This document shows, in pieces, positions 1 to 64,000 of a DNA stretch of 64,000 nt; position 1 is the first letter of the stretch, and each line of letters begins with the position of its first letter. Position numbers and translations under genes: made by a program. The notes under the pieces are model-generated. The model had not been told where the DNA came from. It did no database searches and saw only the letters and a program-made list of their open reading frames with translations. Source of the DNA: Streptomyces sp. NRRL S-455. Lineage in GTDB: Bacteria > Actinomycetota > Actinomycetes > Streptomycetales > Streptomycetaceae. The DNA lies in NCBI RefSeq assembly GCF_000717875.1, contig NZ_JOCT01000008.1:1-64000 (forward strand), read 5' to 3'.

Positions 1-189
1 GGCAAGCTCAAGCTGCGCGTCCTCGTCGACTGGTCGTCCGTCGAGGTCTTCGGCGGCAACGGCGAAGCCGTGATCACCGACCAGATCTTCCCCGACCCCG
101 CCAGCACCGGCGTCCAGGTCTTCGCCGAAGGAGGCACCGCCACCCTCGACGACCTCCACGCGTGGCAGCTGAAGTCCATCTGGAGGTGA
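1..189 (+). CDS. C-terminal end of a GH32 fructan hydrolase (partial, runs in from the left)
   Basis: The window opens inside a gene; 62 codons and a TGA stop are visible. The segment VEVFGGNGEAVITDQIFP is the usual C-terminal beta-sandwich signature of glycoside hydrolase family 32 (levanases, inulinases, invertases). The catalytic five-bladed propeller must lie upstream and is not seen, so substrate cannot be assigned. A levansucrase and a LacI regulator lie just downstream, so a fructan-degrading role (levan to fructose) is a reasonable inference. A strong hairpin terminator follows the stop codon. Confidence 0.8.
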   Translation, partial: GKLKLRVLVDWSSVEVFGGNGEAVITDQIFPDPASTGVQVFAEGGTATLDDLHAWQLKSIWR

Positions 190-210
190 CGAGGTGTTCG
201 TGCACGAAAA

Positions 211-239
211 CCGGGAGGCGCCGCGCGGGCGCCTCCCGG
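211..239 (+). terminator. Rho-independent-type hairpin after the GH32 gene
   Basis: A perfect 12-bp inverted repeat (CCGGGAGGCGCC / GGCGCCTCCCGG) with a 5-nt loop lies 21 nt after the stop codon. There is no strong T-tract, as is common in Streptomyces. Confidence 0.75.
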
Positions 240-335
240 TCGAAGCAGAGGGCGAGGAGAGCGAAAGGACTTGAGTCATTTGGAGTGAATGAGAAGGAAG
301 CCCCTTCATGGCCTCGCCGTCGGCAACGCTAGCAC

Positions 336-2507
336 TCAGGCCGGGATCAGGTCGCGCAGATTTTCGAGGGTGATGATCCGGGAGTGCGGGTGCAGCCCCT
401 CGGGACGTTCGAGACCGATGTACGTCACGGGCTCCTCCGGAACCGTCTCGCCGTCCCACAGGTCCACGGCCGTCATGTCGCGGGACATCAGGTCGATCAG
501 GTACCTCACCGTCAGCTGCTCCCGCTCCACGAGGGCACGCACCACCTTGGACACCGACACCTGGTTCTCCTCGACCCGGTTCGCCTCCGAGATGCCCTTC
601 AGATGCAGGTGCAGCCACTTCGCGCGCCACCTGCCGTCGTCCCCGCGCTGGAAGACCAGAGGCAGTGCCACCCGGCCGACCCCGCGCAGCTCCGACTTCA
701 TCCGCACCGTGCGCGGCTCGAACGGACGGCCCTTCTGCTCACCGTCGCGCAGCATGAACCCGAAGAACGACTCCTCGACCTCCTCGAAGCCCTCGCCCGC
801 GTAGATGTTGACCTGCGGGGCGATGTACGTGCTGCGCACCCGGTCCAGGGACAGGTCGATGAACTCCGAGGCTCCGTCGGGTGCCTCGGTGACATCGCCC
901 GAGTGCTTGCCCCCGACGGCTGTGAGGGCCGTGTAGGAGAGCCACGAGTCGGTGCTGTAGTCGCTGTGCAGAAGCAGGGCCGACAGGTCGTAGTCGGTGC
1001 GTACCTCGGTCTGCTTCCAGTACACGAAGAAACGCAGCAGCTCGCCGTCGACCCGCGAGACCGAACCCCGTGGCAGAACGCCGAACCCGGCCGCGGTCGC
1101 CCGGCCGCTGAGCGGGAGCGCGACGTCGAGGATCTCGGGGTCGAGCAGCAGCCGGCCCGGCTCCGGAAGCCGGCGGCGGATCTCCGCGTCGAGGGCGGCG
1201 ATCAGACGATCGCGGTCGGCGGCCGGTACCGGGGGCCGGTCGTCGGGGGTCACCCAGGCGCGGCCCCGGCGGTTGACGAAGATGCGGGGTTCGTCGGTCT
1301 CCCGGTCCCGGTTGTGGAAGTGCTCACGGACCGAGAGGACGACCCGGCCGGAGACCGCGGGAGCGACATCGACCGCCGCGGCCACGACCGCGTCCCGCTC
1401 CTCCTGGCCGGCGGCGACGCGCAGCAGGAGGTCCAGGGCGCGGAACAGCTTGCCGGGAGCGGACTTCAGCAGCTTCACCGCACCGGTGACGTCGTACGCG
1501 TCGAGCAGCTGCTCGACGCGGCTGTCGAAGGAGCGCGCCTCCTTCTCCCCCCGCGCCACGGCGAACACGTCGGCGGCGTGCGGCCAGCGGGGGTACTCAT
1601 GCGGATGGAGACGTTCGCCGAGGCGCTTGAAGGGCTCCCGGTGCGCGTGCACATCGGCGAGTTTCGCCGGGTTCGCCGCGACGACCGCGTCGAGGCCCGC
1701 GAGCAGCCCCCGGCGGACCGGCCGGGGCAGCGTCCGGAACCGGGTCGGCTCCTGGAGCGTCACGTCGCCGCCCGACAGGGCGCAGGCCAGACGCAGCACG
1801 TCGGTGACGGTGTCCAGCAGGAGGTCGGCGCCGACGCCGAGGCGGGCCTCGTTGACGACCGCCCGGTTCTCCCGGACGGGGATCGACTCCGGCTGGGGGC
1901 CGGCGGCGCATCGCCCGGCGAGGGTCCCGAGGTCGCGCAGGTGGTCCTCGCTCAGGGGTGTCGTGCTGCCCGCCAAGGCCAGGTAGAGGTCCGTGAGTTC
2001 GGCGTCCAGGTCCCGACCGAGGTGCAGGACGGTCACCCGGTCGCCCGCCGAGGCGATCAGCTCGTCCTGTGCCGCGAGCATCTCCTCATAGGTGTGCTGG
2101 TAGCGGCCGTACGTGGGGAGGCTGAGCAGGTTCAGGACCCCGTGCGTCAGCTGCGCCGGCACGTTCTCGCGCGACGTGTCGTCAGCGAGCGCCTTCGTCA
2201 CGCACCGCATCCAGAACTCTTCGGTGTCCGGCACGTTCGCCGGGAAGTCGATGAAGTAGGAGTTGTGCTTGACGTGGTCGCCCACCATCTCGCTCACGGT
2301 GGCCAGCGTTCGCCGGGCGGTGTGCACGACTGCGGCCTCGGACAGCCCTGACAGCCGCTCCAGCAGCTCGGCGGAGAGCTTGAAGCCCACCGTGGCCAGC
2401 GCCGCGTCGAACTGCCGGGCGGCGGTGGCTCCTTCTCCCGCGGATCCCTTGGGGGAGGGCAGGCGACGGGTGTGCCGGATGACCAGCGATTCGAAAGTGT
2501 GCGCCAT
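336..2507 (-). CDS. Large protein with a C-terminal TerD-like domain
   Basis: About 723 residues from the ATG at 2507 (MAHTFESLV...); longer in-frame starts add only low-complexity Arg-rich sequence and were not chosen. The N-terminal two thirds is helical and unrecognised. The C-terminal part reads like a TerD/TerE tellurium-resistance domain: a DLSALLL strand, then YTALTAVGGKHSGDVTEAPD and an acidic DLSLDRV motif, where TerD has its Ca2+-binding H-T-G-D segment. TerD proteins act in stress-linked Ca2+ and membrane-associated complexes. It may belong to the family annotated MXAN_6230/SCO0854 (from memory). It stands alone, divergent from the LacI gene, and seems unrelated to the fructan genes around it. 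Confidence 0.6.
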   Translation of the reverse strand: MAHTFESLVIRHTRRLPSPKGSAGEGATAARQFDAALATVGFKLSAELLERLSGLSEAAVVHTARRTLATVSEMVGDHVKHNSYFIDFPANVPDTEEFWMRCVTKALADDTSRENVPAQLTHGVLNLLSLPTYGRYQHTYEEMLAAQDELIASAGDRVTVLHLGRDLDAELTDLYLALAGSTTPLSEDHLRDLGTLAGRCAAGPQPESIPVRENRAVVNEARLGVGADLLLDTVTDVLRLACALSGGDVTLQEPTRFRTLPRPVRRGLLAGLDAVVAANPAKLADVHAHREPFKRLGERLHPHEYPRWPHAADVFAVARGEKEARSFDSRVEQLLDAYDVTGAVKLLKSAPGKLFRALDLLLRVAAGQEERDAVVAAAVDVAPAVSGRVVLSVREHFHNRDRETDEPRIFVNRRGRAWVTPDDRPPVPAADRDRLIAALDAEIRRRLPEPGRLLLDPEILDVALPLSGRATAAGFGVLPRGSVSRVDGELLRFFVYWKQTEVRTDYDLSALLLHSDYSTDSWLSYTALTAVGGKHSGDVTEAPDGASEFIDLSLDRVRSTYIAPQVNIYAGEGFEEVEESFFGFMLRDGEQKGRPFEPRTVRMKSELRGVGRVALPLVFQRGDDGRWRAKWLHLHLKGISEANRVEENQVSVSKVVRALVEREQLTVRYLIDLMSRDMTAVDLWDGETVPEEPVTYIGLERPEGLHPHSRIITLENLRDLIPA

Positions 2508-2758
2508 TCGGGGATGATCGCAGAGGTGCGCGAGGCGACGCACAGGAGTTTTCCGCACGACGTCGTGCCCCGGGCTTCCGGTGAGCGGGCACCGGCCGAC
2601 GCCCGTCAGGGACGCGTGGCCGTGCTCGGCATCGCGCCGCCGCCCGAGCCGGGCCACCGCCGGACAACGTTCTGACCTGCAACGGCCGCACGGGTGGCGT
2701 CGGCTTCCCGCACCTGATCCGAGCAGGTCGAGCTGCGAGTTCGGGTACTGTACCGGCC

Positions 2759-3775
2759 GTGGGAGAACGGGCGACCATCGGCGATGTCGCGGCCCGGGCC
2801 GGGGTGGGGGTCGGCACGGTTTCGCGCGTCCTGAACGACAGCCGGAATGTCAGCGCGGACACCCGCGAGCGGGTACTGCGGGTGATCCGGGATCTGGACT
2901 ACCGGCCCAACCGGCGCGCTCGCGCCCTGTCCACGGGACGCACGCAGAGCATCGCCGTCATCGCGCCCTTCGCCACCGAGCCGTCGGTCGTGGAGCGGCT
3001 GCGCGGCATCGCACACGTATTGCACGGCAGCGACCACGACCTCACTCTGCTCGACGTGGCCACACCGGACCAGCGTGATCATCAGTACCGGGCGGTGGCG
3101 GCCGGGGACCGCTTCGACGGGCTGCTGGCGATCTCACTCGCTCCCACCGATGACGACGCGAACCAGCTGGTACGGTCCGGTCTGCCCACGGTGCTGCTGG
3201 ACTGTGAGCACCCGGACCTGCCGCGTGTGGTGATCGACGACGTGCGCGGCGGCATGCTGGCGACGCGTCATCTGCTGCAACTCGGCCATCGCCGGATCGC
3301 GTTCATGGGTGAGGTCGCCGACGACCGTTTCCGTTTCAGCGCCAGCGCCCGTCGGCGCGAGGGCTGCGAGCTGGCGCTGCAGGCGTACGGCCTCGCGCTC
3401 AAGGAGCCGTACGTCCGGACCGGACCCCACGGCCGCGCGGTGGCGCACCGCCTCACCGACGAGTTGCTGGCCCTTCCGGAGCCCCCGAGTGCGATCGTCA
3501 CCAGTTCCGACACCCAGGCGCTGGGGGTGATCGAAGCGGCGAGCTCGGCGGGCATGAGGATCCCTCAGGAACTGTCCGTGGTCGGCTTCGACGACCTGGA
3601 GGTGGCGGCCTACGTGGGGCTGACCACGGTACGCCAGCCCCTGCGCACCAGCGGCGACATCGCCGCGCGCCTGCTGCTGGAACGCATCGGCGGCCCCCTT
3701 GGCGACCCCGTCGAGAAGATGCTGGAACTGGAGCTCGTGCCTCGGCGTACGACGACGGCCGTCGCGGGAGCCTGA
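2759..3775 (+). CDS. LacI-family transcriptional repressor, probable fructan/sucrose regulator
   Basis: 338 residues with GTG start. The N-terminal helix-turn-helix (IGDVAARAGVGVGTVSRVLN, about residues 7-26) and hinge helix (YRPNRRARAL) are classical LacI, followed by a periplasmic-binding-like sugar-sensing domain. It lies immediately upstream of a levansucrase in the same orientation, with a LacI-type operator in the gap, so it probably represses that gene until a sugar effector binds. Upstream of its own GTG the sequence GGTACTGTACC (2744-2754) is a near-perfect palindrome. TACTGT at 2746-2751 could be a -10 box so close to the GTG that the transcript would be leaderless; that is inference. 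Confidence 0.88.
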   Translation: MGERATIGDVAARAGVGVGTVSRVLNDSRNVSADTRERVLRVIRDLDYRPNRRARALSTGRTQSIAVIAPFATEPSVVERLRGIAHVLHGSDHDLTLLDVATPDQRDHQYRAVAAGDRFDGLLAISLAPTDDDANQLVRSGLPTVLLDCEHPDLPRVVIDDVRGGMLATRHLLQLGHRRIAFMGEVADDRFRFSASARRREGCELALQAYGLALKEPYVRTGPHGRAVAHRLTDELLALPEPPSAIVTSSDTQALGVIEAASSAGMRIPQELSVVGFDDLEVAAYVGLTTVRQPLRTSGDIAARLLLERIGGPLGDPVEKMLELELVPRRTTTAVAGA

Positions 3776-3865
3776 TCCGCGCTGGACCCCGACGTTGGAT
3801 GAGTTTCCATGATCTTCCATGGTGCAACTCCAACCGCGGCTCATACGTAAATCTTTCCTCACAAG

Positions 3866-3897
3866 TTGACTGCTTTTCACCAAAATTGAGGTACTGT
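3866..3897 (+). promoter_or_regulatory. Candidate levansucrase promoter
   Basis: TTGACT at 3866-3871 and TACTGT at 3892-3897 resemble -35 and -10 elements, but the 20-bp spacing is longer than usual. GGTACTGT also occurs just upstream of the LacI gene. Confidence 0.4.
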
Positions 3898-3903
3898 CAG
3901 CGA

Positions 3904-3917
3904 TGGAACCGGCTCCA
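3904..3917 (+). promoter_or_regulatory. LacI-type operator upstream of levansucrase
   Basis: TGGAACCGGCTCCA is a 14-bp inverted repeat with one mismatched pair and a central CG, the standard shape of a LacI-family operator. It sits just downstream of the candidate -10, about 38 bp before the levansucrase ATG, a position suited to repression by the adjacent LacI protein. Confidence 0.65.
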
Positions 3918-3955
3918 CATCTTCCATTCGTTCCCTCTCCCCCCAAGGGTGACGT

Positions 3956-5290
3956 ATGTACAGAGCAAGACGAGTGGTGCTCCGGCTGGCGACGGGTTTG
4001 GCGGCCCTCGCGACGCTGAGCGGCATCATCACTCCCGCTTCCGCCTCCCCCCACGACCCGTCCCGGACGGGGACACGGCAGTACACCGCTGACGACGACT
4101 ACACAGCCGTCTGGTCCCGCGCGGACGCCCTGAAACTCCGGCAGGACAGGACCAACACCGCCCCTCGCGTGTCGCCCGACTTCCCGGTGATGACCGACAA
4201 GGTGTGGGTGTGGGACACCTGGCCGCTCACCAAGCTCAACACCCAGACCGCCACCTACAAGGGCTGGCACGTCATCTTCTCGCTGACGGCTCCCCGCTCG
4301 GTGCCGTTCGGCGACCGGCACTGGTACGCGAAGATCGGCTACTTCTACTCGCGTGACGCCAAGAGCTGGAAGTACGGCGGCGACCTGTTCCAGCCCGGCA
4401 CCTCGTTCGGCTCACGTGAGTGGGCCGGCTCGGCGGCGCTCATCGGCGACAAGGTGCACTCCTTCTACACCGCCTCCGGGCGCGACAACGGCGGGGTCGA
4501 CCCCAATGACGCGCTGCAGCGCCTGGCGCAGGCGACCGGCAAGATCCACGCGGACAAGAACCGGGTGTGGTTCACCGGATTCGAGGACCACCGCATCATC
4601 GCCGAGGCCGACGGCAAGATGTACCAGACCCTCGAACAGTCGCAGCAAGGCCCGATCATCTACGCCTTCCGCGATCCGTTCGTCTTCCGCGATCCGCGGG
4701 ACCGCAAGATCCACCTGCTGTTCGAGGGCAACACGGGCGGTACCGCAGGCGCGTACCGGTGCACCGAGCGTGACATAGGTGACGTCCCGGCCGGCCACGA
4801 GGTGCCGGAGGACGCGAAGTACTACACGGGCAACATCGGGCTGGCCACGGCCGACGGCGAAAGCATGGAGAACTGGAAGCTCCAGCCCCCGTTGCTCTCG
4901 GCCAACTGCGTGAACCAGCAGACCGAACGGCCGCACCTGGTCATCCGCGGCGGCAAGTACTACCTGTTCACGATCAGCCACAAGTTCACGTTCGCGCCGG
5001 GGCTGAGCGGCTGGGACGGCCTCTACGGATTCGTCGGCCCGGCGCTGCGCAGCGACTACCGTCCGCTCAACGGCAGCGCGCTGGTCCTGGGCAACCCCGA
5101 GGACGCCCCGACGCAGCAGTACTCGCACTACGTGATGCCCAACGGACTCGTGGAAAGCTTCATCGACACGGTCCCGACCGCCGACGGCGGGACCCGCTTC
5201 GGCGGCACCCTCGCTCGCACGCTCGTGGTGTCTCTGAAGGACGACAGGACGAGGCTGACCGGCCAGTTGGGCTACGGCTTCATCCCGTAA
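3956..5290 (+). CDS. sacB: Levansucrase (GH68), secreted
   Basis: 444 residues beginning with a signal peptide (positive n-region, LATGLAALATLSG core, cleavage near ASA-SP at about residue 31). The GH68 catalytic features are present: nucleophile D87 in VWDTWPL, transition-state stabiliser D240 in FRDPF, and the acid/base E324 in QTERPHL. EWAGSA (about 155-160) matches the conserved second motif. The enzyme acts outside the cell, splitting sucrose and building beta-2,6-fructan (levan). AAGGG at 3945-3949 is the ribosome binding site for the ATG at 3956. A LacI operator and LacI gene lie upstream and a GH32 fructanase gene end nearby, giving a levan make-and-degrade cluster. Inulosucrase cannot be excluded by sequence reading alone. 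Confidence 0.9.
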   Translation: MYRARRVVLRLATGLAALATLSGIITPASASPHDPSRTGTRQYTADDDYTAVWSRADALKLRQDRTNTAPRVSPDFPVMTDKVWVWDTWPLTKLNTQTATYKGWHVIFSLTAPRSVPFGDRHWYAKIGYFYSRDAKSWKYGGDLFQPGTSFGSREWAGSAALIGDKVHSFYTASGRDNGGVDPNDALQRLAQATGKIHADKNRVWFTGFEDHRIIAEADGKMYQTLEQSQQGPIIYAFRDPFVFRDPRDRKIHLLFEGNTGGTAGAYRCTERDIGDVPAGHEVPEDAKYYTGNIGLATADGESMENWKLQPPLLSANCVNQQTERPHLVIRGGKYYLFTISHKFTFAPGLSGWDGLYGFVGPALRSDYRPLNGSALVLGNPEDAPTQQYSHYVMPNGLVESFIDTVPTADGGTRFGGTLARTLVVSLKDDRTRLTGQLGYGFIP

Positions 5291-5308
5291 ACCAGCCTGA
5301 GGAGGGCA

Positions 5309-5337
5309 GGGGGCGGCTGATTCAGTCGGCCGCCCCC
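5309..5337 (+). terminator. Terminator of the levansucrase gene
   Basis: GC-rich hairpin with arms GGGGGCGGCTGA and GTCGGCCGCCCCC starting 18 nt after the stop codon. Confidence 0.65.
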
Positions 5338-5344
5338 GTCCGTC

Positions 5345-5655
5345 GTGGCACTGCCGGCAACGCAACGCAACGCAACGCCTCGCCGGCTTCGCCTCGTCGC
5401 CATCCTCATCCGGTCAGCGAGACGATCCAGAAGAAACGGCCGGCCCTGGGCCGGTGAGCCGCGGGCGGGGCCCGGCTCCTGGACGGGAGGATGGCGGGTT
5501 TGCCCGTCGGGGCCCTCGCCGTCGGCGAAGATCGGTAGGCCGGTCAATCGGGCGAAGCCCCACTCCGGCTGTATGTGGAGCGTTCGGGCCACTGCGGACT
5601 CTGCTTGCCCGGGCTGTTGCGGGCGAGGAGCGCCTGATCGCTCCACTCACCGTTT
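5345..5655. other. Intergenic stretch without a supported gene
   Basis: Open frames here lack family resemblance. A short tandem CGCAA repeat (about 5354-5373) is the only structure seen. The stretch separates the levansucrase from the convergent MarR gene. Confidence 0.5.
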
Positions 5656-5674
5656 CAAGCCTCTCCCCGCCGCG

Positions 5675-6148
5675 CTAGTCGCCCTCCCGGGCCGCCACCT
5701 CCCGCACCCCGGTCAGGAAGCCCCTGATCGCGGCCAGCTCCCGCTCGTCGTACCCCTGCAACAAGCCCACCGCCCGGTCGATCAGCGGTCCGAAGTGGGA
5801 CCAGCCGAGCGCGACCGCGCGCTCCTCCACCTCGATCGTGACCTTGCGGCGGTCCCGCTCGCCACGCACCCGCCGCACGTGCCCGGCCCGCTCCAGCCGG
5901 TCGACCAGCGCCGTGGTGCCCGCCGAGTTCAGTCCGAGCCCGGCACCGAGTTGCCCCGCCGTGGTCTCCTCGCCCGCGCGTGAAGCGTCCATCAGGGCGA
6001 TCAGCGCACGCACGTCGGTGGGGTGCATGCCGTTGCGCTGGGCGAACCGGGCGCTGTGCCGTCCCAGGTCGACGACCACCGCGCGCAGCAGATGGACGAT
6101 CTCCATCTCGGGTCCCTGCCCGGCCCCCTCGTGCTCCTGGTCGGGCAT
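5675..6148 (-). CDS. MarR-family transcriptional regulator
   Basis: 157 residues. The winged-helix core is clear: TAGQLGAGLGLNSAGTTALVDRLERAGHVRRV (about 64-96) followed by the wing RGERDRRKVTIEVEE, with the MarR D-x-R-x wing motif. It is divergently transcribed from an alpha/beta hydrolase gene 67 bp away and the gap holds an inverted repeat, so it most likely represses the hydrolase and itself in response to a small aromatic or phenolic ligand (family knowledge; the ligand is unknown). Confidence 0.88.
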   Translation of the reverse strand: MPDQEHEGAGQGPEMEIVHLLRAVVVDLGRHSARFAQRNGMHPTDVRALIALMDASRAGEETTAGQLGAGLGLNSAGTTALVDRLERAGHVRRVRGERDRRKVTIEVEERAVALGWSHFGPLIDRAVGLLQGYDERELAAIRGFLTGVREVAAREGD

Positions 6149-6180
6149 GGACCGCCTCCCCTATCATCTCGCTGAACAAG

Positions 6181-6199
6181 TATCTCGTTCGCCGAGATA
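6181..6199. promoter_or_regulatory. Probable MarR operator between marR-type gene and hydrolase
   Basis: TATCTCG-N5-CGAGATA, a perfect 7-bp inverted repeat in the 67-bp divergent gap. A further half-site, ATCTCGC, lies at about 6165, so a second dimer may bind. Confidence 0.7.
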
Positions 6200-6215
6200 A
6201 TAAGGGGTCTGGAGC

Positions 6216-7088
6216 ATGAACGCTCGCGGTACGTACGACATGGACGGCTTCCTCGCCGCCTACGACAAGGTCATGGCCAAGTGGCCGGCCTCGCGTGAGG
6301 CCGCGACCGTGCCCACGCCGTTCGGCGCGACGCACGTGAACATGTGCGGCCCGGCCGACGGCCCACCGCTCCTCCTGCTGCCGGGCGGCGGAAGCGCGAC
6401 CTCCGCGTCCTGGTACCGGCAGGCCGCCGAACTCTCCCACGTCCACCGGCTCTACGCCGTCGACCTGATCGGCGCCCCGGGGCGCAGCACACCCGCCGCC
6501 GGTCGCCGCCCCCGGACGATCGCCGACCTGGTGACCTGGCTGGACGCCCTCCTCAAGGGCCTGGGCCTCGCGGAGGCCGACCTGGGCGGGCACTCGTACG
6601 GGGCCTGGATCGCGCTGCACTACGCCCTGCGCGCACCCCACCGGGTACGCCGCCTGGTCCTCCTGGACCCGACCCAGTGCTTCGCCGGGTTCAAACCGGC
6701 CTACGTGCTGCACGCGCTGCCGATGCTGCTGCGGCCCACGCCCCGCCGGGTCCGGACCTTCCTGGAGTGGGAGACCGGGGGCGCCTCCCTCGACCCCGAC
6801 TGGCTCGCCCTCCAGGAGACGGCCGCCGGTTTCCCGGCCCCGCGCCCGGTGACCGGACCGCGCCCGCAGCCGATCGCTCTGCGCCGCCTGCAGCCGCCCG
6901 TCCTGGTGCTCCTCGCCGGAGACAGTAGGACCCACGATCCCGCCAAGGTGGCCGCCGGCGCCGCGGCACTCCTGCCGCAGGTCACGACCACGACGCTGCC
7001 GCACGTGTCGCACCACGCCCTACCGCACGCCGCCCCGCCCGAAGCGAGCCGCGGCATCACCGACTTCCTGAGCAGCCCCGTCGGCTGA
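6216..7088 (+). CDS. Alpha/beta-fold hydrolase
   Basis: 290 residues, no signal peptide. The oxyanion segment LLLPGGGSATSASWY (about 50-64), the nucleophile elbow GGHSYGAW (Ser near 130), a DSRTHDP segment and the late His in LPHVSHHAL (about 266-274) fit the catalytic Ser-Asp-His arrangement of the family. The substrate is unknown. It starts with ATG preceded by TCTGGAGC and is probably controlled by the divergent MarR repressor through the 6181-6199 inverted repeat. The esterase or carboxylesterase alternatives cannot be separated. Confidence 0.82.
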   Translation: MNARGTYDMDGFLAAYDKVMAKWPASREAATVPTPFGATHVNMCGPADGPPLLLLPGGGSATSASWYRQAAELSHVHRLYAVDLIGAPGRSTPAAGRRPRTIADLVTWLDALLKGLGLAEADLGGHSYGAWIALHYALRAPHRVRRLVLLDPTQCFAGFKPAYVLHALPMLLRPTPRRVRTFLEWETGGASLDPDWLALQETAAGFPAPRPVTGPRPQPIALRRLQPPVLVLLAGDSRTHDPAKVAAGAAALLPQVTTTTLPHVSHHALPHAAPPEASRGITDFLSSPVG

Positions 7089-7106
7089 GCCCCGCCCCGA
7101 CGCGGA

Positions 7107-7475
7107 CTACGCACAACTGACCAGCACCACGGCCCCCGCAACCTCGACCCAGAAGTAGAACCACGACGGATAGAACGCCGACGGCCGCTCCACCCCACGC
7201 GCCACCAACCGCCCGAACGCCATCCCCGCCAGCGACACCGCGACCGTGAGCAGCACCCCGGACCGCAGATCGCCGGAGCCGTCGACGGCCGTCCACGCGA
7301 GGAGGGCACCGACAGCGACACCAAAACCGCCGTAGACGGCCCGGACTTCGGCACGCGCCTCGGGGACGGACAGCTCTATCCCGAAGGGCCGTATGAGCGC
7401 CCTCGGGGCGACAAGCCCGAAGAGGCCCATGCCCAGGAAGAACAGCGCGACAGCGCCGACACAGATGGAGGACAT
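7107..7475 (-). CDS. Small integral membrane protein, DUF4345-like
   Basis: 122 residues with about four hydrophobic helices (residues 5-23, 47-64, 74-92, 104-121). The motif EVRAVYGGFGVAVGALL after a short loop is what is seen in DUF4345 membrane proteins. It is convergent with the hydrolase gene, only 18 bp apart. No biochemical role is known for the family. Confidence 0.65.
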   Translation of the reverse strand: MSSICVGAVALFFLGMGLFGLVAPRALIRPFGIELSVPEARAEVRAVYGGFGVAVGALLAWTAVDGSGDLRSGVLLTVAVSLAGMAFGRLVARGVERPSAFYPSWFYFWVEVAGAVVLVSCA

Positions 7476-7512
7476 GCCCGCGAGCCTGCCGCCGGTGCGC
7501 GCAAGCCCTCAA

Positions 7513-7818
7513 TTACCTCCCTGGTAATGGTCCTTCGCAGGGAGAGAGGCGCGCCCCTCTGCTCTCCGCGACCCGTTTGACGTCCCTCAGGCACTCGGTG
7601 AGCCGCAGGGCCAGGTAACGCACTTCCGCGCTTGTCACCCGGCGCTCCGCGAGGAGTTCGGCGGCGTGGGCGAGCAGGTCGTCCGCCATGCCGAGGTGGA
7701 CGTCCTCGATCTCGTCGGCGAGCCGCGAGACGTACCCCGTCCCGTCGCCGACGAGGTAACAGGGCTTGCCGTCCAGGCTGGTCCACGGCAGGAGACGCCC
7801 GGCCCGTCCGTCGGTCAT
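7513..7818 (-). CDS. Hypothetical 101-residue protein
   Basis: A soluble, acidic protein with a helical centre (ADEIEDVHLGMADDLLAHAAELLAERRVTSAEVRYLALRLTECLRDVKRVAES). I do not recognise the family. It overlaps the preceding minus-strand gene by 4 nt (ATGA), so the two are translationally coupled. Pairs of this kind often lie next to XRE/DUF397 genes in Streptomyces, as here. Confidence 0.6.
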   Translation of the reverse strand: MTDGRAGRLLPWTSLDGKPCYLVGDGTGYVSRLADEIEDVHLGMADDLLAHAAELLAERRVTSAEVRYLALRLTECLRDVKRVAESRGARLSPCEGPLPGR

Positions 7819-8033
7819 GCGCTCACCCTCGCCGACAGGTACGGGCGGACCAGCCGGTTGTCCTCGCCGCGCAGCGGACGTTCATCCGGGCGGTAGTGGC
7901 GGGCCACCGTGCCGGTCACGCCGTCGCGGCAGTACGGGCACGGGGGTGGTGCCGGGGATCGCCGTCGCCGTCCCCGTGGAGGGAACAGGACGCGGAGGAG
8001 CGGTTCGAGGGCCCGGGCGATGAGGTCTGTCAT
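7815..8033 (-). CDS. Small basic protein with CPYC motif
   Basis: 72 residues, Arg/Pro-rich, with a single CPYCRDG motif near residue 32. One CxxC alone is not enough for a zinc site unless the protein dimerises. It is coupled by ATGA overlap to the next gene and divergent from the XRE regulator 133 bp away. Function unknown. Confidence 0.5.
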   Translation of the reverse strand: MTDLIARALEPLLRVLFPPRGRRRRSPAPPPCPYCRDGVTGTVARHYRPDERPLRGEDNRLVRPYLSARVSA

Positions 8034-8166
8034 GCCGATCTGTCTGCCTTCCCACCTGGGGTGACTGCGTTCTGTGGTGGATCACTCACAGAGTGGGGTC
8101 GGCGGTGGCTACGCTGCCAGGGGGTGGAGCTTGACATCGCGTTTGTCAAGAAAGGGAGTTGGCCGC

Positions 8167-8991
8167 ATGGACGAACGTCGTACGCCTCGAACGCTGCGGG
8201 AGAAGTACGGGGAGGAGCTGAGGCTCCGGCGGAACGCGGCGCGTCTCACCCAGGAGGAACTGGGCGATCAGGTCGTGTGCTCCTCCACGCTGATCAGCCA
8301 TTTCGAGGCCGGGAGGCGCCTTCCGAAGCCGGATGACGCGCAGCGGATCGACCGGGCGCTGGGGACGGACGGGTTCTTCGCACGGTGGCTGGAGGATCTG
8401 GAGAACACGTATGACCCCCGCTTCGCTGCCGCCGCTGAACTGGAACAACAGGCAACGCTGATCCAGCAGTTCGCGCTCGCGCTGGTCCCCGGGCTGCTCC
8501 AGACACCTGATTACGCCCGGGCCGTGTTCGCGGCTTACCGCCCCAACACCACAGACCAGGAACTTGACAGGCAAGTTGTCATTCGAACAGGGCGTGCCCG
8601 AATCCTCGACGGGCCGTCGGCTCCGGTCATCTGGACGCTTCTCGACGAAGCCGTGCTGCGACGCGCTGTGGGCGGCCCGCCGGTCATGGCTGAACAGCTG
8701 CACAAGGTCGCGGACTTGGCCGAGGCACGCCGGATCCGGCTGCACGTTCTTCCGTACCGCGTCGGTGCGCACCCCCTCATGGAGAGCCTGCTCACCCTGA
8801 TGAGCTTCGAGGACTCCGCCCCGGTGGCATACGTCGACGCGTTCGAGACCGGACGTCTGATGGACGATCCGGCGCTGGTGAGGGCCTGCCAGACGGCCTA
8901 CGCTCTGGCCCTGAGCGACGCGTTGTCGCAGCAGGAGTCACTGGCCCTCGTCAGGTCGGCAGCAGAGGATCACACACATGATCAGCAGTGA
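8167..8991 (+). CDS. XRE-family regulator with DUF5753 sensor domain
   Basis: 274 residues from the ATG at 8167, chosen because AAGGGAG (8152-8158) precedes it and because the helix-turn-helix then starts at the usual place. The N-terminal HTH (LTQEELGDQVVCSSTLISHFEAGRR) is followed by a DUF5753 domain (VPGLLQTPDYARAVF, LDEAVLRR, LHVLPYRVGAHP). It overlaps the downstream DUF397 gene by 14 nt. Such pairs are abundant in Streptomyces and include developmental regulators of the WhiJ type. Targets are not deducible from the sequence. Confidence 0.9.
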   Translation: MDERRTPRTLREKYGEELRLRRNAARLTQEELGDQVVCSSTLISHFEAGRRLPKPDDAQRIDRALGTDGFFARWLEDLENTYDPRFAAAAELEQQATLIQQFALALVPGLLQTPDYARAVFAAYRPNTTDQELDRQVVIRTGRARILDGPSAPVIWTLLDEAVLRRAVGGPPVMAEQLHKVADLAEARRIRLHVLPYRVGAHPLMESLLTLMSFEDSAPVAYVDAFETGRLMDDPALVRACQTAYALALSDALSQQESLALVRSAAEDHTHDQQ

Positions 8992-9178
8992 GCCCACTGG
9001 GTGGTACAAATCCAGCTACAGCGGCGGCAGTCAAGCTGAGTGCCTCGAAGTCGCCCCCGGCCCCACCACCGTCCCCGTCCGCGACAGCAAGACCGCCACC
9101 GGCCCCGCCCTGCTCTTCTCCACACACGGCTGGACCGCGTTCGTGTCCGCCGTGAAGGAAGGCCACATCAAGGGCTGA
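8978..9178 (+). CDS. DUF397 protein, partner of the XRE regulator
   Basis: 66 residues. The diagnostic motif WYKSSYSGGSQAECLEVAP followed by VPVRDSKTATGPALLFSTHGWTAFVSAVK is full-length DUF397. It is encoded in overlap with the XRE/DUF5753 gene, so the two are co-translated. The family is thought to modulate the partner regulator, loosely like an antitoxin or accessory factor. Confidence 0.9.
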   Translation: MISSEPTGWYKSSYSGGSQAECLEVAPGPTTVPVRDSKTATGPALLFSTHGWTAFVSAVKEGHIKG

Positions 9179-9212
9179 GCCCGCTGTCGTACCCGCCCGG
9201 TACCGTCGGATC

Positions 9213-11495
9213 ATGCCCAACCAGACGGGGAATCCCACCGCCGAGGAGCCGCGGCGGCTCGCCGTGCTCGAGGGCGTTCTCGAGCGGATCACGTACGCCA
9301 ACGAGGAGAACGGCTACACGGTCGCCCGGGTCGACACCGGCAGAGGCGCCGGTGATCTGCTCACGGTCGTCGGTGCGCTGCTCGGCGCCCAGGTGGGGGA
9401 GTCCCTGCGCATGGAGGGCCGCTGGGGGTCGCACCCGCAGTACGGCAAGCAGTTCCACGTGGAGAACTACACGACCGTGCTGCCGGCCACCGTCCAGGGC
9501 ATCCGCCGCTACCTCGGCTCCGGCCTGGTCAAGGGGATCGGCCCGGTCTTCGCGGACCGCATCACGCAGCACTTCGGCCTGGACACGCTGCAGATCATCG
9601 AGGAGGAGCCCAAGCGGCTCATCGAGGTCCCCGGCCTCGGCCCCAAGCGGACGAAGAAGATCGCCGACGCGTGGGAGGAGCAGAAGGCCATCAAGGAGGT
9701 CATGCTCTTCCTCCAGACGGTCGAGGTGTCCACATCCATCGCGGTCCGCATCTACAAGAAGTACGGCGACGCGTCGATCTCGGTCGTGAAGAACCAGCCC
9801 TACCGGCTCGCCGCCGACGTCTGGGGCATCGGCTTCCTCACGGCCGACAAGATCGCCCAGTCCGTGGGCATCCCGCACGACAGCCCGGAGCGCGTCAAGG
9901 CGGGCCTGCAGTACGCGCTGTCGCAGTCCACCGACCAGGGGCACTGCTTCCTGCCCGAGGAGCAACTGATCAAGGACGCGGTGAAGCTCCTCCAGGTCGA
10001 CACGGGGCTTGTCATCGAGTGCCTCGCCGAGCTGGCCGAGCCCCCGGAGGACGGCGGGGACCCCGGCGTCGTACGGGAGAAGGTCCCGGGGCCGGACGGC
10101 GGGGAGCCCGTCACCGCGATCTACCTCGTCCCCTTCCACCGCGCCGAACTCTCCCTCTCCGCGCAGCTGCTGCGCCTCCTGGGTACGGAGGAGGACCGGA
10201 TGCCCGGCTTCCGGTCGGTCGACTGGGACAAGGCCCTGAGCTGGCTGAAAGGACGTACGGGTGCCGATCTCGCCCCCGAGCAGCAGGCCGCGGTCAAGCT
10301 CGCGCTGACCGAGAAGGTCGCCGTCCTGACCGGCGGGCCCGGCTGCGGCAAGTCCTTCACCGTCCGCTCGATCGTGGAGCTGGCCCGCGCCAAGAAGGCG
10401 AAGGTCGTGCTCGCGGCCCCGACCGGCCGGGCCGCCAAGAGGCTGTCCGAGCTCACCGGCGCCGAGGCCTCCACCGTGCACCGCCTGCTGGAGCTCAAGC
10501 CCGGCGGCGACGCGGCCTACGACCGTGACCACCCGCTGGACGCCGACCTGGTGGTGGTCGACGAGGCGTCCATGCTGGACCTGCTGCTGGCCAACAAGCT
10601 GGTCAAGGCGGTGCCACCTGGTGCCCACCTGCTCTTCGTCGGGGACGTGGACCAGCTGCCCAGCGTGGGCGCCGGAGAGGTCCTCAGAGATCTCCTGGCC
10701 GACGGGAGCCCGATCCCCGCGGTCCGCCTCACCCGGGTCTTCCGGCAGGCCCAGCAGTCGGGCGTGGTGACGAACGCGCACCGGATCAACGCCGGTCAGC
10801 ACCCGGTCACCGACGGCATGAAGGACTTCTTCCTGTTCGTCGAGGACGACACGGAGGCCGCCGGGCGGCTCACCGTGGACGTGGCGGCCCGTCGCATCCC
10901 GGCCAAGTTCGGACTCGATCCGCGCCGCGACGTGCAGGTCCTCGCCCCCATGCACCGGGGGCCGGCGGGCGCGGGCACGCTCAACGGCCTGCTCCAGCAG
11001 GCCGTCACACCCGGCCGCCCGGATCTGCCCGAGAAGAGATTCGGCGGACGGGTGTTCCGTGTCGGCGACAAGGTCACCCAGATTCGCAACAATTACGAGA
11101 AGGGCAAGAACGGTGTCTTCAACGGCACCGTCGGCGTGGTCACCGCGCTCGACTCGGTCGACCAGCGCCTGACGGTGCTGACGGACGAGGACGAGGAGGT
11201 TCCGTACGAGTTCGACGAGCTCGACGAGCTTGCTCACGCGTACGCGGTGACGATCCACCGCTCCCAGGGCAGCGAGTACCCGGCGGTCGTCATCCCGGTC
11301 ACCACGGGCGCCTGGATGATGCTCCAGCGGAACCTGCTGTACACGGCGGTCACCCGGGCCAAGCAGCTGGTCGTCCTCGTCGGTTCGCGCAAGGCGATCG
11401 GCCAGGCGGTGCGCACGGTTTCGGCGGGTCGGCGCTGCACGGCACTCGACTTCCGGCTCGGTTCAACAAAAAATGATCGATCAAATTGGTCGTGA
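9213..11495 (+). CDS. recD2: RecD2-type ATP-dependent DNA helicase
   Basis: 760 residues, typical of RecD2 (RecD-like helicases in bacteria that lack RecBC). N-terminal OB-like and helix-hairpin-helix region (GSGLVKGIGPVFADRI, VPGLGPKRTKKI), then SF1 motor: Walker A GGPGCGKS at 374-381, Walker B VVVDEASMLD near 447, a motif III GDVDQLPSVGAG and the C-terminal VTIHRSQGSEYPAVVIP motif, with TAVTRAK at the end. It would act in the cytoplasm on DNA ends or gaps. ATG start 35 nt after the DUF397 gene, although a shared transcript is unproven. Confidence 0.93.
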   Translation: MPNQTGNPTAEEPRRLAVLEGVLERITYANEENGYTVARVDTGRGAGDLLTVVGALLGAQVGESLRMEGRWGSHPQYGKQFHVENYTTVLPATVQGIRRYLGSGLVKGIGPVFADRITQHFGLDTLQIIEEEPKRLIEVPGLGPKRTKKIADAWEEQKAIKEVMLFLQTVEVSTSIAVRIYKKYGDASISVVKNQPYRLAADVWGIGFLTADKIAQSVGIPHDSPERVKAGLQYALSQSTDQGHCFLPEEQLIKDAVKLLQVDTGLVIECLAELAEPPEDGGDPGVVREKVPGPDGGEPVTAIYLVPFHRAELSLSAQLLRLLGTEEDRMPGFRSVDWDKALSWLKGRTGADLAPEQQAAVKLALTEKVAVLTGGPGCGKSFTVRSIVELARAKKAKVVLAAPTGRAAKRLSELTGAEASTVHRLLELKPGGDAAYDRDHPLDADLVVVDEASMLDLLLANKLVKAVPPGAHLLFVGDVDQLPSVGAGEVLRDLLADGSPIPAVRLTRVFRQAQQSGVVTNAHRINAGQHPVTDGMKDFFLFVEDDTEAAGRLTVDVAARRIPAKFGLDPRRDVQVLAPMHRGPAGAGTLNGLLQQAVTPGRPDLPEKRFGGRVFRVGDKVTQIRNNYEKGKNGVFNGTVGVVTALDSVDQRLTVLTDEDEEVPYEFDELDELAHAYAVTIHRSQGSEYPAVVIPVTTGAWMMLQRNLLYTAVTRAKQLVVLVGSRKAIGQAVRTVSAGRRCTALDFRLGSTKNDRSNWS

Positions 11496-11673
11496 AGGTC
11501 ACAAGGCTCTTCCAGAAGGAGGACACAGGGGGCAGGATGAGCAAGTTGACGGCACTCAGTGCCGCCGATGGGCCCGATGGTCGACCCCGAGTGCACTCTC
11601 CTGAGCCGAGTGGGGGATGGTAGAGACAGTCAGGGCACCTCGAAGATGAGGCACAACGTCGGTGAGGGAAGAC

Positions 11674-12963
11674 GTGAGCGACAACTCTGTAGTACTGCGG
11701 TACGACGGCAACGAGTACACCTACCCGGTGATCGACAGCACCGTCGGTGACAAGGGCTTCGACATCGGCAAGCTCCGCGCCCAGACCGGTCTGGTGACGC
11801 TGGACAGCGGGTACGGCAACACCGCCGCCTATAAATCCGGCGTCACTTATCTGGACGGCGAAGCGGGCATCCTGCGGTACCGCGGCTACCCGATCGAGCA
11901 GCTGGCCGAGCGCTCCACCTTCCTGGAGGTCGCCTACCTGCTGATCAACGGCGAGCTGCCGACCGTCGACGAGCTCTCGACGTTCAAGAACGACATCACG
12001 CAGCACACCCTGCTGCACGAGGACGTCAAGAACTTCTACAAGGGCTTCCCGCGCGACGCCCACCCGATGGCCATGCTGTCCTCGGTCGTCTCGGCGCTGT
12101 CCACCTTCTACCAGGACAGCCACAACCCGTTCGACGAGCGCCAGCGCAACCTCTCCACGATCCGTCTGCTCGCCAAGCTCCCGACGATCGCGGCGTACGC
12201 GTACAAGAAGTCGATCGGCCACCCGTTCGTCTACCCGCGCAACGACCTCGGCTACGTCGAGAACTTCCTCCGCATGACCTTCTCGGTCCCCGCGCAGGAG
12301 TACGAGCTCGACCCGGTCGTGGTCTCGGCGCTCGACAAGCTGCTGATCCTGCACGCGGACCACGAGCAGAACTGCTCCACCTCCACGGTCCGCCTGGTCG
12401 GTTCCTCGCAGGCGAACATGTTCGCCTCCATCTCCGCCGGTATCAACGCGCTGTGGGGCCCGCTGCACGGCGGCGCCAACCAGTCCGTGCTGGAGATGCT
12501 GGAGGGCATCCGCGACTCCGGCGGCGACGTCGACACCTTCATCCGCAAGGTGAAGAACAAGGAGGACGGCGTCCGCCTGATGGGCTTCGGCCACCGGGTC
12601 TACAAGAACTTCGACCCGCGCGCCAAGATCATCAAGGCCGCCGCGCACGACGTGCTGTCCGCCCTCGGCAAGTCCGACGAGCTGCTGGACATCGCGCTGA
12701 AGCTGGAGGAGCACGCGCTCTCCGACGACTACTTCGTCTCGCGCAGCCTCTACCCGAACGTGGACTTCTACACCGGCCTGATCTACCGGGCCATGGGCTT
12801 CCCGACCGAGATGTTCACGGTCCTGTTCGCCCTCGGCCGGCTGCCGGGCTGGATCGCCCAGTGGCACGAGATGATCAAGGAGCCGGGCTCCCGCATCGGC
12901 CGCCCGCGCCAGATCTACACGGGCGTCGTCGAGCGCGACTTCGTCCCCGTCGAGGAGCGCTGA
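11674..12963 (+). CDS. gltA: Citrate synthase
   Basis: 429 residues from the GTG at 11674 (VSDNSVVLRY); an in-frame GTG 12 nt upstream is less likely since GAGGGA (11663-11668) fits as its ribosome site. All landmarks of hexameric type citrate synthase are seen: GILRYRGYPIEQLAE, LHADHEQNCSTSTVRLVGS with the catalytic His region, GPLHGGANQSVLEML with the second active-site His, MGFGHRVYKNFDPRA, and SRSLYPNVDFYTGLIY. It condenses oxaloacetate and acetyl-CoA to citrate in the TCA cycle. S. coelicolor names its homologue citA. A perfect terminator follows. Confidence 0.96.
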   Translation: MSDNSVVLRYDGNEYTYPVIDSTVGDKGFDIGKLRAQTGLVTLDSGYGNTAAYKSGVTYLDGEAGILRYRGYPIEQLAERSTFLEVAYLLINGELPTVDELSTFKNDITQHTLLHEDVKNFYKGFPRDAHPMAMLSSVVSALSTFYQDSHNPFDERQRNLSTIRLLAKLPTIAAYAYKKSIGHPFVYPRNDLGYVENFLRMTFSVPAQEYELDPVVVSALDKLLILHADHEQNCSTSTVRLVGSSQANMFASISAGINALWGPLHGGANQSVLEMLEGIRDSGGDVDTFIRKVKNKEDGVRLMGFGHRVYKNFDPRAKIIKAAAHDVLSALGKSDELLDIALKLEEHALSDDYFVSRSLYPNVDFYTGLIYRAMGFPTEMFTVLFALGRLPGWIAQWHEMIKEPGSRIGRPRQIYTGVVERDFVPVEER

Positions 12964-12999
12964 GTCCCGACCGGGACCGCTCAGACGCGGTAGTGCTCA

Positions 13000-13033
13000 A
13001 GCCCCCGTATCCGGCTCACCGGATACGGGGGCT
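13000..13033 (+). terminator. Terminator after citrate synthase
   Basis: Perfect 15-bp stem (AGCCCCCGTATCCGG / CCGGATACGGGGGCT) with a 4-nt loop, 36 nt after the stop codon. Confidence 0.88.
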
Positions 13034-13307
13034 CATGCGTTCTCGCCCTGAGGGGCCTCGCGTTGGGCCGTTACATGCGGAAGGCGCCCCGGCGCCGGTC
13101 CCCCCACGGGCCGACGACCAGGGCGCCTTCCCAGTCCCGGTACGGATTCCCCCCACGGGATCCGGCCGGGCGTCTGTGAGGACAGCGCCTGAATCGCTGT
13201 GCGCACAACGAGCAAAACTCGCCGTACTTCGGTGTGTGCGGTCTGCCGGGACAGCGCACGATCGGGAGGGCCGCTCAAAGCTTCCCGGTGTACGTGCCCC
13301 GGCAACG

Positions 13308-13350
13308 CTCCCCCAAGCTCTCAACTCCGTTCGAGCAGGGAGGTATCCCC
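13308..13350. repeat. Dispersed Streptomyces intergenic repeat
   Basis: The pattern CTCCCCCAAGCTCTCAACTC then CGTTCGAGCAGGGAGG then TATCCCCA is a form I recognise from many Streptomyces intergenic regions. It can fold: CTCCC pairs with GGGAG. Identification is from memory. Confidence 0.55.
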
Positions 13351-13601
13351 AACTGGAGAAGTCCCCCAAGACATCCCCAGATGCCAGGTGGCGCCCCCCA
13401 AGACGCTGCCCGACATCGTCAACTTAGACCCTCGAACCCCTTCGATGGTTACGTTCACATCACTGTGATCTGCGTCTCGTGCTTATATCCGTTAGGTACA
13501 CAAGAGCCCGGATATGCCACCCGGGGCTCAAGCGTAAGGATGATGCGCGAGCCTTGTGAAGAGCTTATGTGAGCCGGGCTCTGGACTCCAGAGGGGCTCA
13601 T

Positions 13602-13615
13602 ATGGCGTGCGCCAT
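13602..13615. other. 14-bp palindrome downstream of copA
   Basis: ATGGCG-TG-CGCCAT, perfect arms of 6 bp with a 2-bp centre. Too short for a convincing terminator; it could be a protein-binding site. Confidence 0.35.
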
Positions 13616-13640
13616 GAACTTAGGGCGAATTCAGGAGACT

Positions 13641-15893
<2,253 letters not shown>

Positions 15894-15938
15894 GCCGTGA
15901 CTCCAGGAGATGCGGGGCGCCCGGATGAGCGGAACGGG

Positions 15939-15976
15939 CCGTACGGGCCGGGGGCGGCGGCGTACGGCCCGTACGG
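15939..15976 (-). promoter_or_regulatory. Hairpin between copZ and copA
   Basis: Perfect 12-bp arms CCGTACGGGCCG and CGGCCCGTACGG with a 14-nt loop inside the 143-bp copZ-copA spacer. It may stabilise or partly terminate the transcript so that more chaperone than pump is made; this is inference. Confidence 0.5.
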
Positions 15977-16036
15977 GGTGACGAGTGCCAGGTCCGAGGC
16001 GTCTCCGGCCTGGCGGGTCGTGTTCCTGGACTGCGC

Positions 16037-16276
16037 TCAGGCCTTGCCGGCCAGTTCGAATCCGGCCTCGTCGACGGCGGCGCGGACGGCCTCGTCGGCG
16101 AGCGGGCCGGCGGAGACGACGGTGACCTCGCCGGTGGAGGCGACGGCCGTCACCGAACTGACGCCCGAGATCTGGGAGATCTCGCCGGAGACGGCACCCT
16201 CGCAGTGTCCGCAGCTCATACCGGTCACCTTGTAGACGGTGGTGACGGGGCCCGTGGTGTCGGTCTGGGCGGTCAT
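16037..16276 (-). CDS. copZ: Copper chaperone CopZ
   Basis: 79 residues from the ATG at 16276; the longer open frame adds 19 residues across the promoter region. A single HMA domain with the Cu+-binding motif GMSCGHC (Cys22, Cys25) and the ferredoxin-like fold pattern [17 protein letters not shown]. It carries Cu+ in the cytoplasm to the CopA ATPase encoded next. A CsoR-type palindrome lies 66 bp upstream of its start. Confidence 0.92.
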
Positions 16277-16341
16277 GTCGTTACTCCTCGTGGAGGCGTG
16301 TGGGGCGGTGGGGACCTCTGGGAGTCCACACACTCCTACTG

Positions 16342-16356
16342 TACCCCCAGGGGGTA
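16342..16356. promoter_or_regulatory. CsoR-type copper operator upstream of copZA
   Basis: TACCCCC-A-GGGGGTA, a perfect 15-bp palindrome matching the known CsoR site pattern (TACCC...GGGTA) in Streptomyces and mycobacteria. It ends one base before the stop codon of the TetR gene and lies in the copZ promoter position. Confidence 0.85.
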
Positions 16357-17019
16357 TTAATCCACGACGCCCCCGGCCAGTGGTCTCAGGTACCGCGACA
16401 GGGCGACCTTCAGCTCCTCGACGTACGCCTCCCGCTCGGCACCCTCATGGGCCAGGATCAGCTCAAGGCCCGCCTTGTAGATGCCGACGCACATCTGGGC
16501 GGTGCGGGTGATCGTCTCCGCGGGGGCGTCGGGCGCGAACGGCGCGAGGGACCTCTCGACCCGGGCGGCCAGGTTGGCGTGCAGCGCGTCGTGTTCCTCG
16601 GCGATCCGCCCGGGGATGTCGGGGCCGTGCATCAACGCGAAGAAGGCCGGGTGGTGGCAGCTGAACTCGATGAAGCGGTCCACGGTCCTGGCGATCACCT
16701 CCTCGAGCGGCGTCACCGTGGGGTCGATCGGGGTCAGGACCTCGTCGTGCGACTGCCGCATCTCGTGCATCAGCCGCGTGCCCAGTTCGATCGCGATCGC
16801 TTCCTTGTTCGGGAAGAACTGGTACAGCGTCCCCGGTGACACTCCTGCCTCGCGGGCGATGGCGTTGGTGCTGGCGGCGGTGTAGCCGCTCGTGGAGAAG
16901 ACCGTGGCGGCCGCTTCGAGCAGCTGGGCGATGCGGCGTTCGCCGCGCGCCTGGCGGCGGCGCGGTCGCTCCTCCTCCGCGGTGGCCGCCTCAGTTGACT
17001 TGTCGGACTTCTCGGACAC
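16357..17019 (-). CDS. TetR-family regulator of the MMPL exporter
   Basis: 220 residues, GTG start. The N-terminal HTH is standard TetR: RIAQLLEAAATVFSTSGYTAASTNAIAREAGVSPGTLYQFFPNKEAI (about 28-75). The C-terminal half is a helical ligand domain. It is divergent from an MMPL transporter with a 161-bp gap that holds a large inverted repeat overlapping both promoters, so it probably represses both genes until a hydrophobic ligand or drug binds. It is not likely to control copZ, which has its own operator. Confidence 0.9.
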   Translation of the reverse strand: MSEKSDKSTEAATAEEERPRRRQARGERRIAQLLEAAATVFSTSGYTAASTNAIAREAGVSPGTLYQFFPNKEAIAIELGTRLMHEMRQSHDEVLTPIDPTVTPLEEVIARTVDRFIEFSCHHPAFFALMHGPDIPGRIAEEHDALHANLAARVERSLAPFAPDAPAETITRTAQMCVGIYKAGLELILAHEGAEREAYVEELKVALSRYLRPLAGGVVD

Positions 17020-17049
17020 CCGTCATCCCCAGGTCTCGAACGCGATTGA

Positions 17050-17110
17050 CAAACACGAGTGCCCGCTCGCATTCTGGAGTCGCAAGAATGCGAGCGATCT
17101 CTCGTGTTTG
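17050..17110. promoter_or_regulatory. Nested inverted repeat, divergent TetR/MMPL promoter-operator
   Basis: Outer arms CAAACACGAG and CTCGTGTTTG, inner arms CGCTCGCATTCT and AGAATGCGAGCG, all perfect, separated by symmetrical 4-nt spacers and a 9-nt centre. Each half carries a promoter: rightward TTGACA (17046-17051)-18 bp-CATTCT; leftward CTGGCA-18 bp-CATTCT. A dimer on each half would block both genes. Confidence 0.78.
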
Positions 17111-17180
17111 CCAGTTTATGGCAGCCCCGTGCTGTCAGGCTGCGCCTGGACACGGGTCACGGTGAAGGGGACACCGCACG

Positions 17181-19388
17181 ATGACCGAAGTCAACACAGC
17201 TCCGCGCGTCGGAGGCTGGACCCGTTTCGTCACCGCCCGGCCCAGGCTGTCGCTGCTGGTGGCGCTGGTGCTCACCGCCCTCGCGGTGCTGGCCGGCGGC
17301 GGCGTCGCCGACCGGCTCGGCGCCGGCGGCTGGGAGGACCCGGCAGCCGAGTCCACCTACGCGACGAAGGCCCTGGAGCGCGAGTTCCCTGACTCCCAGC
17401 CCAACCTGCTGCTCCTGGTCGACGCCGGCGACGCCTCGGTCGACGATCCGGCCGTCGCCGCCGAGGCCAGGCGGCTCGCGGAGCGGCTGGCGAGCGAGCG
17501 GGGCGTCACCGGCGTCGGCTCCTACTGGCAGTCCGGCACCCCGGCCCTGCGCGCCGAGGACGGCCGGGAGGCGCTGATAGCAGCCCGCGTCACGGGCGAG
17601 GAGAAGACCGCGGGGGAGACCCTGCAACGCATCGCGCCCCACTACCGCGGCACGCACGGCCCGGTCGAGGTCGGTGTCGGCGGCCCGGTCGCCGTGCGGC
17701 ACGAGATGCAGACGGTCATCCAGGAGGACCTGACCCGGGCGGAACTCATCGCCCTGCCCGTGACGCTCGTGCTGCTGGTCATGGTCTTCGGCAGCGCCGT
17801 CGCGGCCCTGCTGCCGCTCGGCATCGGCATCGTCGCGATCCTCGGGACGAACGCGATCCTGCGCGGCCTGACCGAACTGACCGACGTGTCCGTGTTCGCC
17901 ATCAACCTCACCACGGCCCTCGGCCTCGGCCTCGCCATCGACTACGCGCTGTTCATCGTCCGCCGCTTCCGCGAGGAACTCTCCACCGGCGCCGAGACCT
18001 TGACGGCGATCGGCACGACCCTGCGCACAGCCGGCCGCACCGTGCTGTTCTCCGCGCTCACGGTCGCGGTGTCCCTGGCGGCGATGCTGCTCTTCCCGCA
18101 GTACTTCCTGCGGTCCTTCGCCTACGCCGGGATCGCCGTCGTGCTGCTGGCCGCGGCGGCGGCGCTGATCCTGCTCCCGGCGGCACTGACGCTGCTGGGA
18201 CACCGGGTCAATTCCCTGGACCTGCGCCGCCTGTTCCGGCGCGGGCGGCGGCCCGAACCCGCCGAGGAGGAGGGCAAGGCCTGGGCGCGCACGGCGAGGC
18301 TCGTCATGCGCCGGGCCCCGTTCTTCGCCCTCGGCACCACAGCCGTGCTCGTCCTGCTCGGACTGCCCTTCCTGGGCGTGAAGTTCGGCACCGCAGACGA
18401 CCGCCAGCTGCCCTCCACCGCCGAGTCCCATGTCGTGCAGCAGCACATCCGGGAGGGCTTCCCGGGCAGCCCCGGTGACGGCCTCGAGGTGCTCGCCGAG
18501 GGCCGAGCCACCCAGGCGCAGTACGGCGCCTACAAGGAGCGCATCGCCGCGCTGCCCGATGTGCGGCGGGTCGACGGGCCGCTGGTCAAGGGCGACTCGG
18601 CGTACTTCACGGTGCTGCCGGAGGGCGAGGCGGTCGACGACCCGGCCCAGCGCCTCGTCGGCGAACTGCGCCGGGCCGAAGCTCCCTTCGACACCAAGGT
18701 GACCGGCACGGCGGCCGTCCTGGTCGACTCCAAGGACGCCATAGGGGAACGCCTGCCGCTCGCCGCCGTCTTCATCACGATCGTCACACTGCTCCTGGTC
18801 TTCCTCCTCACGGGCAGCGTGCTGATCCCGATCCAGGCGGTCGTGCTCAACGCGCTCAGTCTGACGGCCATGTTCGGCGCGGTCGTCTGGGTCTTCCAGG
18901 ACGGCCACCTCTCCGGCCTCCTCGGATTCACCAGCCCCGGCTCCATCGAGACGACCCTCCCGGTCCTGATGTTCTGCGTGGCCTTCGGCCTGTCCATGGA
19001 CTACGGCGTGTTCCTCCTCTCCCGCATCAAGGAGGAGTACGACCACACCGGAGACCACGACCAGGCCGTCCGTCACGGCCTGGCGCGCACCGGCGGGCTG
19101 ATCACGGCGGCGGCGGTCATCCTGGCCGTGGTCATGGCCGCGATAGGCACCTCCCGCGTCACCAACACCAAGATGCTGGGCCTCGGCATCGCCCTCGCGG
19201 TCCTGATGGACGCGATGATCGTCCGCAGCCTCCTGGTCCCCGCCGTCATGCGCCTCACGGGCCGCGCCACCTGGTGGGCCCCAGTCCCCCTGCGCCGCTT
19301 CCACGAGCGGTTCGGCCTGAGCGAGGCCGACCGGGAAACGGCGGGTGAGGCGGAACCGGCCCGGGACAAGGTGGGAGCCTCACGCTGA
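17181..19388 (+). CDS. MMPL-family (RND superfamily) transporter
   Basis: 735 residues. Two repeats, each an initial helix (22-44; about 372-392), a large extracellular domain and a bundle of five helices. GLGLAIDYALFIVRRFREE in the first half and FGLSMDYGVFLLSRIKEEY in the second carry the Asp-Tyr proton-relay pair of MMPL proteins. These export lipids, siderophores or drugs by proton antiport. Regulated by the divergent TetR. AAGGGG at 17164-17169 is the probable ribosome site. The substrate is unknown. Confidence 0.92.
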   Translation: MTEVNTAPRVGGWTRFVTARPRLSLLVALVLTALAVLAGGGVADRLGAGGWEDPAAESTYATKALEREFPDSQPNLLLLVDAGDASVDDPAVAAEARRLAERLASERGVTGVGSYWQSGTPALRAEDGREALIAARVTGEEKTAGETLQRIAPHYRGTHGPVEVGVGGPVAVRHEMQTVIQEDLTRAELIALPVTLVLLVMVFGSAVAALLPLGIGIVAILGTNAILRGLTELTDVSVFAINLTTALGLGLAIDYALFIVRRFREELSTGAETLTAIGTTLRTAGRTVLFSALTVAVSLAAMLLFPQYFLRSFAYAGIAVVLLAAAAALILLPAALTLLGHRVNSLDLRRLFRRGRRPEPAEEEGKAWARTARLVMRRAPFFALGTTAVLVLLGLPFLGVKFGTADDRQLPSTAESHVVQQHIREGFPGSPGDGLEVLAEGRATQAQYGAYKERIAALPDVRRVDGPLVKGDSAYFTVLPEGEAVDDPAQRLVGELRRAEAPFDTKVTGTAAVLVDSKDAIGERLPLAAVFITIVTLLLVFLLTGSVLIPIQAVVLNALSLTAMFGAVVWVFQDGHLSGLLGFTSPGSIETTLPVLMFCVAFGLSMDYGVFLLSRIKEEYDHTGDHDQAVRHGLARTGGLITAAAVILAVVMAAIGTSRVTNTKMLGLGIALAVLMDAMIVRSLLVPAVMRLTGRATWWAPVPLRRFHERFGLSEADRETAGEAEPARDKVGASR

Positions 19389-19481
19389 AGCGCCGACGGC
19401 AGGGGCTAGCGTTCCCCGAGGCGCCCTGCCGGGTCGCCAGGACGCCCGGCGACCGGGACACGAACGGAAGGCGGGTACGGC

Positions 19482-20525
19482 ATGCGGGCCGTGGTGATCG
19501 AGCGGTACGGGGAGCCGGCCGAGGTCCGGGAGGTCCCGGTGCCCGAACCCGTCGAGCACGGCGTGGTCGTGCGGGTGGAGGCCACGGGACTGTGCCGGAG
19601 CGACTGGCACGGCTGGCAGGGTCACGACCCTGACATCACGCTGCCGCACGTGCCCGGGCATGAACTCGCCGGTGTCGTTGAGGCGGTGGGCTCACGGGTG
19701 ACGGGCTGGCGGGCCGGCGACCGGGTCACCGTGCCGTTCATCTGCGCCTGCGGCACCTGCCCGTCCTGCGCGGCGGGCGACCACCAGGTGTGCGAGCGCC
19801 AGACCCAGCCCGGCTTCACCCACTGCGGGTCCTTCGCCCAGTACGTGGCACTGGACCACGCCGACGTGAACCTCGTGGCGCTTCCCAGGGAGCTGTCCTT
19901 CGCGACGGCGGCCTCGCTCGGCTGCCGGTTCGCCACGGCGTACCGGGCGGTGGTGCAGCAGGGCCGGGTCGCGGCGGGGGAGTGGGTGGCGGTGCACGGG
20001 TGCGGTGGCGTCGGGCTCTCGGCGGTGATGATCGCGGCGGCGTCGGGCACGCGGGTCGTGGCCGTCGACGTCTCGGCCCAGGCCCTGGACCTGGCGCGGA
20101 CGTTCGGGGCAGCCCACTGCCTGGACGCGACGTCCGTGCCCGACACCGCGGCCGCGGTCCGTGACCTCACCGGTGGTGGCGCCCACCTCTCCCTCGACGC
20201 CCTCGGCTCTGCCGCCACGTGCGCCGCCTCCGTGAACGGCCTGCGCCGCCGCGGTCGGCACGTCCAGGTGGGCCTGCTGCCCTCGCCGTCCGGCACGACC
20301 CCCGTACCGATGGCCCGCGCGATCGCCCTGGAGCTCGAACTCCTCGGCAGTCACGGCATGGCGGCGCACAGCTACCCGCCGATGCTGGAGCTCGCCCGCA
20401 GCGGCGTACTGCGCCCCGACCTGCTGGTGACGTCCACGATCCCGCTCGACGCGGCCCCGGCCGCACTGGCGGCGATGGGGGAAGCGCCGGGGGCGGGCGT
20501 GACGGTCATCGAGCCTTGGAGCTGA
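19482..20525 (+). CDS. Zinc-dependent alcohol dehydrogenase
   Basis: 347 residues of the medium-chain dehydrogenase family. Catalytic zinc ligands Cys38 and His60-Glu61 (PGHE), structural zinc cysteines C90, C93, C96, C104, and a Rossmann motif HGCGGVGLSAVMIA for NAD(H). It would oxidise an alcohol or reduce an aldehyde; the substrate cannot be told. It stands after the MMPL gene with 93 bp between and is followed by a small minus-strand HTH gene. Confidence 0.9.
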   Translation: MRAVVIERYGEPAEVREVPVPEPVEHGVVVRVEATGLCRSDWHGWQGHDPDITLPHVPGHELAGVVEAVGSRVTGWRAGDRVTVPFICACGTCPSCAAGDHQVCERQTQPGFTHCGSFAQYVALDHADVNLVALPRELSFATAASLGCRFATAYRAVVQQGRVAAGEWVAVHGCGGVGLSAVMIAAASGTRVVAVDVSAQALDLARTFGAAHCLDATSVPDTAAAVRDLTGGGAHLSLDALGSAATCAASVNGLRRRGRHVQVGLLPSPSGTTPVPMARAIALELELLGSHGMAAHSYPPMLELARSGVLRPDLLVTSTIPLDAAPAALAAMGEAPGAGVTVIEPWS

Positions 20526-20550
20526 CACCGGAAGAGGACGGAGACGGCGG

Positions 20551-20751
20551 TCAGTCGCTTCTTCGGTTGCGGTTGCCGGGCCTGGAGGCCACCCACGCCC
20601 GGACCGTGTCGGCGTACCAGTAGGGCTTGCCGCCCTCGACGTGGTCGGGCGGGGGCAGCAGCCCGTGCTTGCGGTAGGACCGCACGGTGTCCGGCTGCAC
20701 CCGGATGTGTGCGGCGATGTCCTTGTAGGACCACAGCCTTCGGTCGGTCAT
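20551..20751 (-). CDS. Small MerR/AlpA-like DNA-binding protein
   Basis: 66 residues from the ATG at 20751. A single winged HTH: LWSYKDIAAHIRVQPDTVRSYRKHGLLPPPDHVEGGKPYWYADTVRAWVAS, with the typical W-x-x-Y/F ending of excisionase and AlpA-type proteins. No effector domain. It ends 25 bp from the ADH stop codon (convergent). Such proteins are common in Streptomyces; no target is apparent. Confidence 0.75.
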   Translation of the reverse strand: MTDRRLWSYKDIAAHIRVQPDTVRSYRKHGLLPPPDHVEGGKPYWYADTVRAWVASRPGNRNRRSD

Positions 20752-21248
20752 GACGTGCACCTCCCCGCGCGCACCACGGCGGCGGCCGGGGATGGCCACC
20801 CGGGGGGTCCGGGCGCTGCGCTGGCGATCAACAAGCCTGTGTCCGGTCAACGAGGCTCGGTCATACAGGGCAGGGCCTGTGCGCCAGGTGTGACGAAAGC
20901 TCTGCTCGCCCAGGACACCTGTGACAAGAAGAGGGCGTTTGTGACACAGCCGCCGCAGAGGCGTGCGCAGGGGCGTCGGCGCGGCGGCTTGACGCGGTGC
21001 CCGGACTGCCGCGCGGCAGCCGGCTGGAGAGGCGGAACGCGGAGTAGCGCCGAAGACTCGGAAGAGGAAGGCCCGCAAGGGAAGAGGAAGACCCGCAAGG
21101 GAAGGGGAAGACCCCCGAAGAAGGGGACACGGACCAGGTCGCACCGAAAGCGCTGTCATAATCTGGTCCGAATGTCCGGACAAAACATTGACAGGGCTTC
21201 GTGAAGGGGGCTACAAAGCCGGGGACAGCCGACACCGAGGGGAAGCCG
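20752..21248. other. 497-bp region upstream of the inositol genes
   Basis: Contains no gene I trust. A run of three imperfect 20-bp repeats (GGAAGAGGAAGACCCGCAAG type) lies at about 21060-21120, and the palindrome TGTCCGGACA at 21173-21182 stands about 67 bp before iolC, followed by a TTGACA at 21188-21193. The palindrome is a plausible GntR-type operator for the iol operon. Confidence 0.5.
21173..21182. promoter_or_regulatory. Candidate GntR-type operator of the iol operon
   Basis: TGTCCGGACA is a perfect 10-bp palindrome between the repeat region and iolC; flanking TGTCA (about 21154) and TGACA (21189-21193) extend the symmetry. No GntR gene is seen in the window, so the regulator would be elsewhere. 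Confidence 0.45.
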
Positions 21249-22199
21249 ATGGCGTACGACCTGATCACCATGGGGCGGATCGGGGTGGATCTGTATCCGC
21301 TCCAGACCGGCGTCCCACTGCCGCAGGTCACATCCTTCGGCAAGTTCCTCGGCGGCTCGGCGACGAACGTCGCGGTCGCGGCGGCCCGCCTGGGGCGCCG
21401 GACCGCGGTGATCACACGGACCGGCGACGACCCCTTCGGCACGTACCTGCACGAGGCCCTGCGGGACTTCGGCGTGGACGACCGCTGGGTCACCCCGGTC
21501 CCCGGCCTGCCCACGCCGGTCACCTTCTGCGAGGTCTTCCCGCCGGACGACTTCCCGCTGTACTTCTACCGGCAGCCCAAGGCCCCCGACCTGGAGATCG
21601 ACGCCCACGAGCTCGACCTCGACGCCGTCCGCGACGCCCGCGTCTTCTGGGTCACGGGCACCGGCCTGAGCGAGGAGCCGAGCCGTACGGCGACCCTCGC
21701 GGCCCTCGCGCACCGCGCCAAGTCCGGCACGACCGTCTTCGACCTCGACTGGCGCCCCATGTTCTGGACCGACCCGGACGCGGCCCGCCCCTTCTACGAG
21801 GAGGCCCTGCGCCACACCACCGTGGCCGTCGGCAACCTCGACGAGGTGGAGGTCGCCACCGGTGTCCGCGAACCGCACGCCGCCGCCCGCGCCCTCCTGG
21901 ACGCCGGTGTCGAACTCGCCGTCGTCAAGCAGGGCCCCAAGGGAGTCCTGGCCGTGAACCGGGAGGGCGAGGCCGCCGAGGTCCCGCCGCTGCCCGTGAA
22001 CGTCCACAACGGACTCGGCGCCGGTGACGCCTTCGGCGGCTCCCTCGTCCACGGGCTGCTGGCCGGCTGGGACCTGGAGAAGACCATGCGGCACGCCAAT
22101 GCCGCCGGGGCGATCGTCGCCTCCCGCCTGGAGTGCTCGTCCGCGATGCCCACCCCGGACGAGATCGAGGCGGCCGTCACCGCGGGGGCCGTCAAGTGA
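21249..22199 (+). CDS. iolC: 5-dehydro-2-deoxygluconokinase
   Basis: 316 residues from the ATG at 21249, preceded by GAGGGGAAG. PfkB/ribokinase fold: GGSATNVAVAAARLG near the start (sugar-binding signature 1), FDLDWRP in the centre, and NGLGAGDAFGGSLVHGLL near the end with the catalytic Asp. ITMGRIGVDLYPLQ is characteristic of IolC rather than other PfkB kinases. It phosphorylates 2-deoxy-5-keto-gluconate, the fifth step of myo-inositol breakdown. It overlaps the next gene by GTGA. Confidence 0.9.
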   Translation: MAYDLITMGRIGVDLYPLQTGVPLPQVTSFGKFLGGSATNVAVAAARLGRRTAVITRTGDDPFGTYLHEALRDFGVDDRWVTPVPGLPTPVTFCEVFPPDDFPLYFYRQPKAPDLEIDAHELDLDAVRDARVFWVTGTGLSEEPSRTATLAALAHRAKSGTTVFDLDWRPMFWTDPDAARPFYEEALRHTTVAVGNLDEVEVATGVREPHAAARALLDAGVELAVVKQGPKGVLAVNREGEAAEVPPLPVNVHNGLGAGDAFGGSLVHGLLAGWDLEKTMRHANAAGAIVASRLECSSAMPTPDEIEAAVTAGAVK

Positions 22200-23086
22200 C
22201 CGTCGACGTCTGCGAACTCGTCCGCCTGCGCAGCCACCGCCCGGAGGCGATCGCCGAGGCCGCCGCCCGCCGGACCAGGCGGCCGCTGCTCAATACGAGC
22301 GGCCGTCTGATGATCGTCGCCGCCGACCACCCGGCCCGCGGCGCCCTCGGTGCCGGCGGCCGCAGCATGGCCATGGCCAACCGCGCCGACCTCCTCGAAC
22401 GCCTCTGCCTGGCCCTGTCCCGGCCCGGCGTGGACGGCGTCCTCGCCACCGCCGACATCCTCGACGACCTGCTGCTGCTCGGCGCCCTCGACGGCAAGGT
22501 GGTCCTGGGCTCGATGAACCGCGGCGGCCTCCAGGGCGCCAGCTTCGAACTGGACGACCGCTTCACCGGGCACCGCCCCGAGGACATCGAGCGCCTCGGC
22601 TTCGACGCGGGCAAACTGCTCCTGCGCATCGACTACGACGACCCGGGCTCCCTCACCACGATGGAGTCCACCGCCCGAGCCATCGACGACATGGCCGCGC
22701 GCCGGCTCCCCGTCTTCGTCGAGCCGTTCATCAGCCGCCGCGACGAGCAGGGCCGGCTCCGCAACGACCTCTCCGCCGAGGCCGTCACCAAGTCCATCGC
22801 CATCGCCTCCGGCCTCGGCGGCAGTTCCGCGTACACCTGGCTGAAGGTCCCGGTCACCGACAACCCCGACGACATGGCCGAGGTCATGGCGACCTCCACG
22901 CTGCCCGCCGTGCTCCTCGGCGGGGAGGTCGGAGGCTCCGCCGAGGAACAGGCCGGGGCGTACGAGAAGTGGCGCGGCGCCCTGCAACTGCCCACCGTGC
23001 GCGGGCTGGTGGTCGGCCGTTCGCTGCTGTACCCGGCGGACGGAGACGTGGCCGCCGCCGTGGACACCGCCGTAGGACTGCTGTGA
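22196..23086 (+). CDS. Cgl0158-type (beta/alpha)8 barrel protein, probable IolJ-like aldolase
   Basis: 296 residues starting from a GTG that overlaps the iolC stop. The sequence (LMIVAADHPARGALGAG, GVLATADILDDLLLLGAL, GSMNRGGLQGASFELDDR, KLLLRIDYDD, FVEPF, LKVPV, VLLGGEVGG) is a TIM-barrel class I aldolase-like protein. A lysine in the LKVPV strand could form the Schiff base. In actinobacterial iol operons this gene replaces or precedes iolB and is thought to cleave 2-deoxy-5-keto-gluconate 6-phosphate into dihydroxyacetone phosphate and malonate semialdehyde. Assignment rests on family and position. Confidence 0.75.
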   Translation: MTVDVCELVRLRSHRPEAIAEAAARRTRRPLLNTSGRLMIVAADHPARGALGAGGRSMAMANRADLLERLCLALSRPGVDGVLATADILDDLLLLGALDGKVVLGSMNRGGLQGASFELDDRFTGHRPEDIERLGFDAGKLLLRIDYDDPGSLTTMESTARAIDDMAARRLPVFVEPFISRRDEQGRLRNDLSAEAVTKSIAIASGLGGSSAYTWLKVPVTDNPDDMAEVMATSTLPAVLLGGEVGGSAEEQAGAYEKWRGALQLPTVRGLVVGRSLLYPADGDVAAAVDTAVGLL

Positions 23087-23096
23087 GGGCCGCCTC

Positions 23097-23312
23097 ATGA
23101 CCAGTGTGCGCACCGAAGACCAGGAGTTCCGTCCCCAGATCGCCTCCGGCGCGGAAGGCCGCTTTGCTTTGGCAGGAGCGAAGTGCGAGCGACAACTCCC
23201 CGCCCGCTACGGCCCCGCGCCGGAGGTCCCCCACGCGAGGCGCACGCGGCCTCTCCGTATGAACGTTCGTCGTGGCCGCCCCGTACCCGTGACCACCCAG
23301 AGGGAGGGATAA
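23097..23312 (+). pseudogene. iolB: Remnant of iolB (5-deoxy-glucuronate isomerase)
   Basis: A 71-codon open frame exactly where iolB is expected, between the aldolase gene and iolD. Residues 18-49 (EGRFALAGAKCERQLPARYG then PAPEVPHARR) resemble the middle of IolB, and a short stretch in the +1 frame near 23255-23310 (SSWPPRTRDHPEGG) resembles the next conserved segment, usually SSYPPHKHDE. Normal IolB has about 270-300 residues, so both ends and about 35 internal residues are gone and the frame is shifted. I read this as decay of iolB, leaving a short non-functional piece. A short new gene cannot be excluded. Confidence 0.6.
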
Positions 23313-23315
23313 CCG

Positions 23316-25199
23316 ATGACCTCGACGACGAGGCTGACGGTCGCACAGGCGCTCGTGCGCTTCCTGTCGGCCCAGTACACCGAGCGCGACGGCGCACGGC
23401 AGCGGCTCATCGGAGCCACGTGGGGCATATTCGGCCACGGCAACGTCGCCGGCCTCGGCCAGGCGCTCCTGGAGTACACCGAGGAGATGCCGTACCACCA
23501 GGGCCGCAACGAGCAGGCCATGGTGCACGCGGCGGTCGGCTACGCCCGCCAGTCGGGCCGCCTGTCCACACACGCGGTGACGACCTCCATCGGCCCGGGC
23601 GCCACCAACCTCGTCACCGGCGCCGCCCTCGCCACCATCAACCACCTGCCGGTGCTGCTCCTGCCCGGCGACATCTTCGCCACCCGCCCCGCCGACCCGG
23701 TCCTGCAGCAGCTCGAAGTCCCGTATGCCGGTGACGTGTCGGTCAACGACTGCCTGCGCCCGGTCTCCAAGTACTTCGACCGGATCACCCGCCCCGAGGC
23801 CCTGATCCCCTCCGCGCTGAACGCCATGCGCGTGCTCACCGACCCCGTCGAGACCGGCGCCGTCACCCTGGCCCTGCCGCAGGACGTGCAGGCCGAGGCG
23901 TACGACTGGCCCGAGGACTTCTTCGCCGAGCGCACCTGGACCGTACGGCGCCCCGGCGCCGACCCGGCGGAACTCGTGGACGCGGTCAACATGATCCGGG
24001 CGGCGAAGCGGCCCCTGGTCATCGCGGGCGGCGGCGTCCACCACAGCCGAGCCGAGGAGGCGCTCGCCGAGTTCGCCGGGACCACCGGCATCCCGGTCGC
24101 CTCCACCCAGGCCGGCAAGGGCTCCCTGCGCCACGACCACCCCCAGGACGTCGGCGGCATCGGCCACACCGGCACGGCCACGGCGGACGAACTGGCCCGC
24201 ACAGCCGACCTGGTGATCGGCGTCGGCACCCGCTACACCGACTTCACCACCGCCTCGGGCACGCTCTTCTCCAACCCGGACGTCCGGTTCCTGAACCTCA
24301 ACGTCGCCCCCTTCGACGGCCACAAGCTCGCCGGCCGGCCGCTCATCGCGGACGCCCGCAGCGGCCTGGAGGAGCTGACCGAGAGGCTGCGGATGCACGG
24401 CCACCGGGTCGCGCCGTCCTACGCCACCGAGTACACCGAGGACAAGGAGCGCTGGGAGCAGCGCGTCGACGCCTGCTACGAGGTGGACGAACCGGATATC
24501 CGCCCCACCCAGCCGCAGGTCCTCGGCGTCCTGGACGCCCTCGTCGACGAGTCGGACATCCTCATCAACGCGGCCGGCTCCCTCCCCGGCGACCTGCACA
24601 AACTCTGGCGGACCCGGTCCCGCGACCAGTACCACCTGGAGTACGGCTACTCCTGCATGGGCTACGAGATCCCGGCCGCCATCGGCGTGAAGATGGCCGC
24701 CCCGGACCGGCCGGTGTGGGCCCTGGTCGGCGACGGCACGTACCTGATGATGCCCACGGAGATCGTGACGGCCGTACAGGAGGGCGTCGCGATCAAGCTC
24801 CTGATCATCCAGAACCACGGCTACGCGTCCATCGGCGGCCTGTCCGAGTCGGTGGGCGGCGAGCGGTTCGGCACCGCCTACCGCTACCCGGCCGAGGACG
24901 GCACCCACACCGGCCCGCCGCTGCCCGTGGACCTCGCCGCCAACGCGGCCAGCCTCGGCATGCGCGTGCTGCGCGCGAAGACCGTACGGGACCTGCGCGA
25001 GGCCCTCGCCGAGGCCCGGGCCGCCGACACTCCCACATGTGTCTACGTGGAGACCCAAACGGCAGACACAGTGTCGGGCGTGCCTCCCGCGCAGGCCTGG
25101 TGGGATGTACCCGTGGCCGAGACCGCGACACGGCCGTCCGCGGTCAAGGCACGTGAGCTGTACGAACGGCACGTCTCCACCCGACGCCGCCATCTGTGA
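23316..25199 (+). CDS. iolD: 3D-(3,5/4)-trihydroxycyclohexane-1,2-dione acylhydrolase
   Basis: 627 residues, thiamine-diphosphate enzyme. HQGRNEQAMV carries the TPP-activating Glu66; SIGPGATNLVTGAA and the C-terminal TPP-binding stretch GDGTYLMMPTEIVTAVQEG then IIQNHGYASIGGL (from about 472) are typical IolD. It opens the ring of the trihydroxycyclohexanedione to 5-deoxy-glucuronate, the IolB substrate. It starts 3 nt after the iolB remnant frame and runs by 4-nt spacing into the mmsA ribosome site, so the operon is intact apart from iolB. Confidence 0.93.
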   Translation: MTSTTRLTVAQALVRFLSAQYTERDGARQRLIGATWGIFGHGNVAGLGQALLEYTEEMPYHQGRNEQAMVHAAVGYARQSGRLSTHAVTTSIGPGATNLVTGAALATINHLPVLLLPGDIFATRPADPVLQQLEVPYAGDVSVNDCLRPVSKYFDRITRPEALIPSALNAMRVLTDPVETGAVTLALPQDVQAEAYDWPEDFFAERTWTVRRPGADPAELVDAVNMIRAAKRPLVIAGGGVHHSRAEEALAEFAGTTGIPVASTQAGKGSLRHDHPQDVGGIGHTGTATADELARTADLVIGVGTRYTDFTTASGTLFSNPDVRFLNLNVAPFDGHKLAGRPLIADARSGLEELTERLRMHGHRVAPSYATEYTEDKERWEQRVDACYEVDEPDIRPTQPQVLGVLDALVDESDILINAAGSLPGDLHKLWRTRSRDQYHLEYGYSCMGYEIPAAIGVKMAAPDRPVWALVGDGTYLMMPTEIVTAVQEGVAIKLLIIQNHGYASIGGLSESVGGERFGTAYRYPAEDGTHTGPPLPVDLAANAASLGMRVLRAKTVRDLREALAEARAADTPTCVYVETQTADTVSGVPPAQAWWDVPVAETATRPSAVKARELYERHVSTRRRHL

Positions 25200-25213
25200 A
25201 GGAGTTCCCGGCC

Positions 25214-26716
25214 ATGACGAAGATCGTCAACCACTGGATCGGCGGCAAGACCGTCGAAGGCGCCTCGGGCACGCACGGACCGGTGACCGATCCGGCGACC
25301 GGCGCGGTGACGACGAAGGTCGCGTTCGCCTCGGTCGACGAGGTGGACGCCGCCGTCGCGGCGGCCAAGGAGGCCTTCGCCACCTGGGGTCAGTCCTCCC
25401 TGGCCCAGCGCACCTCGATCCTCTTCAAGTTCCGTGCCCTGCTCGACGCGCACCGCGACGAGATCGCCGAGCTGATCACCGCCGAGCACGGCAAGGTCCA
25501 CTCCGACGCCCTCGGCGAGGTGGCCCGCGGCCTGGAGATCGTCGACCTGGCCTGCGGCATCAGCGTCCAGCTGAAGGGCGAGCTGTCCACGCAGGTCGCG
25601 AGCCGCGTCGACGTCTCGTCCATCCGCCAGCCGCTCGGCGTCGTGGCCGGCATCACGCCGTTCAACTTCCCGGCGATGGTGCCGATGTGGATGTTCCCCA
25701 TCGCCATCGCCTGCGGCAACACCTTCGTGCTGAAGCCGTCCGAGAAGGACCCGTCGGCGTCCATCAGGATCGCCGAACTCCTCGCCGAGGCCGGCCTGCC
25801 CGACGGCGTCTTCAACGTCGTCCACGGCGACAAGGTGGCCGTCGACCGCCTCCTGGAGCACCCGGACGTCAAGGCCGTCTCCTTCGTCGGCTCGACCCCC
25901 ATCGCCCGCTACATCCACACCACCGCCTCCGCCAACGGCAAGCGCGTCCAGGCGCTCGGCGGCGCCAAGAACCACATGCTGGTCCTCCCCGACGCCGACC
26001 TCGACGCGGCCGCCGACGCCGCCGTGTCCGCCGCCTACGGCTCCGCGGGCGAGCGCTGCATGGCCATCTCCGCGGTCGTCGCGGTCGGCGCGATCGGCGA
26101 CGAACTCGTGCAGAAGATCCGCGAGCGCGCCGAGAAGATCAAGATCGGCCCCGGCAACGACCCGGCCTCCGAGATGGGCCCGCTCATCACCAAGGTCCAT
26201 CGCGACAAGGTCGCCTCCTACGTCGAGGGCGCGGCGGCCGAGGGCTGCGAGGTCGTCCTGGACGGCACCGGCTACACCGTCGACGGCTTCGAGGACGGCC
26301 ACTGGATCGGCATCTCGCTCCTCGACAAGGTGCCCACCTCCGCCAAGGCCTACCGGGACGAGATCTTCGGCCCGGTCCTGTGCGTGCTGCGCACCGAGAC
26401 CTACGAGGAGGCCCTGGACCTGATCAACGCCTCACCGTTCGGCAACGGCACCGCGATCTTCACCCGGGACGGCGGAGCGGCCCGTCGCTTCCAGCTGGAG
26501 GTCGAGGCCGGCATGGTCGGCGTGAACGTCCCGATCCCGGTCCCCGTCGGCTACCACTCCTTCGGCGGCTGGAAGGACTCGCTCTTCGGCGACCACCACA
26601 TCTACGGCAACGACGGCACGCACTTCTACACCCGCGGCAAGGTCGTCACCACCCGCTGGCCGGACCCGGCCGACGCCCCGGCGGGCGTGGACCTGGGCTT
26701 CCCGCGCAACCACTGA
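25214..26716 (+). CDS. mmsA: Methylmalonate/malonate-semialdehyde dehydrogenase
   Basis: 500 residues from the ATG at 25214 with AAGGAG just upstream. Aldehyde dehydrogenase fold with GVVAGITPFNFPAMVP, FVGSTPIARYIH, GAKNHMLVLPDAD and the active-site Cys282 in GSAGERCMA, the form found in the CoA-acylating MmsA/IolA class. It converts malonate semialdehyde plus CoA to acetyl-CoA at the end of inositol catabolism, or methylmalonate semialdehyde to propionyl-CoA in valine catabolism. Last gene of the iol operon, followed by a terminator. Confidence 0.92.
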   Translation: MTKIVNHWIGGKTVEGASGTHGPVTDPATGAVTTKVAFASVDEVDAAVAAAKEAFATWGQSSLAQRTSILFKFRALLDAHRDEIAELITAEHGKVHSDALGEVARGLEIVDLACGISVQLKGELSTQVASRVDVSSIRQPLGVVAGITPFNFPAMVPMWMFPIAIACGNTFVLKPSEKDPSASIRIAELLAEAGLPDGVFNVVHGDKVAVDRLLEHPDVKAVSFVGSTPIARYIHTTASANGKRVQALGGAKNHMLVLPDADLDAAADAAVSAAYGSAGERCMAISAVVAVGAIGDELVQKIRERAEKIKIGPGNDPASEMGPLITKVHRDKVASYVEGAAAEGCEVVLDGTGYTVDGFEDGHWIGISLLDKVPTSAKAYRDEIFGPVLCVLRTETYEEALDLINASPFGNGTAIFTRDGGAARRFQLEVEAGMVGVNVPIPVPVGYHSFGGWKDSLFGDHHIYGNDGTHFYTRGKVVTTRWPDPADAPAGVDLGFPRNH

Positions 26717-26726
26717 GGTTTCCTGA

Positions 26727-26756
26727 GGGGCGCCCGCAGTTTCTCGCAGGCGCCCT
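26727..26756 (+). terminator. Terminator of the iol operon
   Basis: Hairpin with arms GGGGCGCC and GGCGCCCT around a TTTCTC loop, 10 nt after the mmsA stop. Confidence 0.65.
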
Positions 26757-26759
26757 GAG

Positions 26760-26820
26760 CCCCGCGCCCCTAGGGGCGCGGGGAACTGCGCGACAAGCCC
26801 CCACGAGCCCGCACACGGCC
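26760..26820. repeat. Dispersed Streptomyces repeat (GGGGCGCGGGGAACTGCGCGAC type)
   Basis: A perfect 24-bp palindrome CCCCGCGCCCCT/AGGGGCGCGGGG (26760-26783) continues into GGAACTGCGCGACAAGCC and CACGAGCCCGCA. This composite is one I recognise from many Streptomyces intergenic regions. Identification is from memory. Confidence 0.6.
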
Positions 26821-26955
26821 GACCACGCCACCGCCCGAGCTCGCCGCCGTACACCACCCGCAGTACGCCGAAGACCCTCGTAGTCCCGTGGAAGGTCTCC
26901 CACCTCGGTCTCCGGTCGACAACTGTTCGACAGGTTCACCCCGTACCGTTGACGC

Positions 26956-29613
26956 ATGGATCTTCGACTGCCCGGACTGAACGGGCTGCTGCGGAGGCCC
27001 CGGAGGCTCCTCGCCGCCGGGGCCGCCGTCGTCGTCCTCGCCGGCGCAGGCACGTGGACGGCCGTAGCCGACGACGAGACCGCCCCGGTCCACCGCACCG
27101 ACCGGCTCCTCGACACAGCGGACGGCGTGCGCATCGACACCTCGTACTTCACCTCCGGTGGAGCCGGCCGCCGCCCCGCCGTCCTGCTCGGGCACGGTTT
27201 CGGCGGCAGCAAGAACGACGAGCGGCAGCAGGCCGAGAACCTCGCCCGGGACGGCTACGCGGTCCTGACCTGGTCGGCCCGCAGCTTCGGCAAGTCGACC
27301 GGGAAGATCGGGCTGAACGACCCGAAGGGCGAGGTCGCCGACGTCTCGAAGCTCCTCGACTGGCTGGCGAAGCAGCCCGAGGTCGAGCTCGACAAGCCCG
27401 GCGACCCCCGTGTCGGCATGGCCGGCGGCTCCTACGGCGGCGCCATCGCCCTGCTCACGGCGGGGCACGACCCGCGCGTCGACGCCATCGCCCCGGCGAT
27501 CACCTACTGGAACCTCGCCGACGCGCTGTTCCCGAACGGCGTGTTCAAGAAGCTGTGGGCCGGCATCTTCGTCAACTCCGGTGGCGGCTGCGAGAAGTTC
27601 GAGCCCGCGCTGTGCCGGATGTACGAGCGGGTCGCCGAGTCGGGCACCCCCGACGCCGAGGCCCGCGAGCTGCTCCAGGAGCGTTCGCCGTCCGCGGTCG
27701 GCAAGGACATCAAGGTGCCCACGCTGCTGATGCAGGGCCAGTCCGACTCCCTCTTCCCGCTCGGCCAGGCCGACCAGGCCGCGAAGGCCATCCGCGCCAA
27801 CGGCGCCCCGGTCGGCGTCGACTGGATCGCGGGCGGCCACGACGGCGGCGACATGGAGACGGGCCGCGTCCAGGGCCGCGTGACGTCCTGGTTCGACCGC
27901 TACCTGAAGCAGGACAAGGGCGTCGACACCGGCCCCGCCTTCCGCGTCACCCGCACCCTCGGCACGGGCTCCGGCGACGGCGAACCCCGCCTGACCGGCG
28001 TCACCTCGGACCGCTACCCCGGCCTGGAGAGCGAGCAGCGCTCCCTCGCCCTGGCCGGCCGCGAGCAGACCTTCGACAACCCGCCCGGTGCCAGCCCGCC
28101 CGGCGTCTCCGCCCTGCCCGGACTCGGCGGCGCCGGCGGCCTCAGCCAGCTCTCCACCCTCGGCATCGGCGTCTCCCTCGACTTCCCCGGCCAGTTCGCC
28201 GCGTTCGAGTCCGCGCCGCAGCGCGAGGACCTGCAGATCACCGGCTCGCCCACCGCCACCGTGCACGTGAAGTCCACCAGCGACGACGCCGTACTCTTCG
28301 CGAAGCTCTACGACGTCGGCCCCGGCGGCGGCGCCCAGCAGGTGCTGCCCTCCCAGCTCGTCACACCCATCCGGGTCGAAGGCGCCAAGGCCGGCAAGGA
28401 CGTCACCCTCACCCTCCCGGCGATCGACCACGAGATCGACGACGGCCACCGGCTCCGCCTGGTCCTCGCCTCGACGGACCTGGGCTACGCCTCCCCGACG
28501 GCCCCGGCGACGTACACCGTCTCCCTCAAGGGCGACCTGAAGGTCCCCTCCGCTCTCGGCCAGCGCGACACCCAGGCCGGGCTGCCCGCCTGGGTGTGGT
28601 GGCTGCCGCTGGCCGGCGCGGGCATCGCACTCGCGCTGATCCTCACGGGCCGCCGCCGCACGGCCGCCCCCGCCCCGCCGGCCCCCGAGCTCGCCGAAGT
28701 CCCCCTCCAGATCACCGACCTGACCAAGCGCTACGCCAAGGCGTCCGACCGGTACGCCGTCAAGGACCTCTCCTTCCGGGTGGAGAAGGGCCAGGTGCTC
28801 GGCCTCCTCGGCCCCAACGGAGCAGGCAAGACCACCACCCTGCGCATGCTGATGGGCCTCATCAAGCCCGACGACGGCGAGATCCGCGTCTTCGGCCACG
28901 CCATCAGCCCCGGCGCCCCGGTCCTCTCCCGGGTCGGCGCCTTCGTCGAGGGCGCGGGCTTCCTGCCCCACCTGTCCGGCCGCGAGAACCTGGAGCTGTA
29001 CTGGCGGGCCACCGGCCGCCCCGCCGAGGACGCCCACCTGGACGAGGCACTGGAGATCGCCGGCCTGGGCGACGCCCTCGCCCGCGCGGTCCGCACCTAC
29101 TCCCAGGGCATGCGCCAGCGCCTCGCCATCGCGCAGGCCATGCTCGGCCTGCCGGACCTGCTCATCCTCGACGAACCGACCAACGGCCTCGACCCGCCCC
29201 AGATCCGCGAGATGCGCGAGGTGATGATCCGCTACGCCGCCGCCGGCCGCACGGTCATCGTCTCCAGCCACCTCCTCGCGGAGGTCGAGCAGACCTGCAC
29301 CCACCTGGTCGTCATGGACCACGGGCAGCTCGTCCAGGCGGGTCCGGTCGAGGACATCGTCGGCTCGGGCGACACCCTCCTGGTCGGCACGGCCGCGCCC
29401 GTGGACGAACCGGTGCTGGAGAAGGTCACCGCCCTGCCGGGCGTCGCCTCGGCCGTGCGCGCCGACGAGGGCCTCCTCGTCCAGCTCGACGCCGACGGCA
29501 CCCCGCAGCGCCTGGTCGCCGACCTCGTCCGACTGGACGTGGCGGTCACGTCGGTCGGCCCGCACCGCCGCCTGGAGGACGCCTTCCTCACCCTGATCGG
29601 AGCCGAAGCATGA
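26956..29613 (+). CDS. Membrane alpha/beta hydrolase fused to an ABC-transporter ATPase
   Basis: 885 residues in one unbroken frame. An N-terminal anchor or signal helix (about 18-36) is followed by an X-Pro dipeptidyl-peptidase/CocE-type alpha/beta hydrolase: Ser159 in GGSYGG, Asp264 in GQSDS, His295 in GGHD. Then comes a jelly-roll domain (about 405-530), a second membrane helix (546-564), and a full ABC ATPase: Walker A GPNGAGKTT (619-627), signature YSQGMRQR (715-722), Walker B LLILDE (735-740). The two helices place the hydrolase outside and the ATPase inside the cell. The permease is coded next with ATGA overlap. It may couple peptide cleavage to export or import; the substrate is unknown. 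Confidence 0.85.
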   Translation: MDLRLPGLNGLLRRPRRLLAAGAAVVVLAGAGTWTAVADDETAPVHRTDRLLDTADGVRIDTSYFTSGGAGRRPAVLLGHGFGGSKNDERQQAENLARDGYAVLTWSARSFGKSTGKIGLNDPKGEVADVSKLLDWLAKQPEVELDKPGDPRVGMAGGSYGGAIALLTAGHDPRVDAIAPAITYWNLADALFPNGVFKKLWAGIFVNSGGGCEKFEPALCRMYERVAESGTPDAEARELLQERSPSAVGKDIKVPTLLMQGQSDSLFPLGQADQAAKAIRANGAPVGVDWIAGGHDGGDMETGRVQGRVTSWFDRYLKQDKGVDTGPAFRVTRTLGTGSGDGEPRLTGVTSDRYPGLESEQRSLALAGREQTFDNPPGASPPGVSALPGLGGAGGLSQLSTLGIGVSLDFPGQFAAFESAPQREDLQITGSPTATVHVKSTSDDAVLFAKLYDVGPGGGAQQVLPSQLVTPIRVEGAKAGKDVTLTLPAIDHEIDDGHRLRLVLASTDLGYASPTAPATYTVSLKGDLKVPSALGQRDTQAGLPAWVWWLPLAGAGIALALILTGRRRTAAPAPPAPELAEVPLQITDLTKRYAKASDRYAVKDLSFRVEKGQVLGLLGPNGAGKTTTLRMLMGLIKPDDGEIRVFGHAISPGAPVLSRVGAFVEGAGFLPHLSGRENLELYWRATGRPAEDAHLDEALEIAGLGDALARAVRTYSQGMRQRLAIAQAMLGLPDLLILDEPTNGLDPPQIREMREVMIRYAAAGRTVIVSSHLLAEVEQTCTHLVVMDHGQLVQAGPVEDIVGSGDTLLVGTAAPVDEPVLEKVTALPGVASAVRADEGLLVQLDADGTPQRLVADLVRLDVAVTSVGPHRRLEDAFLTLIGAEA

Positions 29614-30476
29614 GCAAGCTCGCCGAGCCGCCCGTCGAGGTCGCCGACGGCTACCGCGCGGGCCGCACCCTGCCCTTCCGCGTGGAGCTGGTCCGCCAGC
29701 TCAAGCGGCGCCGCACGATGGTCATGGGCGGCGTCCTGTTCGCCCTGCCGATCATCCTGCTCATCGCCTTCCAGGTCGGCGGCGACCCGGGTGGCAACAA
29801 CAACCGCGTCAACCTCATGGACACGGCGACCGCGTCCGGAGCCAACTTCGCCGCCGTCAACCTCTTCTCCGGCGCCGGCTTCCTCCTCGTCATCCCCGTC
29901 GCCCTGTTCTGCGGCGACACGGTCGCCTCCGAGGCGAGCTGGTCCTCCCTGCGCTACCTGCTCGCGGCCCCCGTGCCCCGGGCCCGGCTGCTGTGGTCCA
30001 AGCTCGCCGTCGGGCTCACGCTGAGCCTGGCCGCCCTGGTCCTGCTGCCCGTCGTCGCCCTGATCGTCGGCACGGCCGCCTACGGCTGGGGCCCGCTCCA
30101 GCTGCCCACCGGTGGCACCCTGCCCACCGGCACGGCGGCCCAGCGCCTGCTGATCGTCGTCGCGTACATCATGGTGTCCCAACTGGTCACCGCCGCACTC
30201 GCGTTCTGGCTGTCGACCCGGACCGACGCCCCGCTCGGCGCGGTCGGCGGCGCGGTGTTCCTCACCATCATCGGCAGCGTCCTCGACGAGGTGACGGCCC
30301 TCGGCGACTGGCGCCACTTCCTGCCCGCGCACTGGCAGTACGCCTGGCTCGACGCCGTCCGGCCCCAGCTGGAGTGGTCGGACATGATCCAGGGCACGTC
30401 GATTTCCGTAACGTACGCGCTCGTGCTGTTCGCCCTGGCCTTCCGCGGTTTCGCCCGCAAGGACGTCGTCTCCTAG
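29610..30476 (+). CDS. ABC-2-type transporter permease
   Basis: 288 residues, ATG overlapping the stop of the hydrolase-ATPase gene. About six hydrophobic helices: residues 38-56, 90-110, 135-165, 185-205, 218-238 and 262-280. The loop SEASWSSLRYLLAAPVPRARLLWSK after the second helix is the usual coupling motif of ABC-2 permeases. It presumably forms the membrane channel driven by the ATPase domain of the upstream fusion protein. Confidence 0.88.
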   Translation: MSKLAEPPVEVADGYRAGRTLPFRVELVRQLKRRRTMVMGGVLFALPIILLIAFQVGGDPGGNNNRVNLMDTATASGANFAAVNLFSGAGFLLVIPVALFCGDTVASEASWSSLRYLLAAPVPRARLLWSKLAVGLTLSLAALVLLPVVALIVGTAAYGWGPLQLPTGGTLPTGTAAQRLLIVVAYIMVSQLVTAALAFWLSTRTDAPLGAVGGAVFLTIIGSVLDEVTALGDWRHFLPAHWQYAWLDAVRPQLEWSDMIQGTSISVTYALVLFALAFRGFARKDVVS

Positions 30477-30624
30477 GTCAACGGAGGATCACCCCCCGGT
30501 CTCGACGGGCCGCCTCCGTGGCCGCTTCGAGACGCTTCCGCAACGCCCCGTACCGCACGTTCCGGCCCCCCGCGCCGTCACAGTCGCAAGAAGGCGACGC
30601 CAACGGACCGAGGGGGCACGGACG

Positions 30625-32148
30625 ATGAAGCCGTACGAGCGGTACCGGACACGCAGGCTGCTGCTGGCGCTCACAGCGGCGGGCGGACTGCTGCTCACCG
30701 CGTGCAGCGGGGGAGGCGGCGGCAGCGAGGGCAGCAAAGCCGCCGACCGCGACATCTCGGGTCTGCCCGCGCCCGCTCACGAAGACGAGGACCGCGCGAG
30801 CGAGCAGGAGGATCGCGAAGCCGCCCCCGACCACCTCTCCACCTTCGCCCTCGACGTCGACACCGCCTCCTACGACTACGCCCGCCGCTCCCTCGCCGAC
30901 GGCCGGCTGCCCGACCCGTCGACGGTCCGCCCCGAGGAGTTCGTCAACAGCTTCCGCCAGGACTACGAACGCCCCGACGGCGACGGCTTCTCGGTCACCG
31001 TCGACGGCGCCCGCACCGAGGACGAGGACTGGTCCCTGGTCCGCGTCGGCCTCGCCACCCGCTCCGCGGAACGCACCGGCGAACGCCCGCCCGCCGCCCT
31101 CACCTTCGTCATCGACATCTCCGGCTCCATGGCCGAACCGGGCCGCCTGGACCTCGCGCGGAAGTCCCTCGCCGTGATGACGGACCGGCTGCGCGACGAC
31201 GACTCCGTCGCCGTCGTCACCTTCAGCGACGAGGCCGAGACCGTCCTGCCCATGACCCGCCTCGACGGCAACCGCGACGAGATCCAGGACGTCATCGCCG
31301 AACTGGACACCGAGTCCTCGACCAACCTCGGCGCCGGCGTCGAGACCGGCTACGAGACCGCCGTCGAAGGCCTGCGCGAGGGCGCCACCAACCGGGTCGT
31401 CCTCGTCTCCGACGCCCTCGCCAACACCGGCGACACCGACGCCGACACGATCCTGGAACGCATCGCGGGCGAACGCCGCGAGCACGGCATCACCCTCTTC
31501 GGCGTCGGCGTGGGCAGCGACTACGGCGACGCCCTGATGGAACGCCTCGCCGACCGGGGCGACGGCCACACCGTGTACGTGTCCGACGAGGGCGAGGCCC
31601 GCGAGGTGTTCTGCGAGGAACTCCCGCGCAACATCGACCTCACCGCCCGCGACGCCAAGGCCCAGGTCGCCTTCGACCCCGAGACGGTCGAGGAGTTCCG
31701 CCTGGTCGGCTACGACAACCGCCGGGTCGCCGACGAGGACTTCCGCGACGACCGCGTCGACGGCGGCGAGGCCGGCCCGGGCCACACCGTCACCGCCCTG
31801 TACGCCGTCCGCACCGAGCCGGGCGCCGAAGGCCACCTCGCAACCGCCACCGTCCGCTGGCTGGACCCCGACACGCGCGACCCCCACGAGGAGTCCGGCG
31901 ACCTCGAGACCGACGCCCTCCACGACTCCCTTCGGGCCGCCCCGAGCCGTTTCCAGGTCACCGCCGTGGCCGCCTACTTCGCCGATACCCTCCGCTCGGG
32001 AGACGACCGTTACGACCGGCTCCCGGGCGCCCCGGCCGGCTTCGCGGAACTCGCCGACCGTGCCCGGGCGCTGGCCCGCACCACGGAGGACAGGGCGGTG
32101 GGCGACCTCGCCGACGCCATCGAACAGGCGGACCGCCGCCGGGGCTGA
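30625..32148 (+). CDS. VWA-domain lipoprotein (YfbK-like)
   Basis: 507 residues. Type II signal peptide with lipobox LTAC (Cys27), so lipid-anchored on the outer face of the membrane. A linker rich in acidic residues leads to a von Willebrand factor-like N-terminal segment (STFALDVDTASYDYARR, YfbK_N) and a VWA domain with an intact MIDAS motif DISGSM near 165-170, then a DUF3520-type C-terminal region (AAYFADTLRSGD). Such proteins bind metal-dependent protein partners; function unknown. Separate promoter is likely, 148 bp after the permease. Confidence 0.85.
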   Translation: MKPYERYRTRRLLLALTAAGGLLLTACSGGGGGSEGSKAADRDISGLPAPAHEDEDRASEQEDREAAPDHLSTFALDVDTASYDYARRSLADGRLPDPSTVRPEEFVNSFRQDYERPDGDGFSVTVDGARTEDEDWSLVRVGLATRSAERTGERPPAALTFVIDISGSMAEPGRLDLARKSLAVMTDRLRDDDSVAVVTFSDEAETVLPMTRLDGNRDEIQDVIAELDTESSTNLGAGVETGYETAVEGLREGATNRVVLVSDALANTGDTDADTILERIAGERREHGITLFGVGVGSDYGDALMERLADRGDGHTVYVSDEGEAREVFCEELPRNIDLTARDAKAQVAFDPETVEEFRLVGYDNRRVADEDFRDDRVDGGEAGPGHTVTALYAVRTEPGAEGHLATATVRWLDPDTRDPHEESGDLETDALHDSLRAAPSRFQVTAVAAYFADTLRSGDDRYDRLPGAPAGFAELADRARALARTTEDRAVGDLADAIEQADRRRG

Positions 32149-32371
32149 ACACGGCGGTGCCTTCGCCACGCGGCGCGGGCCAACCGGGTGAACCTGCGGA
32201 ACCAATTCTTCTGCTTCGGGTTGATGAGGCAGTAGAGGGGCGCGGGCCTGTGTTCGTACGTCCTGTTCCTGTGCGGCGCCGGATGTTCATGCCGCCTCAC
32301 CGCCGGGCTCGGACGCGGGTCTCCGCTCCGATACCGGCTGCCCCGATTCTTCAAGCAGGAGGACAACTGCA

Positions 32372-33100
32372 ATGCGACAGACCCTGAGCAAGGGAGCGTT
32401 CGCGGCGGCCGCCGCCACGGGGATTCTGTCCCTGTACGGCAGCCCCGCCCTCGCTGACTCCGAGGCGTCGGGAGTGACGAAGGATTCCGGTGGCGCGCTG
32501 TCCGGGAACACCGTGCAGGTACCGGTCGACGTGCCGGTCAACCTGTGCGGCAACACCGTCGGGGTGTTCGCGGCGCTCAACGAGTCGTTCGGCAACGCCT
32601 GCCGCAACACCTCGCACAAGTCGAAGGGTTACGGCGCGGAGGCGTCCGCGGTCTCGAAGGGTTCCTACGGCGTGGGGTCCGGGAACATCGTGCAGGTGCC
32701 GATCGATGTGCCGCTGAACGCGTGCGGCAACAGCGTCGACGGACTCGCGGTGTTCGACGAGGCCACCAAGACCTCCTGTCACAACGGCTCGTACGGCGGC
32801 GGCCACGGCCACGAGGACGACGACACCTCGAAGCCGGATGAGGAGAAGGACCGGGAGAAGCCCCCGGCCAAGGACCGTCCCACCCCGCACGACAAGACGC
32901 CGGACTCCCCGGACTCCCCGCGTTCGCCCGAGAAGGAGGGCGAGAAGCCGTCGTCCACCCCGGGGGAGAAGACCGTCACGCCGCCCCAGCTGGCCGAGAC
33001 AGGCAGTGAGGCACTGGTGGCCGCGTCGGCCGCAAGCGCCGCCCTGCTGGCCGGCGGGGTGCTGCTGTACCGCCGCGGCCGCACCACCTGGTCCCGGTAA
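32372..33100 (+). CDS. Long chaplin with two chaplin domains and sortase signal
   Basis: 242 residues: signal peptide (cleavage near ALA-DS, residue 29), two chaplin domains (about 38-78 and 97-137) each with the paired cysteines and the GNxVQVPxxVPxNxCGN motif, an acidic Pro/Lys linker, and LAETG (207-211) with a hydrophobic helix and Arg-rich tail. Long chaplins (ChpA-C type) are anchored to peptidoglycan by a sortase and help the hydrophobic sheath of aerial hyphae. Preceded by AGGAGGAC at about 32357. Which of ChpA, B or C it matches was not determined. Confidence 0.92.
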   Translation: MRQTLSKGAFAAAAATGILSLYGSPALADSEASGVTKDSGGALSGNTVQVPVDVPVNLCGNTVGVFAALNESFGNACRNTSHKSKGYGAEASAVSKGSYGVGSGNIVQVPIDVPLNACGNSVDGLAVFDEATKTSCHNGSYGGGHGHEDDDTSKPDEEKDREKPPAKDRPTPHDKTPDSPDSPRSPEKEGEKPSSTPGEKTVTPPQLAETGSEALVAASAASAALLAGGVLLYRRGRTTWSR

Positions 33101-33487
33101 CTGTTCCCGGGTGCCGGACGCGACCCGTCCGGCACCGCGCCCCGCCCCGGACCGGCGCCTGCCGCCACCCGAGGCAGTCCCAGCCGGTCCGGGGACCACA
33201 CGCCGCACGGGCCGGGACGGCAGCTGTACCTCAACCGGCGCCGCCCGCCGTCCCGGGGCGTGTACACAGCGGCGCCGTCCGGCACTTCTCCATCGTCCCG
33301 GTGCGAGGCCCCCGGCCTCCCGGGACGACATCTCCCGCACCCCCCGTCGACCACGCTCCGGGGGGTGCAGGCCGTCCCGGCACCTCACCTCCCTCGAGCC
33401 CCGTCCCCGTCCCCGTCCCCGTCACCAGGGCGGGCCGCCGACGACGCTGGCGCCGTCAGCGGCCCCTGATCCGCCGCGCGTGTCCCG
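33101..33487. other. 387-bp convergent intergenic region
   Basis: Very GC-rich sequence between the chaplin and the convergent oxidoreductase gene. Only a CCCCGT hexanucleotide repeat (four units, about 33399-33423) stands out; no gene or clear terminator is seen. Confidence 0.5.
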
Positions 33488-34756
33488 TCAGGGGCGGGCC
33501 GGCGACGGGGACTCGCTCCGGCTGCCGCTCACCGGCGCGGGGACGATGCCGCTCGCCGGCATCGCCCCGAGCCGACGGCGCACGCCCCGGACGAGCGTCG
33601 ACGCCGTGAAGGACGCGCCCTGGACGAAACGCATGGCCGGGCCGAAGCCCGACGCCGTCAGCAGGCCGGCGAGGAACAGGCCGGGGTGGGAGGACTCGAA
33701 GCCGTGCCCGACCGCCGGGGAGCCGTCGGGCAGTGCCGCCAGGGCTCCGCGCAGCTCGGGGGAGAGCAGCCCGAGCCGGTCGCAGCGAGCCCGGAACCCC
33801 GTCGCGGCGATGACGTGTTCGGTCTCCAGGCTGCGCGGGGCACCCGCGCGGCTCACGGTGTCCAGCCGAACCCCGCCCGGTACCGCGCAGGCGGCCGTGA
33901 CCTCATGGCCCGGCAGCAGCTCCACGACACCCTCCACCCGGTCCCGGACCCACCAGGCGCCCGCCGGCCCCAGCGCCGTGGTCGCGACGCGTGCCCGGGT
34001 CTGTTCCGGCAGACGCCGGAACAGGTTGGGGCGCTCCGAGTAGAACCAGTTCTTCCACCCGGGGCCGAGGCCGCTGTGCGGGGAACGGACCGACTGCCAC
34101 CAGGGGCGCTCCCACGGCGGCGGCACATCGTTCCACACCAGCCGGTCCGCCCGCGCGAGCACCCGTACGCGAGTGCCCTGCTCGGCGAGCAGCGCCGCCG
34201 TCTCCAGGGCGGCCTGGCCGCCACCGATCACCGTGACGTCCTTGTCGCGGAAGCGGTCGAGGTCGCTGTGGTGGCTGCTGTGCGTCACCAGCGCGGGGTG
34301 CAGTCCGCGCAGCGTCTGCGGCACCTCGACGAACGGCATCACACCGACCGCCAGGGCCACCGTCCGCGCGTGCACCTCCTCCCCGTCCTCGGTGACCGCC
34401 GTGAAACCGCCGGGCCCGGCCGCCACCCGGGTCACCGTGCGCTCGTCGACCTCCGGCACGGCATGGCGCGCGAACCACAGGCCGTACTGCGCGAACGCCT
34501 CGACGGGGATCGGCTTGGCATGACGTGCCGTCAGTCCGTGTTCGGCGCAGTAGACGTCCAGACGCCACCGCCCGTCCGGATCGGAGAGGTTGGACGCCCA
34601 GGGTTCCGACTTGAGGAACATGCCGCGGGGCATGTTGTCCCGCCAGGACGCCATGGGCCGGCCGAACACACGCAGGTTCAGCCCCGCGGCCGCGGCGTGG
34701 GAGGCGATCGACAGGCCGTACGGGCCCGCGCCCACCACCAGAAGGTCGTACACCAT
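33488..34756 (-). CDS. FAD/NAD(P)-binding oxidoreductase
   Basis: 422 residues from ATG 34756, which overlaps the stop of the preceding gene (TGATG). An N-terminal Rossmann motif VVGAGPYGLSIASHAAAAG binds FAD and a second, VIGGGQAALETAALLAEQG (about 178-196), binds NAD(P)H; VIAATGFR closes the family pattern. It resembles flavin-dependent N-hydroxylases and lysine monooxygenase-like enzymes but the true substrate is unknown. Its tight coupling with an ATP-grasp ligase suggests successive reactions on one compound. Confidence 0.8.
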   Translation of the reverse strand: MVYDLLVVGAGPYGLSIASHAAAAGLNLRVFGRPMASWRDNMPRGMFLKSEPWASNLSDPDGRWRLDVYCAEHGLTARHAKPIPVEAFAQYGLWFARHAVPEVDERTVTRVAAGPGGFTAVTEDGEEVHARTVALAVGVMPFVEVPQTLRGLHPALVTHSSHHSDLDRFRDKDVTVIGGGQAALETAALLAEQGTRVRVLARADRLVWNDVPPPWERPWWQSVRSPHSGLGPGWKNWFYSERPNLFRRLPEQTRARVATTALGPAGAWWVRDRVEGVVELLPGHEVTAACAVPGGVRLDTVSRAGAPRSLETEHVIAATGFRARCDRLGLLSPELRGALAALPDGSPAVGHGFESSHPGLFLAGLLTASGFGPAMRFVQGASFTASTLVRGVRRRLGAMPASGIVPAPVSGSRSESPSPARP

Positions 34757-36024
34757 CAACTGCTCGCTTTCTCGTTGTCGGTCAGGGAGGGCGAGGCCGC
34801 CCGGGGGATCAGCCGTGGCGCCTGCGCCTGCGCCGTCACCGTCGCCGCCGGCGTGCCCAGCCGCTCACGCAGTCGGCGGGACACATGCCGGCACCACAGG
34901 GCCCACATGGCCCGTCCGGGGGAGCGGTCGTCCGCGGCGTACCAGGCCAGTTCGCGCCCGCCTGGCGCCGCGCGCAGCGCGGCCAGCGGCGCGTAGTTCT
35001 CCACCACGAACGTCCGCCCGTTCACCGGGACGCCGTCCGGCAGCGGACGGCCCGTCAGGTCCAGGTGCAGGGCCCGTACGACGTCCAGCCCGGCGCCGTC
35101 CGCGAAGAGCCGGAACTGGGCGCCGGCGCGCGGGTTGAAGTCGAGCAGGTGGTAGCGGCCCGTCGTGCCGCAGCGGCGGAAGTCGAGGTCGAAGATGCCC
35201 CGGTAGCCCAGTTCACCGGCGAGCCGCTCGGCCGGCGCCTGGACTTCCGCGTTGGGCGTCCAGCAGCCGACCGCGGTCAGGCCCGCCCCGCGCGGCCAGG
35301 CCAGCTGCTTGCGGCCCGGCCCGCCCGCGCGCACGGTGCCCGCGTGGTCGGCGTAGCCGTGGAAGAACCAGTCCCGGTCCGGCCCTGGTGGCAGGTACTG
35401 CTGGAGCAGCAGCCGGCTGCCCGCTTCCTCGGTGCGCAGGAGCAGCTCCCGGGCCTGCCGCACGGACCGCACCAGCGTCGTGCTGCGCAGCCCGCTGCCG
35501 GCGGGCAGCAGCCAGGGCCGGCTCCATTTCGCCACCACCGGCAGCCCGAGCTGCCGCATGGCGTCGGCGACCTCCGCCGGACTGTCCGGGATCAGCGTCG
35601 TCGGGTGCGGGATGCCGGTGGACGCGCACACGGCGGCCAGTTCCGCCTTGTCGGCGACCCGTTCGGCCAGCCCGCCCGGCATCGCCGGCAGCAGGTAGGA
35701 GGGCGCGAGCTCCTCCCGCATCCCGCTCACCGCGATCGCGCTCGCGTCGTCCATCGGCACCAGGACGGCGGGGCGGGCGATCCGCTCGGCCACCTGGCGC
35801 AGCACGGCCAGAATTTCCTCGGGGGATGCTCCGGGGGGTGGTGGGGAATGCATCTGGCGTACATAACGCGACGCCCCGACGGGACTTCCCATGGAATCCG
35901 CGACGACGTGTACCTCCACTCCCGCCCTGCCGAGGGAACGCACGGCCCCCAGCGTTCCGTGGTGAAAGGGGTTCCGGTCGATCCGCAGCACAACAGCGGG
36001 GACACGGGTGTCGAGCAGCGACAC
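34756..36024 (-). CDS. ATP-grasp ligase
   Basis: 422 residues using the GTG at 36024 (VSLLDTRVPAVVLRIDRN); upstream in-frame codons run into the promoter of the divergent GH26 gene. Features of the ATP-grasp fold: LGRAGVEVHVVADS near the start, ERVADKAELAAVCASTGIPHPTT, LGLPVVAKWSRP (ATP lysine), RLLLQQYLPPG, and the metal site FDLDFRR ... HLLDFNPRAGAQF. It would join a carboxylate to an amine or thiol. Coupled to the oxidoreductase gene downstream; divergent from the GH26 gene. Product unknown; a role in decorating the polysaccharide of the neighbouring cluster is possible. Confidence 0.8.
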   Translation of the reverse strand: MSLLDTRVPAVVLRIDRNPFHHGTLGAVRSLGRAGVEVHVVADSMGSPVGASRYVRQMHSPPPPGASPEEILAVLRQVAERIARPAVLVPMDDASAIAVSGMREELAPSYLLPAMPGGLAERVADKAELAAVCASTGIPHPTTLIPDSPAEVADAMRQLGLPVVAKWSRPWLLPAGSGLRSTTLVRSVRQARELLLRTEEAGSRLLLQQYLPPGPDRDWFFHGYADHAGTVRAGGPGRKQLAWPRGAGLTAVGCWTPNAEVQAPAERLAGELGYRGIFDLDFRRCGTTGRYHLLDFNPRAGAQFRLFADGAGLDVVRALHLDLTGRPLPDGVPVNGRTFVVENYAPLAALRAAPGGRELAWYAADDRSPGRAMWALWCRHVSRRLRERLGTPAATVTAQAQAPRLIPRAASPSLTDNEKASS

Positions 36025-36193
36025 GAATTCTCTCTTTCTCTTCGATCGGCTCACCCGCACGGGCGAGACCAGCACTCGAAAGCCGCAACGGCAGTGGCGC
36101 CGTGGGCTTTTCTGTGACTGGCTTTCATATGATTGCCCGTCAATAGCGAAAAACGCGGCAGCACTCCGGACGAGAGCGAAGAAAGGAGCAGGC

Positions 36194-37459
36194 ATGGCCC
36201 CACAGCAGAAGCGGGCCGGGATCCGCCGGCTGGCCCTGGGCGTGGCAGCGGTCGCCACGTCGGCCGCCCTGGCGGCCGGCCTCGCGACGGGGGTGGGGGT
36301 GGGGGTGGCGCGAGCCGCCGATCCCCGGGCCCCGGCGCCCACCCCGCCGGCGCCCGTGGCCTCGCCCTCGGCCCTCACACCTCCGGTCGTCCCCGTCCCT
36401 TCGACACCGGCGGCGCCGGCCGCCACACCGGTGCCGGGCGGGGAAGCCCCGGCCTATGGTGTCTTCCTCAAGTCCGACGCCCGTGGCGTGGCCCGGATGC
36501 CGCTGTTCAGCCACTGGCTGGGCGGCGCTGAGCTCCGCGCCGGGCACACCTATCTGCCGGGCCACCGCTGGCGCGACATCGAGGGCTCCGCCGACTTCCT
36601 GCCCGTGTGGGCGGACTGGCGCAACCGGAAGCCCAACCGGATGCTCGTCCTCAACGTCCCCATGCAGGAGCGCAACGAGGAGGGCGTCCCGGACAGCGAG
36701 GTCCGCCGGCTGCTCCGGCAGGGCGCGGCCGGCGAGTTCGATCACCACTTCCGTGTCCTCGCCGAGCGCCTGGTGGCGCTGAAGGTGCCGGACACCATCG
36801 TGGTGCTCGGCTGGGAGATGAACGGCACCACGTACACCCATCGCTGCGGGCCGGACCCGGAGTCCTGGAAGAAGTACTGGAACAGGATCGTCACCACCAT
36901 GCGTTCCGTGCCGGGCCAGAAGTTCCGGTTCGATTTCACGCCGAGCCGTGGCCACGACGCCATCCCCTGGACGAAATGCTATCCGGGGGACGACACGGTC
37001 GACATCATCGGCATGGATTCCTATGACCAGCCGGCCGGGATGTCGTTCGACCAACAGGTGAGAGAGCCCTACGGGTTGCAGGCCCACCTGGATTTCGCGA
37101 AGGCCCACGGAAAACCCATTTCCTACCCGGAATGGGGGCTCTTCCGTAACGGTGACAATCCCGAGTACATGCGGAGGATGCTCGACTGGATCGAGGAGCA
37201 CAAGCCGCTCTACAACACGCTCACCGACTACTGCCCGCACGGTGTCTGGCAGTGCAGGACCAACCCGAAGTCGGCCCATGTCTACCGTTCCACCCTCTTC
37301 GGCCGCACGGACGAGGCGACCCCGCCCCTGACGCCCACGCCGCAACCGACCGCCCCCGGCACGCCGCCGCCCCCGGCGGACTGCACGCCGCTGGACCTGG
37401 GCGGCTGGGTGGAGGAGTGGCTCGGAGGAAGACTCTGCCTCCGCTTCGAATGGTGGTAG
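36194..37459 (+). CDS. Secreted glycoside hydrolase, family 26-like
   Basis: 421 residues. ATG at 36194 follows AAAGGAG. Signal peptide (RRLALGVAAVATSAALAAGLATG), a Pro/Ala/Thr-rich linker (43-85) and a catalytic domain with the two GH26 glutamates: acid/base E208 in VVLGWEMNG and nucleophile E313 in ISYPEWGLF. GH26 enzymes cut beta-mannans or related beta-glycans. It stands inside an exopolysaccharide gene cluster, so it probably trims or releases the cluster's own polymer. A short Cys-containing tail (CTPLDLGGWVEEWLGGRLCLRFEWW) ends the protein; I do not recognise it. Confidence 0.83.
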   Translation: MAPQQKRAGIRRLALGVAAVATSAALAAGLATGVGVGVARAADPRAPAPTPPAPVASPSALTPPVVPVPSTPAAPAATPVPGGEAPAYGVFLKSDARGVARMPLFSHWLGGAELRAGHTYLPGHRWRDIEGSADFLPVWADWRNRKPNRMLVLNVPMQERNEEGVPDSEVRRLLRQGAAGEFDHHFRVLAERLVALKVPDTIVVLGWEMNGTTYTHRCGPDPESWKKYWNRIVTTMRSVPGQKFRFDFTPSRGHDAIPWTKCYPGDDTVDIIGMDSYDQPAGMSFDQQVREPYGLQAHLDFAKAHGKPISYPEWGLFRNGDNPEYMRRMLDWIEEHKPLYNTLTDYCPHGVWQCRTNPKSAHVYRSTLFGRTDEATPPLTPTPQPTAPGTPPPPADCTPLDLGGWVEEWLGGRLCLRFEWW

Positions 37460-37482
37460 AAGTCCGGCCGGGCCCGCCGTCG

Positions 37483-38139
37483 TCACCGTTGTCCACGCAC
37501 ATCGGCGGCGGCGGCCGGGCCGGGCACCGACGGGGCCGGGGCGGCGTCGTCGTCCTGGCCGGACCTCCTCGGCCGCGCCAGCAGGGCCAGGCCGCACAGC
37601 AGACCGCCCGCGCTCGCACCCACCAGGCCGGTGACGGCCGGTGACGCGGACGTGGGCTCGCTGGGCTCCACGGCGCGCGAGAACTGCACGAGCTTCACGC
37701 GGGTGTTGCCCCTGCTGGCGTCCGCGTGCCGGGTCAGTGCCCGGGTGACCGCGTTGGCCATGTCGACGGCGAGGCCGGGGCTCGAGGAGGTGGCCGAGAC
37801 GGCGACCATCGGCGCGTCCGGTGACGTCGCGGTGCGCACACTGCGCTGCAGGGTGCGCACCGGCACACCCGCCCACACCTGCGCGTCGCCGAGCACCGCG
37901 AGCTGTGTGGCGACCCGGCCGTAGGCCTGCGCGAAACCGAGGGCGGCGTCCGGCGAGGACTTGTCGTTCGGCACGGCGATGACGTAGCTGGTGGCCGTGT
38001 ACGTCGAAGGGGTGAGCACGCCGTACGAACCGCCGAGGAGGCCCCCGACGAGGGTGCCGGCCGCGAGCACGGACCACAGGGGAAGTCCCTTGAGACGAGC
38101 CGGGGACAGGAGGCGCTGACGGGTCGGGGTGTCGGTCAT
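37483..38139 (-). CDS. Wzz-like polysaccharide chain-length/co-polymerase protein
   Basis: 218 residues from ATG 38139, overlapping the upstream GT gene by ATGA. Two membrane helices (about 18-40 and 178-198) flank an extracellular domain with SYVIAVPNDKSSPDAALGFAQAYGRVATQ, as in the Wzz/capsular chain-length family. No cytoplasmic tyrosine kinase domain is present. Last gene in the exopolysaccharide operon. Confidence 0.75.
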   Translation of the reverse strand: MTDTPTRQRLLSPARLKGLPLWSVLAAGTLVGGLLGGSYGVLTPSTYTATSYVIAVPNDKSSPDAALGFAQAYGRVATQLAVLGDAQVWAGVPVRTLQRSVRTATSPDAPMVAVSATSSSPGLAVDMANAVTRALTRHADASRGNTRVKLVQFSRAVEPSEPTSASPAVTGLVGASAGGLLCGLALLARPRRSGQDDDAAPAPSVPGPAAAADVRGQR

Positions 38140-39284
38140 GAGGAGGTGGCTCCCAGAGGTGAGGGGGACGGCGAACTGGAGACCGCTGCCGCGTACACGT
38201 CCGTCAGACGGGCCGCGCAGTGGGTGATGCTGTAGTGGCGCGCGACGTCCGAGGCCGTGCGCGGCCCGGCGCCGGCCGCGCGGGCCTCGGCGATCGCGCG
38301 GGCGTATTCCCCGGGCCCGCCGCGCACCCGCCGGACACCGGCTGAGGATGGCCGCACGTCCTCGATCGCCGGGCAGGAGGCGTAGAGCACGGGCAGGCCG
38401 GACGCCAGCGCCTCCACGGCCGCCAGGCCGAAGGCCTCCTCCGCGGACGGGGACGCGAACAGGTCCATCGCCGAGATGAGCGAGGGCAGGTCGGGGCCGG
38501 GCGAACCGTCGGGCAGGTAGGGGCGTTCGCCGGTGAACACGACACGGTCGGACACGCCGGCCTCGTGGGCCGTGCGGCGCAAAGCCTGCTCCTCGGGGCC
38601 GGCGCCCACCAGCAGCAGCCGGTGGTCGTCGGGGAGCCGGCTGAGCGCCTGGACGAGGACGTCGAACCGTTTCCCCCGCGTGAGCCGGCCGACGCCGCCG
38701 ACGACCCACGCGTCCTCGGGCAGGCCGAGCTGCCGGCGGGTGTGCTCGCGCCGCTCCGGATCGAAGCGGAAGCGGTCCAGGTCGATTCCGTTCGGGACGA
38801 CCTCGATACGGGGCGCGGGCACTCCCCAGCGCTTCAGACGGTCGGCCACCGTCGAGGAGACGGCGACCGTCGCCGAACCGAGCCGCTCACTGGCGAGATA
38901 CAGCCCGCGCACCCCTGCCGTCAGCCTGCGGCCCTCCATCTGTGAGTCGCCCAGGGAGTGCTCGGTGGCGACGATCGCCCGCACCCCGGCGACGCGTGCG
39001 GCGAGCCGGCCGTAGACGCAGGCCCGGTACAGATGGGTGTGCACCAGGTCGTAGCGGCCGGCGCGGATCAGCCGGACCAGGCGCGGCAGCGCGGCCAGGT
39101 CACGGTTGCCGCCCATGCCGAGATGCGTGACGCGGACGCCGTCCGCGGCCAGGCCCTCGGCCACCGCGCCGGGGTTGGTGAGCGTCACCACGTCGCAGTC
39201 GACCGGGAGGTGCCGCAGCAGCAGGCGCAGCTGCTGCTCGGCCCCGCCGACACCGAGGCCGGTGATGATGTGCAGGGCCCTCAT
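38136..39284 (-). CDS. GT4-family glycosyltransferase
   Basis: 382 residues. GGAEQQLRLLLRHL near the start for the acceptor side; VPNGIDLDRFRFD, GRLTRGKRFDVLVQAL, LVGAGPEEQAL and SPSAEEAFGLAAVEALASGLPVL (E-x7-E motif) in the nucleotide-sugar domain are all as in GT4 retaining enzymes. It adds a sugar to the lipid-linked repeat unit in the cytoplasm. One nucleotide separates it from the deacetylase gene and it overlaps the Wzz-like gene. Confidence 0.9.
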   Translation of the reverse strand: MRALHIITGLGVGGAEQQLRLLLRHLPVDCDVVTLTNPGAVAEGLAADGVRVTHLGMGGNRDLAALPRLVRLIRAGRYDLVHTHLYRACVYGRLAARVAGVRAIVATEHSLGDSQMEGRRLTAGVRGLYLASERLGSATVAVSSTVADRLKRWGVPAPRIEVVPNGIDLDRFRFDPERREHTRRQLGLPEDAWVVGGVGRLTRGKRFDVLVQALSRLPDDHRLLLVGAGPEEQALRRTAHEAGVSDRVVFTGERPYLPDGSPGPDLPSLISAMDLFASPSAEEAFGLAAVEALASGLPVLYASCPAIEDVRPSSAGVRRVRGGPGEYARAIAEARAAGAGPRTASDVARHYSITHCAARLTDVYAAAVSSSPSPSPLGATSS

Positions 39285-39285
39285 C

Positions 39286-40050
39286 TCACAAGCCCTCCAC
39301 CGGGCGGCGGCGCAGCCGGTGCAGCCCGTGCTTGAGGCGCAGCCGCCAGGCCGTGTCGTTCTGGCCGACGTACACACGCGGCAGGGCGTGCGGACCGGTC
39401 AGCGGGCCGGGGTCGATGGCGCAGGCGTAGGTGTACCCCGCTTCCCGTACGGCGGCGACGGCGCGGGCGTCGATCGCGCCGTAGGGGTAGCAGAAGCCGG
39501 CGGCCCGGGTGCCGGTCAGCTCCTCCAGCCGGGCGCGGCTGTCCGAGACCTCGGCCCTGAGGGTGACGTCGTCCGCCTTGGTGAGGTCGAGGTGCGTCAG
39601 CCCGTGCGAGCCGATCTCCACGCCCTCGGCGGCCACCCGCCGGATGCCGTCCGCGGTCAGCAGCGGCTTGCGGGGGCCGAGCGGGTCCCAGGCGTTGTCG
39701 CCGCCGAGCTGCCCGGGCAGTACGAAGAGGGTGGCGCCGCAGTCCCAGCGGCGCAGCAGCGGCAGGGCATCGGTGACGAAGTCGGCGTACCCGTCGTCGA
39801 AGGTCAGCCCGACCAGGTTCCCTCCCTCGCCCCGGGCGCGGGCGGTGAGCAGCTCGGTCACGGACACGCCCCGCAGCCCGCGCCGGCGCAGCCAGGCCAG
39901 CTGCCGGCCGAACCGCTCGGGTGTGACCGTGATGCGGTACGGGTCGTCCGAGCAGTTGCCCACCGAGTGGTACATCGCGACCCAGGGGGCCTGGCCCTTG
40001 GACGGGGCCGGTGGTCTGACGGCGTCGAGGGAATCAACGGAAGCGGCCAT
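39286..40050 (-). CDS. Polysaccharide deacetylase
   Basis: 254 residues from ATG 40050. NodB-type carbohydrate esterase 4: TFDDGYADF with the catalytic base and metal Asp, SHGLTHLDL with the two metal His, and FCYPYGAID. No signal peptide is evident, so it may act on the lipid-linked sugar in the cytoplasm or be exported with a partner. It overlaps the flippase gene by 17 nt. It probably removes N-acetyl groups from the polymer encoded by this cluster. Confidence 0.88.
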   Translation of the reverse strand: MAASVDSLDAVRPPAPSKGQAPWVAMYHSVGNCSDDPYRITVTPERFGRQLAWLRRRGLRGVSVTELLTARARGEGGNLVGLTFDDGYADFVTDALPLLRRWDCGATLFVLPGQLGGDNAWDPLGPRKPLLTADGIRRVAAEGVEIGSHGLTHLDLTKADDVTLRAEVSDSRARLEELTGTRAAGFCYPYGAIDARAVAAVREAGYTYACAIDPGPLTGPHALPRVYVGQNDTAWRLRLKHGLHRLRRRPVEGL

Positions 40051-41728
40051 GTGGGAGCCTTCGTGTGACGGCGCGTAGGGAGCGCAGAGCGGACGCGGAG
40101 CCCTGGGCACCGAGAGCCCAGGCGAGCGGAACGAAGACGAGGGTCACGGTCAGAAGGCCGGCCGCGAGGCCCACCGCCGGCGACGGCAGCAGGCTCGCGG
40201 CGAACGCCCCCGCGGCGGTGGCGGCGACCGCGGCGCCCACCAGCCTGCCCAACTCGGCCAGCACCTGCCGGACACGGACCGAGATGCTGTGCGGGCTGTT
40301 CGGCCGGCCCGCGCGCAGCCCGGCGAGCAGCAGGGCGGCGGTGACGGTGATGCCGAGGGCGTTGGCGGCGGCGATCCCCGCCACGCCCCAGGAGTGCACG
40401 GTCGCGGCGCCGGTCAAGGACGTCATGGCGATGCCCGCCGTCATCGCCCCGAGGGGGTACCAGCTCGCCCGGCCCGCCGAGAAGTAGGAGCGCACGAGGG
40501 CGCCCACCAGGGTCTGGCTCAGCAGTCCGAGGGCGTACACGCGCATCACGTCCGCCGTCGCCTCGGTGTCGCTCGCGGTGAACGCCCCCCGCTCGAAGAG
40601 CAGTTCGATGATCTGAGGGGCGCAGGCGATGACCGCGCACCCGCCCAGCAGCACCACACAGGCGGCGAGCGCAAGATCCCGTTCCACGCGGCTGCGCGCC
40701 CGTGCCGTGTCACCGTCCGCGAGCGCCCGCGCCACCACCGGGAAGGTGACGGTGCAGACCATCAGCGACAGCGTCATCGGGATCTGGGCGACCTTCTGCG
40801 CGTAGTTCAGGTGCGAGATGGCGCCGGAGGGCAGACCGGAGGCGAGGAAGCGTTCGGCGAGGACCTGCGACTGGCGGCACAGGGCGAACAGAAGAACGGC
40901 GGCGACCAGGGCGAGCTGCATCGGCCGCTCCTCGACGTCGGCCCCGCCTCCGGCCGGAGGCGACGTACGCGCCGCCAGCCGCCGCCACAGCGACGGCAGT
41001 TGCACCACCACCATCAGGCAGCCGCCCGCCGCGACCCCGACCGCGGCGGAGCGCACCCCCCAGCCTTCGCCGAGCAGGAACATCGCGGCGATGATGCCGG
41101 CGTTGTAGACGACGTAGATGGCCGCCGGCGCGAGGAAACAGCGGTGGGCGCGCAGGGCGGCACTGCAGTACCCGGCGAGCCCGAAGGCCAGCACGCAGGT
41201 GGCCGTGATCCGGGTGCAGTCGGCGGCGAGCCGCGGGTCGGGCAGACCGGGTGCGAGGGCCCGGACGAGGTAGGGAGCGGTGCACGCGACCAGCGCGGCG
41301 ACCGCGACGAGGGCGAGGCACAACCGGGGCAGGGTGGCCCCGACCAGGGCGCGGACCGGGTCACCCGGGACGCCCCGGGCACGGCGGGCCAGCGCCATGC
41401 TGAAGGCCGGGATCAGCGCGATCGCCAGCCCGTCCTCGATGAGCAGCGTGGCGGCGAACTCCGGAACCGTCCAGGCGACCAGGAAGGCGTCCGTGTCGCT
41501 TCCGGCGCCGAACAGCCGCGCCAGCGACTGGTCGCGCACCAGACCGAGCAGCGAGCCGGCGATGGACAGCGACGCCGTGACGAGCGCGGCCCTGGCCAGG
41601 AAGCTTCCGGAGGCCGGCGCAGAGACCGGGTCGGAACCCTCCCCGGCCTCGGTGGCGGCACGCGCCGGGGGCACGGTCACCGCGCCGTCCGTTTCGGACC
41701 GGGGGGACTTCGACGGCACCACGGTCAT
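40034..41728 (-). CDS. MurJ/MviN-like lipid-linked oligosaccharide flippase
   Basis: 564 residues from ATG 41728, with 13 or 14 predicted helices. LARAALVTASLSIAGSLLGLVRDQSLARLFGAGSDTDAFLVAWTVPEF is the standard N-terminus of the MurJ/MviN (MOP) family. In this cluster it takes the position normally held by Wzx, so it probably turns the lipid-linked repeat unit across the membrane rather than lipid II. Start overlaps the polymerase stop (ATGA). Confidence 0.85.
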   Translation of the reverse strand: MTVVPSKSPRSETDGAVTVPPARAATEAGEGSDPVSAPASGSFLARAALVTASLSIAGSLLGLVRDQSLARLFGAGSDTDAFLVAWTVPEFAATLLIEDGLAIALIPAFSMALARRARGVPGDPVRALVGATLPRLCLALVAVAALVACTAPYLVRALAPGLPDPRLAADCTRITATCVLAFGLAGYCSAALRAHRCFLAPAAIYVVYNAGIIAAMFLLGEGWGVRSAAVGVAAGGCLMVVVQLPSLWRRLAARTSPPAGGGADVEERPMQLALVAAVLLFALCRQSQVLAERFLASGLPSGAISHLNYAQKVAQIPMTLSLMVCTVTFPVVARALADGDTARARSRVERDLALAACVVLLGGCAVIACAPQIIELLFERGAFTASDTEATADVMRVYALGLLSQTLVGALVRSYFSAGRASWYPLGAMTAGIAMTSLTGAATVHSWGVAGIAAANALGITVTAALLLAGLRAGRPNSPHSISVRVRQVLAELGRLVGAAVAATAAGAFAASLLPSPAVGLAAGLLTVTLVFVPLAWALGAQGSASALRSLRAVTRRLPHGRFR

Positions 41729-43059
41729 CGCGCCAGGGCCTCCTCGGCGGGCTCCCGCACCCCATCCGGGGACACCTCCGCGGGCGCCTCGCCGTGGCCG
41801 GCCAGTGCCCACCACGCCACCAGCCCCATGGCCACGGCGATCAGTACGGTCGCGGGACCGCCGATGTCTCCGTAGACGAAGTCGGTCAGCAGCCAGAGCA
41901 GCAGTCCGCAGGCGATGAGCCCGCAGTCGAGTCCCGGTCCGTCGGCGCGGACGCGCAGCAGCCGCCGCGTCCCGCACACCAGCAGCGCCAGCCAGCTCCC
42001 GGCGAGCGCGAGCAGCCCGATCAGGCCCTGCTCGCTCAGCACCAGCAGGTACATGTTGTGCGGGGACAGCAGCGGCTGCCTCTGGTACGCCACACCCGCC
42101 CCGTCGGTCTCGCTGCCCGACGACAGCGCCAGCGTCGCGTGCCCGTCCCGGTACTCGGGGAAGCCCTTCAACCCGACGCCGGTCAGCGGGTGCAGACGCC
42201 AGATCTCCGTGGCGGACGCCCACAGGGTGTACCGGTCGACGACCGACTGGTCGGGGGCCTCGGTGACCTGGGCGATGCTGTCGATCCGCTGCTGCAGCAG
42301 CGCCGAGCCCACGCCGAACCCGCCCACCAGGATCACCCCCGCGGCGACCGCGGCCCCGGCCACCTTGAGCGCACGCCGCCACCCGGCCAGCACCAGCTGC
42401 ACGGTGCACGTCAGGACGGTCGCGATCCAGGCGCCCCGGCTGAAGGAGAGCGCCAGCGGCAGCAGCAGGACCGAGGCGCACCCGGCGGCGATGATCCGCT
42501 GCCGTACCGGCACCCGGCCCAGCGCGATCCCGACCGCGCACACCAGGCCGAGCGAGACCGTCGTCGCCATGCCCATCACGTCGTGCGGCCCGAAGGTGCC
42601 CACCGCCCGGATGTTCTCGCCCTGGTAGGACGCACCGGTCCGGGTGACGAACTGGTGCACACCGACGGCCCCCTGACACAGACCGAGCCCCACGAAGGAC
42701 CAGGCCACCATCCGGAAGCCGGCCCGGTCGCGGAGCAGCAGCAGCACGGCCGCCGGAACGAGCACGAAGGTCTGCAGATAGCGCCCCAGGCCGACGAGTC
42801 CGGCCTGGGGCGAGAACGCCCCCATGGCGGCGAGCGCGAGCCCCACCACCGGCAGGCCCAGGACCAGGGCCGCGGTGGGCGTCAGCGGGCGCCGCCGTTC
42901 CCGCAGCAGACGGATCACGCAGTACACGACGACCAGCCCGGAGAGCACGTCGGCGGGCCCCGCGCCGTCCGGGGTCAGCGGCAGGGCCAGCAGGGCGGGT
43001 ACGGCCATCACGGGCAGGGCCGGTGTCAGCGCGGCGACCCGGTGGGGGAGAGGTGTCAC
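41725..43059 (-). CDS. O-antigen ligase/polymerase-like membrane protein
   Basis: 444 residues from GTG 43059; about 11-12 helices and a large extracellular loop with the Wzy_C-like motif TLWASATEIWRLHPLTGVGLKGFPEYR and LSPHNMYLLVLSEQGLIG. Proteins of this form polymerise or ligate lipid-linked oligosaccharides outside the membrane (Wzy/WaaL). The start is uncertain; TTG and other codons lie just upstream, within the end of the sugar-transferase gene. Confidence 0.82.
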   Translation of the reverse strand: MTPLPHRVAALTPALPVMAVPALLALPLTPDGAGPADVLSGLVVVYCVIRLLRERRRPLTPTAALVLGLPVVGLALAAMGAFSPQAGLVGLGRYLQTFVLVPAAVLLLLRDRAGFRMVAWSFVGLGLCQGAVGVHQFVTRTGASYQGENIRAVGTFGPHDVMGMATTVSLGLVCAVGIALGRVPVRQRIIAAGCASVLLLPLALSFSRGAWIATVLTCTVQLVLAGWRRALKVAGAAVAAGVILVGGFGVGSALLQQRIDSIAQVTEAPDQSVVDRYTLWASATEIWRLHPLTGVGLKGFPEYRDGHATLALSSGSETDGAGVAYQRQPLLSPHNMYLLVLSEQGLIGLLALAGSWLALLVCGTRRLLRVRADGPGLDCGLIACGLLLWLLTDFVYGDIGGPATVLIAVAMGLVAWWALAGHGEAPAEVSPDGVREPAEEALAR

Positions 43060-43076
43060 GGCGAGGCTCAACAGGC

Positions 43077-44504
43077 TCAGCTCCCCGTCGGCCGTACCAC
43101 CGTGGCCGCGGTGCGCAGCAGGATGCAGACGTCCTGCCACAGGGACCAGTCGTCGATGTAGGCGTTGTCGAACCGGCAGCGGTCCTCGATCGAGGTGTCG
43201 CCGCGCAGCCCGTGGATCTGGGCGAGGCCGGTGATGCCGGTCCGCATCCGGTGACGGAGCGCGTAACCGGGGTAGGTCTGGCCGAACTGCGCGACGAAGT
43301 AGGGCCGTTCGGGACGCGGCCCGACCAGGCTCATGTCGCCCCGGAGCACGTTCCACAGCTGGAGCAGTTCGTCGAGCGACGTGCGCCGCAGCATCCGGCA
43401 GAACCAGCGCATCTCGTTCTCGTTCGCCACGCTCCACCGGGTCGCCGACTCGTGCTCGTCGACCGGGCGGTGGGTACGGAACTTCAGCAGCGTGAACGCC
43501 TTGCCGTTCTTGCCGATGCGCTCCTGCCGGAACACCACGCCCGGCCCGTCGCTGATCCGCAGCGTCACGGCGAAGGCCAGCAGCACAGGGCTGACCAGCA
43601 GCAGCAGCGACCCCGACACGAGAATGTCCAGCGCCCGCTTGCCCGCGCTGCCGCGCCGGGCGGGTGACATGTCCAGACGCCGGCAGGGGAAACCGGCCAG
43701 CCGCTCTCGCGCGGCGTACGACGGGGAGCCGGGTTCGACCTCCCAGACCACGCAGCCGGACTCGGCCAGCGCCCGCAGCAGCGGCTCCTGTTCGGCGCGT
43801 ACGGAGGGGTGAACGGCCAGCACCGCCCGCACCCCGTTCTGGATGACCGCACGCTCGACCTCCTCGGAGGTCGTCAGCACCGGGAGGCTCTCGCTCCCGT
43901 CCGGCCGCTCGGCGACGATCCCCACCGGCCGCACGCCGCACCGCGGGTGACGCAGTACGGCGGCGGCCACGCGCTGCGCGGTCGCCGCCGGGCCGAGGAC
44001 GAGTGCGGCGTGCGGGTGACGCGCCAGTGCGGCGCGCCGCCGCGCGTGCACGGCTCCGCGCAGCACACAGGCGGCCGTCACCTGCAGAGCGAGGCCCGTC
44101 AGCACGGTACGGAGGGAGAACGCGAGCTCCGGCCGGTACGCCGCCAGGAGCGCCCCGAGCGCCAGCCAGGCCACCGCGACACGGCCGCACACGGCGGGCA
44201 GTTCCTCCAGCAGCCCCGGTACCGGCGGCCGCCCGTCGCGCCGGCGCAGCAGCAGTGTGAAGACGACCAGCGACACGACGAGCAGGGGCGTGCGCTGCGC
44301 CTCGGTGAGCGCCGGCGCGCCCGCCAGGGCTGCGACGCCGTCCGCGACGAGCAGCGGGACGGGCGAGGGCGGCCGTGCCGGGCGCCGTGGGGCGGGCAGC
44401 CGGAAGCCGTCGGGGGTGCCGCGCGGCGGCATGACCGAGACTGGTGAGGATCCGTGGTCCCGCGGCGGTACACCGGGGGAGGGCACGGTACGTTCGGCGG
44501 TCAC
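43077..44504 (-). CDS. Undecaprenyl-phosphate sugar phosphotransferase (WbaP/CpsE type)
   Basis: 475 residues from the GTG at 44504, overlapping the upstream GT gene by GTGA. Four N-terminal helices and a Rossmann-like middle region, then the bacterial sugar transferase domain: KRALDILVSGSLLLLVSPVL, RQERIGKNGKAFTLLKFRTH, RTSLDELLQLWNVLRGDMSLVGPRPERPYF. It puts the first sugar-phosphate onto undecaprenyl-phosphate, starting the repeat unit of the exopolysaccharide. Confidence 0.93.
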   Translation of the reverse strand: MTAERTVPSPGVPPRDHGSSPVSVMPPRGTPDGFRLPAPRRPARPPSPVPLLVADGVAALAGAPALTEAQRTPLLVVSLVVFTLLLRRRDGRPPVPGLLEELPAVCGRVAVAWLALGALLAAYRPELAFSLRTVLTGLALQVTAACVLRGAVHARRRAALARHPHAALVLGPAATAQRVAAAVLRHPRCGVRPVGIVAERPDGSESLPVLTTSEEVERAVIQNGVRAVLAVHPSVRAEQEPLLRALAESGCVVWEVEPGSPSYAARERLAGFPCRRLDMSPARRGSAGKRALDILVSGSLLLLVSPVLLAFAVTLRISDGPGVVFRQERIGKNGKAFTLLKFRTHRPVDEHESATRWSVANENEMRWFCRMLRRTSLDELLQLWNVLRGDMSLVGPRPERPYFVAQFGQTYPGYALRHRMRTGITGLAQIHGLRGDTSIEDRCRFDNAYIDDWSLWQDVCILLRTAATVVRPTGS

Positions 44505-45751
44505 GAGTGGATGGACTCCCTGTACTCGATGGGCTCGACGCGCTGCGTTGCCCGGTTCGCCTCGGCGCCACGTCCCGTGTCGAGCGGCAGACCGTGCTCG
44601 GCACTGGGGGCGGTGGCGGTCCACGGGCCGAGCAGGTCGCGATAGACGTCCGAGACGGCCTCGGCGGTGTGCCGCACGTCGTGGGTGGACAGCACGTGCA
44701 GGCGGCCCTGGTTGCCGAGCGTCTCGCGCAGCAGCGGGGCGGCCAGCAGCTCGGTGACGGCCCCGGCCAGCGCCGCCGGGTCCTCCGGCGGGACCAGGCA
44801 CCGGGCGGCGAAGGAGGGCGGCAGGCTCTCGCGGGCGCCGTCGACGTCCGTGACCACCACGGGCCGCCCGCAGGCCATCGCCTCCAGCGGCGCCAGGGCC
44901 ATGCCCTCCCAGCGGGACGGCAGGACGACGAGATCGGCGGCCTGGTACCAGGGGGAGGCGTCGGGGACCGCTCCCACGAACACCACGGATTCCGGGGCGG
45001 CCTCGCGAAGCCGGTCACGGTCCGGGCCGTCGCCGACCAGGACGAGACGGGCGTCGGGTACCCCCCGCACGACGGTTTCCCAGGCCCGCAGCAGGACGTC
45101 CTGCCCCTTCTGCCGGCACAGCCGCCCCACGCACACGGCGAGCGGTGCCGCCGGATGGATGCCGGCGAGCGGTGCGAGCCGGGCCCGCACGGTCCCGGCG
45201 GCGGCCGGGTGGAATCGCTCCGGGTCGATGCCGTTGGGGACGACGGTCCACCGGCCGGTGATCCTGGCGTCCACGCCGGTCGCGCGCTCGGCCTCACTCA
45301 CACACAGCACGCGTGAGGCCCAACGCGCCCCCCAGCGTTCCCACCTGAGCGCCAGGGCGGCGGTACTCCCGCCGACCGCCTCGAACGACCAGGCGTGCGG
45401 CTGGAAGACCGTCGGGATCCGCCCGCGTACCGCGAGCCGTCCGGCGAGCCCGGCCTTCGCGCTGTGCGCGTGCACCAGATCGGGGCGCACCTCGTCGATC
45501 ACCCGCGCCAGGTGCCGTACCTCCCGGACGAGCGACGCGCCCGGCGACCGGGTCGCGTGCCAGTGCCGTACCCGCGCGCCCAGCGTCCGCAGTCTCGTGG
45601 TGAGAACGCTGTCGGGGCAGGCCACGGTGACGTCCAGGCCGTCCGACAACTGTGCCCGGACCAGGTCCGTCACGACGCGTGCGACGCCGCCGTCCACCGG
45701 CTGGGTGAGGTGCAGGACTCTCGGGGGAGGGGCGGTGAATGACGGGTGCAT
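44501..45751 (-). CDS. GT4-family glycosyltransferase
   Basis: 416 residues from the ATG at 45751, with AGGAA upstream. GGVARVVTDLVRAQLSDGLDV in the acceptor domain; VVPNGIDPERFHP, VGRLCRQKGQDVLLRAW, LVGDGPDRDRLRE and LPSRWEGMALAPLEAMACGRPVV (E-x7-E) in the donor domain. First gene of the leftward seven-gene exopolysaccharide operon (45751 to 37483), in which nearly all neighbours overlap. Confidence 0.9.
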   Translation of the reverse strand: MHPSFTAPPPRVLHLTQPVDGGVARVVTDLVRAQLSDGLDVTVACPDSVLTTRLRTLGARVRHWHATRSPGASLVREVRHLARVIDEVRPDLVHAHSAKAGLAGRLAVRGRIPTVFQPHAWSFEAVGGSTAALALRWERWGARWASRVLCVSEAERATGVDARITGRWTVVPNGIDPERFHPAAAGTVRARLAPLAGIHPAAPLAVCVGRLCRQKGQDVLLRAWETVVRGVPDARLVLVGDGPDRDRLREAAPESVVFVGAVPDASPWYQAADLVVLPSRWEGMALAPLEAMACGRPVVVTDVDGARESLPPSFAARCLVPPEDPAALAGAVTELLAAPLLRETLGNQGRLHVLSTHDVRHTAEAVSDVYRDLLGPWTATAPSAEHGLPLDTGRGAEANRATQRVEPIEYRESIHS

Positions 45752-45801
45752 GTGCGCGGATTCCTCGCTCGCGGAGATGGTCGGAGAAGCCGGCAACAAA
45801 C

Positions 45802-46893
45802 TCACCGCCGTGCGTCGACGGCGGCGAAGAGCACGCCGGCCCACCCGGCGTCCCGCTGCGAACGGAGCCGGAAGGTCACCTGGTCACCGGCGTGCCGCAG
45901 ACCTCTTCCGAGGTCGAACACGTCGGAGTCGTAGCCGAGGGTGTTGGTGTACGCCGGCACACGTGCCGCGTCCTCCCCGGGCTCGCTGATGGTGGAGTTC
46001 AGGACGTCGTCCTGGGGGTTGGCGCCGTTGCCGAGGGCGATGGGGGACCCGGACTCGCCGGCCGTCAGGGTGAGCGAGTCGCCGGTCAGGCCGCGGTCGC
46101 CGTCGTACGCGACCAGACCCGCACGGCCCCACGCGTCGGCGGCGAAACCGAGGTCGCGCAGACGGACCTCCGGCGCCGGGCCGGACAGGTCTGCGAAGCC
46201 GTCCCAGAGCGCGAGGTGCCGCAGCGGCTCCGACGGGTTCTCGTACGCCACCACCAGCGTCCAGCCGCCCCACGCCCCGGCCGGCGACTTGCCCATGGCC
46301 ACGTTGACCTGAGCCACCGTGTACAGGCCCGGCCCGCTCTCGCGCACCAGCCGCGTCACGTCCGCCGAGGCCTGGAAGGCGTCCACGGCGTCCGTCACGC
46401 GGTGCCCGACCACCGTGTCCGCGAGGATCTCCTTGTACTCTCCGCCGGGTTCGGCGATCAGCACTCGCCCGTTGTCCTCCGGCGGCTTCTGTTCGCCCAC
46501 ACGTAGATTGCCGCCCCAGTACAGACGCGCGTACGTCACCCGGGAGCCGGAGGGCAGGCGGACCTCCCCGCGGGAGGCGTTGTAGGTGTTGGGGTCACGG
46601 TCGACATCGACGTAGAACATGTCGAAGTCGCCGTTCACCCCCTGGCTGCCTCCCCGCACGTCCGAGCAGGAAGGTGTCTCGGCGGTGCGGCAGGTGATCG
46701 ACGAGTTGGCCGCGCGTGCGATGCCGCCGTGCTGCAGCGCGCGGTACCGCTCGGCGAAGGCGATGCTGTCCGACTCCGGCGCGGGCGGCGCGGCCGGCGC
46801 GGCGGTCGGGGAGCTGGCGGCCGCCCACACGGCGGCAAGGCTGAGGACGCCCACGGTCGCGCGGCGGAACAGCGGGCCCAGGCTATGGCGCAT
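45802..46893 (-). CDS. Secreted protein of unknown function, DUF3344-like
   Basis: 363 residues with a signal peptide (ATVGVLSLAAVWAAASSPTAAPA, cleavage near residue 33). The rest is beta-rich with SGSRVTYARLYWGGNLR, ADVTRLVRESGPGLYTVAQVNVAMGK, GAWGGWTLVVAYENPSEPLRHLALWDGFADL and a late TNTLGYDSDVFDLGRGL, which recalls the secreted domain that precedes DUF11 repeats in large surface proteins. Here it stands alone. It is 50 bp upstream of the GT4 gene and may be first in that transcript. Confidence 0.6.
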   Translation of the reverse strand: MRHSLGPLFRRATVGVLSLAAVWAAASSPTAAPAAPPAPESDSIAFAERYRALQHGGIARAANSSITCRTAETPSCSDVRGGSQGVNGDFDMFYVDVDRDPNTYNASRGEVRLPSGSRVTYARLYWGGNLRVGEQKPPEDNGRVLIAEPGGEYKEILADTVVGHRVTDAVDAFQASADVTRLVRESGPGLYTVAQVNVAMGKSPAGAWGGWTLVVAYENPSEPLRHLALWDGFADLSGPAPEVRLRDLGFAADAWGRAGLVAYDGDRGLTGDSLTLTAGESGSPIALGNGANPQDDVLNSTISEPGEDAARVPAYTNTLGYDSDVFDLGRGLRHAGDQVTFRLRSQRDAGWAGVLFAAVDARR

Positions 46894-47297
46894 GACCGGT
46901 CATTGCCCTTTCGGAACAGGTGGCCGTGGCAGCAGCGCCACGAGTGCGAGGTATCCGCCCTGAGGAGTGCGTCGGGCGGTTCGCAACTCTAGTCATCAAT
47001 CAGACATAGGCGATGAAATTCGAAGATATCTGGCACGTGTGTCGGAATCGTGAAACCCGCAACGCGCTTGACGGGCGGCCGGTGTCCCGGAGGTGGCGTC
47101 GCAGGGGTCACGGGAGCGCCGCCCGGGATTCCACCGACGGGGGAACGGACATAGTCGGTCTGACATACCGTCTGATCAGGCCTTACCGGGCGAAAGAGGT
47201 AAGTGCGCAATTTCGGAGAGTACGTGAGCGGTTGCGGGAGGCCACGGTTGCTTTCACGGTGGGCTCAAGATCCAACGCCGTCGAAAGGAATCCCCCC
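46894..47297. other. 404-bp divergent intergenic region
   Basis: AT-richer in 46990-47060 and 47150-47220 than its surroundings, fitting promoters for the two divergent secreted-protein genes. No unambiguous -10/-35 pair was found and there is no further gene. Confidence 0.45.
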
Positions 47298-48035
47298 ATG
47301 TGCGCTCTGCCCGCATGGCGCATCGCTTCCGGCGCACTGTGCGCCACCCTCCTGGTCGGGATCGCCGGCCCTGCCGCCATGGCGGCCGACTCGGCCCCCG
47401 AGCACCGCCATGCGGCGTCGCCCGGTGCGCGGCTCTCTGACACGGACGCGCGACTCGCGCAGCTCAGGAAGCTCGACGGGGGCGAATTCGCCCCGCTCGC
47501 CGACCTCCTGCAGGCCGTGCTCAAGGCGAACAACGGCCAACTGACCGCCGCCGAGGCCAGGAAACTGGCAACTGCCGCGAAGCAGGCCCTGGCCAAGATG
47601 GCCGACAAGGTCCGAACGGATGCGACCACACCGGCCGTGACGGCCACACCGGCCCCGTCGGTCACCCCGTCGGCCCCGGTCCTTGTGACGGACGTACTGC
47701 CCCCCGCTCCCGTCGGAGACGCCGCCGACTCCACGGACAGCGCACAGGACACGCTGGACAGCGCGCTGGACGAGATCGATCAGGCAGTGGACGACCTCCT
47801 GGCGGCACTCGGCACCGATGACGTGACATCCGATGACGACACCGTCGGGCTGGCCTCGGTCGACAACCTGCTGACCGAACTGGACGACCTCGTCGACGCG
47901 CTGACCGACAGCGATGCGACAGAGCAGACCCTGCCCGAACCGACGACGCTGCCCAGCCTGTGGCCACTGACGTCCGTGCCGTCGCTGTCGCCCGTCACGC
48001 TTCCCGCGATCACGTCGGCGCTGCTGGACTCGTGA
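47298..48035 (+). CDS. Secreted hypothetical protein
   Basis: 245 residues from the ATG at 47298, preceded by GAAAGGAA. Signal peptide (cleavage near AMA-AD, residue 30), then a helical segment (LAQLRKLDGGEFAPLADLLQAVLKANNGQLTAAEARKLA), a Thr/Ala/Pro linker and an acidic Asp/Leu-rich domain (DSALDEIDQAVDDLLAALG, DNLLTELDDLVDALTDS). I do not recognise a family. The acidic region could bind Ca2+ or a basic partner. A very strong terminator follows. Confidence 0.65.
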   Translation: MCALPAWRIASGALCATLLVGIAGPAAMAADSAPEHRHAASPGARLSDTDARLAQLRKLDGGEFAPLADLLQAVLKANNGQLTAAEARKLATAAKQALAKMADKVRTDATTPAVTATPAPSVTPSAPVLVTDVLPPAPVGDAADSTDSAQDTLDSALDEIDQAVDDLLAALGTDDVTSDDDTVGLASVDNLLTELDDLVDALTDSDATEQTLPEPTTLPSLWPLTSVPSLSPVTLPAITSALLDS

Positions 48036-48063
48036 CCGCCGTACGACACGGCTCCTGCCCGTT

Positions 48064-48101
48064 CAGTCGTGGTGCCGCCCAACAGGGCGGCACCACGACT
48101 G
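48064..48101 (+). terminator. Strong hairpin terminator
   Basis: Perfect 17-bp arms (CAGTCGTGGTGCCGCCC / GGGCGGCACCACGACTG) with an AACA loop, followed by TTCTCGTT. Confidence 0.88.
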
Positions 48102-48284
48102 TTCTCGTTCCTGTGTTTTCCCGACAACCTTCCGGCTTTATCGCGTCCCGAAGCCCGACGTTCAGGGATTTCATATGAGGACTCGCGATCTTCGCCGCCT
48201 CCGGTTTCCGCGTCGCCCACGGCTCGTTAGGCACGGCGAAAGACTCCCCCTCCGGTGACACGCGTTGCCGAAGAAAGGAACACG

Positions 48285-48854
48285 ATGAAGTCCCTGAAGG
48301 CTGCCGCCGTCCTTGCCGGGTCCCTGATCGCCGCCACTGCCGCCACGCCGGCGTTCGCCCACAACACGGCCCCCACCCTGGCCGCCCCGGGACAGAGCGC
48401 CCCCGACGCGGCGCCCGCCGCGCAGGGTGCTCCGGTTTCGGCGCCTGCCCCGCAGAGTGCCCCGGTTTCGGCGCCTGCCCCGCAGAGTGCTCCGGCTCCC
48501 GCCACGCAGGCCGCTCCGGCTCCGGTTTCGGCGCCTGCCCCGCAGAGTGCTCCGGCTCCGGCTCCCGCTCCGCAGAGTGCTCCGGCTCCCGCCACGCAGG
48601 CCGCTCCGGCTCCGGTTTCGGCGCCTGCCCCGCAGAGCGCTCCGGCCCCGGCTCTTGCCCCGCAGAGCGCCCCGGCCCCGGCTCCCGCCCCGCAGAGCAC
48701 TGACCTGGCGGCCACCGACCTCAACGGCGGCGTGAAGACCAAGCTCCCCCTCGAGGCGAGCGCCACGGGCAGCAAGTCGGTGCTCCCCACGGTGAAGGAG
48801 ACCGCAGAGGCACTGAACGAGGCCAAGCCGCTGCGCGGCAACCTGTGGATGTAG
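48285..48854 (+). CDS. Secreted Ala/Pro/Gln repeat protein
   Basis: 189 residues from the ATG at 48285 with GAAAGGAA upstream. Signal peptide (cleavage near AFA-HN, residue 25), a central low-complexity domain of SAPAPAPQ-type repeats (about 36-143), and a short unique C-terminus (TDLNGGVKTKLPLEAS, PLRGNLWM). Such a domain would be an extended, flexible spacer, perhaps in the cell wall or sheath. No homologue recognised. It is followed by a terminator and the melC operon. Confidence 0.7.
   Translation: MKSLKAAAVLAGSLIAATAATPAFAHNTAPTLAAPGQSAPDAAPAAQGAPVSAPAPQSAPVSAPAPQSAPAPATQAAPAPVSAPAPQSAPAPAPAPQSAPAPATQAAPAPVSAPAPQSAPAPALAPQSAPAPAPAPQSTDLAATDLNGGVKTKLPLEASATGSKSVLPTVKETAEALNEAKPLRGNLWM
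48421..48700 (+). repeat. Tandem repeat inside the Ala/Pro-rich gene
   Basis: A 90-bp unit is duplicated almost perfectly (48481-48570 against 48571-48660) and contains shorter 15-30 bp units ending in CCCCGCAGAGTGCTCCG. The unit codes for 30 residues, so copy-number change keeps the frame. Confidence 0.85.
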
Positions 48855-48875
48855 GTCCACGCTTCCCGTACGGAG

Positions 48876-48904
48876 TCGGCCCTCGGTGAGTCCGAGGGCC
48901 GACT
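48876..48904 (+). terminator. Terminator before melC1
   Basis: Perfect 11-bp arms GTCGGCCCTCG / CGAGGGCCGAC, 7-nt loop, followed by TTCTTT. Confidence 0.85.
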
Positions 48905-49045
48905 TCTTTGTGCGAGGCCCTCTCGCCTGTCCCCGAGTCACCGGAATGGCCGCCGGTGATCACTGTCCTGGCCGCCCGGCGGTGACCGCGCGGGGTGCTC
49001 GGCGGTTAGCGCTACGGATCAACCGAACCGGACGAGGAGTGAGCC

Positions 49046-49543
49046 ATGGTCGTCAGCGTCGGCGGAGTGCCGCTGGGTGCCGAGGACGGAGCACCTGCCC
49101 CGGCGCGGCCGGCAGCGGTGGGCAGAACACGGCGGGACCTGGCGCGCGGACTGTACTCCTGCGCGCTCATCGCCGCCCTGACCTCAGCGTCCGCCGCTTC
49201 CCGGCCCCGGCTCCCCCGACCCGGGACCGCCGCGGGTGACACGGCCTTCGACGTCGCGTACCGCGGCCGCCGCATCCGCGGCCGGTGGTTCCCCGGGTGC
49301 GGCACAGCCGAGGACGGCCGGTGGCATGTCACCGTGGACGGCCGCCCCCTGCATCTGATGCGCCGCGCCGACGGCACCTGGCTGAGCATGGTGGACCACT
49401 ACTGTTCGTACCCGACACCGATCGAGGCGGCCCGCGCCGCCGTCGACGAACTCGGTCCCGGTCAGCGGCTGCGCGCCCTGGTTCCGCAACCGGCGGACGG
49501 TGGGCACCTGAACACGGGTCACCAGCATGGCGTACGTGCGTAA
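49046..49543 (+). CDS. melC1: Tyrosinase copper chaperone MelC1
   Basis: 165 residues, ATG preceded by GAGGAG. An N-terminal twin-arginine-type signal (RTRRDLARGLYSCALIAALTSASAAS) leads to the MelC1 domain: FDVAYRGRRIRG, VTVDGRPLHLMRRADGTWLSMVDHYCSYPTPIEAARAAVDELG and the closing GHQHGV. MelC1 binds apo-tyrosinase, delivers two coppers and carries it through the Tat pathway. It overlaps melC2 by 17 nt. Confidence 0.92.
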   Translation: MVVSVGGVPLGAEDGAPAPARPAAVGRTRRDLARGLYSCALIAALTSASAASRPRLPRPGTAAGDTAFDVAYRGRRIRGRWFPGCGTAEDGRWHVTVDGRPLHLMRRADGTWLSMVDHYCSYPTPIEAARAAVDELGPGQRLRALVPQPADGGHLNTGHQHGVRA

Positions 49544-50393
49544 GGACGCCGCCACGCTCACCAGGGCGGAGAAGCGCCGGTTCGTCAAGGCGCTGCTGGA
49601 GCTCAAACGGCGAGGCGAATACGACGAGTTCGTGCGCCTGCACATCGCGCACTTCGCCTCCGACGGTGAGCACGGACTGCGCACCGCGCACATGGCGCCT
49701 TCCTTCCTGCCCTGGCACCGCCAGTTCCTGCTCGAACTGGAGCGCGCCCTACGCCGAGTGGACTCGTCGGTGACCCTGCCGTACTGGGACTGGACACGCG
49801 ACCGCACGACCACCTCCGCCCCCTGGACGGCGGACCTTCTCGGCGGCAACGGGCGCCGCTCCGACCGCCAGGTGATGACAGGTCCGTTCGCCTACCGGGA
49901 GGGCGACTGGACCATCAAGGTGGGCGTCACCGACGAGAAGTTCCTCACCCGCGACCTCGGCAGCCCGCGGGCCCCGGCCGGCCTGCCCACGAAGAGGGAA
50001 CTGGAGTGGGCGCTGAAGGAGCCCACCTACGATGTGGCGCCCTGGGACTCGACGGTCACACGAGGCTTCCGCGGCAGACTGGAGGGCTGGGGCAGCGGCC
50101 GGGGCAAGGCCTCCTGGCGCAATCACAACCGAGTGCACCGCTGGGTCGGCGGGGCCATGCTCGGCGCCGCCTCCGTCAACGATCCCGTCTTCTGGCTGCA
50201 CCACGCCTTCATCGACCTGCAGTGGTACCGCTGGCAACGCCGTCATCGCGGAGCCCGCTATCTCCCCGCCACACCGCCGGGCCCTGACGACGAGCAGCAC
50301 GGCCGGATCGTGGCCCGGCACCAGAAGCTGCCGCCGTGGGACGTGTCGCCGGACGAACTCGAGGACGTCGGCCGGATCTACCGGTACGGGTGA
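49527..50393 (+). CDS. melC2: Tyrosinase MelC2
   Basis: 288 residues, normal length for Streptomyces tyrosinase (about 273) plus a short insert. Six copper ligands are visible: CuA His39, His55, His64 (RLHI, TAHMAP, PWHRQF) and CuB His200, His204, His226 (NHNRVHRW, LHHAFID). No own signal; it leaves the cell in complex with MelC1. It oxidises monophenols and diphenols, giving melanin. A bidirectional terminator separates it from the convergent chaplin gene. Confidence 0.95.
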   Translation: MAYVRKDAATLTRAEKRRFVKALLELKRRGEYDEFVRLHIAHFASDGEHGLRTAHMAPSFLPWHRQFLLELERALRRVDSSVTLPYWDWTRDRTTTSAPWTADLLGGNGRRSDRQVMTGPFAYREGDWTIKVGVTDEKFLTRDLGSPRAPAGLPTKRELEWALKEPTYDVAPWDSTVTRGFRGRLEGWGSGRGKASWRNHNRVHRWVGGAMLGAASVNDPVFWLHHAFIDLQWYRWQRRHRGARYLPATPPGPDDEQHGRIVARHQKLPPWDVSPDELEDVGRIYRYG

Positions 50394-50410
50394 GCGAGGC
50401 GCGTCCAAGA

Positions 50411-50446
50411 GGAGAGCCCCGGCGTTCCAGGACGCCGGGGCTCTCC
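50411..50446. terminator. Bidirectional terminator between melC2 and chaplin
   Basis: Perfect 15-bp arms GGAGAGCCCCGGCGT / ACGCCGGGGCTCTCC with a 6-nt loop in the 70-bp convergent gap. Confidence 0.88.
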
Positions 50447-50463
50447 GCTGAGGACGAAGAACG

Positions 50464-50970
50464 TCAGAGGCCGTAACCCTGGAGAACCTTCTCGGCGTTC
50501 TTCTTGAGGTCCTTCTTGTCGTGCTTGTCGGCGTGCGCCTTGTGCTGCTTGTCGGCGTTCTTCTTGAGGTCCTTCTTGTCGTGCTTGTCGGCGTGCGCCT
50601 TGTGCTGCTTCTCGTCGTGCTTCTTGACGTCCTTCTTGACGTCCTTCTTGTCGTGCGCCTTGTGCTGCTTCTTGTCGTGCTTGTCGTGCTTGTCGCGCGC
50701 CTCGTGCTTCTTGTGGTGCTTCTTCTCGCCCTCGTTGTTCTCGCAGACGCTGCCGGCGGCCCGGTTGAGACCGCCCAACACGGTGACGGTGTTCCCGCAC
50801 ACGTTGATCGGCACGTGGATCGGGACCTGGATCACATTGCCGGACAGGTAGCCGGACGACTTGTACGCAGCGGCCTTGGCGTCGGCGTCCGCCGCGGCGA
50901 CACCGGGCAAGCTGAGCACAACGGCGCCCGCGCCGAGAGCGAGAGTGCCAACCTTCGCGATGCGAGACAT
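50464..50970 (-). CDS. Short chaplin with a Lys/His-rich repeat tail
   Basis: 168 residues. Signal peptide (cleavage near AAA-DA, residue 27) and one chaplin domain (about 37-78) with SGNVIQVPIHVPINVCGNTV and GSVCEN, both cysteines present. Normal short chaplins stop here; this one goes on for about 90 residues of Lys, His, Asp and Ala with three 20-residue repeats (101-160, KQHKAHADKHDKKDLKKNAD type). No LAXTG signal. The chaplin part should form amyloid-like sheath fibres on aerial hyphae; the tail could bind metal (Cu, Zn) or anionic wall polymers. Homologues in S. coelicolor near melC are short chaplins (from memory, ChpG). Confidence 0.88.
   Translation of the reverse strand: MSRIAKVGTLALGAGAVVLSLPGVAAADADAKAAAYKSSGYLSGNVIQVPIHVPINVCGNTVTVLGGLNRAAGSVCENNEGEKKHHKKHEARDKHDKHDKKQHKAHDKKDVKKDVKKHDEKQHKAHADKHDKKDLKKNADKQHKAHADKHDKKDLKKNAEKVLQGYGL
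50491..50670 (-). repeat. 60-bp tandem repeats in the chaplin tail
   Basis: Two near-identical 60-bp units (50491-50550 and 50551-50610) and a third diverged one code for the 20-residue Lys/His repeat. The unit length is a multiple of three, so expansion leaves the frame intact. Confidence 0.85.
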
Positions 50971-51289
50971 AAAGACGTTCTCCTTCTACTGGCTCGGTGA
51001 GTGCGGTAGCGGAATGAGCGATCGCACTTCCCCTTCAACGCGTCGCCTTCGCACCGGTCACGGCAAGTTCCTCCGGATCACCCTCTTTGCCCGGGATGCG
51101 CGCGCCGTCGGACGCGGCCACCCGGTTCGACCATCCGAGGGACGGGCGACAGTGCTCTGACCTGCGGTCTCTCGGAAAAATTACACATCCGAGCGTTTCA
51201 TCATCAAAAATCACAAACAGCACCGTATGTTCATGACTGTCAGTGCTCAGCTCATCACGGGCTGCGCCTACTCATGAAACGGAGAGGTA
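50971..51289. other. 319-bp divergent intergenic region
   Basis: Lies between the chaplin and the small-protein array. Its right part (51175-51240) is AT-rich and contains ACTGTCAGT at 51236-51244, similar to the leader motif of the downstream paralogues. No gene seen. Confidence 0.5.
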
Positions 51290-51559
51290 ATGCGCAAGTA
51301 CCAGAAGGCCGCGGTCGTCGCGGCCATGCTCGGCAGCGTCAGCTTCCTGGGTGCCGGCGTCAGCCACGCGGGCGACGACGGCCACAAGCTCAAGCTCGAC
51401 AGCGACCAGACCCAGCTGTGCTCCGCGGACGAGGTGAACATCGTTGGCACCGAAGCGGCGGACACCTTCGCTCCGACCAACGCCGCGGGCAACCAGTTCC
51501 TCGACGCGAGCGACCGCAACACGGTGAACTGTGCCCAGATCTTCGGGCTCGGCAGGTAA
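51290..51559 (+). CDS. Small secreted protein, array member 1
   Basis: 89 residues. Signal peptide MRKYQKAAVVAAMLGSVSFL with GAGVSHA, cleavage near residue 27. The mature part of about 62 residues has two cysteines (LCSADE, VNCAQI) and the pattern CSADEVNIVGTEAADTFAPTNAAGNQFLD. The family resembles the small MRKxQKAAV secreted proteins frequent in Streptomyces; function unknown. First of four tandem paralogues, with GGAGAGG as ribosome site. Confidence 0.8.
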   Translation: MRKYQKAAVVAAMLGSVSFLGAGVSHAGDDGHKLKLDSDQTQLCSADEVNIVGTEAADTFAPTNAAGNQFLDASDRNTVNCAQIFGLGR

Positions 51560-51581
51560 TCACTGATCAGGTGGTCCAGGT

Positions 51582-51620
51582 AGGCCTGGGGCTCGAGCCA
51601 GGCGTCCGAGCCCCGGGGCT
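51582..51620 (+). terminator. Terminator after array member 1
   Basis: Hairpin AGGCCTGGGGCTCG ... CGAGCCCCGGGGCT; the same GC-rich design follows members 2 and 3. Confidence 0.65.
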
Positions 51621-51717
51621 ACCGCCTGATGGCGACGCCGTTATGTCTGATTCGTGATGGATTGCTATCTTTTCGCGTCTGGGCGTTTCACGCGTTCAAA
51701 AGCCGCAAACATCGCTT

Positions 51718-51780
51718 ACAGTGAGAACTGTCGGTGACCAGCCCATTACGGACTGTGTCGACGCGAGAAACGGAGACGTA
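51718..51780 (+). promoter_or_regulatory. Conserved leader of array member 2
   Basis: Begins with the inverted repeat ACAGT-GAGA-ACTGT. The 60 bp before the ATG (51721-51780) match 52419-52478 at 55 of 60 positions by direct count. Confidence 0.7.
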
Positions 51781-52053
51781 ATGCGCAAGTACCAGAAGGC
51801 CGCGGTCGTCGTGGCCATGCTCGGCAGTGTCAGCTTCCTGGGCGCCGGTGTCGGTCACGCTGACGGGGACCCGAAGGTCAAGCTCGACAACAAGCAGAGC
51901 CAGAAGTGCTCGGCGGACGAGGTCAACATCACGGGCAGCGACCTGGCCGACACCTTCGCTCCGACCAACGCCGCGGGCATCCAGGTCGTCGACCAGAGTG
52001 AGCGCACGTCGGTGGAGTGTGCTCAGCTCTTCACCATCGGCGGTAAGCACTGA
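51781..52053 (+). CDS. Small secreted protein, array member 2
   Basis: 90 residues from the ATG at 51781 (AACGGAG upstream). The signal peptide is almost identical to member 1 and the mature part GDPKVKLDNKQSQKCSADEV then NITGSDLADTFAPTNAAGIQ has two cysteines at matching positions. Closest to member 3, with which it shares both coding sequence and the 60-bp leader, so the two are a recent duplication. Confidence 0.82.
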   Translation: MRKYQKAAVVVAMLGSVSFLGAGVGHADGDPKVKLDNKQSQKCSADEVNITGSDLADTFAPTNAAGIQVVDQSERTSVECAQLFTIGGKH

Positions 52054-52066
52054 TCAGCTGATCCAG

Positions 52067-52104
52067 GCAGGCCCCGGGGTTCGTGTTCGAGCCCCGGGGC
52101 CTGC
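52067..52104 (+). terminator. Terminator after array member 2
   Basis: Arms GCAGGCCCCGGGG / CCCCGGGGCCTGC followed by TTTTCT, a classical form. Confidence 0.85.
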
Positions 52105-52109
52105 TTTTC

Positions 52110-52418
52110 TGCTTGGGGCGAGGTCGGGTCCCCGCGGCCTTGGGCGCGATCGCGGCGGCGTCCTGCCGGGGCGGCAGTCGGTTCACCCCGGGATGTTTGC
52201 AACGCGGGTGACCATGTCCGCCAGGTCGTCGTCGGATCCCGCGATCATGCGCAGCCGGCGTGACGTACTGCGCGGCGAGCCTGTCCGGCATGGCCTGGAT
52301 GGTCGGCTCGCTTGCCTGCTTGCGGACGCCGCAGCAAGTGCCTCCCGTGACGGAAACCTCTCGAGATAAGTGCGCAATGGGCGTTTCGCGTGGCAAAAAA
52401 CCAGAAAGGCCCCTTAAG
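52110..52418. other. Spacer between array members 2 and 3
   Basis: About 310 bp without a gene I can support. A 64-codon minus-strand open frame (52183-52377) has no recognisable family. The sequence does not resemble the other, shorter spacers of the array, so it may be inserted or decayed DNA. Confidence 0.45.
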
Positions 52419-52478
52419 GTGAGGACTGTCGGTGACCAGCCCGTAACGGACTGTGTCGACGTAAGAAACGGAGACGTA
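52419..52478 (+). promoter_or_regulatory. Conserved leader of array member 3
   Basis: 55 of 60 positions identical with 51721-51780, including GACTGTCGGTGACCAGCCC and the AACGGAGACGTA before the ATG. Confidence 0.7.
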
Positions 52479-52745
52479 ATGCGCAAGTACCAGAAGGTCG
52501 CAGTCGTCGCGGCCATGCTCGGCAGTGTCAGCTTCATGGGTGCCGGTGTCGGTCACGCTGACGGGGACCCGAAGGTCAAGCTCGACAACAAGCAGAGCCA
52601 GGAGTGCTCGGCGGACGAACTCAACATCACGGGCACCGAGGCGGTTGACACCACCGCATTCACCAACGCTGCCGGTCTCCAGTTCGTCGACCAGAGCAAG
52701 CACAAGTCGGTGGAGTGCACTCAGCTCTTCACCATCGGCCGGTAA
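52479..52745 (+). CDS. Small secreted protein, array member 3
   Basis: 88 residues. Signal peptide as in member 2 and the mature part GDPKVKLDNKQSQECSADEL then NITGTEAVDTTAFTNAAGLQ, two cysteines. Its start, chosen by the conserved leader, is identical in context to member 2. Followed by a matching terminator. Confidence 0.82.
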   Translation: MRKYQKVAVVAAMLGSVSFMGAGVGHADGDPKVKLDNKQSQECSADELNITGTEAVDTTAFTNAAGLQFVDQSKHKSVECTQLFTIGR

Positions 52746-52766
52746 GTACTGGCCGGGTGATCCCAG

Positions 52767-52811
52767 GCAGGCCCCGGGGCTCGAACCAGGCGTTCGAGCC
52801 CCGGGGCCTGC
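52767..52811 (+). terminator. Terminator after array member 3
   Basis: 19-bp perfect arms GCAGGCCCCGGGGCTCGAA / TTCGAGCCCCGGGGCCTGC with a 7-nt loop. Confidence 0.85.
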
Positions 52812-52947
52812 TGTTTGGGTTCCCGGCGCAGGTCGCTTGAGTCGCTCAGACGGTCACTCATGTGCAGGCATAAAAGCTAGATTATGGGTCTTTTCAGGGA
52901 AGCTTCCATCTTGGGTGTCTCGCTCACTGATGCCCCCACTATCCCTT

Positions 52948-52962
52948 ACAGTTGACAACTGT
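52948..52962 (+). promoter_or_regulatory. Inverted repeat upstream of array member 4
   Basis: ACAGT-TGACA-ACTGT, the same arms as upstream of member 2 (51718-51731), about 50-60 bp before the start codon in both. Possible operator or promoter element. Confidence 0.55.
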
Positions 52963-53010
52963 GCGCGGTCGGTCTGTTGCTGACTGTGACGAAACGAGAA
53001 CGGAGAAGTA

Positions 53011-53283
53011 ATGCGCAAGTTCCAGAAGGCGGCAGTCGCCGTTGCCATGCTCGGCAGCGTCAGCTTCCTGGGCGCTGGCGTCAGCCACGCTGCGGGCGGG
53101 GACTCGAAGACCAAGGCCGACAACACCCAGCAGAACCAGAAGTGCTCCTCGGATGAGGCCTATTGGGGACTGGTCAACGTCGGTGACGTGAATCTCGTGG
53201 TCAACCTCCTCGGCGTCCAGTACGTCGACCAGAGCGAGCACAAGTCGGTGAAGTGCGCTCAGGTTGTCCCCGCCGGCAAGTAG
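53011..53283 (+). CDS. Small secreted protein, array member 4
   Basis: 90 residues. Signal peptide MRKFQKAAVAVAMLGSVSFL, then GAGVSHA. The mature part is more diverged (KCSSDEAYWGLVNVGDVNLVVNLLGVQYVDQSEHKSVKCAQ) but keeps both cysteines and the VDQSEHKSVxCxQ ending of member 3. The VNVGDVNLVVNLLGV stretch resembles the other MRKxQKAAV proteins of the genus. Confidence 0.82.
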   Translation: MRKFQKAAVAVAMLGSVSFLGAGVSHAAGGDSKTKADNTQQNQKCSSDEAYWGLVNVGDVNLVVNLLGVQYVDQSEHKSVKCAQVVPAGK

Positions 53284-53348
53284 TAGTTCATCGGGTCAGG
53301 CAGCCACCGCAGTCCAGTCACGGGGCCGACGGTAAAAGGAAAAGGCAG

Positions 53349-53627
53349 ATGTTCAATTCAAGGAAGATCGCAGCGGCAGTGGGCGTCCTGGGGAGCTTTG
53401 CTCTGATCGGTGCCGGTGCCGTCCAAGCCTTCGCTGAAGACGGTTCGAGTGGGTGCGTCGACAACGGCAAGGGCGAAACGCACTGTTCGCAGGTGAGGGA
53501 GTACCAGGTCACCACCGACAAGCGCGGAAACATCACCGTCGTCAATGACTCGACGCAGAGCTGTCCTGCCTCGGGCGGCCAGATCGACTGCGTCAGCAGC
53601 TTCTCCGTCCCCGACAAGAAGTTCTGA
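53349..53627 (+). CDS. Small secreted cysteine-containing protein
   Basis: 92 residues from the ATG at 53349 (AAAAGG upstream). Signal peptide FNSRKIAAAVGVLGSFALIGAGAVQAFA, then a mature part with four cysteines (SGCVDN, HCSQV, SCPAS, DCVSS), probably two disulfides. It is shorter in resemblance to the four paralogues before it, sharing only the signal-type sequence and size. Function unknown. Confidence 0.72.
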   Translation: MFNSRKIAAAVGVLGSFALIGAGAVQAFAEDGSSGCVDNGKGETHCSQVREYQVTTDKRGNITVVNDSTQSCPASGGQIDCVSSFSVPDKKF

Positions 53628-53699
53628 CGTCAGACCGAGACGGCCGAGGCGCCTTCGCCGTCGGCACCAGTCGCGCAAGCCCACTCGTACATACGGGGG

Positions 53700-53728
53700 T
53701 GGCCGGGAGCGGAATCGCGCCCCGGCCA
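53700..53728 (+). terminator. Hairpin at the end of the small-protein array
   Basis: Arms TGGCCGGG / CCCGGCCA with a 13-nt loop, 72 bp after the stop codon and ahead of the acyl-AMP ligase. Confidence 0.5.
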
Positions 53729-53787
53729 TCCCCGAATGTGTTGCACCAGGCGGTGTAGCCGCTTCGGAACGAAGGTTCGGTGACTCA

Positions 53788-55560
53788 GTGCTGGAAATCG
53801 TGAGTGACACCATCAGCCACCATCTCGCTCGGGCCGCAGCACGAACACCCGACGAGACAGCGTTCACTTTCGTGGACTTCAGCACCGACCGCGACGGAGT
53901 CCCTTCCACTCTGACGTGGCGCCAACTGGAGCGGCGGGTACGCACCCTCGCGACGGCCCTGCGCCACGCCGGGGCGGCCGGTGAGCGCGTGGCCATCGTG
54001 GCGCCGCAGAACCTCGACTACGTGGTCGGCTTCATCGCGGCCACGTGCGCCGGCGCGATCGCCGTTCCCCTGTTCCCCCCGGCCCTGCCGGGTCATGCGG
54101 AGAAGCTCGCCGCAGCGCTCGCGGACGCCGACCCGGTGCTGGCCCTCACCAGCCCCGACTCGCTCCAGGCCGCGGAGAAGTTCTGCGCCGACCAGGACGG
54201 TCTGCGCGTGCGCGTGGTCACCGAGCAGGACCTGCTCTCAGAGTCGGTGTCAGGGGGCGTACCGGAGGGTGGAGAGACGTTTCACCCGCGCCCCGAGGAC
54301 TGTGCCTATCTGCAGTACACCTCCGGCTCCACCCGCGTGCCGTCCGGGGTGGAGATCACCCATGCCAACGTCTGTGCCAACGCACGCCAGGCCCTGGAGG
54401 CGTACGACATCCGCACCGGGCGCAACCGCACCGTCGGCTGGCTTCCGCTGTATCACGACATGGGGCTGGTACTGGCGATCGCGATGCCCATCGTCGGCCA
54501 CGTTCCCTCCGTTCTCATGGAGCCGTTGGCCTTCGTGCAACAGCCCGTCAGATGGCTGCGTCTGCTCACCCAGTACCCGGGAGCCCTCACCGCCGCTCCC
54601 AACTTCGCCTTCGACTACTGCGTGCGCCGCGTCACCGACGAGGAGCGCGGCGAGCTGTCACTGGGTTCGGTCGCCGCCATGGTGAACGGCAGTGAACCCG
54701 TCGCCGAGCAGACGCTGCGACGGTTCCAGGAGGCCTTCGCACCCGTCGGCATGGTCCGCACCGCCATGCGCCCGTCCTACGGACTGGCCGAGGCGACCGT
54801 GTTCGTCGCCGCCTCACCGGCCGGGCAGGAGCCGACCGTCACCTGCTTCGACCGTGACGCGCTGGCGGACGGCACCGCCCGGGTGGTCGAGGCCACCGAA
54901 ACGCGGGCCGTGACCCGCCTGGTCGGATGCGGACAGCCGAACGGTCAGGAAGCCGCCATCGTCGACCCGGTCACCCGGGTCCGTCTGGAGGACGGGCACG
55001 TCGGCGAGGTCTGGCTGCGCGGACCCAACGTGGGACGGGGCTACTGGGGGCGCGCGGAAGAGAGCGAAGCCACCTTCCGCGCCACCCTCCACGGCGACCG
55101 CGCCCAGCAGCACTGGCTGCGGACCGGCGATCTCGCACTGCGGCACGACCAGCAGCTCTACATCACCGGCCGCATCAAGGACCTGGTGATCATCGACGGC
55201 ACCAATCACTATCCGCAGGACATCGAGCAGACCGTCGAGGGCGCCCACCCGGCCGTACGCCGTCACCACACCGCGGCGTTCTCCGTTCTCACCGACGACG
55301 GAGAACGTCTCGTCGTCGTCGCCGAGCACGCCCGTGACCTCGCGGTGTCCGAGGGGGTCCTGGACGAGGTGACTCGTGCCGTCCGTGCGGCGGTGTCCGC
55401 CGGTCACGCCGTCGCCGTCCATGACTTCGTCCTGGCCGAGCCCGGCACCGTACCCCACACCACGAGCGGCAAGGTCGCCCGCGGAGCATGCCGCGAGCGC
55501 TACCTCCAGGGGGCCTGGAGCTCGGACACGCGAGGACAGAGAGCGGGAGTCACCGCATGA
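53788..55560 (+). CDS. Fatty acyl-AMP ligase (FAAL), FadD32-like
   Basis: About 590 residues from the GTG at 53788 (a second GTG lies at 53800; GAAGG at 53771-53775 favours neither strongly). Adenylation domain with TSGST (178-182), WLPLYHDMGLVLAIAMPIVG, the FAAL-type NGSEPVAEQTLRRF, AMRPSYGLAEATVFV, RGPNVGRGYWGR, RTGDLAL, and IKDLVIIDGTNHYPQDIEQTVE. This set is FAAL and not acyl-CoA ligase. FAALs activate a fatty acid as acyl-AMP and pass it to a PKS acyl carrier. Its stop overlaps the PKS ATG (ATGA), and the PKS begins with an ACP, the natural acceptor. FadD32 serves Pks13 in the same way. Confidence 0.9.
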   Translation: MLEIVSDTISHHLARAAARTPDETAFTFVDFSTDRDGVPSTLTWRQLERRVRTLATALRHAGAAGERVAIVAPQNLDYVVGFIAATCAGAIAVPLFPPALPGHAEKLAAALADADPVLALTSPDSLQAAEKFCADQDGLRVRVVTEQDLLSESVSGGVPEGGETFHPRPEDCAYLQYTSGSTRVPSGVEITHANVCANARQALEAYDIRTGRNRTVGWLPLYHDMGLVLAIAMPIVGHVPSVLMEPLAFVQQPVRWLRLLTQYPGALTAAPNFAFDYCVRRVTDEERGELSLGSVAAMVNGSEPVAEQTLRRFQEAFAPVGMVRTAMRPSYGLAEATVFVAASPAGQEPTVTCFDRDALADGTARVVEATETRAVTRLVGCGQPNGQEAAIVDPVTRVRLEDGHVGEVWLRGPNVGRGYWGRAEESEATFRATLHGDRAQQHWLRTGDLALRHDQQLYITGRIKDLVIIDGTNHYPQDIEQTVEGAHPAVRRHHTAAFSVLTDDGERLVVVAEHARDLAVSEGVLDEVTRAVRAAVSAGHAVAVHDFVLAEPGTVPHTTSGKVARGACRERYLQGAWSSDTRGQRAGVTA

Positions 55561-58500
55561 AGCAACCAGGCGGACACCGGGAGCCCACGATGGCCGGTCG
55601 CTCCCGACCGGACGTCACCGCACTGCGGAACGCGCTGGTCCGGATGGTCTCGGACATCAGCGGCCTCTCCCCGGAACAGCTCGACGACGCCCGCCCCCTG
55701 GCGGAGTACGGCCTCACCTCGCGCGACGCCGTCGGACTGACCGGCGAGTTGGAGAAGTTACTGGACCGGTCGCTGCCCGCCACGTTGCTGTGGGAACACC
55801 CCACGATCGGACAACTGGTCAGCGCTCTGTCGACCCCTGACACCGCTGACACCGCCGACACCGCGGAGACCGACGAGCAGTCGGACACGTCCGGCGAAGC
55901 GGCCACGGCCGGCACGGCCGGCACTGACGACCACGCCGTCGCGATCATCGGCATCGGCTGCCGTCTGCCCCCGAACGTGCAGGGACCGGACGCGCTCTGG
56001 GAGCACCTTCTGGCAGGAACGGACGCGATCGGCCAGGTGCCCTCGGGACGCTGGCGGAACTTCACCGGCACCGCGCCCGACGCCACCACCTTGATGGAAT
56101 CCACCACACAGCGGGGCGCCTTCCTCGACGACATCGAGGGCTTCGACGCGGACTTCTTCGGCATCACGCCCCGCGAGGCCGAAGTCATGGACCCCCAGCA
56201 ACGGCTGGTGCTCGAAGTCGCCTGCGAGGCGCTGGACCACGCCGGCGTTCCCGCGCACGCCCTCCGGTCCACCCGCACCGGCGTCTTCGTCGGCCTGAGC
56301 GCCCTCGAGTACGGGCAGCTGACCACCTCCGACCCCGCGCGCCTGACACCGTGGACCAGTACCGGAGCCGCCGGCAGCATCGTCGCCAACCGCGTGTCCT
56401 ACCTGCTCGATTTCCGCGGCCCCAGCATCACCGTCGACTCGGCCTGTTCGTCGTCGCTCGTAGCCGTGCATCTGGCCTGTCGCAGTCTGCGCGGCGGGGA
56501 GTGCGACACGGCACTGGCCGCGGGGGTCAACGTGCTCCTGTCGCCGGCGGTCACGGCATCGTTCGAACAGGCCGGTGCGCTGGCCGCGGACGGCAGGTGC
56601 AAGCCCTTCGACGCCGCGGCGGACGGCATCACCCGTGGTGAGGGCTGCGGCGTCGTCGTGCTCAAGCGTCTCGCCGACGCCCGGCGCGACGGCGACCGGG
56701 TGCTCGCCGTCGTCAGGGGTACCGCCGTGAACCAGGACGGCCGGTCGGCGGGCCTCATGGCACCCAACCCGGCGGCGCAGGAGGAACTGCTGCGCGACGC
56801 CCTGCGGGACGCGCGGCTCGACGCCGCCGACATCGACTACGTCGAAGCGCACGGGACGGGGACCCTGCTGGGAGACCCCATCGAAGCAGCCGCTCTCGGA
56901 GCGGTCGTCGGCCGCGGCAGACGGCCCGACCAGCCCTTGCTCATCGGATCGGTCAAGAGCAACCTGGGCCACCTCGAAGGCGCGGCCGGCATCATCGGAC
57001 TGATCAAGACCGCGCTGGCCCTGCATCACGGCCGCATCCCGGCCACGCTCCATTTCCGCAGCCCCAACCCCCACATCGACTTCAGCGAACTGGGCCTGCG
57101 CGTGGTCAGCGAACCGACCGCCTGGCCCGCACGGGGGAGCCGTACGGGGCGCGCCGGCGTGTCCGCGTTCGGCTTTGGTGGCACGAACGCCCACGCCGTC
57201 CTCGAGCAGGCGCCGTCCACCGTCGCGGGTCCCGCGCGGCCATCGGCGACCCACGGCCGAGAAGGCGGCCGAGAAGCCGGACAAGAAGCCGGCCAAGGAG
57301 ACGACCAAGAGGGGGGTCGGCCGCACGTTCTGGTGGTGTCCGCCCGTTCCGCGGAGCGGATCGCCGACGTGGCCGCGAGTCTGTCGCGCTGGGTGGCCGC
57401 CGGTGACGCGCCCTCGCTCACCGATATCGCCCACACCCTCGCCGCGCACCGCCGTGGCCCGTCCTGCGCCGCCGTCGTCGCGCGGACCCGCCCCGAGGCG
57501 GCCGCCAAGCTCGCCGCGCTGGCCCGGGACGAGACGGTCCCCGGCGTGGTCGCCGCGTGCACCGACGCGGGAGCGGCCCAGTCGGGCACAGCGCGCCGAC
57601 CGGTCTTCGTCTTCTCCGGCTACGGCTCACAGTGGAAGGGCATGGGGCGGCGGTTGCTGACCGGTGACTCCCGCTTCGCCGCCCAGGTGGCCGCGCTCGA
57701 TCCGGCCTTCCACGCGGAGACCGGCTCCTCACTGACCGACCTGATCACGGTCGATTCCGGCCGCACGGTGGACCGTACCCAGCCACTGCTCTTCGGCATC
57801 CAGCTGGCCCTGGCGCAGACCATGCGGGCCTACGGCGTGGAACCCGCTGCCGTCATCGGCCATTCGATGGGCGAAGTCACAGCCGCCGTGGTGGCGGGCG
57901 CTCTCGACGCCGCCGACGGACTGCGCGTCATCGCCCGCCGATCGGCGCGCCTCGCCGGCATCGACGCCGAACAGGCCGGCGCGATGGCCGCGATCGAGCT
58001 GCCCGCACCGTCCCGGACGGACGTTCTCGGCCGCTTTCCCGGTGTGGAGGTCGCCGTCCACTCCTCGCCGGAACGCTGCACGGTGGCCGGGCCGGCCGGT
58101 GCGGTGCGCGACCTGGTGGACGAGTTGTCCGAGCAGGGTCACCTCGCCCGGCTGCTGGAGGTCGGCGGAGCCGGACACTCGGCCGCGGTCGATCCCATCC
58201 TGCCGCCCCTGCGCGAGGACCTCGGCGCTCTGCGCCCGAGCGCAGCCACGACGCCCTGGTACAGCACGGTCCTCGAGGATCCCCGCGCGGTCCCGGCCGC
58301 CGATGCGGATTACTGGTGCGCCAACGTCCGCCGCCCGGTGCGTCTGCACCAGGCGGTGACCGCGGCAACCGAAGACGGCCACACCCTGTTCCTGGAGATC
58401 TCGCCCCATCCCATCGCCGTCGTCCCCCTCACCGAGACGCTCGACGCCACAACGGTGGGGGACCAGGCCCTGGTCGTCCCGACCCTGCACAAGAACGCGG

Positions 58501-61500
58501 ACGACACCGTCGCCCTGCGCGCCGCACTGGCGAGGCTGCACTTCGCGGGCGTCACGATGAGTACCGGTCTGTGGCCCACAGGAGGCCGCACCGAGCTGCC
58601 CACCCCGGCCTGGCGGCACAGACGGTTCTGGTTCTCGCGCACCGCCGCCTCGACCGCGGTCGGCGGGCATCCCTTGCTGGGTGTGCGTACCGACGACCCG
58701 CGGACCGGCGTCGTGCTGTGGCAAGGAGACGTCGGTACCCGTCGGCACCGCCCCGGGAGTACGGTCCACGACCGAGCGGTGCTGACCCTCGCCGAGGCCG
58801 CGGAGCTGGTGATCGAGGCCGGCCTGGAGCTGTGGGGCCGAGAGGGCCTCACTCACCTCGGCGTCGAGGACCTGAAGATCCACCAGTGGCTCGCCCTCTC
58901 CAGCAGCACTCCGCTGACCGTGGTGTGGGAACCGGCCTCCGGTACACACGGGACCGTCACCCTGCACGCCCGCGGCACCGGCACGGCCTGGCGCTGCTAC
59001 GCCTCGGCCCGTATCACCCGCGATCCGGAACCCCCGCGCGAGGATCCGGAGCCCCGGCGCGAGCTCCACCCCGCGGAACAGGCCACGGACTTGGTTCAGC
59101 CCTTCACCCCTGAGGACCTGCCGCACCCGCGCGGGCCGTTCTACGGGTATCTGCTGACGGCCATGCTGGAAGCGCTGGGTGCCGCGGGAGCCACCGCGCA
59201 CGCCGTCCCGGTCGCGGTACGGACCTTGGACATCAAGGGGCCGGGTCTCCTCGACAGCGGATACGACATCCGCCGCACGCCCGCCGACCCCGACGGCAGC
59301 CTCTGGCACGTCACCGCCCAGGGCGCCGAGAGCGAGCTGGTCGCCCGGTTCGTCCAGCTCCGTCCCATCGAGCATCACGAGGTACCCCGGCCCCTGGAGA
59401 CGTGTGCCTACGACATCCAGTGGCAGAAGTCCACCGTCCCCCTGCCGCTGGACCTGCACCGTGCCCTTCTCCTGAGCGACGAAGGGGACGCCGCGGGCGG
59501 TGGCATCACGGCCTCGCTCGCCTCGGCCCTGGAAGCCGGGGGCGTCGACGTCACGCAGGCCCGCGGCGACGCCTGCGACGCCGTACTCGACACCTGGCTG
59601 GAGAACCCGCGGGACGACGGCCCGAGCGCCGTCGTCCTGCTCTTCCCCCAGCACGAACGCGACGACGACATGCGGCCCCTGCGCACGGCGGCACGGGTGG
59701 CCCGCCGCCTGGCCGGGGGCGCCGACCGGCAACCGCCGCGCCTGTGGATGGCCACCGTGCTGGCACAGGCGACGGGCCCGGGGGAGCCCGGGGTGCCGCA
59801 TCTCGCCTGTCTGCGTGGGCTCGTCCGCGTCATGGCACTCGAACACCCCCAGTTGCGCACCTCGCTGGTGGACATCGACAAACAGCCCGGTGCGGTCGGT
59901 GACCTCGTCCAGGAGCTTCTCGCCGACGGCGACGCCGATGAGATCGCCTGGCGGGCCGGCACCCGCCTCACCGCCCGTCTCGCCCGTGCCGACCTCGCCC
60001 CCCAGGGCAACGGCGGCGTGGCGTTCACCCGTCCTGACGGCGCCTACATCGTCACCGGCGGGCTGACCGGCCTGGGCCTGGCGACCGCGGGGCGGCTCGC
60101 CGAGCAAGGGGCCGGGCGTATCGTCCTGAACGGACGTCGTGCCCCCGGGCCCGAAACCCAGTCCGTCCTGGCCGAGCTGCGGGACCGGGGAGTCTCCGTC
60201 GCCGTGGTCCGGGGCGACATCGCGGAACCGGATGTCGCCGCCGGCCTGGTGGCCGCCGCTGTCGGAGAAGGGCACACCCTGCGAGGCATCGCGCACTGTG
60301 CCGGTGTTCTGCACGACCGCCTGATCACGGACCTCGAGCCCGCGGACCTCGACCACGTGCTGCGGCCGAAGACCGTCGGGGCCCGGAACCTGGAGGCGGC
60401 CGTCGACGGCCATGACCTGGACTGGTGGGTGATCTACAGCTCCGCCGCGGCACTGATCGGCTCACCGGGACAGTCCGCGTACGCGGCCGCCAACGCCTGG
60501 CTCGACGCCATGGCTCACCACCGCAGATCCTCCGGCCGGCCGGCGACCTCCATCGCCTGGGGCCCCTGGGAGAACGTCGGCGCGGCGGCCGCGAACCCGG
60601 CGTCGGCCCTGGAGCCCATCCACCTGGCCGAGGGAATGGACGCCCTGCAGGCGCTCGTCACCCTCGACCGTACGCATGTCGGCGTCGTGCACCTCGACGC
60701 GGGTCGTGTCCTGGCGGCGTTCCCCGGTCTGTCAGCCATCCCCTTCTTCAACGACGTTCTCGAGGACAGCGCGGTCGGCGCCGACGACTGGGTGGGCCCG
60801 GCCGGCATCGCGGCTCTCGGCGGCTGCGCCCCGGAGATGGTGTACGCCCGCCTGGTCAAGAGGACGGCGGCCATCATGGGGTTCAGCGCCCACGAACTCG
60901 ACGAGACGACCGCGCTGACCGAACTCGGACTGGACTCCCTGATGGCGGTGCGGATCCGCAACGCCCTGCGCCAGGACTTCGGCGTCGACCTGCCCGGCCC
61001 CCGCCTGCTGCGAGGCGCCTGCCTGCGTGAACTTGGTGGCGCGGTGCTGGAACAACTCGGCCTCGGCTCCGAGGTACCCACGGCCGCCTCCTCACCGGCA
61101 GGGCCCGACAACGTCCGGCAGGCACCGCCGTCCGCACCCCCGCTGCCCGGTTCCCTCAGCGCCCGGGACCCGGCCGAGCGGCTGGTCGCGAGCGCCTGGT
61201 CCGAGGTTCTGCGGCGCGGACCCAGGGACGTGCACGAGGACTTCACCGCCGCCGGCGGAGACCGACGCGCCGCCGAGGCCATGGTGGACGTCATCCGCCG
61301 GCGGCTGGGCGACGACACGGAGCTGAGCCTGACCGGCGAGGCCGTTCTCGCCCACCGGACCGTCGCGGCCGTCGCCGAACTGATCCGGCCGGTGGTCAAC
61401 CGAACCGGCCCGTCGGCACTCACCACCCTGCGCCCCGCCGTCCCCGGCGCACCGCGGCCCCCGCTGTTCACCTTCCACCCGGCCGGCGGACCGACCTCGG

Positions 61501-62240
61501 TCTACCTGCCGTTGACGGGGCTGCTGCCGGCCCACCAGCCGGTGTACGGGCTGGAACGCGTCGAAGAGCTGAACACCGTGGAGGACAAGGCGGCCCACTA
61601 CCGCGCGCTCATGCGTGACATCCAGCCGGAAGGGCCCTACCACCTGCTCGGCTGGTCCTTCGGAGGATGCCTGGCGTACGAGGTGGCTCGTCAACTGGGC
61701 GAAGAGGGACAGGAGGTCGGGTTCCTCGGGCTGATCGACACCATCCTGCCCGCGGCTCTGCCGCAGCAGGATTCACCGGAGCTGCTGCTGGAGCGCTTCG
61801 GCCGTTTCGCCGAGTACATCGAGAAGACGTACGGCCACCGCCTGGACCTGCCCTACGAAGAGCTGGCGGCCACGCCGGACGAGCGGCAGATCGACGTGAT
61901 CATGCGACTCGTGGCCGACGCCGGCCTCGACATGAGCCCCGGGGTCATGGAGCACCAGCGGACCTCGTACGTCGACGCCCGCGTCGGCGAACGGTACGTC
62001 CCCCGTCCGCACGACGGCCCCGTGGTGCTCTACCGCGCCCAGCGACCGCAGGAGCTCACCACCGCTCTGGACCCGCGCTACCTCCGGCAGGAGGCGGACC
62101 TGGGGTGGGCGCCCCTGTGCCGGTCCCTGGAGATCGTCCCCGTCGAGGGCGACCACCTGTCCCTCATCGACCCACCCCATGTCGAGACCATCGCGCGGCA
62201 CCTCGTCCGGGCCATCGGGTCGCTGACCGACGACCGCTGA
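55557..62240 (+). CDS. Type I PKS with Pks13-like thioesterase, ACP-KS-AT-(DH)-KR-ACP-(CP)-TE
   Basis: 2227 residues. Loading ACP (Ser55 in YGLTSRD); KS with Cys297 (DSACSSS), His432 (HGTGT) and His472 (NLGH); AT with Ser770 (GHSMGE) and substrate motif GAGHS (872-875); a DH-like region (about 1030-1290) with GGHPLLG but lacking the HxxxGxxxxP motif (H1071 then DRAVLTLAE); KR with TGGLTGLG (1500-1507), Ser1628/Tyr1642/Asn1646 and LHD (1585-1587); ACP Ser1794 (LGLDSL); a second carrier-like domain whose Ser is Arg1903 (GGDRR); TE Ser2034 (GWSFGG), His2200. TE stretches FHPAGG, YGLERVE and [11 protein letters not shown] resemble Pks13. It would condense a FAAL-supplied acyl chain with an alkylmalonyl unit, reduce the ketone and release or transfer the acid. 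Leu68 is a TTA codon, so bldA control is likely. Confidence 0.9.
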
Positions 62241-62245
62241 GCCAC

Positions 62246-62278
62246 GCCTGTTCCGTGGGGATCACCCGCGGAACAGGC
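62246..62278. terminator. Bidirectional terminator between PKS and Ccr
   Basis: 14-bp arms GCCTGTTCCGTGGG / CCCGCGGAACAGGC (one wobble or mismatch) with a 5-nt loop. It overlaps the last codons of the convergent ccr gene. Confidence 0.75.
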
Positions 62279-63584
62279 GCAACCGCTCCTCACCCATCCG
62301 GGCACGTGCCTCCGGGTCGGTGACACCGAGGTCGGGACGGGGGGCCAGACACAGCACACCGACCTTGCCGATGTGCTGGTTGGTCTGGACAGTCCGGGTG
62401 GCCGCGCCCACCTCCGCCAGCGGGTACGTCCGCGACAGGGCGGGAACCACGCTGCCCATGCTGATGAGCCGGTTGACCTCGCACTGCTCGTGAAGGTTCG
62501 CGCCGTGACTGCCGATGATCCGCTTCAGCCGCATCCACAGGTACCGGTTGTCGTAGGTGTGCTCGTAGCCGGTACTGGATCCGCAGGTGACGACCGTTCC
62601 GCCGCGCCTGGCCAGGAACACGGAGGCCGCGAAGGTGGCCCTGCCGACGTGCTCGAACACGATGTGCGGGTCCTCTCCGACCGCGTCGCGGATCGCCCGT
62701 CCCATCTTCTTCCAGCCCTCGGGACGCTGCAGGAGTGTGTCGTCCCCGCCCAGGACCTCCTGGCGGTTGATGACCGCGTCGCATCCCAGCGACCGGAGCA
62801 GACGTGCCTTCTCGTCGGAATTCACCACGCCGACCGGGATACCGCCTCCGCCCCGCACCAGTTGGACCGCGTAGGAGCCCAGCCCGCCGGTCGCGCCCCA
62901 GACCAGCACGATGTCGCCCTGCTTCATCCGCGCGCCGCGGTCGCTGACCAGCATGCGGTACGCCGTACTCGCACACAGCGGGTTGACGGCCGCTTCCTCC
63001 CAGGTCAGAGCGGGAGGCTTCGGCATCAACTGGCTGGCCCGGACGACGGCGTAGTGCGCCAGACCGCCGAAGTTCGTCTCGAACCCCCACGCCTTCTGCC
63101 CGAGCCCGAGCATGCCGTCGTGGTGCGTGTCGGGGTCCTGCTCGTCGACATAGGCCGGCGAGATCGAGACATGATCACCGACCTTCCACCTGCGCACGGA
63201 CGATCCGGTACGGACGATGACGCCCGAAGCGTCGGAACCCACGATGTGGTACGGCAGATCGTGCCGCGCCTGCCATCCTCCGGCCTTCCCCATCTCCTTG
63301 AGGAACTGGAAGGTGGGCAACGGCTCGAACATGGCCGTCCAGACCGTGTTGTAGTTGATGGCACTGGCCATCACGGCGATCAGAGCCTCGTCGGGGGCGA
63401 GTTCCGGCATGGGAACGTCCGCTACGCTGAGGGACTTGCGCACGTCCTTGTCCTCGACGCCCTCGAACATGCCGACATCGTCGGCGCGCACACAGGCCGC
63501 CGGGAAGTGGTCCGGGAGGGGGAGGGACTCGAGGTCCGCTGCGTCCGCACCCGCGATGACCGCTTCGGACAGGGGCGATGTCAT
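62262..63584 (-). CDS. ccr: Crotonyl-CoA carboxylase/reductase
   Basis: 440 residues from ATG 63584 (TTGGAGCC upstream); longer frames run into the divergent promoter. Medium-chain reductase of the Ccr family: SAINYNTVWTAMFEPLPTF, YHIVGSDASGVIVRTG, INPAYVDEQDP-type segment, WGFETNFGGLAHYAVV, NPLCASTAYRMLV, VWGATGGLGSYAVQL for NADPH, and MRLKRIIGSH. The next residues read GANLHE; Ccr enzymes for ethylmalonyl-CoA usually read FANYRE, so Gly361 replaces a bulky Phe and may widen the acyl pocket. Ccr carboxylates enoyl-CoAs reductively, giving alkylmalonyl-CoA extender units for the neighbouring PKS. Confidence 0.9.
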   Translation of the reverse strand: MTSPLSEAVIAGADAADLESLPLPDHFPAACVRADDVGMFEGVEDKDVRKSLSVADVPMPELAPDEALIAVMASAINYNTVWTAMFEPLPTFQFLKEMGKAGGWQARHDLPYHIVGSDASGVIVRTGSSVRRWKVGDHVSISPAYVDEQDPDTHHDGMLGLGQKAWGFETNFGGLAHYAVVRASQLMPKPPALTWEEAAVNPLCASTAYRMLVSDRGARMKQGDIVLVWGATGGLGSYAVQLVRGGGGIPVGVVNSDEKARLLRSLGCDAVINRQEVLGGDDTLLQRPEGWKKMGRAIRDAVGEDPHIVFEHVGRATFAASVFLARRGGTVVTCGSSTGYEHTYDNRYLWMRLKRIIGSHGANLHEQCEVNRLISMGSVVPALSRTYPLAEVGAATRTVQTNQHIGKVGVLCLAPRPDLGVTDPEARARMGEERLRLFRG

Positions 63585-63725
63585 GTCGGCTCCAATCTTG
63601 ATCACGTCTGACGACTGTTCCCAAGAGAACCGCTGATCCGATGCCCCGCAACCGCTGCTCTGCTGTACGGGCGACTGCCCGCTGTCGAACGGAGTGTCTG
63701 CCGGTGGCGGACGGTGTGCGCCGTC

Positions 63726-64000
63726 ATGCTCCCAGCCGTGTGGTCCTATTTTCTGAAGTATCTGAGAACGCAGCTGGTGTGTCTCGGGCTCGTCGCCGCT
63801 CTCGTCTCGACCGGGGCGCATGCGGCTGAACGGAGCCCGGAAGGCACGCCCGGGCCTCCCGGTGCGGAGGCCCGTGTCACCGCCGTGAGAACGATCGACG
63901 ACCGGACGCGCGATCTCACGGTGAGTTCGCCGGCCATGGGAAGGTCCATCCCGGTCCGTGTCATTCTTCCGGCGAGCTGGAGCGAGCGGCCGGAAGCGAC
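63726..64000 (+). CDS. N-terminus of a secreted esterase with antigen-85-like start (partial, runs off the right edge)
   Basis: 91 codons are visible from the ATG at 63726 and the frame stays open to the edge. Signal peptide: LKYLRTQLVCLGLVAALVSTGAHA, cleavage near residue 33. The mature start DLTVSSPAMGRSIPVRVILP resembles the N-terminus of antigen 85 mycolyltransferases (VPSPSMGRDIKVQF) and related secreted esterases of the same alpha/beta-hydrolase family. The catalytic residues lie beyond the window. Divergent from ccr by 141 bp. In M. tuberculosis, fbp genes for antigen 85 lie next to fadD32-pks13, so this may transfer the PKS product to a wall or soluble acceptor. A plain secreted esterase is the alternative. 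Confidence 0.65.
   Translation, partial: MLPAVWSYFLKYLRTQLVCLGLVAALVSTGAHAAERSPEGTPGPPGAEARVTAVRTIDDRTRDLTVSSPAMGRSIPVRVILPASWSERPEA

What the first reader, a model, noticed from the sequence alone, without database searches (positions are those of the whole stretch)
53788..64000. Candidate mycolate-like lipid pathway in Streptomyces: FAAL, Pks13-like PKS with KR, Ccr, and antigen-85-like esterase
The four genes match, part for part, the mycolic acid condensation locus (fadD32, pks13, accD4 near fbp genes): acyl-AMP ligase, ACP-KS-AT-ACP-TE synthase with Pks13-like TE, a source of alkylmalonyl units (Ccr here, acyl-CoA carboxylase there) and a secreted acyltransferase-type esterase. The PKS also has its own ketoreductase, which in mycobacteria is a separate enzyme. 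The simple prediction is an alpha-alkyl-beta-hydroxy fatty acid, passed to an acceptor. Streptomyces are not known to make mycolates, so the product could be new.
Basis: partly seen in the sequence, partly recalled or inferred. Interest (0 to 1): 0.93.

Follow-up and report, generated by a model that had tools for sequence, protein, structure and literature searches.

The report
Mycolate-type lipid locus in Streptomyces
This Streptomyces locus carries a counterpart of the enzyme set that mycobacteria use to join two fatty acids into mycolic acids, with a ketoreductase built into the central enzyme, and it is predicted to make a branched, likely sugar-bearing lipid in bacteria not known to have mycolic acids.

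The parts
53788..55560 (+). Fatty-acyl-AMP ligase, FadD32-like (loads the fatty acid on the PKS N-terminal ACP, inferred)
   Evidence: Pfam AMP-binding 4.6e-62 and DIP2-like AMP domain; NCBIfam FAAL subfamilies 586/578 bits, FadD32 543, all below their cut-offs. Best solved structures: two chains listed as Acyl-CoA synthase (459 bits; FadD32 of M. smegmatis by recall), then FadD32 443 and 439 bits. Start GTG 53788; ATGA overlap with the PKS.
55557..62240 (+). PKS, ACP-KS-AT-dead DH-KR-ACP-dead ACP-TE
   Evidence: Pfam domains; Pks13 is the best NCBIfam model, 1337 bits, below its cut-off 2100; 117 of the 120 relatives listed are of this kind, a few of them incomplete.
55632..55826 (+). N-terminal ACP with carrier serine (GLTSRD)
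   Evidence: Ser present in 114 of 118 aligned rows, 4 gaps.
55935..57056 (+). Ketosynthase, Cys-His-His intact
   Evidence: Cys, His, His in 117 of 118 rows, 1 gap.
57603..58553 (+). Acyltransferase with small-residue motif GGAGHS
   Evidence: the 7 Pks13 show GAGHT (2) or GASHT (5), the six other PKSs AFH (3) or ASH (3).
58668..58970 (+). Degenerate dehydratase N-half (psi-DH)
   Evidence: PF21089 5.7e-7; Gly of HxxxGxxxxP is Val in 110 of 118 rows; profile match to the Pks13 DH* region probability 57, 79 with linker, five control regions under 1; single-sequence hits to Pks13 not significant.
60039..60572 (+). Ketoreductase, catalytic K/S/Y/N intact
   Evidence: PF08659 6.8e-58; K, S and N in 118 of 118, Y in 114 of 118 rows.
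60843..60989 (+). C-terminal ACP with carrier serine (GLDSL)
   Evidence: GLDSL in 118 of 118 rows.
61140..61403 (+). Degenerate ACP without carrier serine, next to the TE
   Evidence: GGDRR in place of GGDS; family HMM matches 7 of 7 Pks13 at 34-42 bits, best of 113 control frames 19 bits.
61461..62204 (+). Thioesterase of the Pks13 type
   Evidence: Seven distinct Pks13 sequences at 204-210 bits, next chain 91 bits; family HMM 203-240 bits on 7 Pks13, best control 98; tree; plasmid records.
62262..63584 (-). Crotonyl-CoA carboxylase/reductase family, octenoyl-CoA type by best match
   Evidence: TIGR01751 547 bits over cut-off 379; best structure 4a0s octenoyl-CoA reductase/carboxylase 657 bits, next crotonyl type 497; the genome has a second, 54% identical Ccr elsewhere.
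63714..64000 (+). 5' part of the Ag85-fold esterase (continues to C8:64751 outside the window)
   Evidence: fold of the 90% identical L007 homologue.

Best explanation
The locus encodes a Pks13-type condensing enzyme with a built-in ketoreductase plus a FadD32-like ligase, an octenoyl-type Ccr, an Ag85-fold esterase and a lipid glucosyltransferase-like protein, and it most likely joins a long fatty acid to an alkylmalonyl unit, reduces the product to an alpha-alkyl-beta-hydroxy acid and would hand it to a sugar. Proposed steps: (1) the ligase activates a fatty acid as acyl-AMP and loads the N-terminal ACP; (2) Ccr reduces and carboxylates a 2-enoyl-CoA, perhaps octenoyl-CoA, to an alkylmalonyl-CoA that the AT loads on the C-terminal ACP; (3) the KS condenses the two; (4) the KR makes the beta-hydroxyl, which survives because the dehydratase-like domain lacks its motif; (5) the Pks13-type TE releases the acyl chain by transfer or hydrolysis; (6) the glycosyltransferase glycosylates the lipid hydroxyl; (7) the secreted esterase moves the acyl group to a sugar hydroxyl, giving a glucolipsin-like glycolipid. 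Shown by sequence: the enzymes, their layout and intact motifs, and their conserved clustering. Inferred: every substrate, every product, secretion of the esterase and the order of steps 5-7.
Confidence: 0.6

Rival explanations
1. The product is a cell-envelope lipid: a short mycolate-like acid esterified to trehalose or a wall sugar, that is, a mycolate layer in miniature, and not a secreted glycolipid.
For: The esterase begins like a secreted protein and its homologue is Ag85-folded; the TE is of the Pks13 type, which in mycobacteria loads trehalose (PMC11649247, section 3).
Against: The DGLRA loop is missing in every cassette esterase row; patchy presence, 19 of 121 Streptomyces genomes, own included, suits an accessory metabolite better than an envelope part; GT1 (18 of 78 loci) and DHA2-type MFS genes (50 of 78) cluster with it.
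Confidence: 0.2
2. The PKS iterates and makes an ordinary longer branched polyketide acid, freed by simple hydrolysis; the esterase is a hydrolase for breakdown or self-protection.
For: KS and AT resemble those of other mycobacterial synthases such as mycocerosic acid synthase nearly as well or better; the esterase fold also includes hydrolases.
Against: No enoylreductase and a degenerate dehydratase leave no route to a reduced chain; the N-terminal ACP with a FAAL gene nearby in 77 of 78 loci points to one loading event per product.
Confidence: 0.12
3. The parts are common Streptomyces genes that happen to be neighbours, so the likeness to the mycolate locus is accidental.
For: Each enzyme class is common in Streptomyces (recalled); Ccr lies on the other strand.
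Against: The set recurs in 78 loci of several families, down to Svornostia (L065, FAAL-PKS-esterase-MFS), with Ccr and AccD never together.
Confidence: 0.03

Closest known systems
Mycobacteriales mycolate condensation locus (fadD32-pks13-accD4 with fbp/Ag85 genes nearby; gene names recalled)
   Same: FAAL, ACP-KS-AT-DH*-ACP-dead ACP-TE synthase, an alkylmalonyl-forming enzyme and Ag85-fold esterases in one locus.
   Different: KR inside the PKS; Ccr in place of AccD in the window; esterase without DGLRA; GT1 beside it; below the Pks13 and FadD32 cut-offs; KS not specifically Pks13-like.
Glucolipsin / glucolypsin macrodiolides (Streptomyces purpurogeniscleroticus, Nocardia vaccinii)
   Same: [quoted passage not shown] Its mass was assigned in an Actinokineospora-Rhodococcus coculture (PMC7918646, passages), and three Actinokineospora loci (L043, L054, L059) carry the cassette; a lead only.
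   Different: No gene cluster for it showed in my searches; the window's Ccr points to a longer alpha branch; the link is inference.
Octenoyl-CoA carboxylase/reductase 4a0s (CinF of the cinnabaramide pathway, by recall)
   Same: Best structural match of the window Ccr by sequence, 657 bits.
   Different: Substrate untested here.
Lipstatin pathway (recalled, no call)
   Same: Streptomyces joins two fatty acyl chains into an alpha-alkyl-beta-hydroxy acid.
   Different: As recalled it uses FabH-like enzymes and an NRPS, not a Pks13-type PKS.

Membership tests
Pks13 (NF040607) | Score over the curated cut-off of 2100 bits | tested here: not met
   1337 bits; seven mycobacterial-type loci score 2624-2831.
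Pks13 (NF040607) | N-ACP, KS, AT, C-ACP with intact active residues | tested here: met
Pks13 (NF040607) | Non-functional ACP next to the TE (PMC11649247) | tested here: met
   Serine lost; family HMM gives 34-42 bits on 7 of 7 Pks13, at most 19 bits in 113 control frames.
Pks13 (NF040607) | Dead DH* after the AT (PMC11649247) | tested here: inconclusive
   A degenerate DH N-half is present; homology to DH* at probability 57-79, controls under 1; single-sequence hits not significant.
Pks13 (NF040607) | TE of the Pks13 type | tested here: met
Pks13 (NF040607) | KS closer to Pks13 than to other PKSs | tested here: not met
   Family KS HMM: 596 bits on a mycobacterial multi-module PKS, 447-505 on 7 Pks13; KS tree inconclusive.
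Pks13 (NF040607) | No ketoreductase in the chain | tested here: not met
   KR with intact motif; KR HMM hits 0 of 7 Pks13.
Antigen 85 / mycoloyltransferase | Ag85 fold over the full length | tested here: met
   [not shown]
Antigen 85 / mycoloyltransferase | GxSxGG-like nucleophile, YSDW and HSWxYW motifs | tested here: met
   GLSMGG, YYSDW, GTHSWPYW.
Antigen 85 / mycoloyltransferase | DGLRA loop (trehalose and oxyanion contacts, role recalled) | tested here: not met
   LHGGADD in its place; 9 of the 26 rows from mycolate-type genomes lack it too (rows partly repeat one gene), so it does not define every member.
Antigen 85 / mycoloyltransferase | Acyl transfer to trehalose | not testable with these tools
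   Needs an assay.
FadD32 (NF038339) | Score over cut-off 975 | tested here: not met
   543 bits, although FadD32 chains are among the best structures.
Crotonyl-CoA carboxylase/reductase (TIGR01751) | Score over cut-off 379 | tested here: met
   547 bits.
Glucolipsin pathway | Product identity | not testable with these tools
   No producer genome was identified by name here.

The most novel reading that the evidence does not exclude
The mycolic-acid condensing machine predates the mycolate envelope: it began as a KR-bearing glycolipid synthase of ordinary actinobacteria (FAAL - ACP-KS-AT-DH-KR-ACP-ACP-TE - AccD or Ccr - Ag85-type esterase), and Pks13 is a descendant that lost the KR, keeping the dead DH and dead ACP as scars, with the reduction now done by a separate enzyme.
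Probability: 0.4. Interest if true: 0.9.

Novelty: new variant of a known kind. Interest (0 to 1): 0.8.

Why it matters
It would put mycolate-type chemistry in bacteria thought to lack it, offer a source of new alpha-branched glycolipids, and make a puzzle of the tuberculosis field testable: why Pks13 carries a dead dehydratase and a dead carrier domain. KR-bearing relatives in Streptomyces and Pseudonocardiaceae are safe stand-ins for studying Pks13-type thioesterases and Ag85-type acyltransferases.

Tried and rejected
Sporulation link: dropped, because the chaplin family and the small secreted neighbours are each in 3 of the 79 loci clustered. Coevolution of the AT motif with the extender gene: in group A, 17 of 17 loci with Ccr or AccD have G in xAGH and 3 of 10 without do (Fisher 1.4e-4), but the motif changes only twice on the tree and the independent-pairs test cannot reach significance, so I do not lean on it. 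That count includes L019, whose Ccr is cut by the locus end and is not counted. Single-sequence HMM search for DH* in Pks13 failed; profile-profile comparison was moderate. First control for the dead ACP: 0 of 6 other PKSs was weak, because those rows are cut at locus ends (983-1990 aa); I replaced it by 113 frames of longer stretches, where carrier domains reach 19 bits against 34-42 for Pks13. KS: one outgroup row (L101, a 3772-aa mycobacterial PKS) fell beside group A, the test of one clade for cassettes plus Pks13 only failed to reject it (p-AU 0.51), and the KS HMM prefers that PKS to Pks13; so KS does not support descent of Pks13 from this family, and I lowered the novel case from 0.45 to 0.4 for it. 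Foldseek/VIA-align: other esterase kinds score close behind Ag85. Literature: 10 searches showed in their listings no description of this cassette or of a glucolipsin gene cluster; most subscription journals are not held, and only listed rows were seen (25 of 42, 15 of 65, 15 of 1,076). Passages only were seen of PMC7918646, PMC13047676, PMC10221244 and PMC7413640.

Rows dropped: P0122-P0124 of the 120 listed (long modular PKSs; 7,284 passed the threshold in all); L081 from the 78 loci (TE without KS), with the own locus added, giving 78. L041 and L042 are identical copies. Groups S and C include loci cut by contig ends (L068 has only the TE part of the PKS).

Full report
What is there. The region holds four genes. 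FAAL runs 53788-55560 (+) and its stop overlaps the PKS start as ATGA. The PKS runs 55557-62240 (+). A Ccr-family gene runs 62262-63584 (-). An esterase starts at about 63714 (+) and is cut by the window edge; on the same contig (C8, 176,740 bases) it ends at 64751. Its first residues look like a signal peptide (my reading). Downstream and outside the window lie a methyltransferase-domain ORF on the other strand and a GT1 glycosyltransferase at C8:66787-68019.

The PKS. Pfam gives ACP, KS, AT, a dehydratase N-half, KR, ACP and TE. In an alignment of 118 rows (own plus 117 of the 120 listed) the KS Cys/His/His, AT Ser, KR Lys/Ser/Tyr/Asn, both carrier serines and the TE Ser/Asp/His motifs are kept with few exceptions. 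The dehydratase motif keeps its His in 102 of 118, but the following Gly is Val in 110; the third carrier-like domain has no serine (GGDRR) in this protein. Published Pks13 has these two dead parts, a DH* after the AT and a non-functional ACP before the TE, and its layout shows no KR (PMC11649247, sections 3 and 21 read). A family HMM of the dead ACP gives 34-42 bits on 7 of 7 Pks13, while the best of 113 control frames from seven other PKS stretches, three TE stretches and three long PKSs gives 19. The dead DH matches DH* by profile comparison at probability 57 (79 with linker), five control regions under 1; single-sequence hits are not significant.

The thioesterase. Against all solved structures seven distinct Pks13 sequences score 204-210 bits over the whole domain, the next chain 91. 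A family HMM gives 203-240 bits on 7 Pks13 and at most 98 on the controls. A tree of 90 TEs puts Pks13 and all cassette TEs on one side (SH-aLRT 93) of three other TEs of the same genome (quick tree, long outgroup branches). In 72,556 plasmid records 17 match the dead-ACP-TE part; the three best come from Rhodococcus, Tsukamurella and Nocardia, the first two annotated pks13 (15 of 17 listed).

The KS is different: the family KS HMM scores a mycobacterial multi-module PKS (L157) at 596 bits and the 7 Pks13 at 447-505, and the whole chain matches mycocerosic acid synthase (878 bits) nearly as well as Pks13 (923).

The family. One scan of 84,980 species genomes gave 78 loci with this TE (best 80 of 84 kept). 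With the own locus added and the TE-only locus L081 left out, 78 loci fall into A (27, Streptomycetaceae, KR), B (28, other families, KR), S (3, Solirubrobacteraceae/Patulibacter MAGs, no KR) and C (20, all but one titled Streptomyces, no KR). FAAL is found in 77 of 78, the esterase in 66, Ccr in 24, AccD-type carboxylase in 25, both in 0, a DHA2-type MFS gene in 50, the GT in 18 (all in A) (AccD, MFS and GT identified). The mutual exclusion (Fisher 1.2e-5) is not corrected for kinship; still, two enzyme kinds that can supply alkylmalonyl-CoA replace one another. In 121 Streptomyces genomes sampled, own included, 19 have such a TE, 4 of them at the strength of group A. In five mycobacterial-type pks13 loci FAAL, Pks13 and AccD stand in a row, as in 19 of the 25 AccD-bearing relatives, where AccD follows the PKS. 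Ag85-type genes are in the same stretch in 4 of the 5; for the fifth (G066) one lies about 6 kb from pks13, outside the stretch taken.

How it most likely works. See the best explanation. The beta-hydroxyl is expected because the KR looks active and the DH does not. A longer alpha branch is suggested by the octenoyl-type Ccr and by the AT motif xAGH, which two of the seven Pks13 share (GAGHT) while the six other ATs compared have AFH or ASH (the meaning of the motif is recalled). A sugar acceptor is suggested by the GT and the Ag85 fold. Glucolipsin, from Streptomyces purpurogeniscleroticus and Nocardia vaccinii, is a glucose dimer of 2-methyl-3-hydroxy iso-fatty acids esterified at glucose C6 (PMC4365757, passages). 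Its mass was also assigned in an Actinokineospora-Rhodococcus coculture (PMC7918646, passages), and three Actinokineospora loci carry the cassette. I propose it as the nearest known product type, not as the product.

Evolution. In the KS tree Pks13 falls among the cassettes, next to Solirubrobacterales and G051 (SH-aLRT 81, quick tree), but that tree and the KS HMM also put another mycobacterial PKS near group A. KR-less forms appear in Pks13 (0 of 7 with KR), in S (0 of 3 with KR; dead DH and dead ACP kept in 3 of 3) and in C (0 of 19 with KR or dead DH; dead ACP found in 4 of 19). Loss of KR in separate lines from a KR-bearing ancestor is the simplest reading of TE, dead ACP and gene order; the root, the placement of Pks13 and a common history of all domains are not secure.

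Novelty. None of my ten literature searches listed a description of this cassette. Enzyme by enzyme it is of known kinds; the combination, the KR-bearing Pks13 layout and the spread outside mycolate makers look new.

Noticed in passing
window 51290-51559, 51721-52053, 52260-52745, 53011-53283 (+): Four related ORFs in a row; the two translated (first and last) are about 90 aa with a signal-peptide-like start and two late cysteines. No Pfam match for any of the four.
   Followed up: partly
window 49046-50970: MelC1-tyrosinase pair followed by a chaplin-type gene on the other strand, next to the lipid locus; the chaplin family is in 3 of 79 loci.
   Followed up: partly
L035, L036, L039: Solirubrobacteraceae/Patulibacter MAG contigs with FAAL, KR-less Pks13-like PKS (dead DH and dead ACP kept) and AccD in the gene order of the mycobacterial pks13 locus, followed by an MFS gene in two of three.
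   Followed up: partly
L081; G001:C49:417668-418768: Mycolicibacterium komossense has, besides pks13, a second Pks13-type TE in a 518-aa frame with no KS found in its 16.8-kb locus.
   Followed up: no
L157; G001:C49:115917 onward: A mycobacterial multi-module PKS whose KS fits the cassette KS model better than Pks13 does (596 against 447-505 bits), hinting at a separate history of the KS.
   Followed up: partly
L067-L082 downstream of Ccr: Several KR-less Streptomyces loci carry HATPase, Roadblock/LC7, ATP-binding and P450 genes in a row, which looks like a conservon (name recalled).
   Followed up: no
L009:11160-11597 (-): A short Ccr-like stretch (53% over 147 aa) where relatives have a full Ccr: a possible decaying Ccr beside a PKS whose AT motif is changed to AVH.
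   Followed up: no
L029: Record titled Bifidobacterium breve MAG groups tightly with Svornostia and a Solirubrobacteraceae MAG, so the contig is probably mislabelled or contaminating.
   Followed up: no
G000:C8:64722-66596 (-), L006:2723-4597: A methyltransferase-domain ORF lies between esterase and GT in the own locus; L007 and L011 have a gap of similar size there, while in L008-L010 and L012-L014 the GT follows the esterase within about 60 bases of the matched ends.
   Followed up: partly
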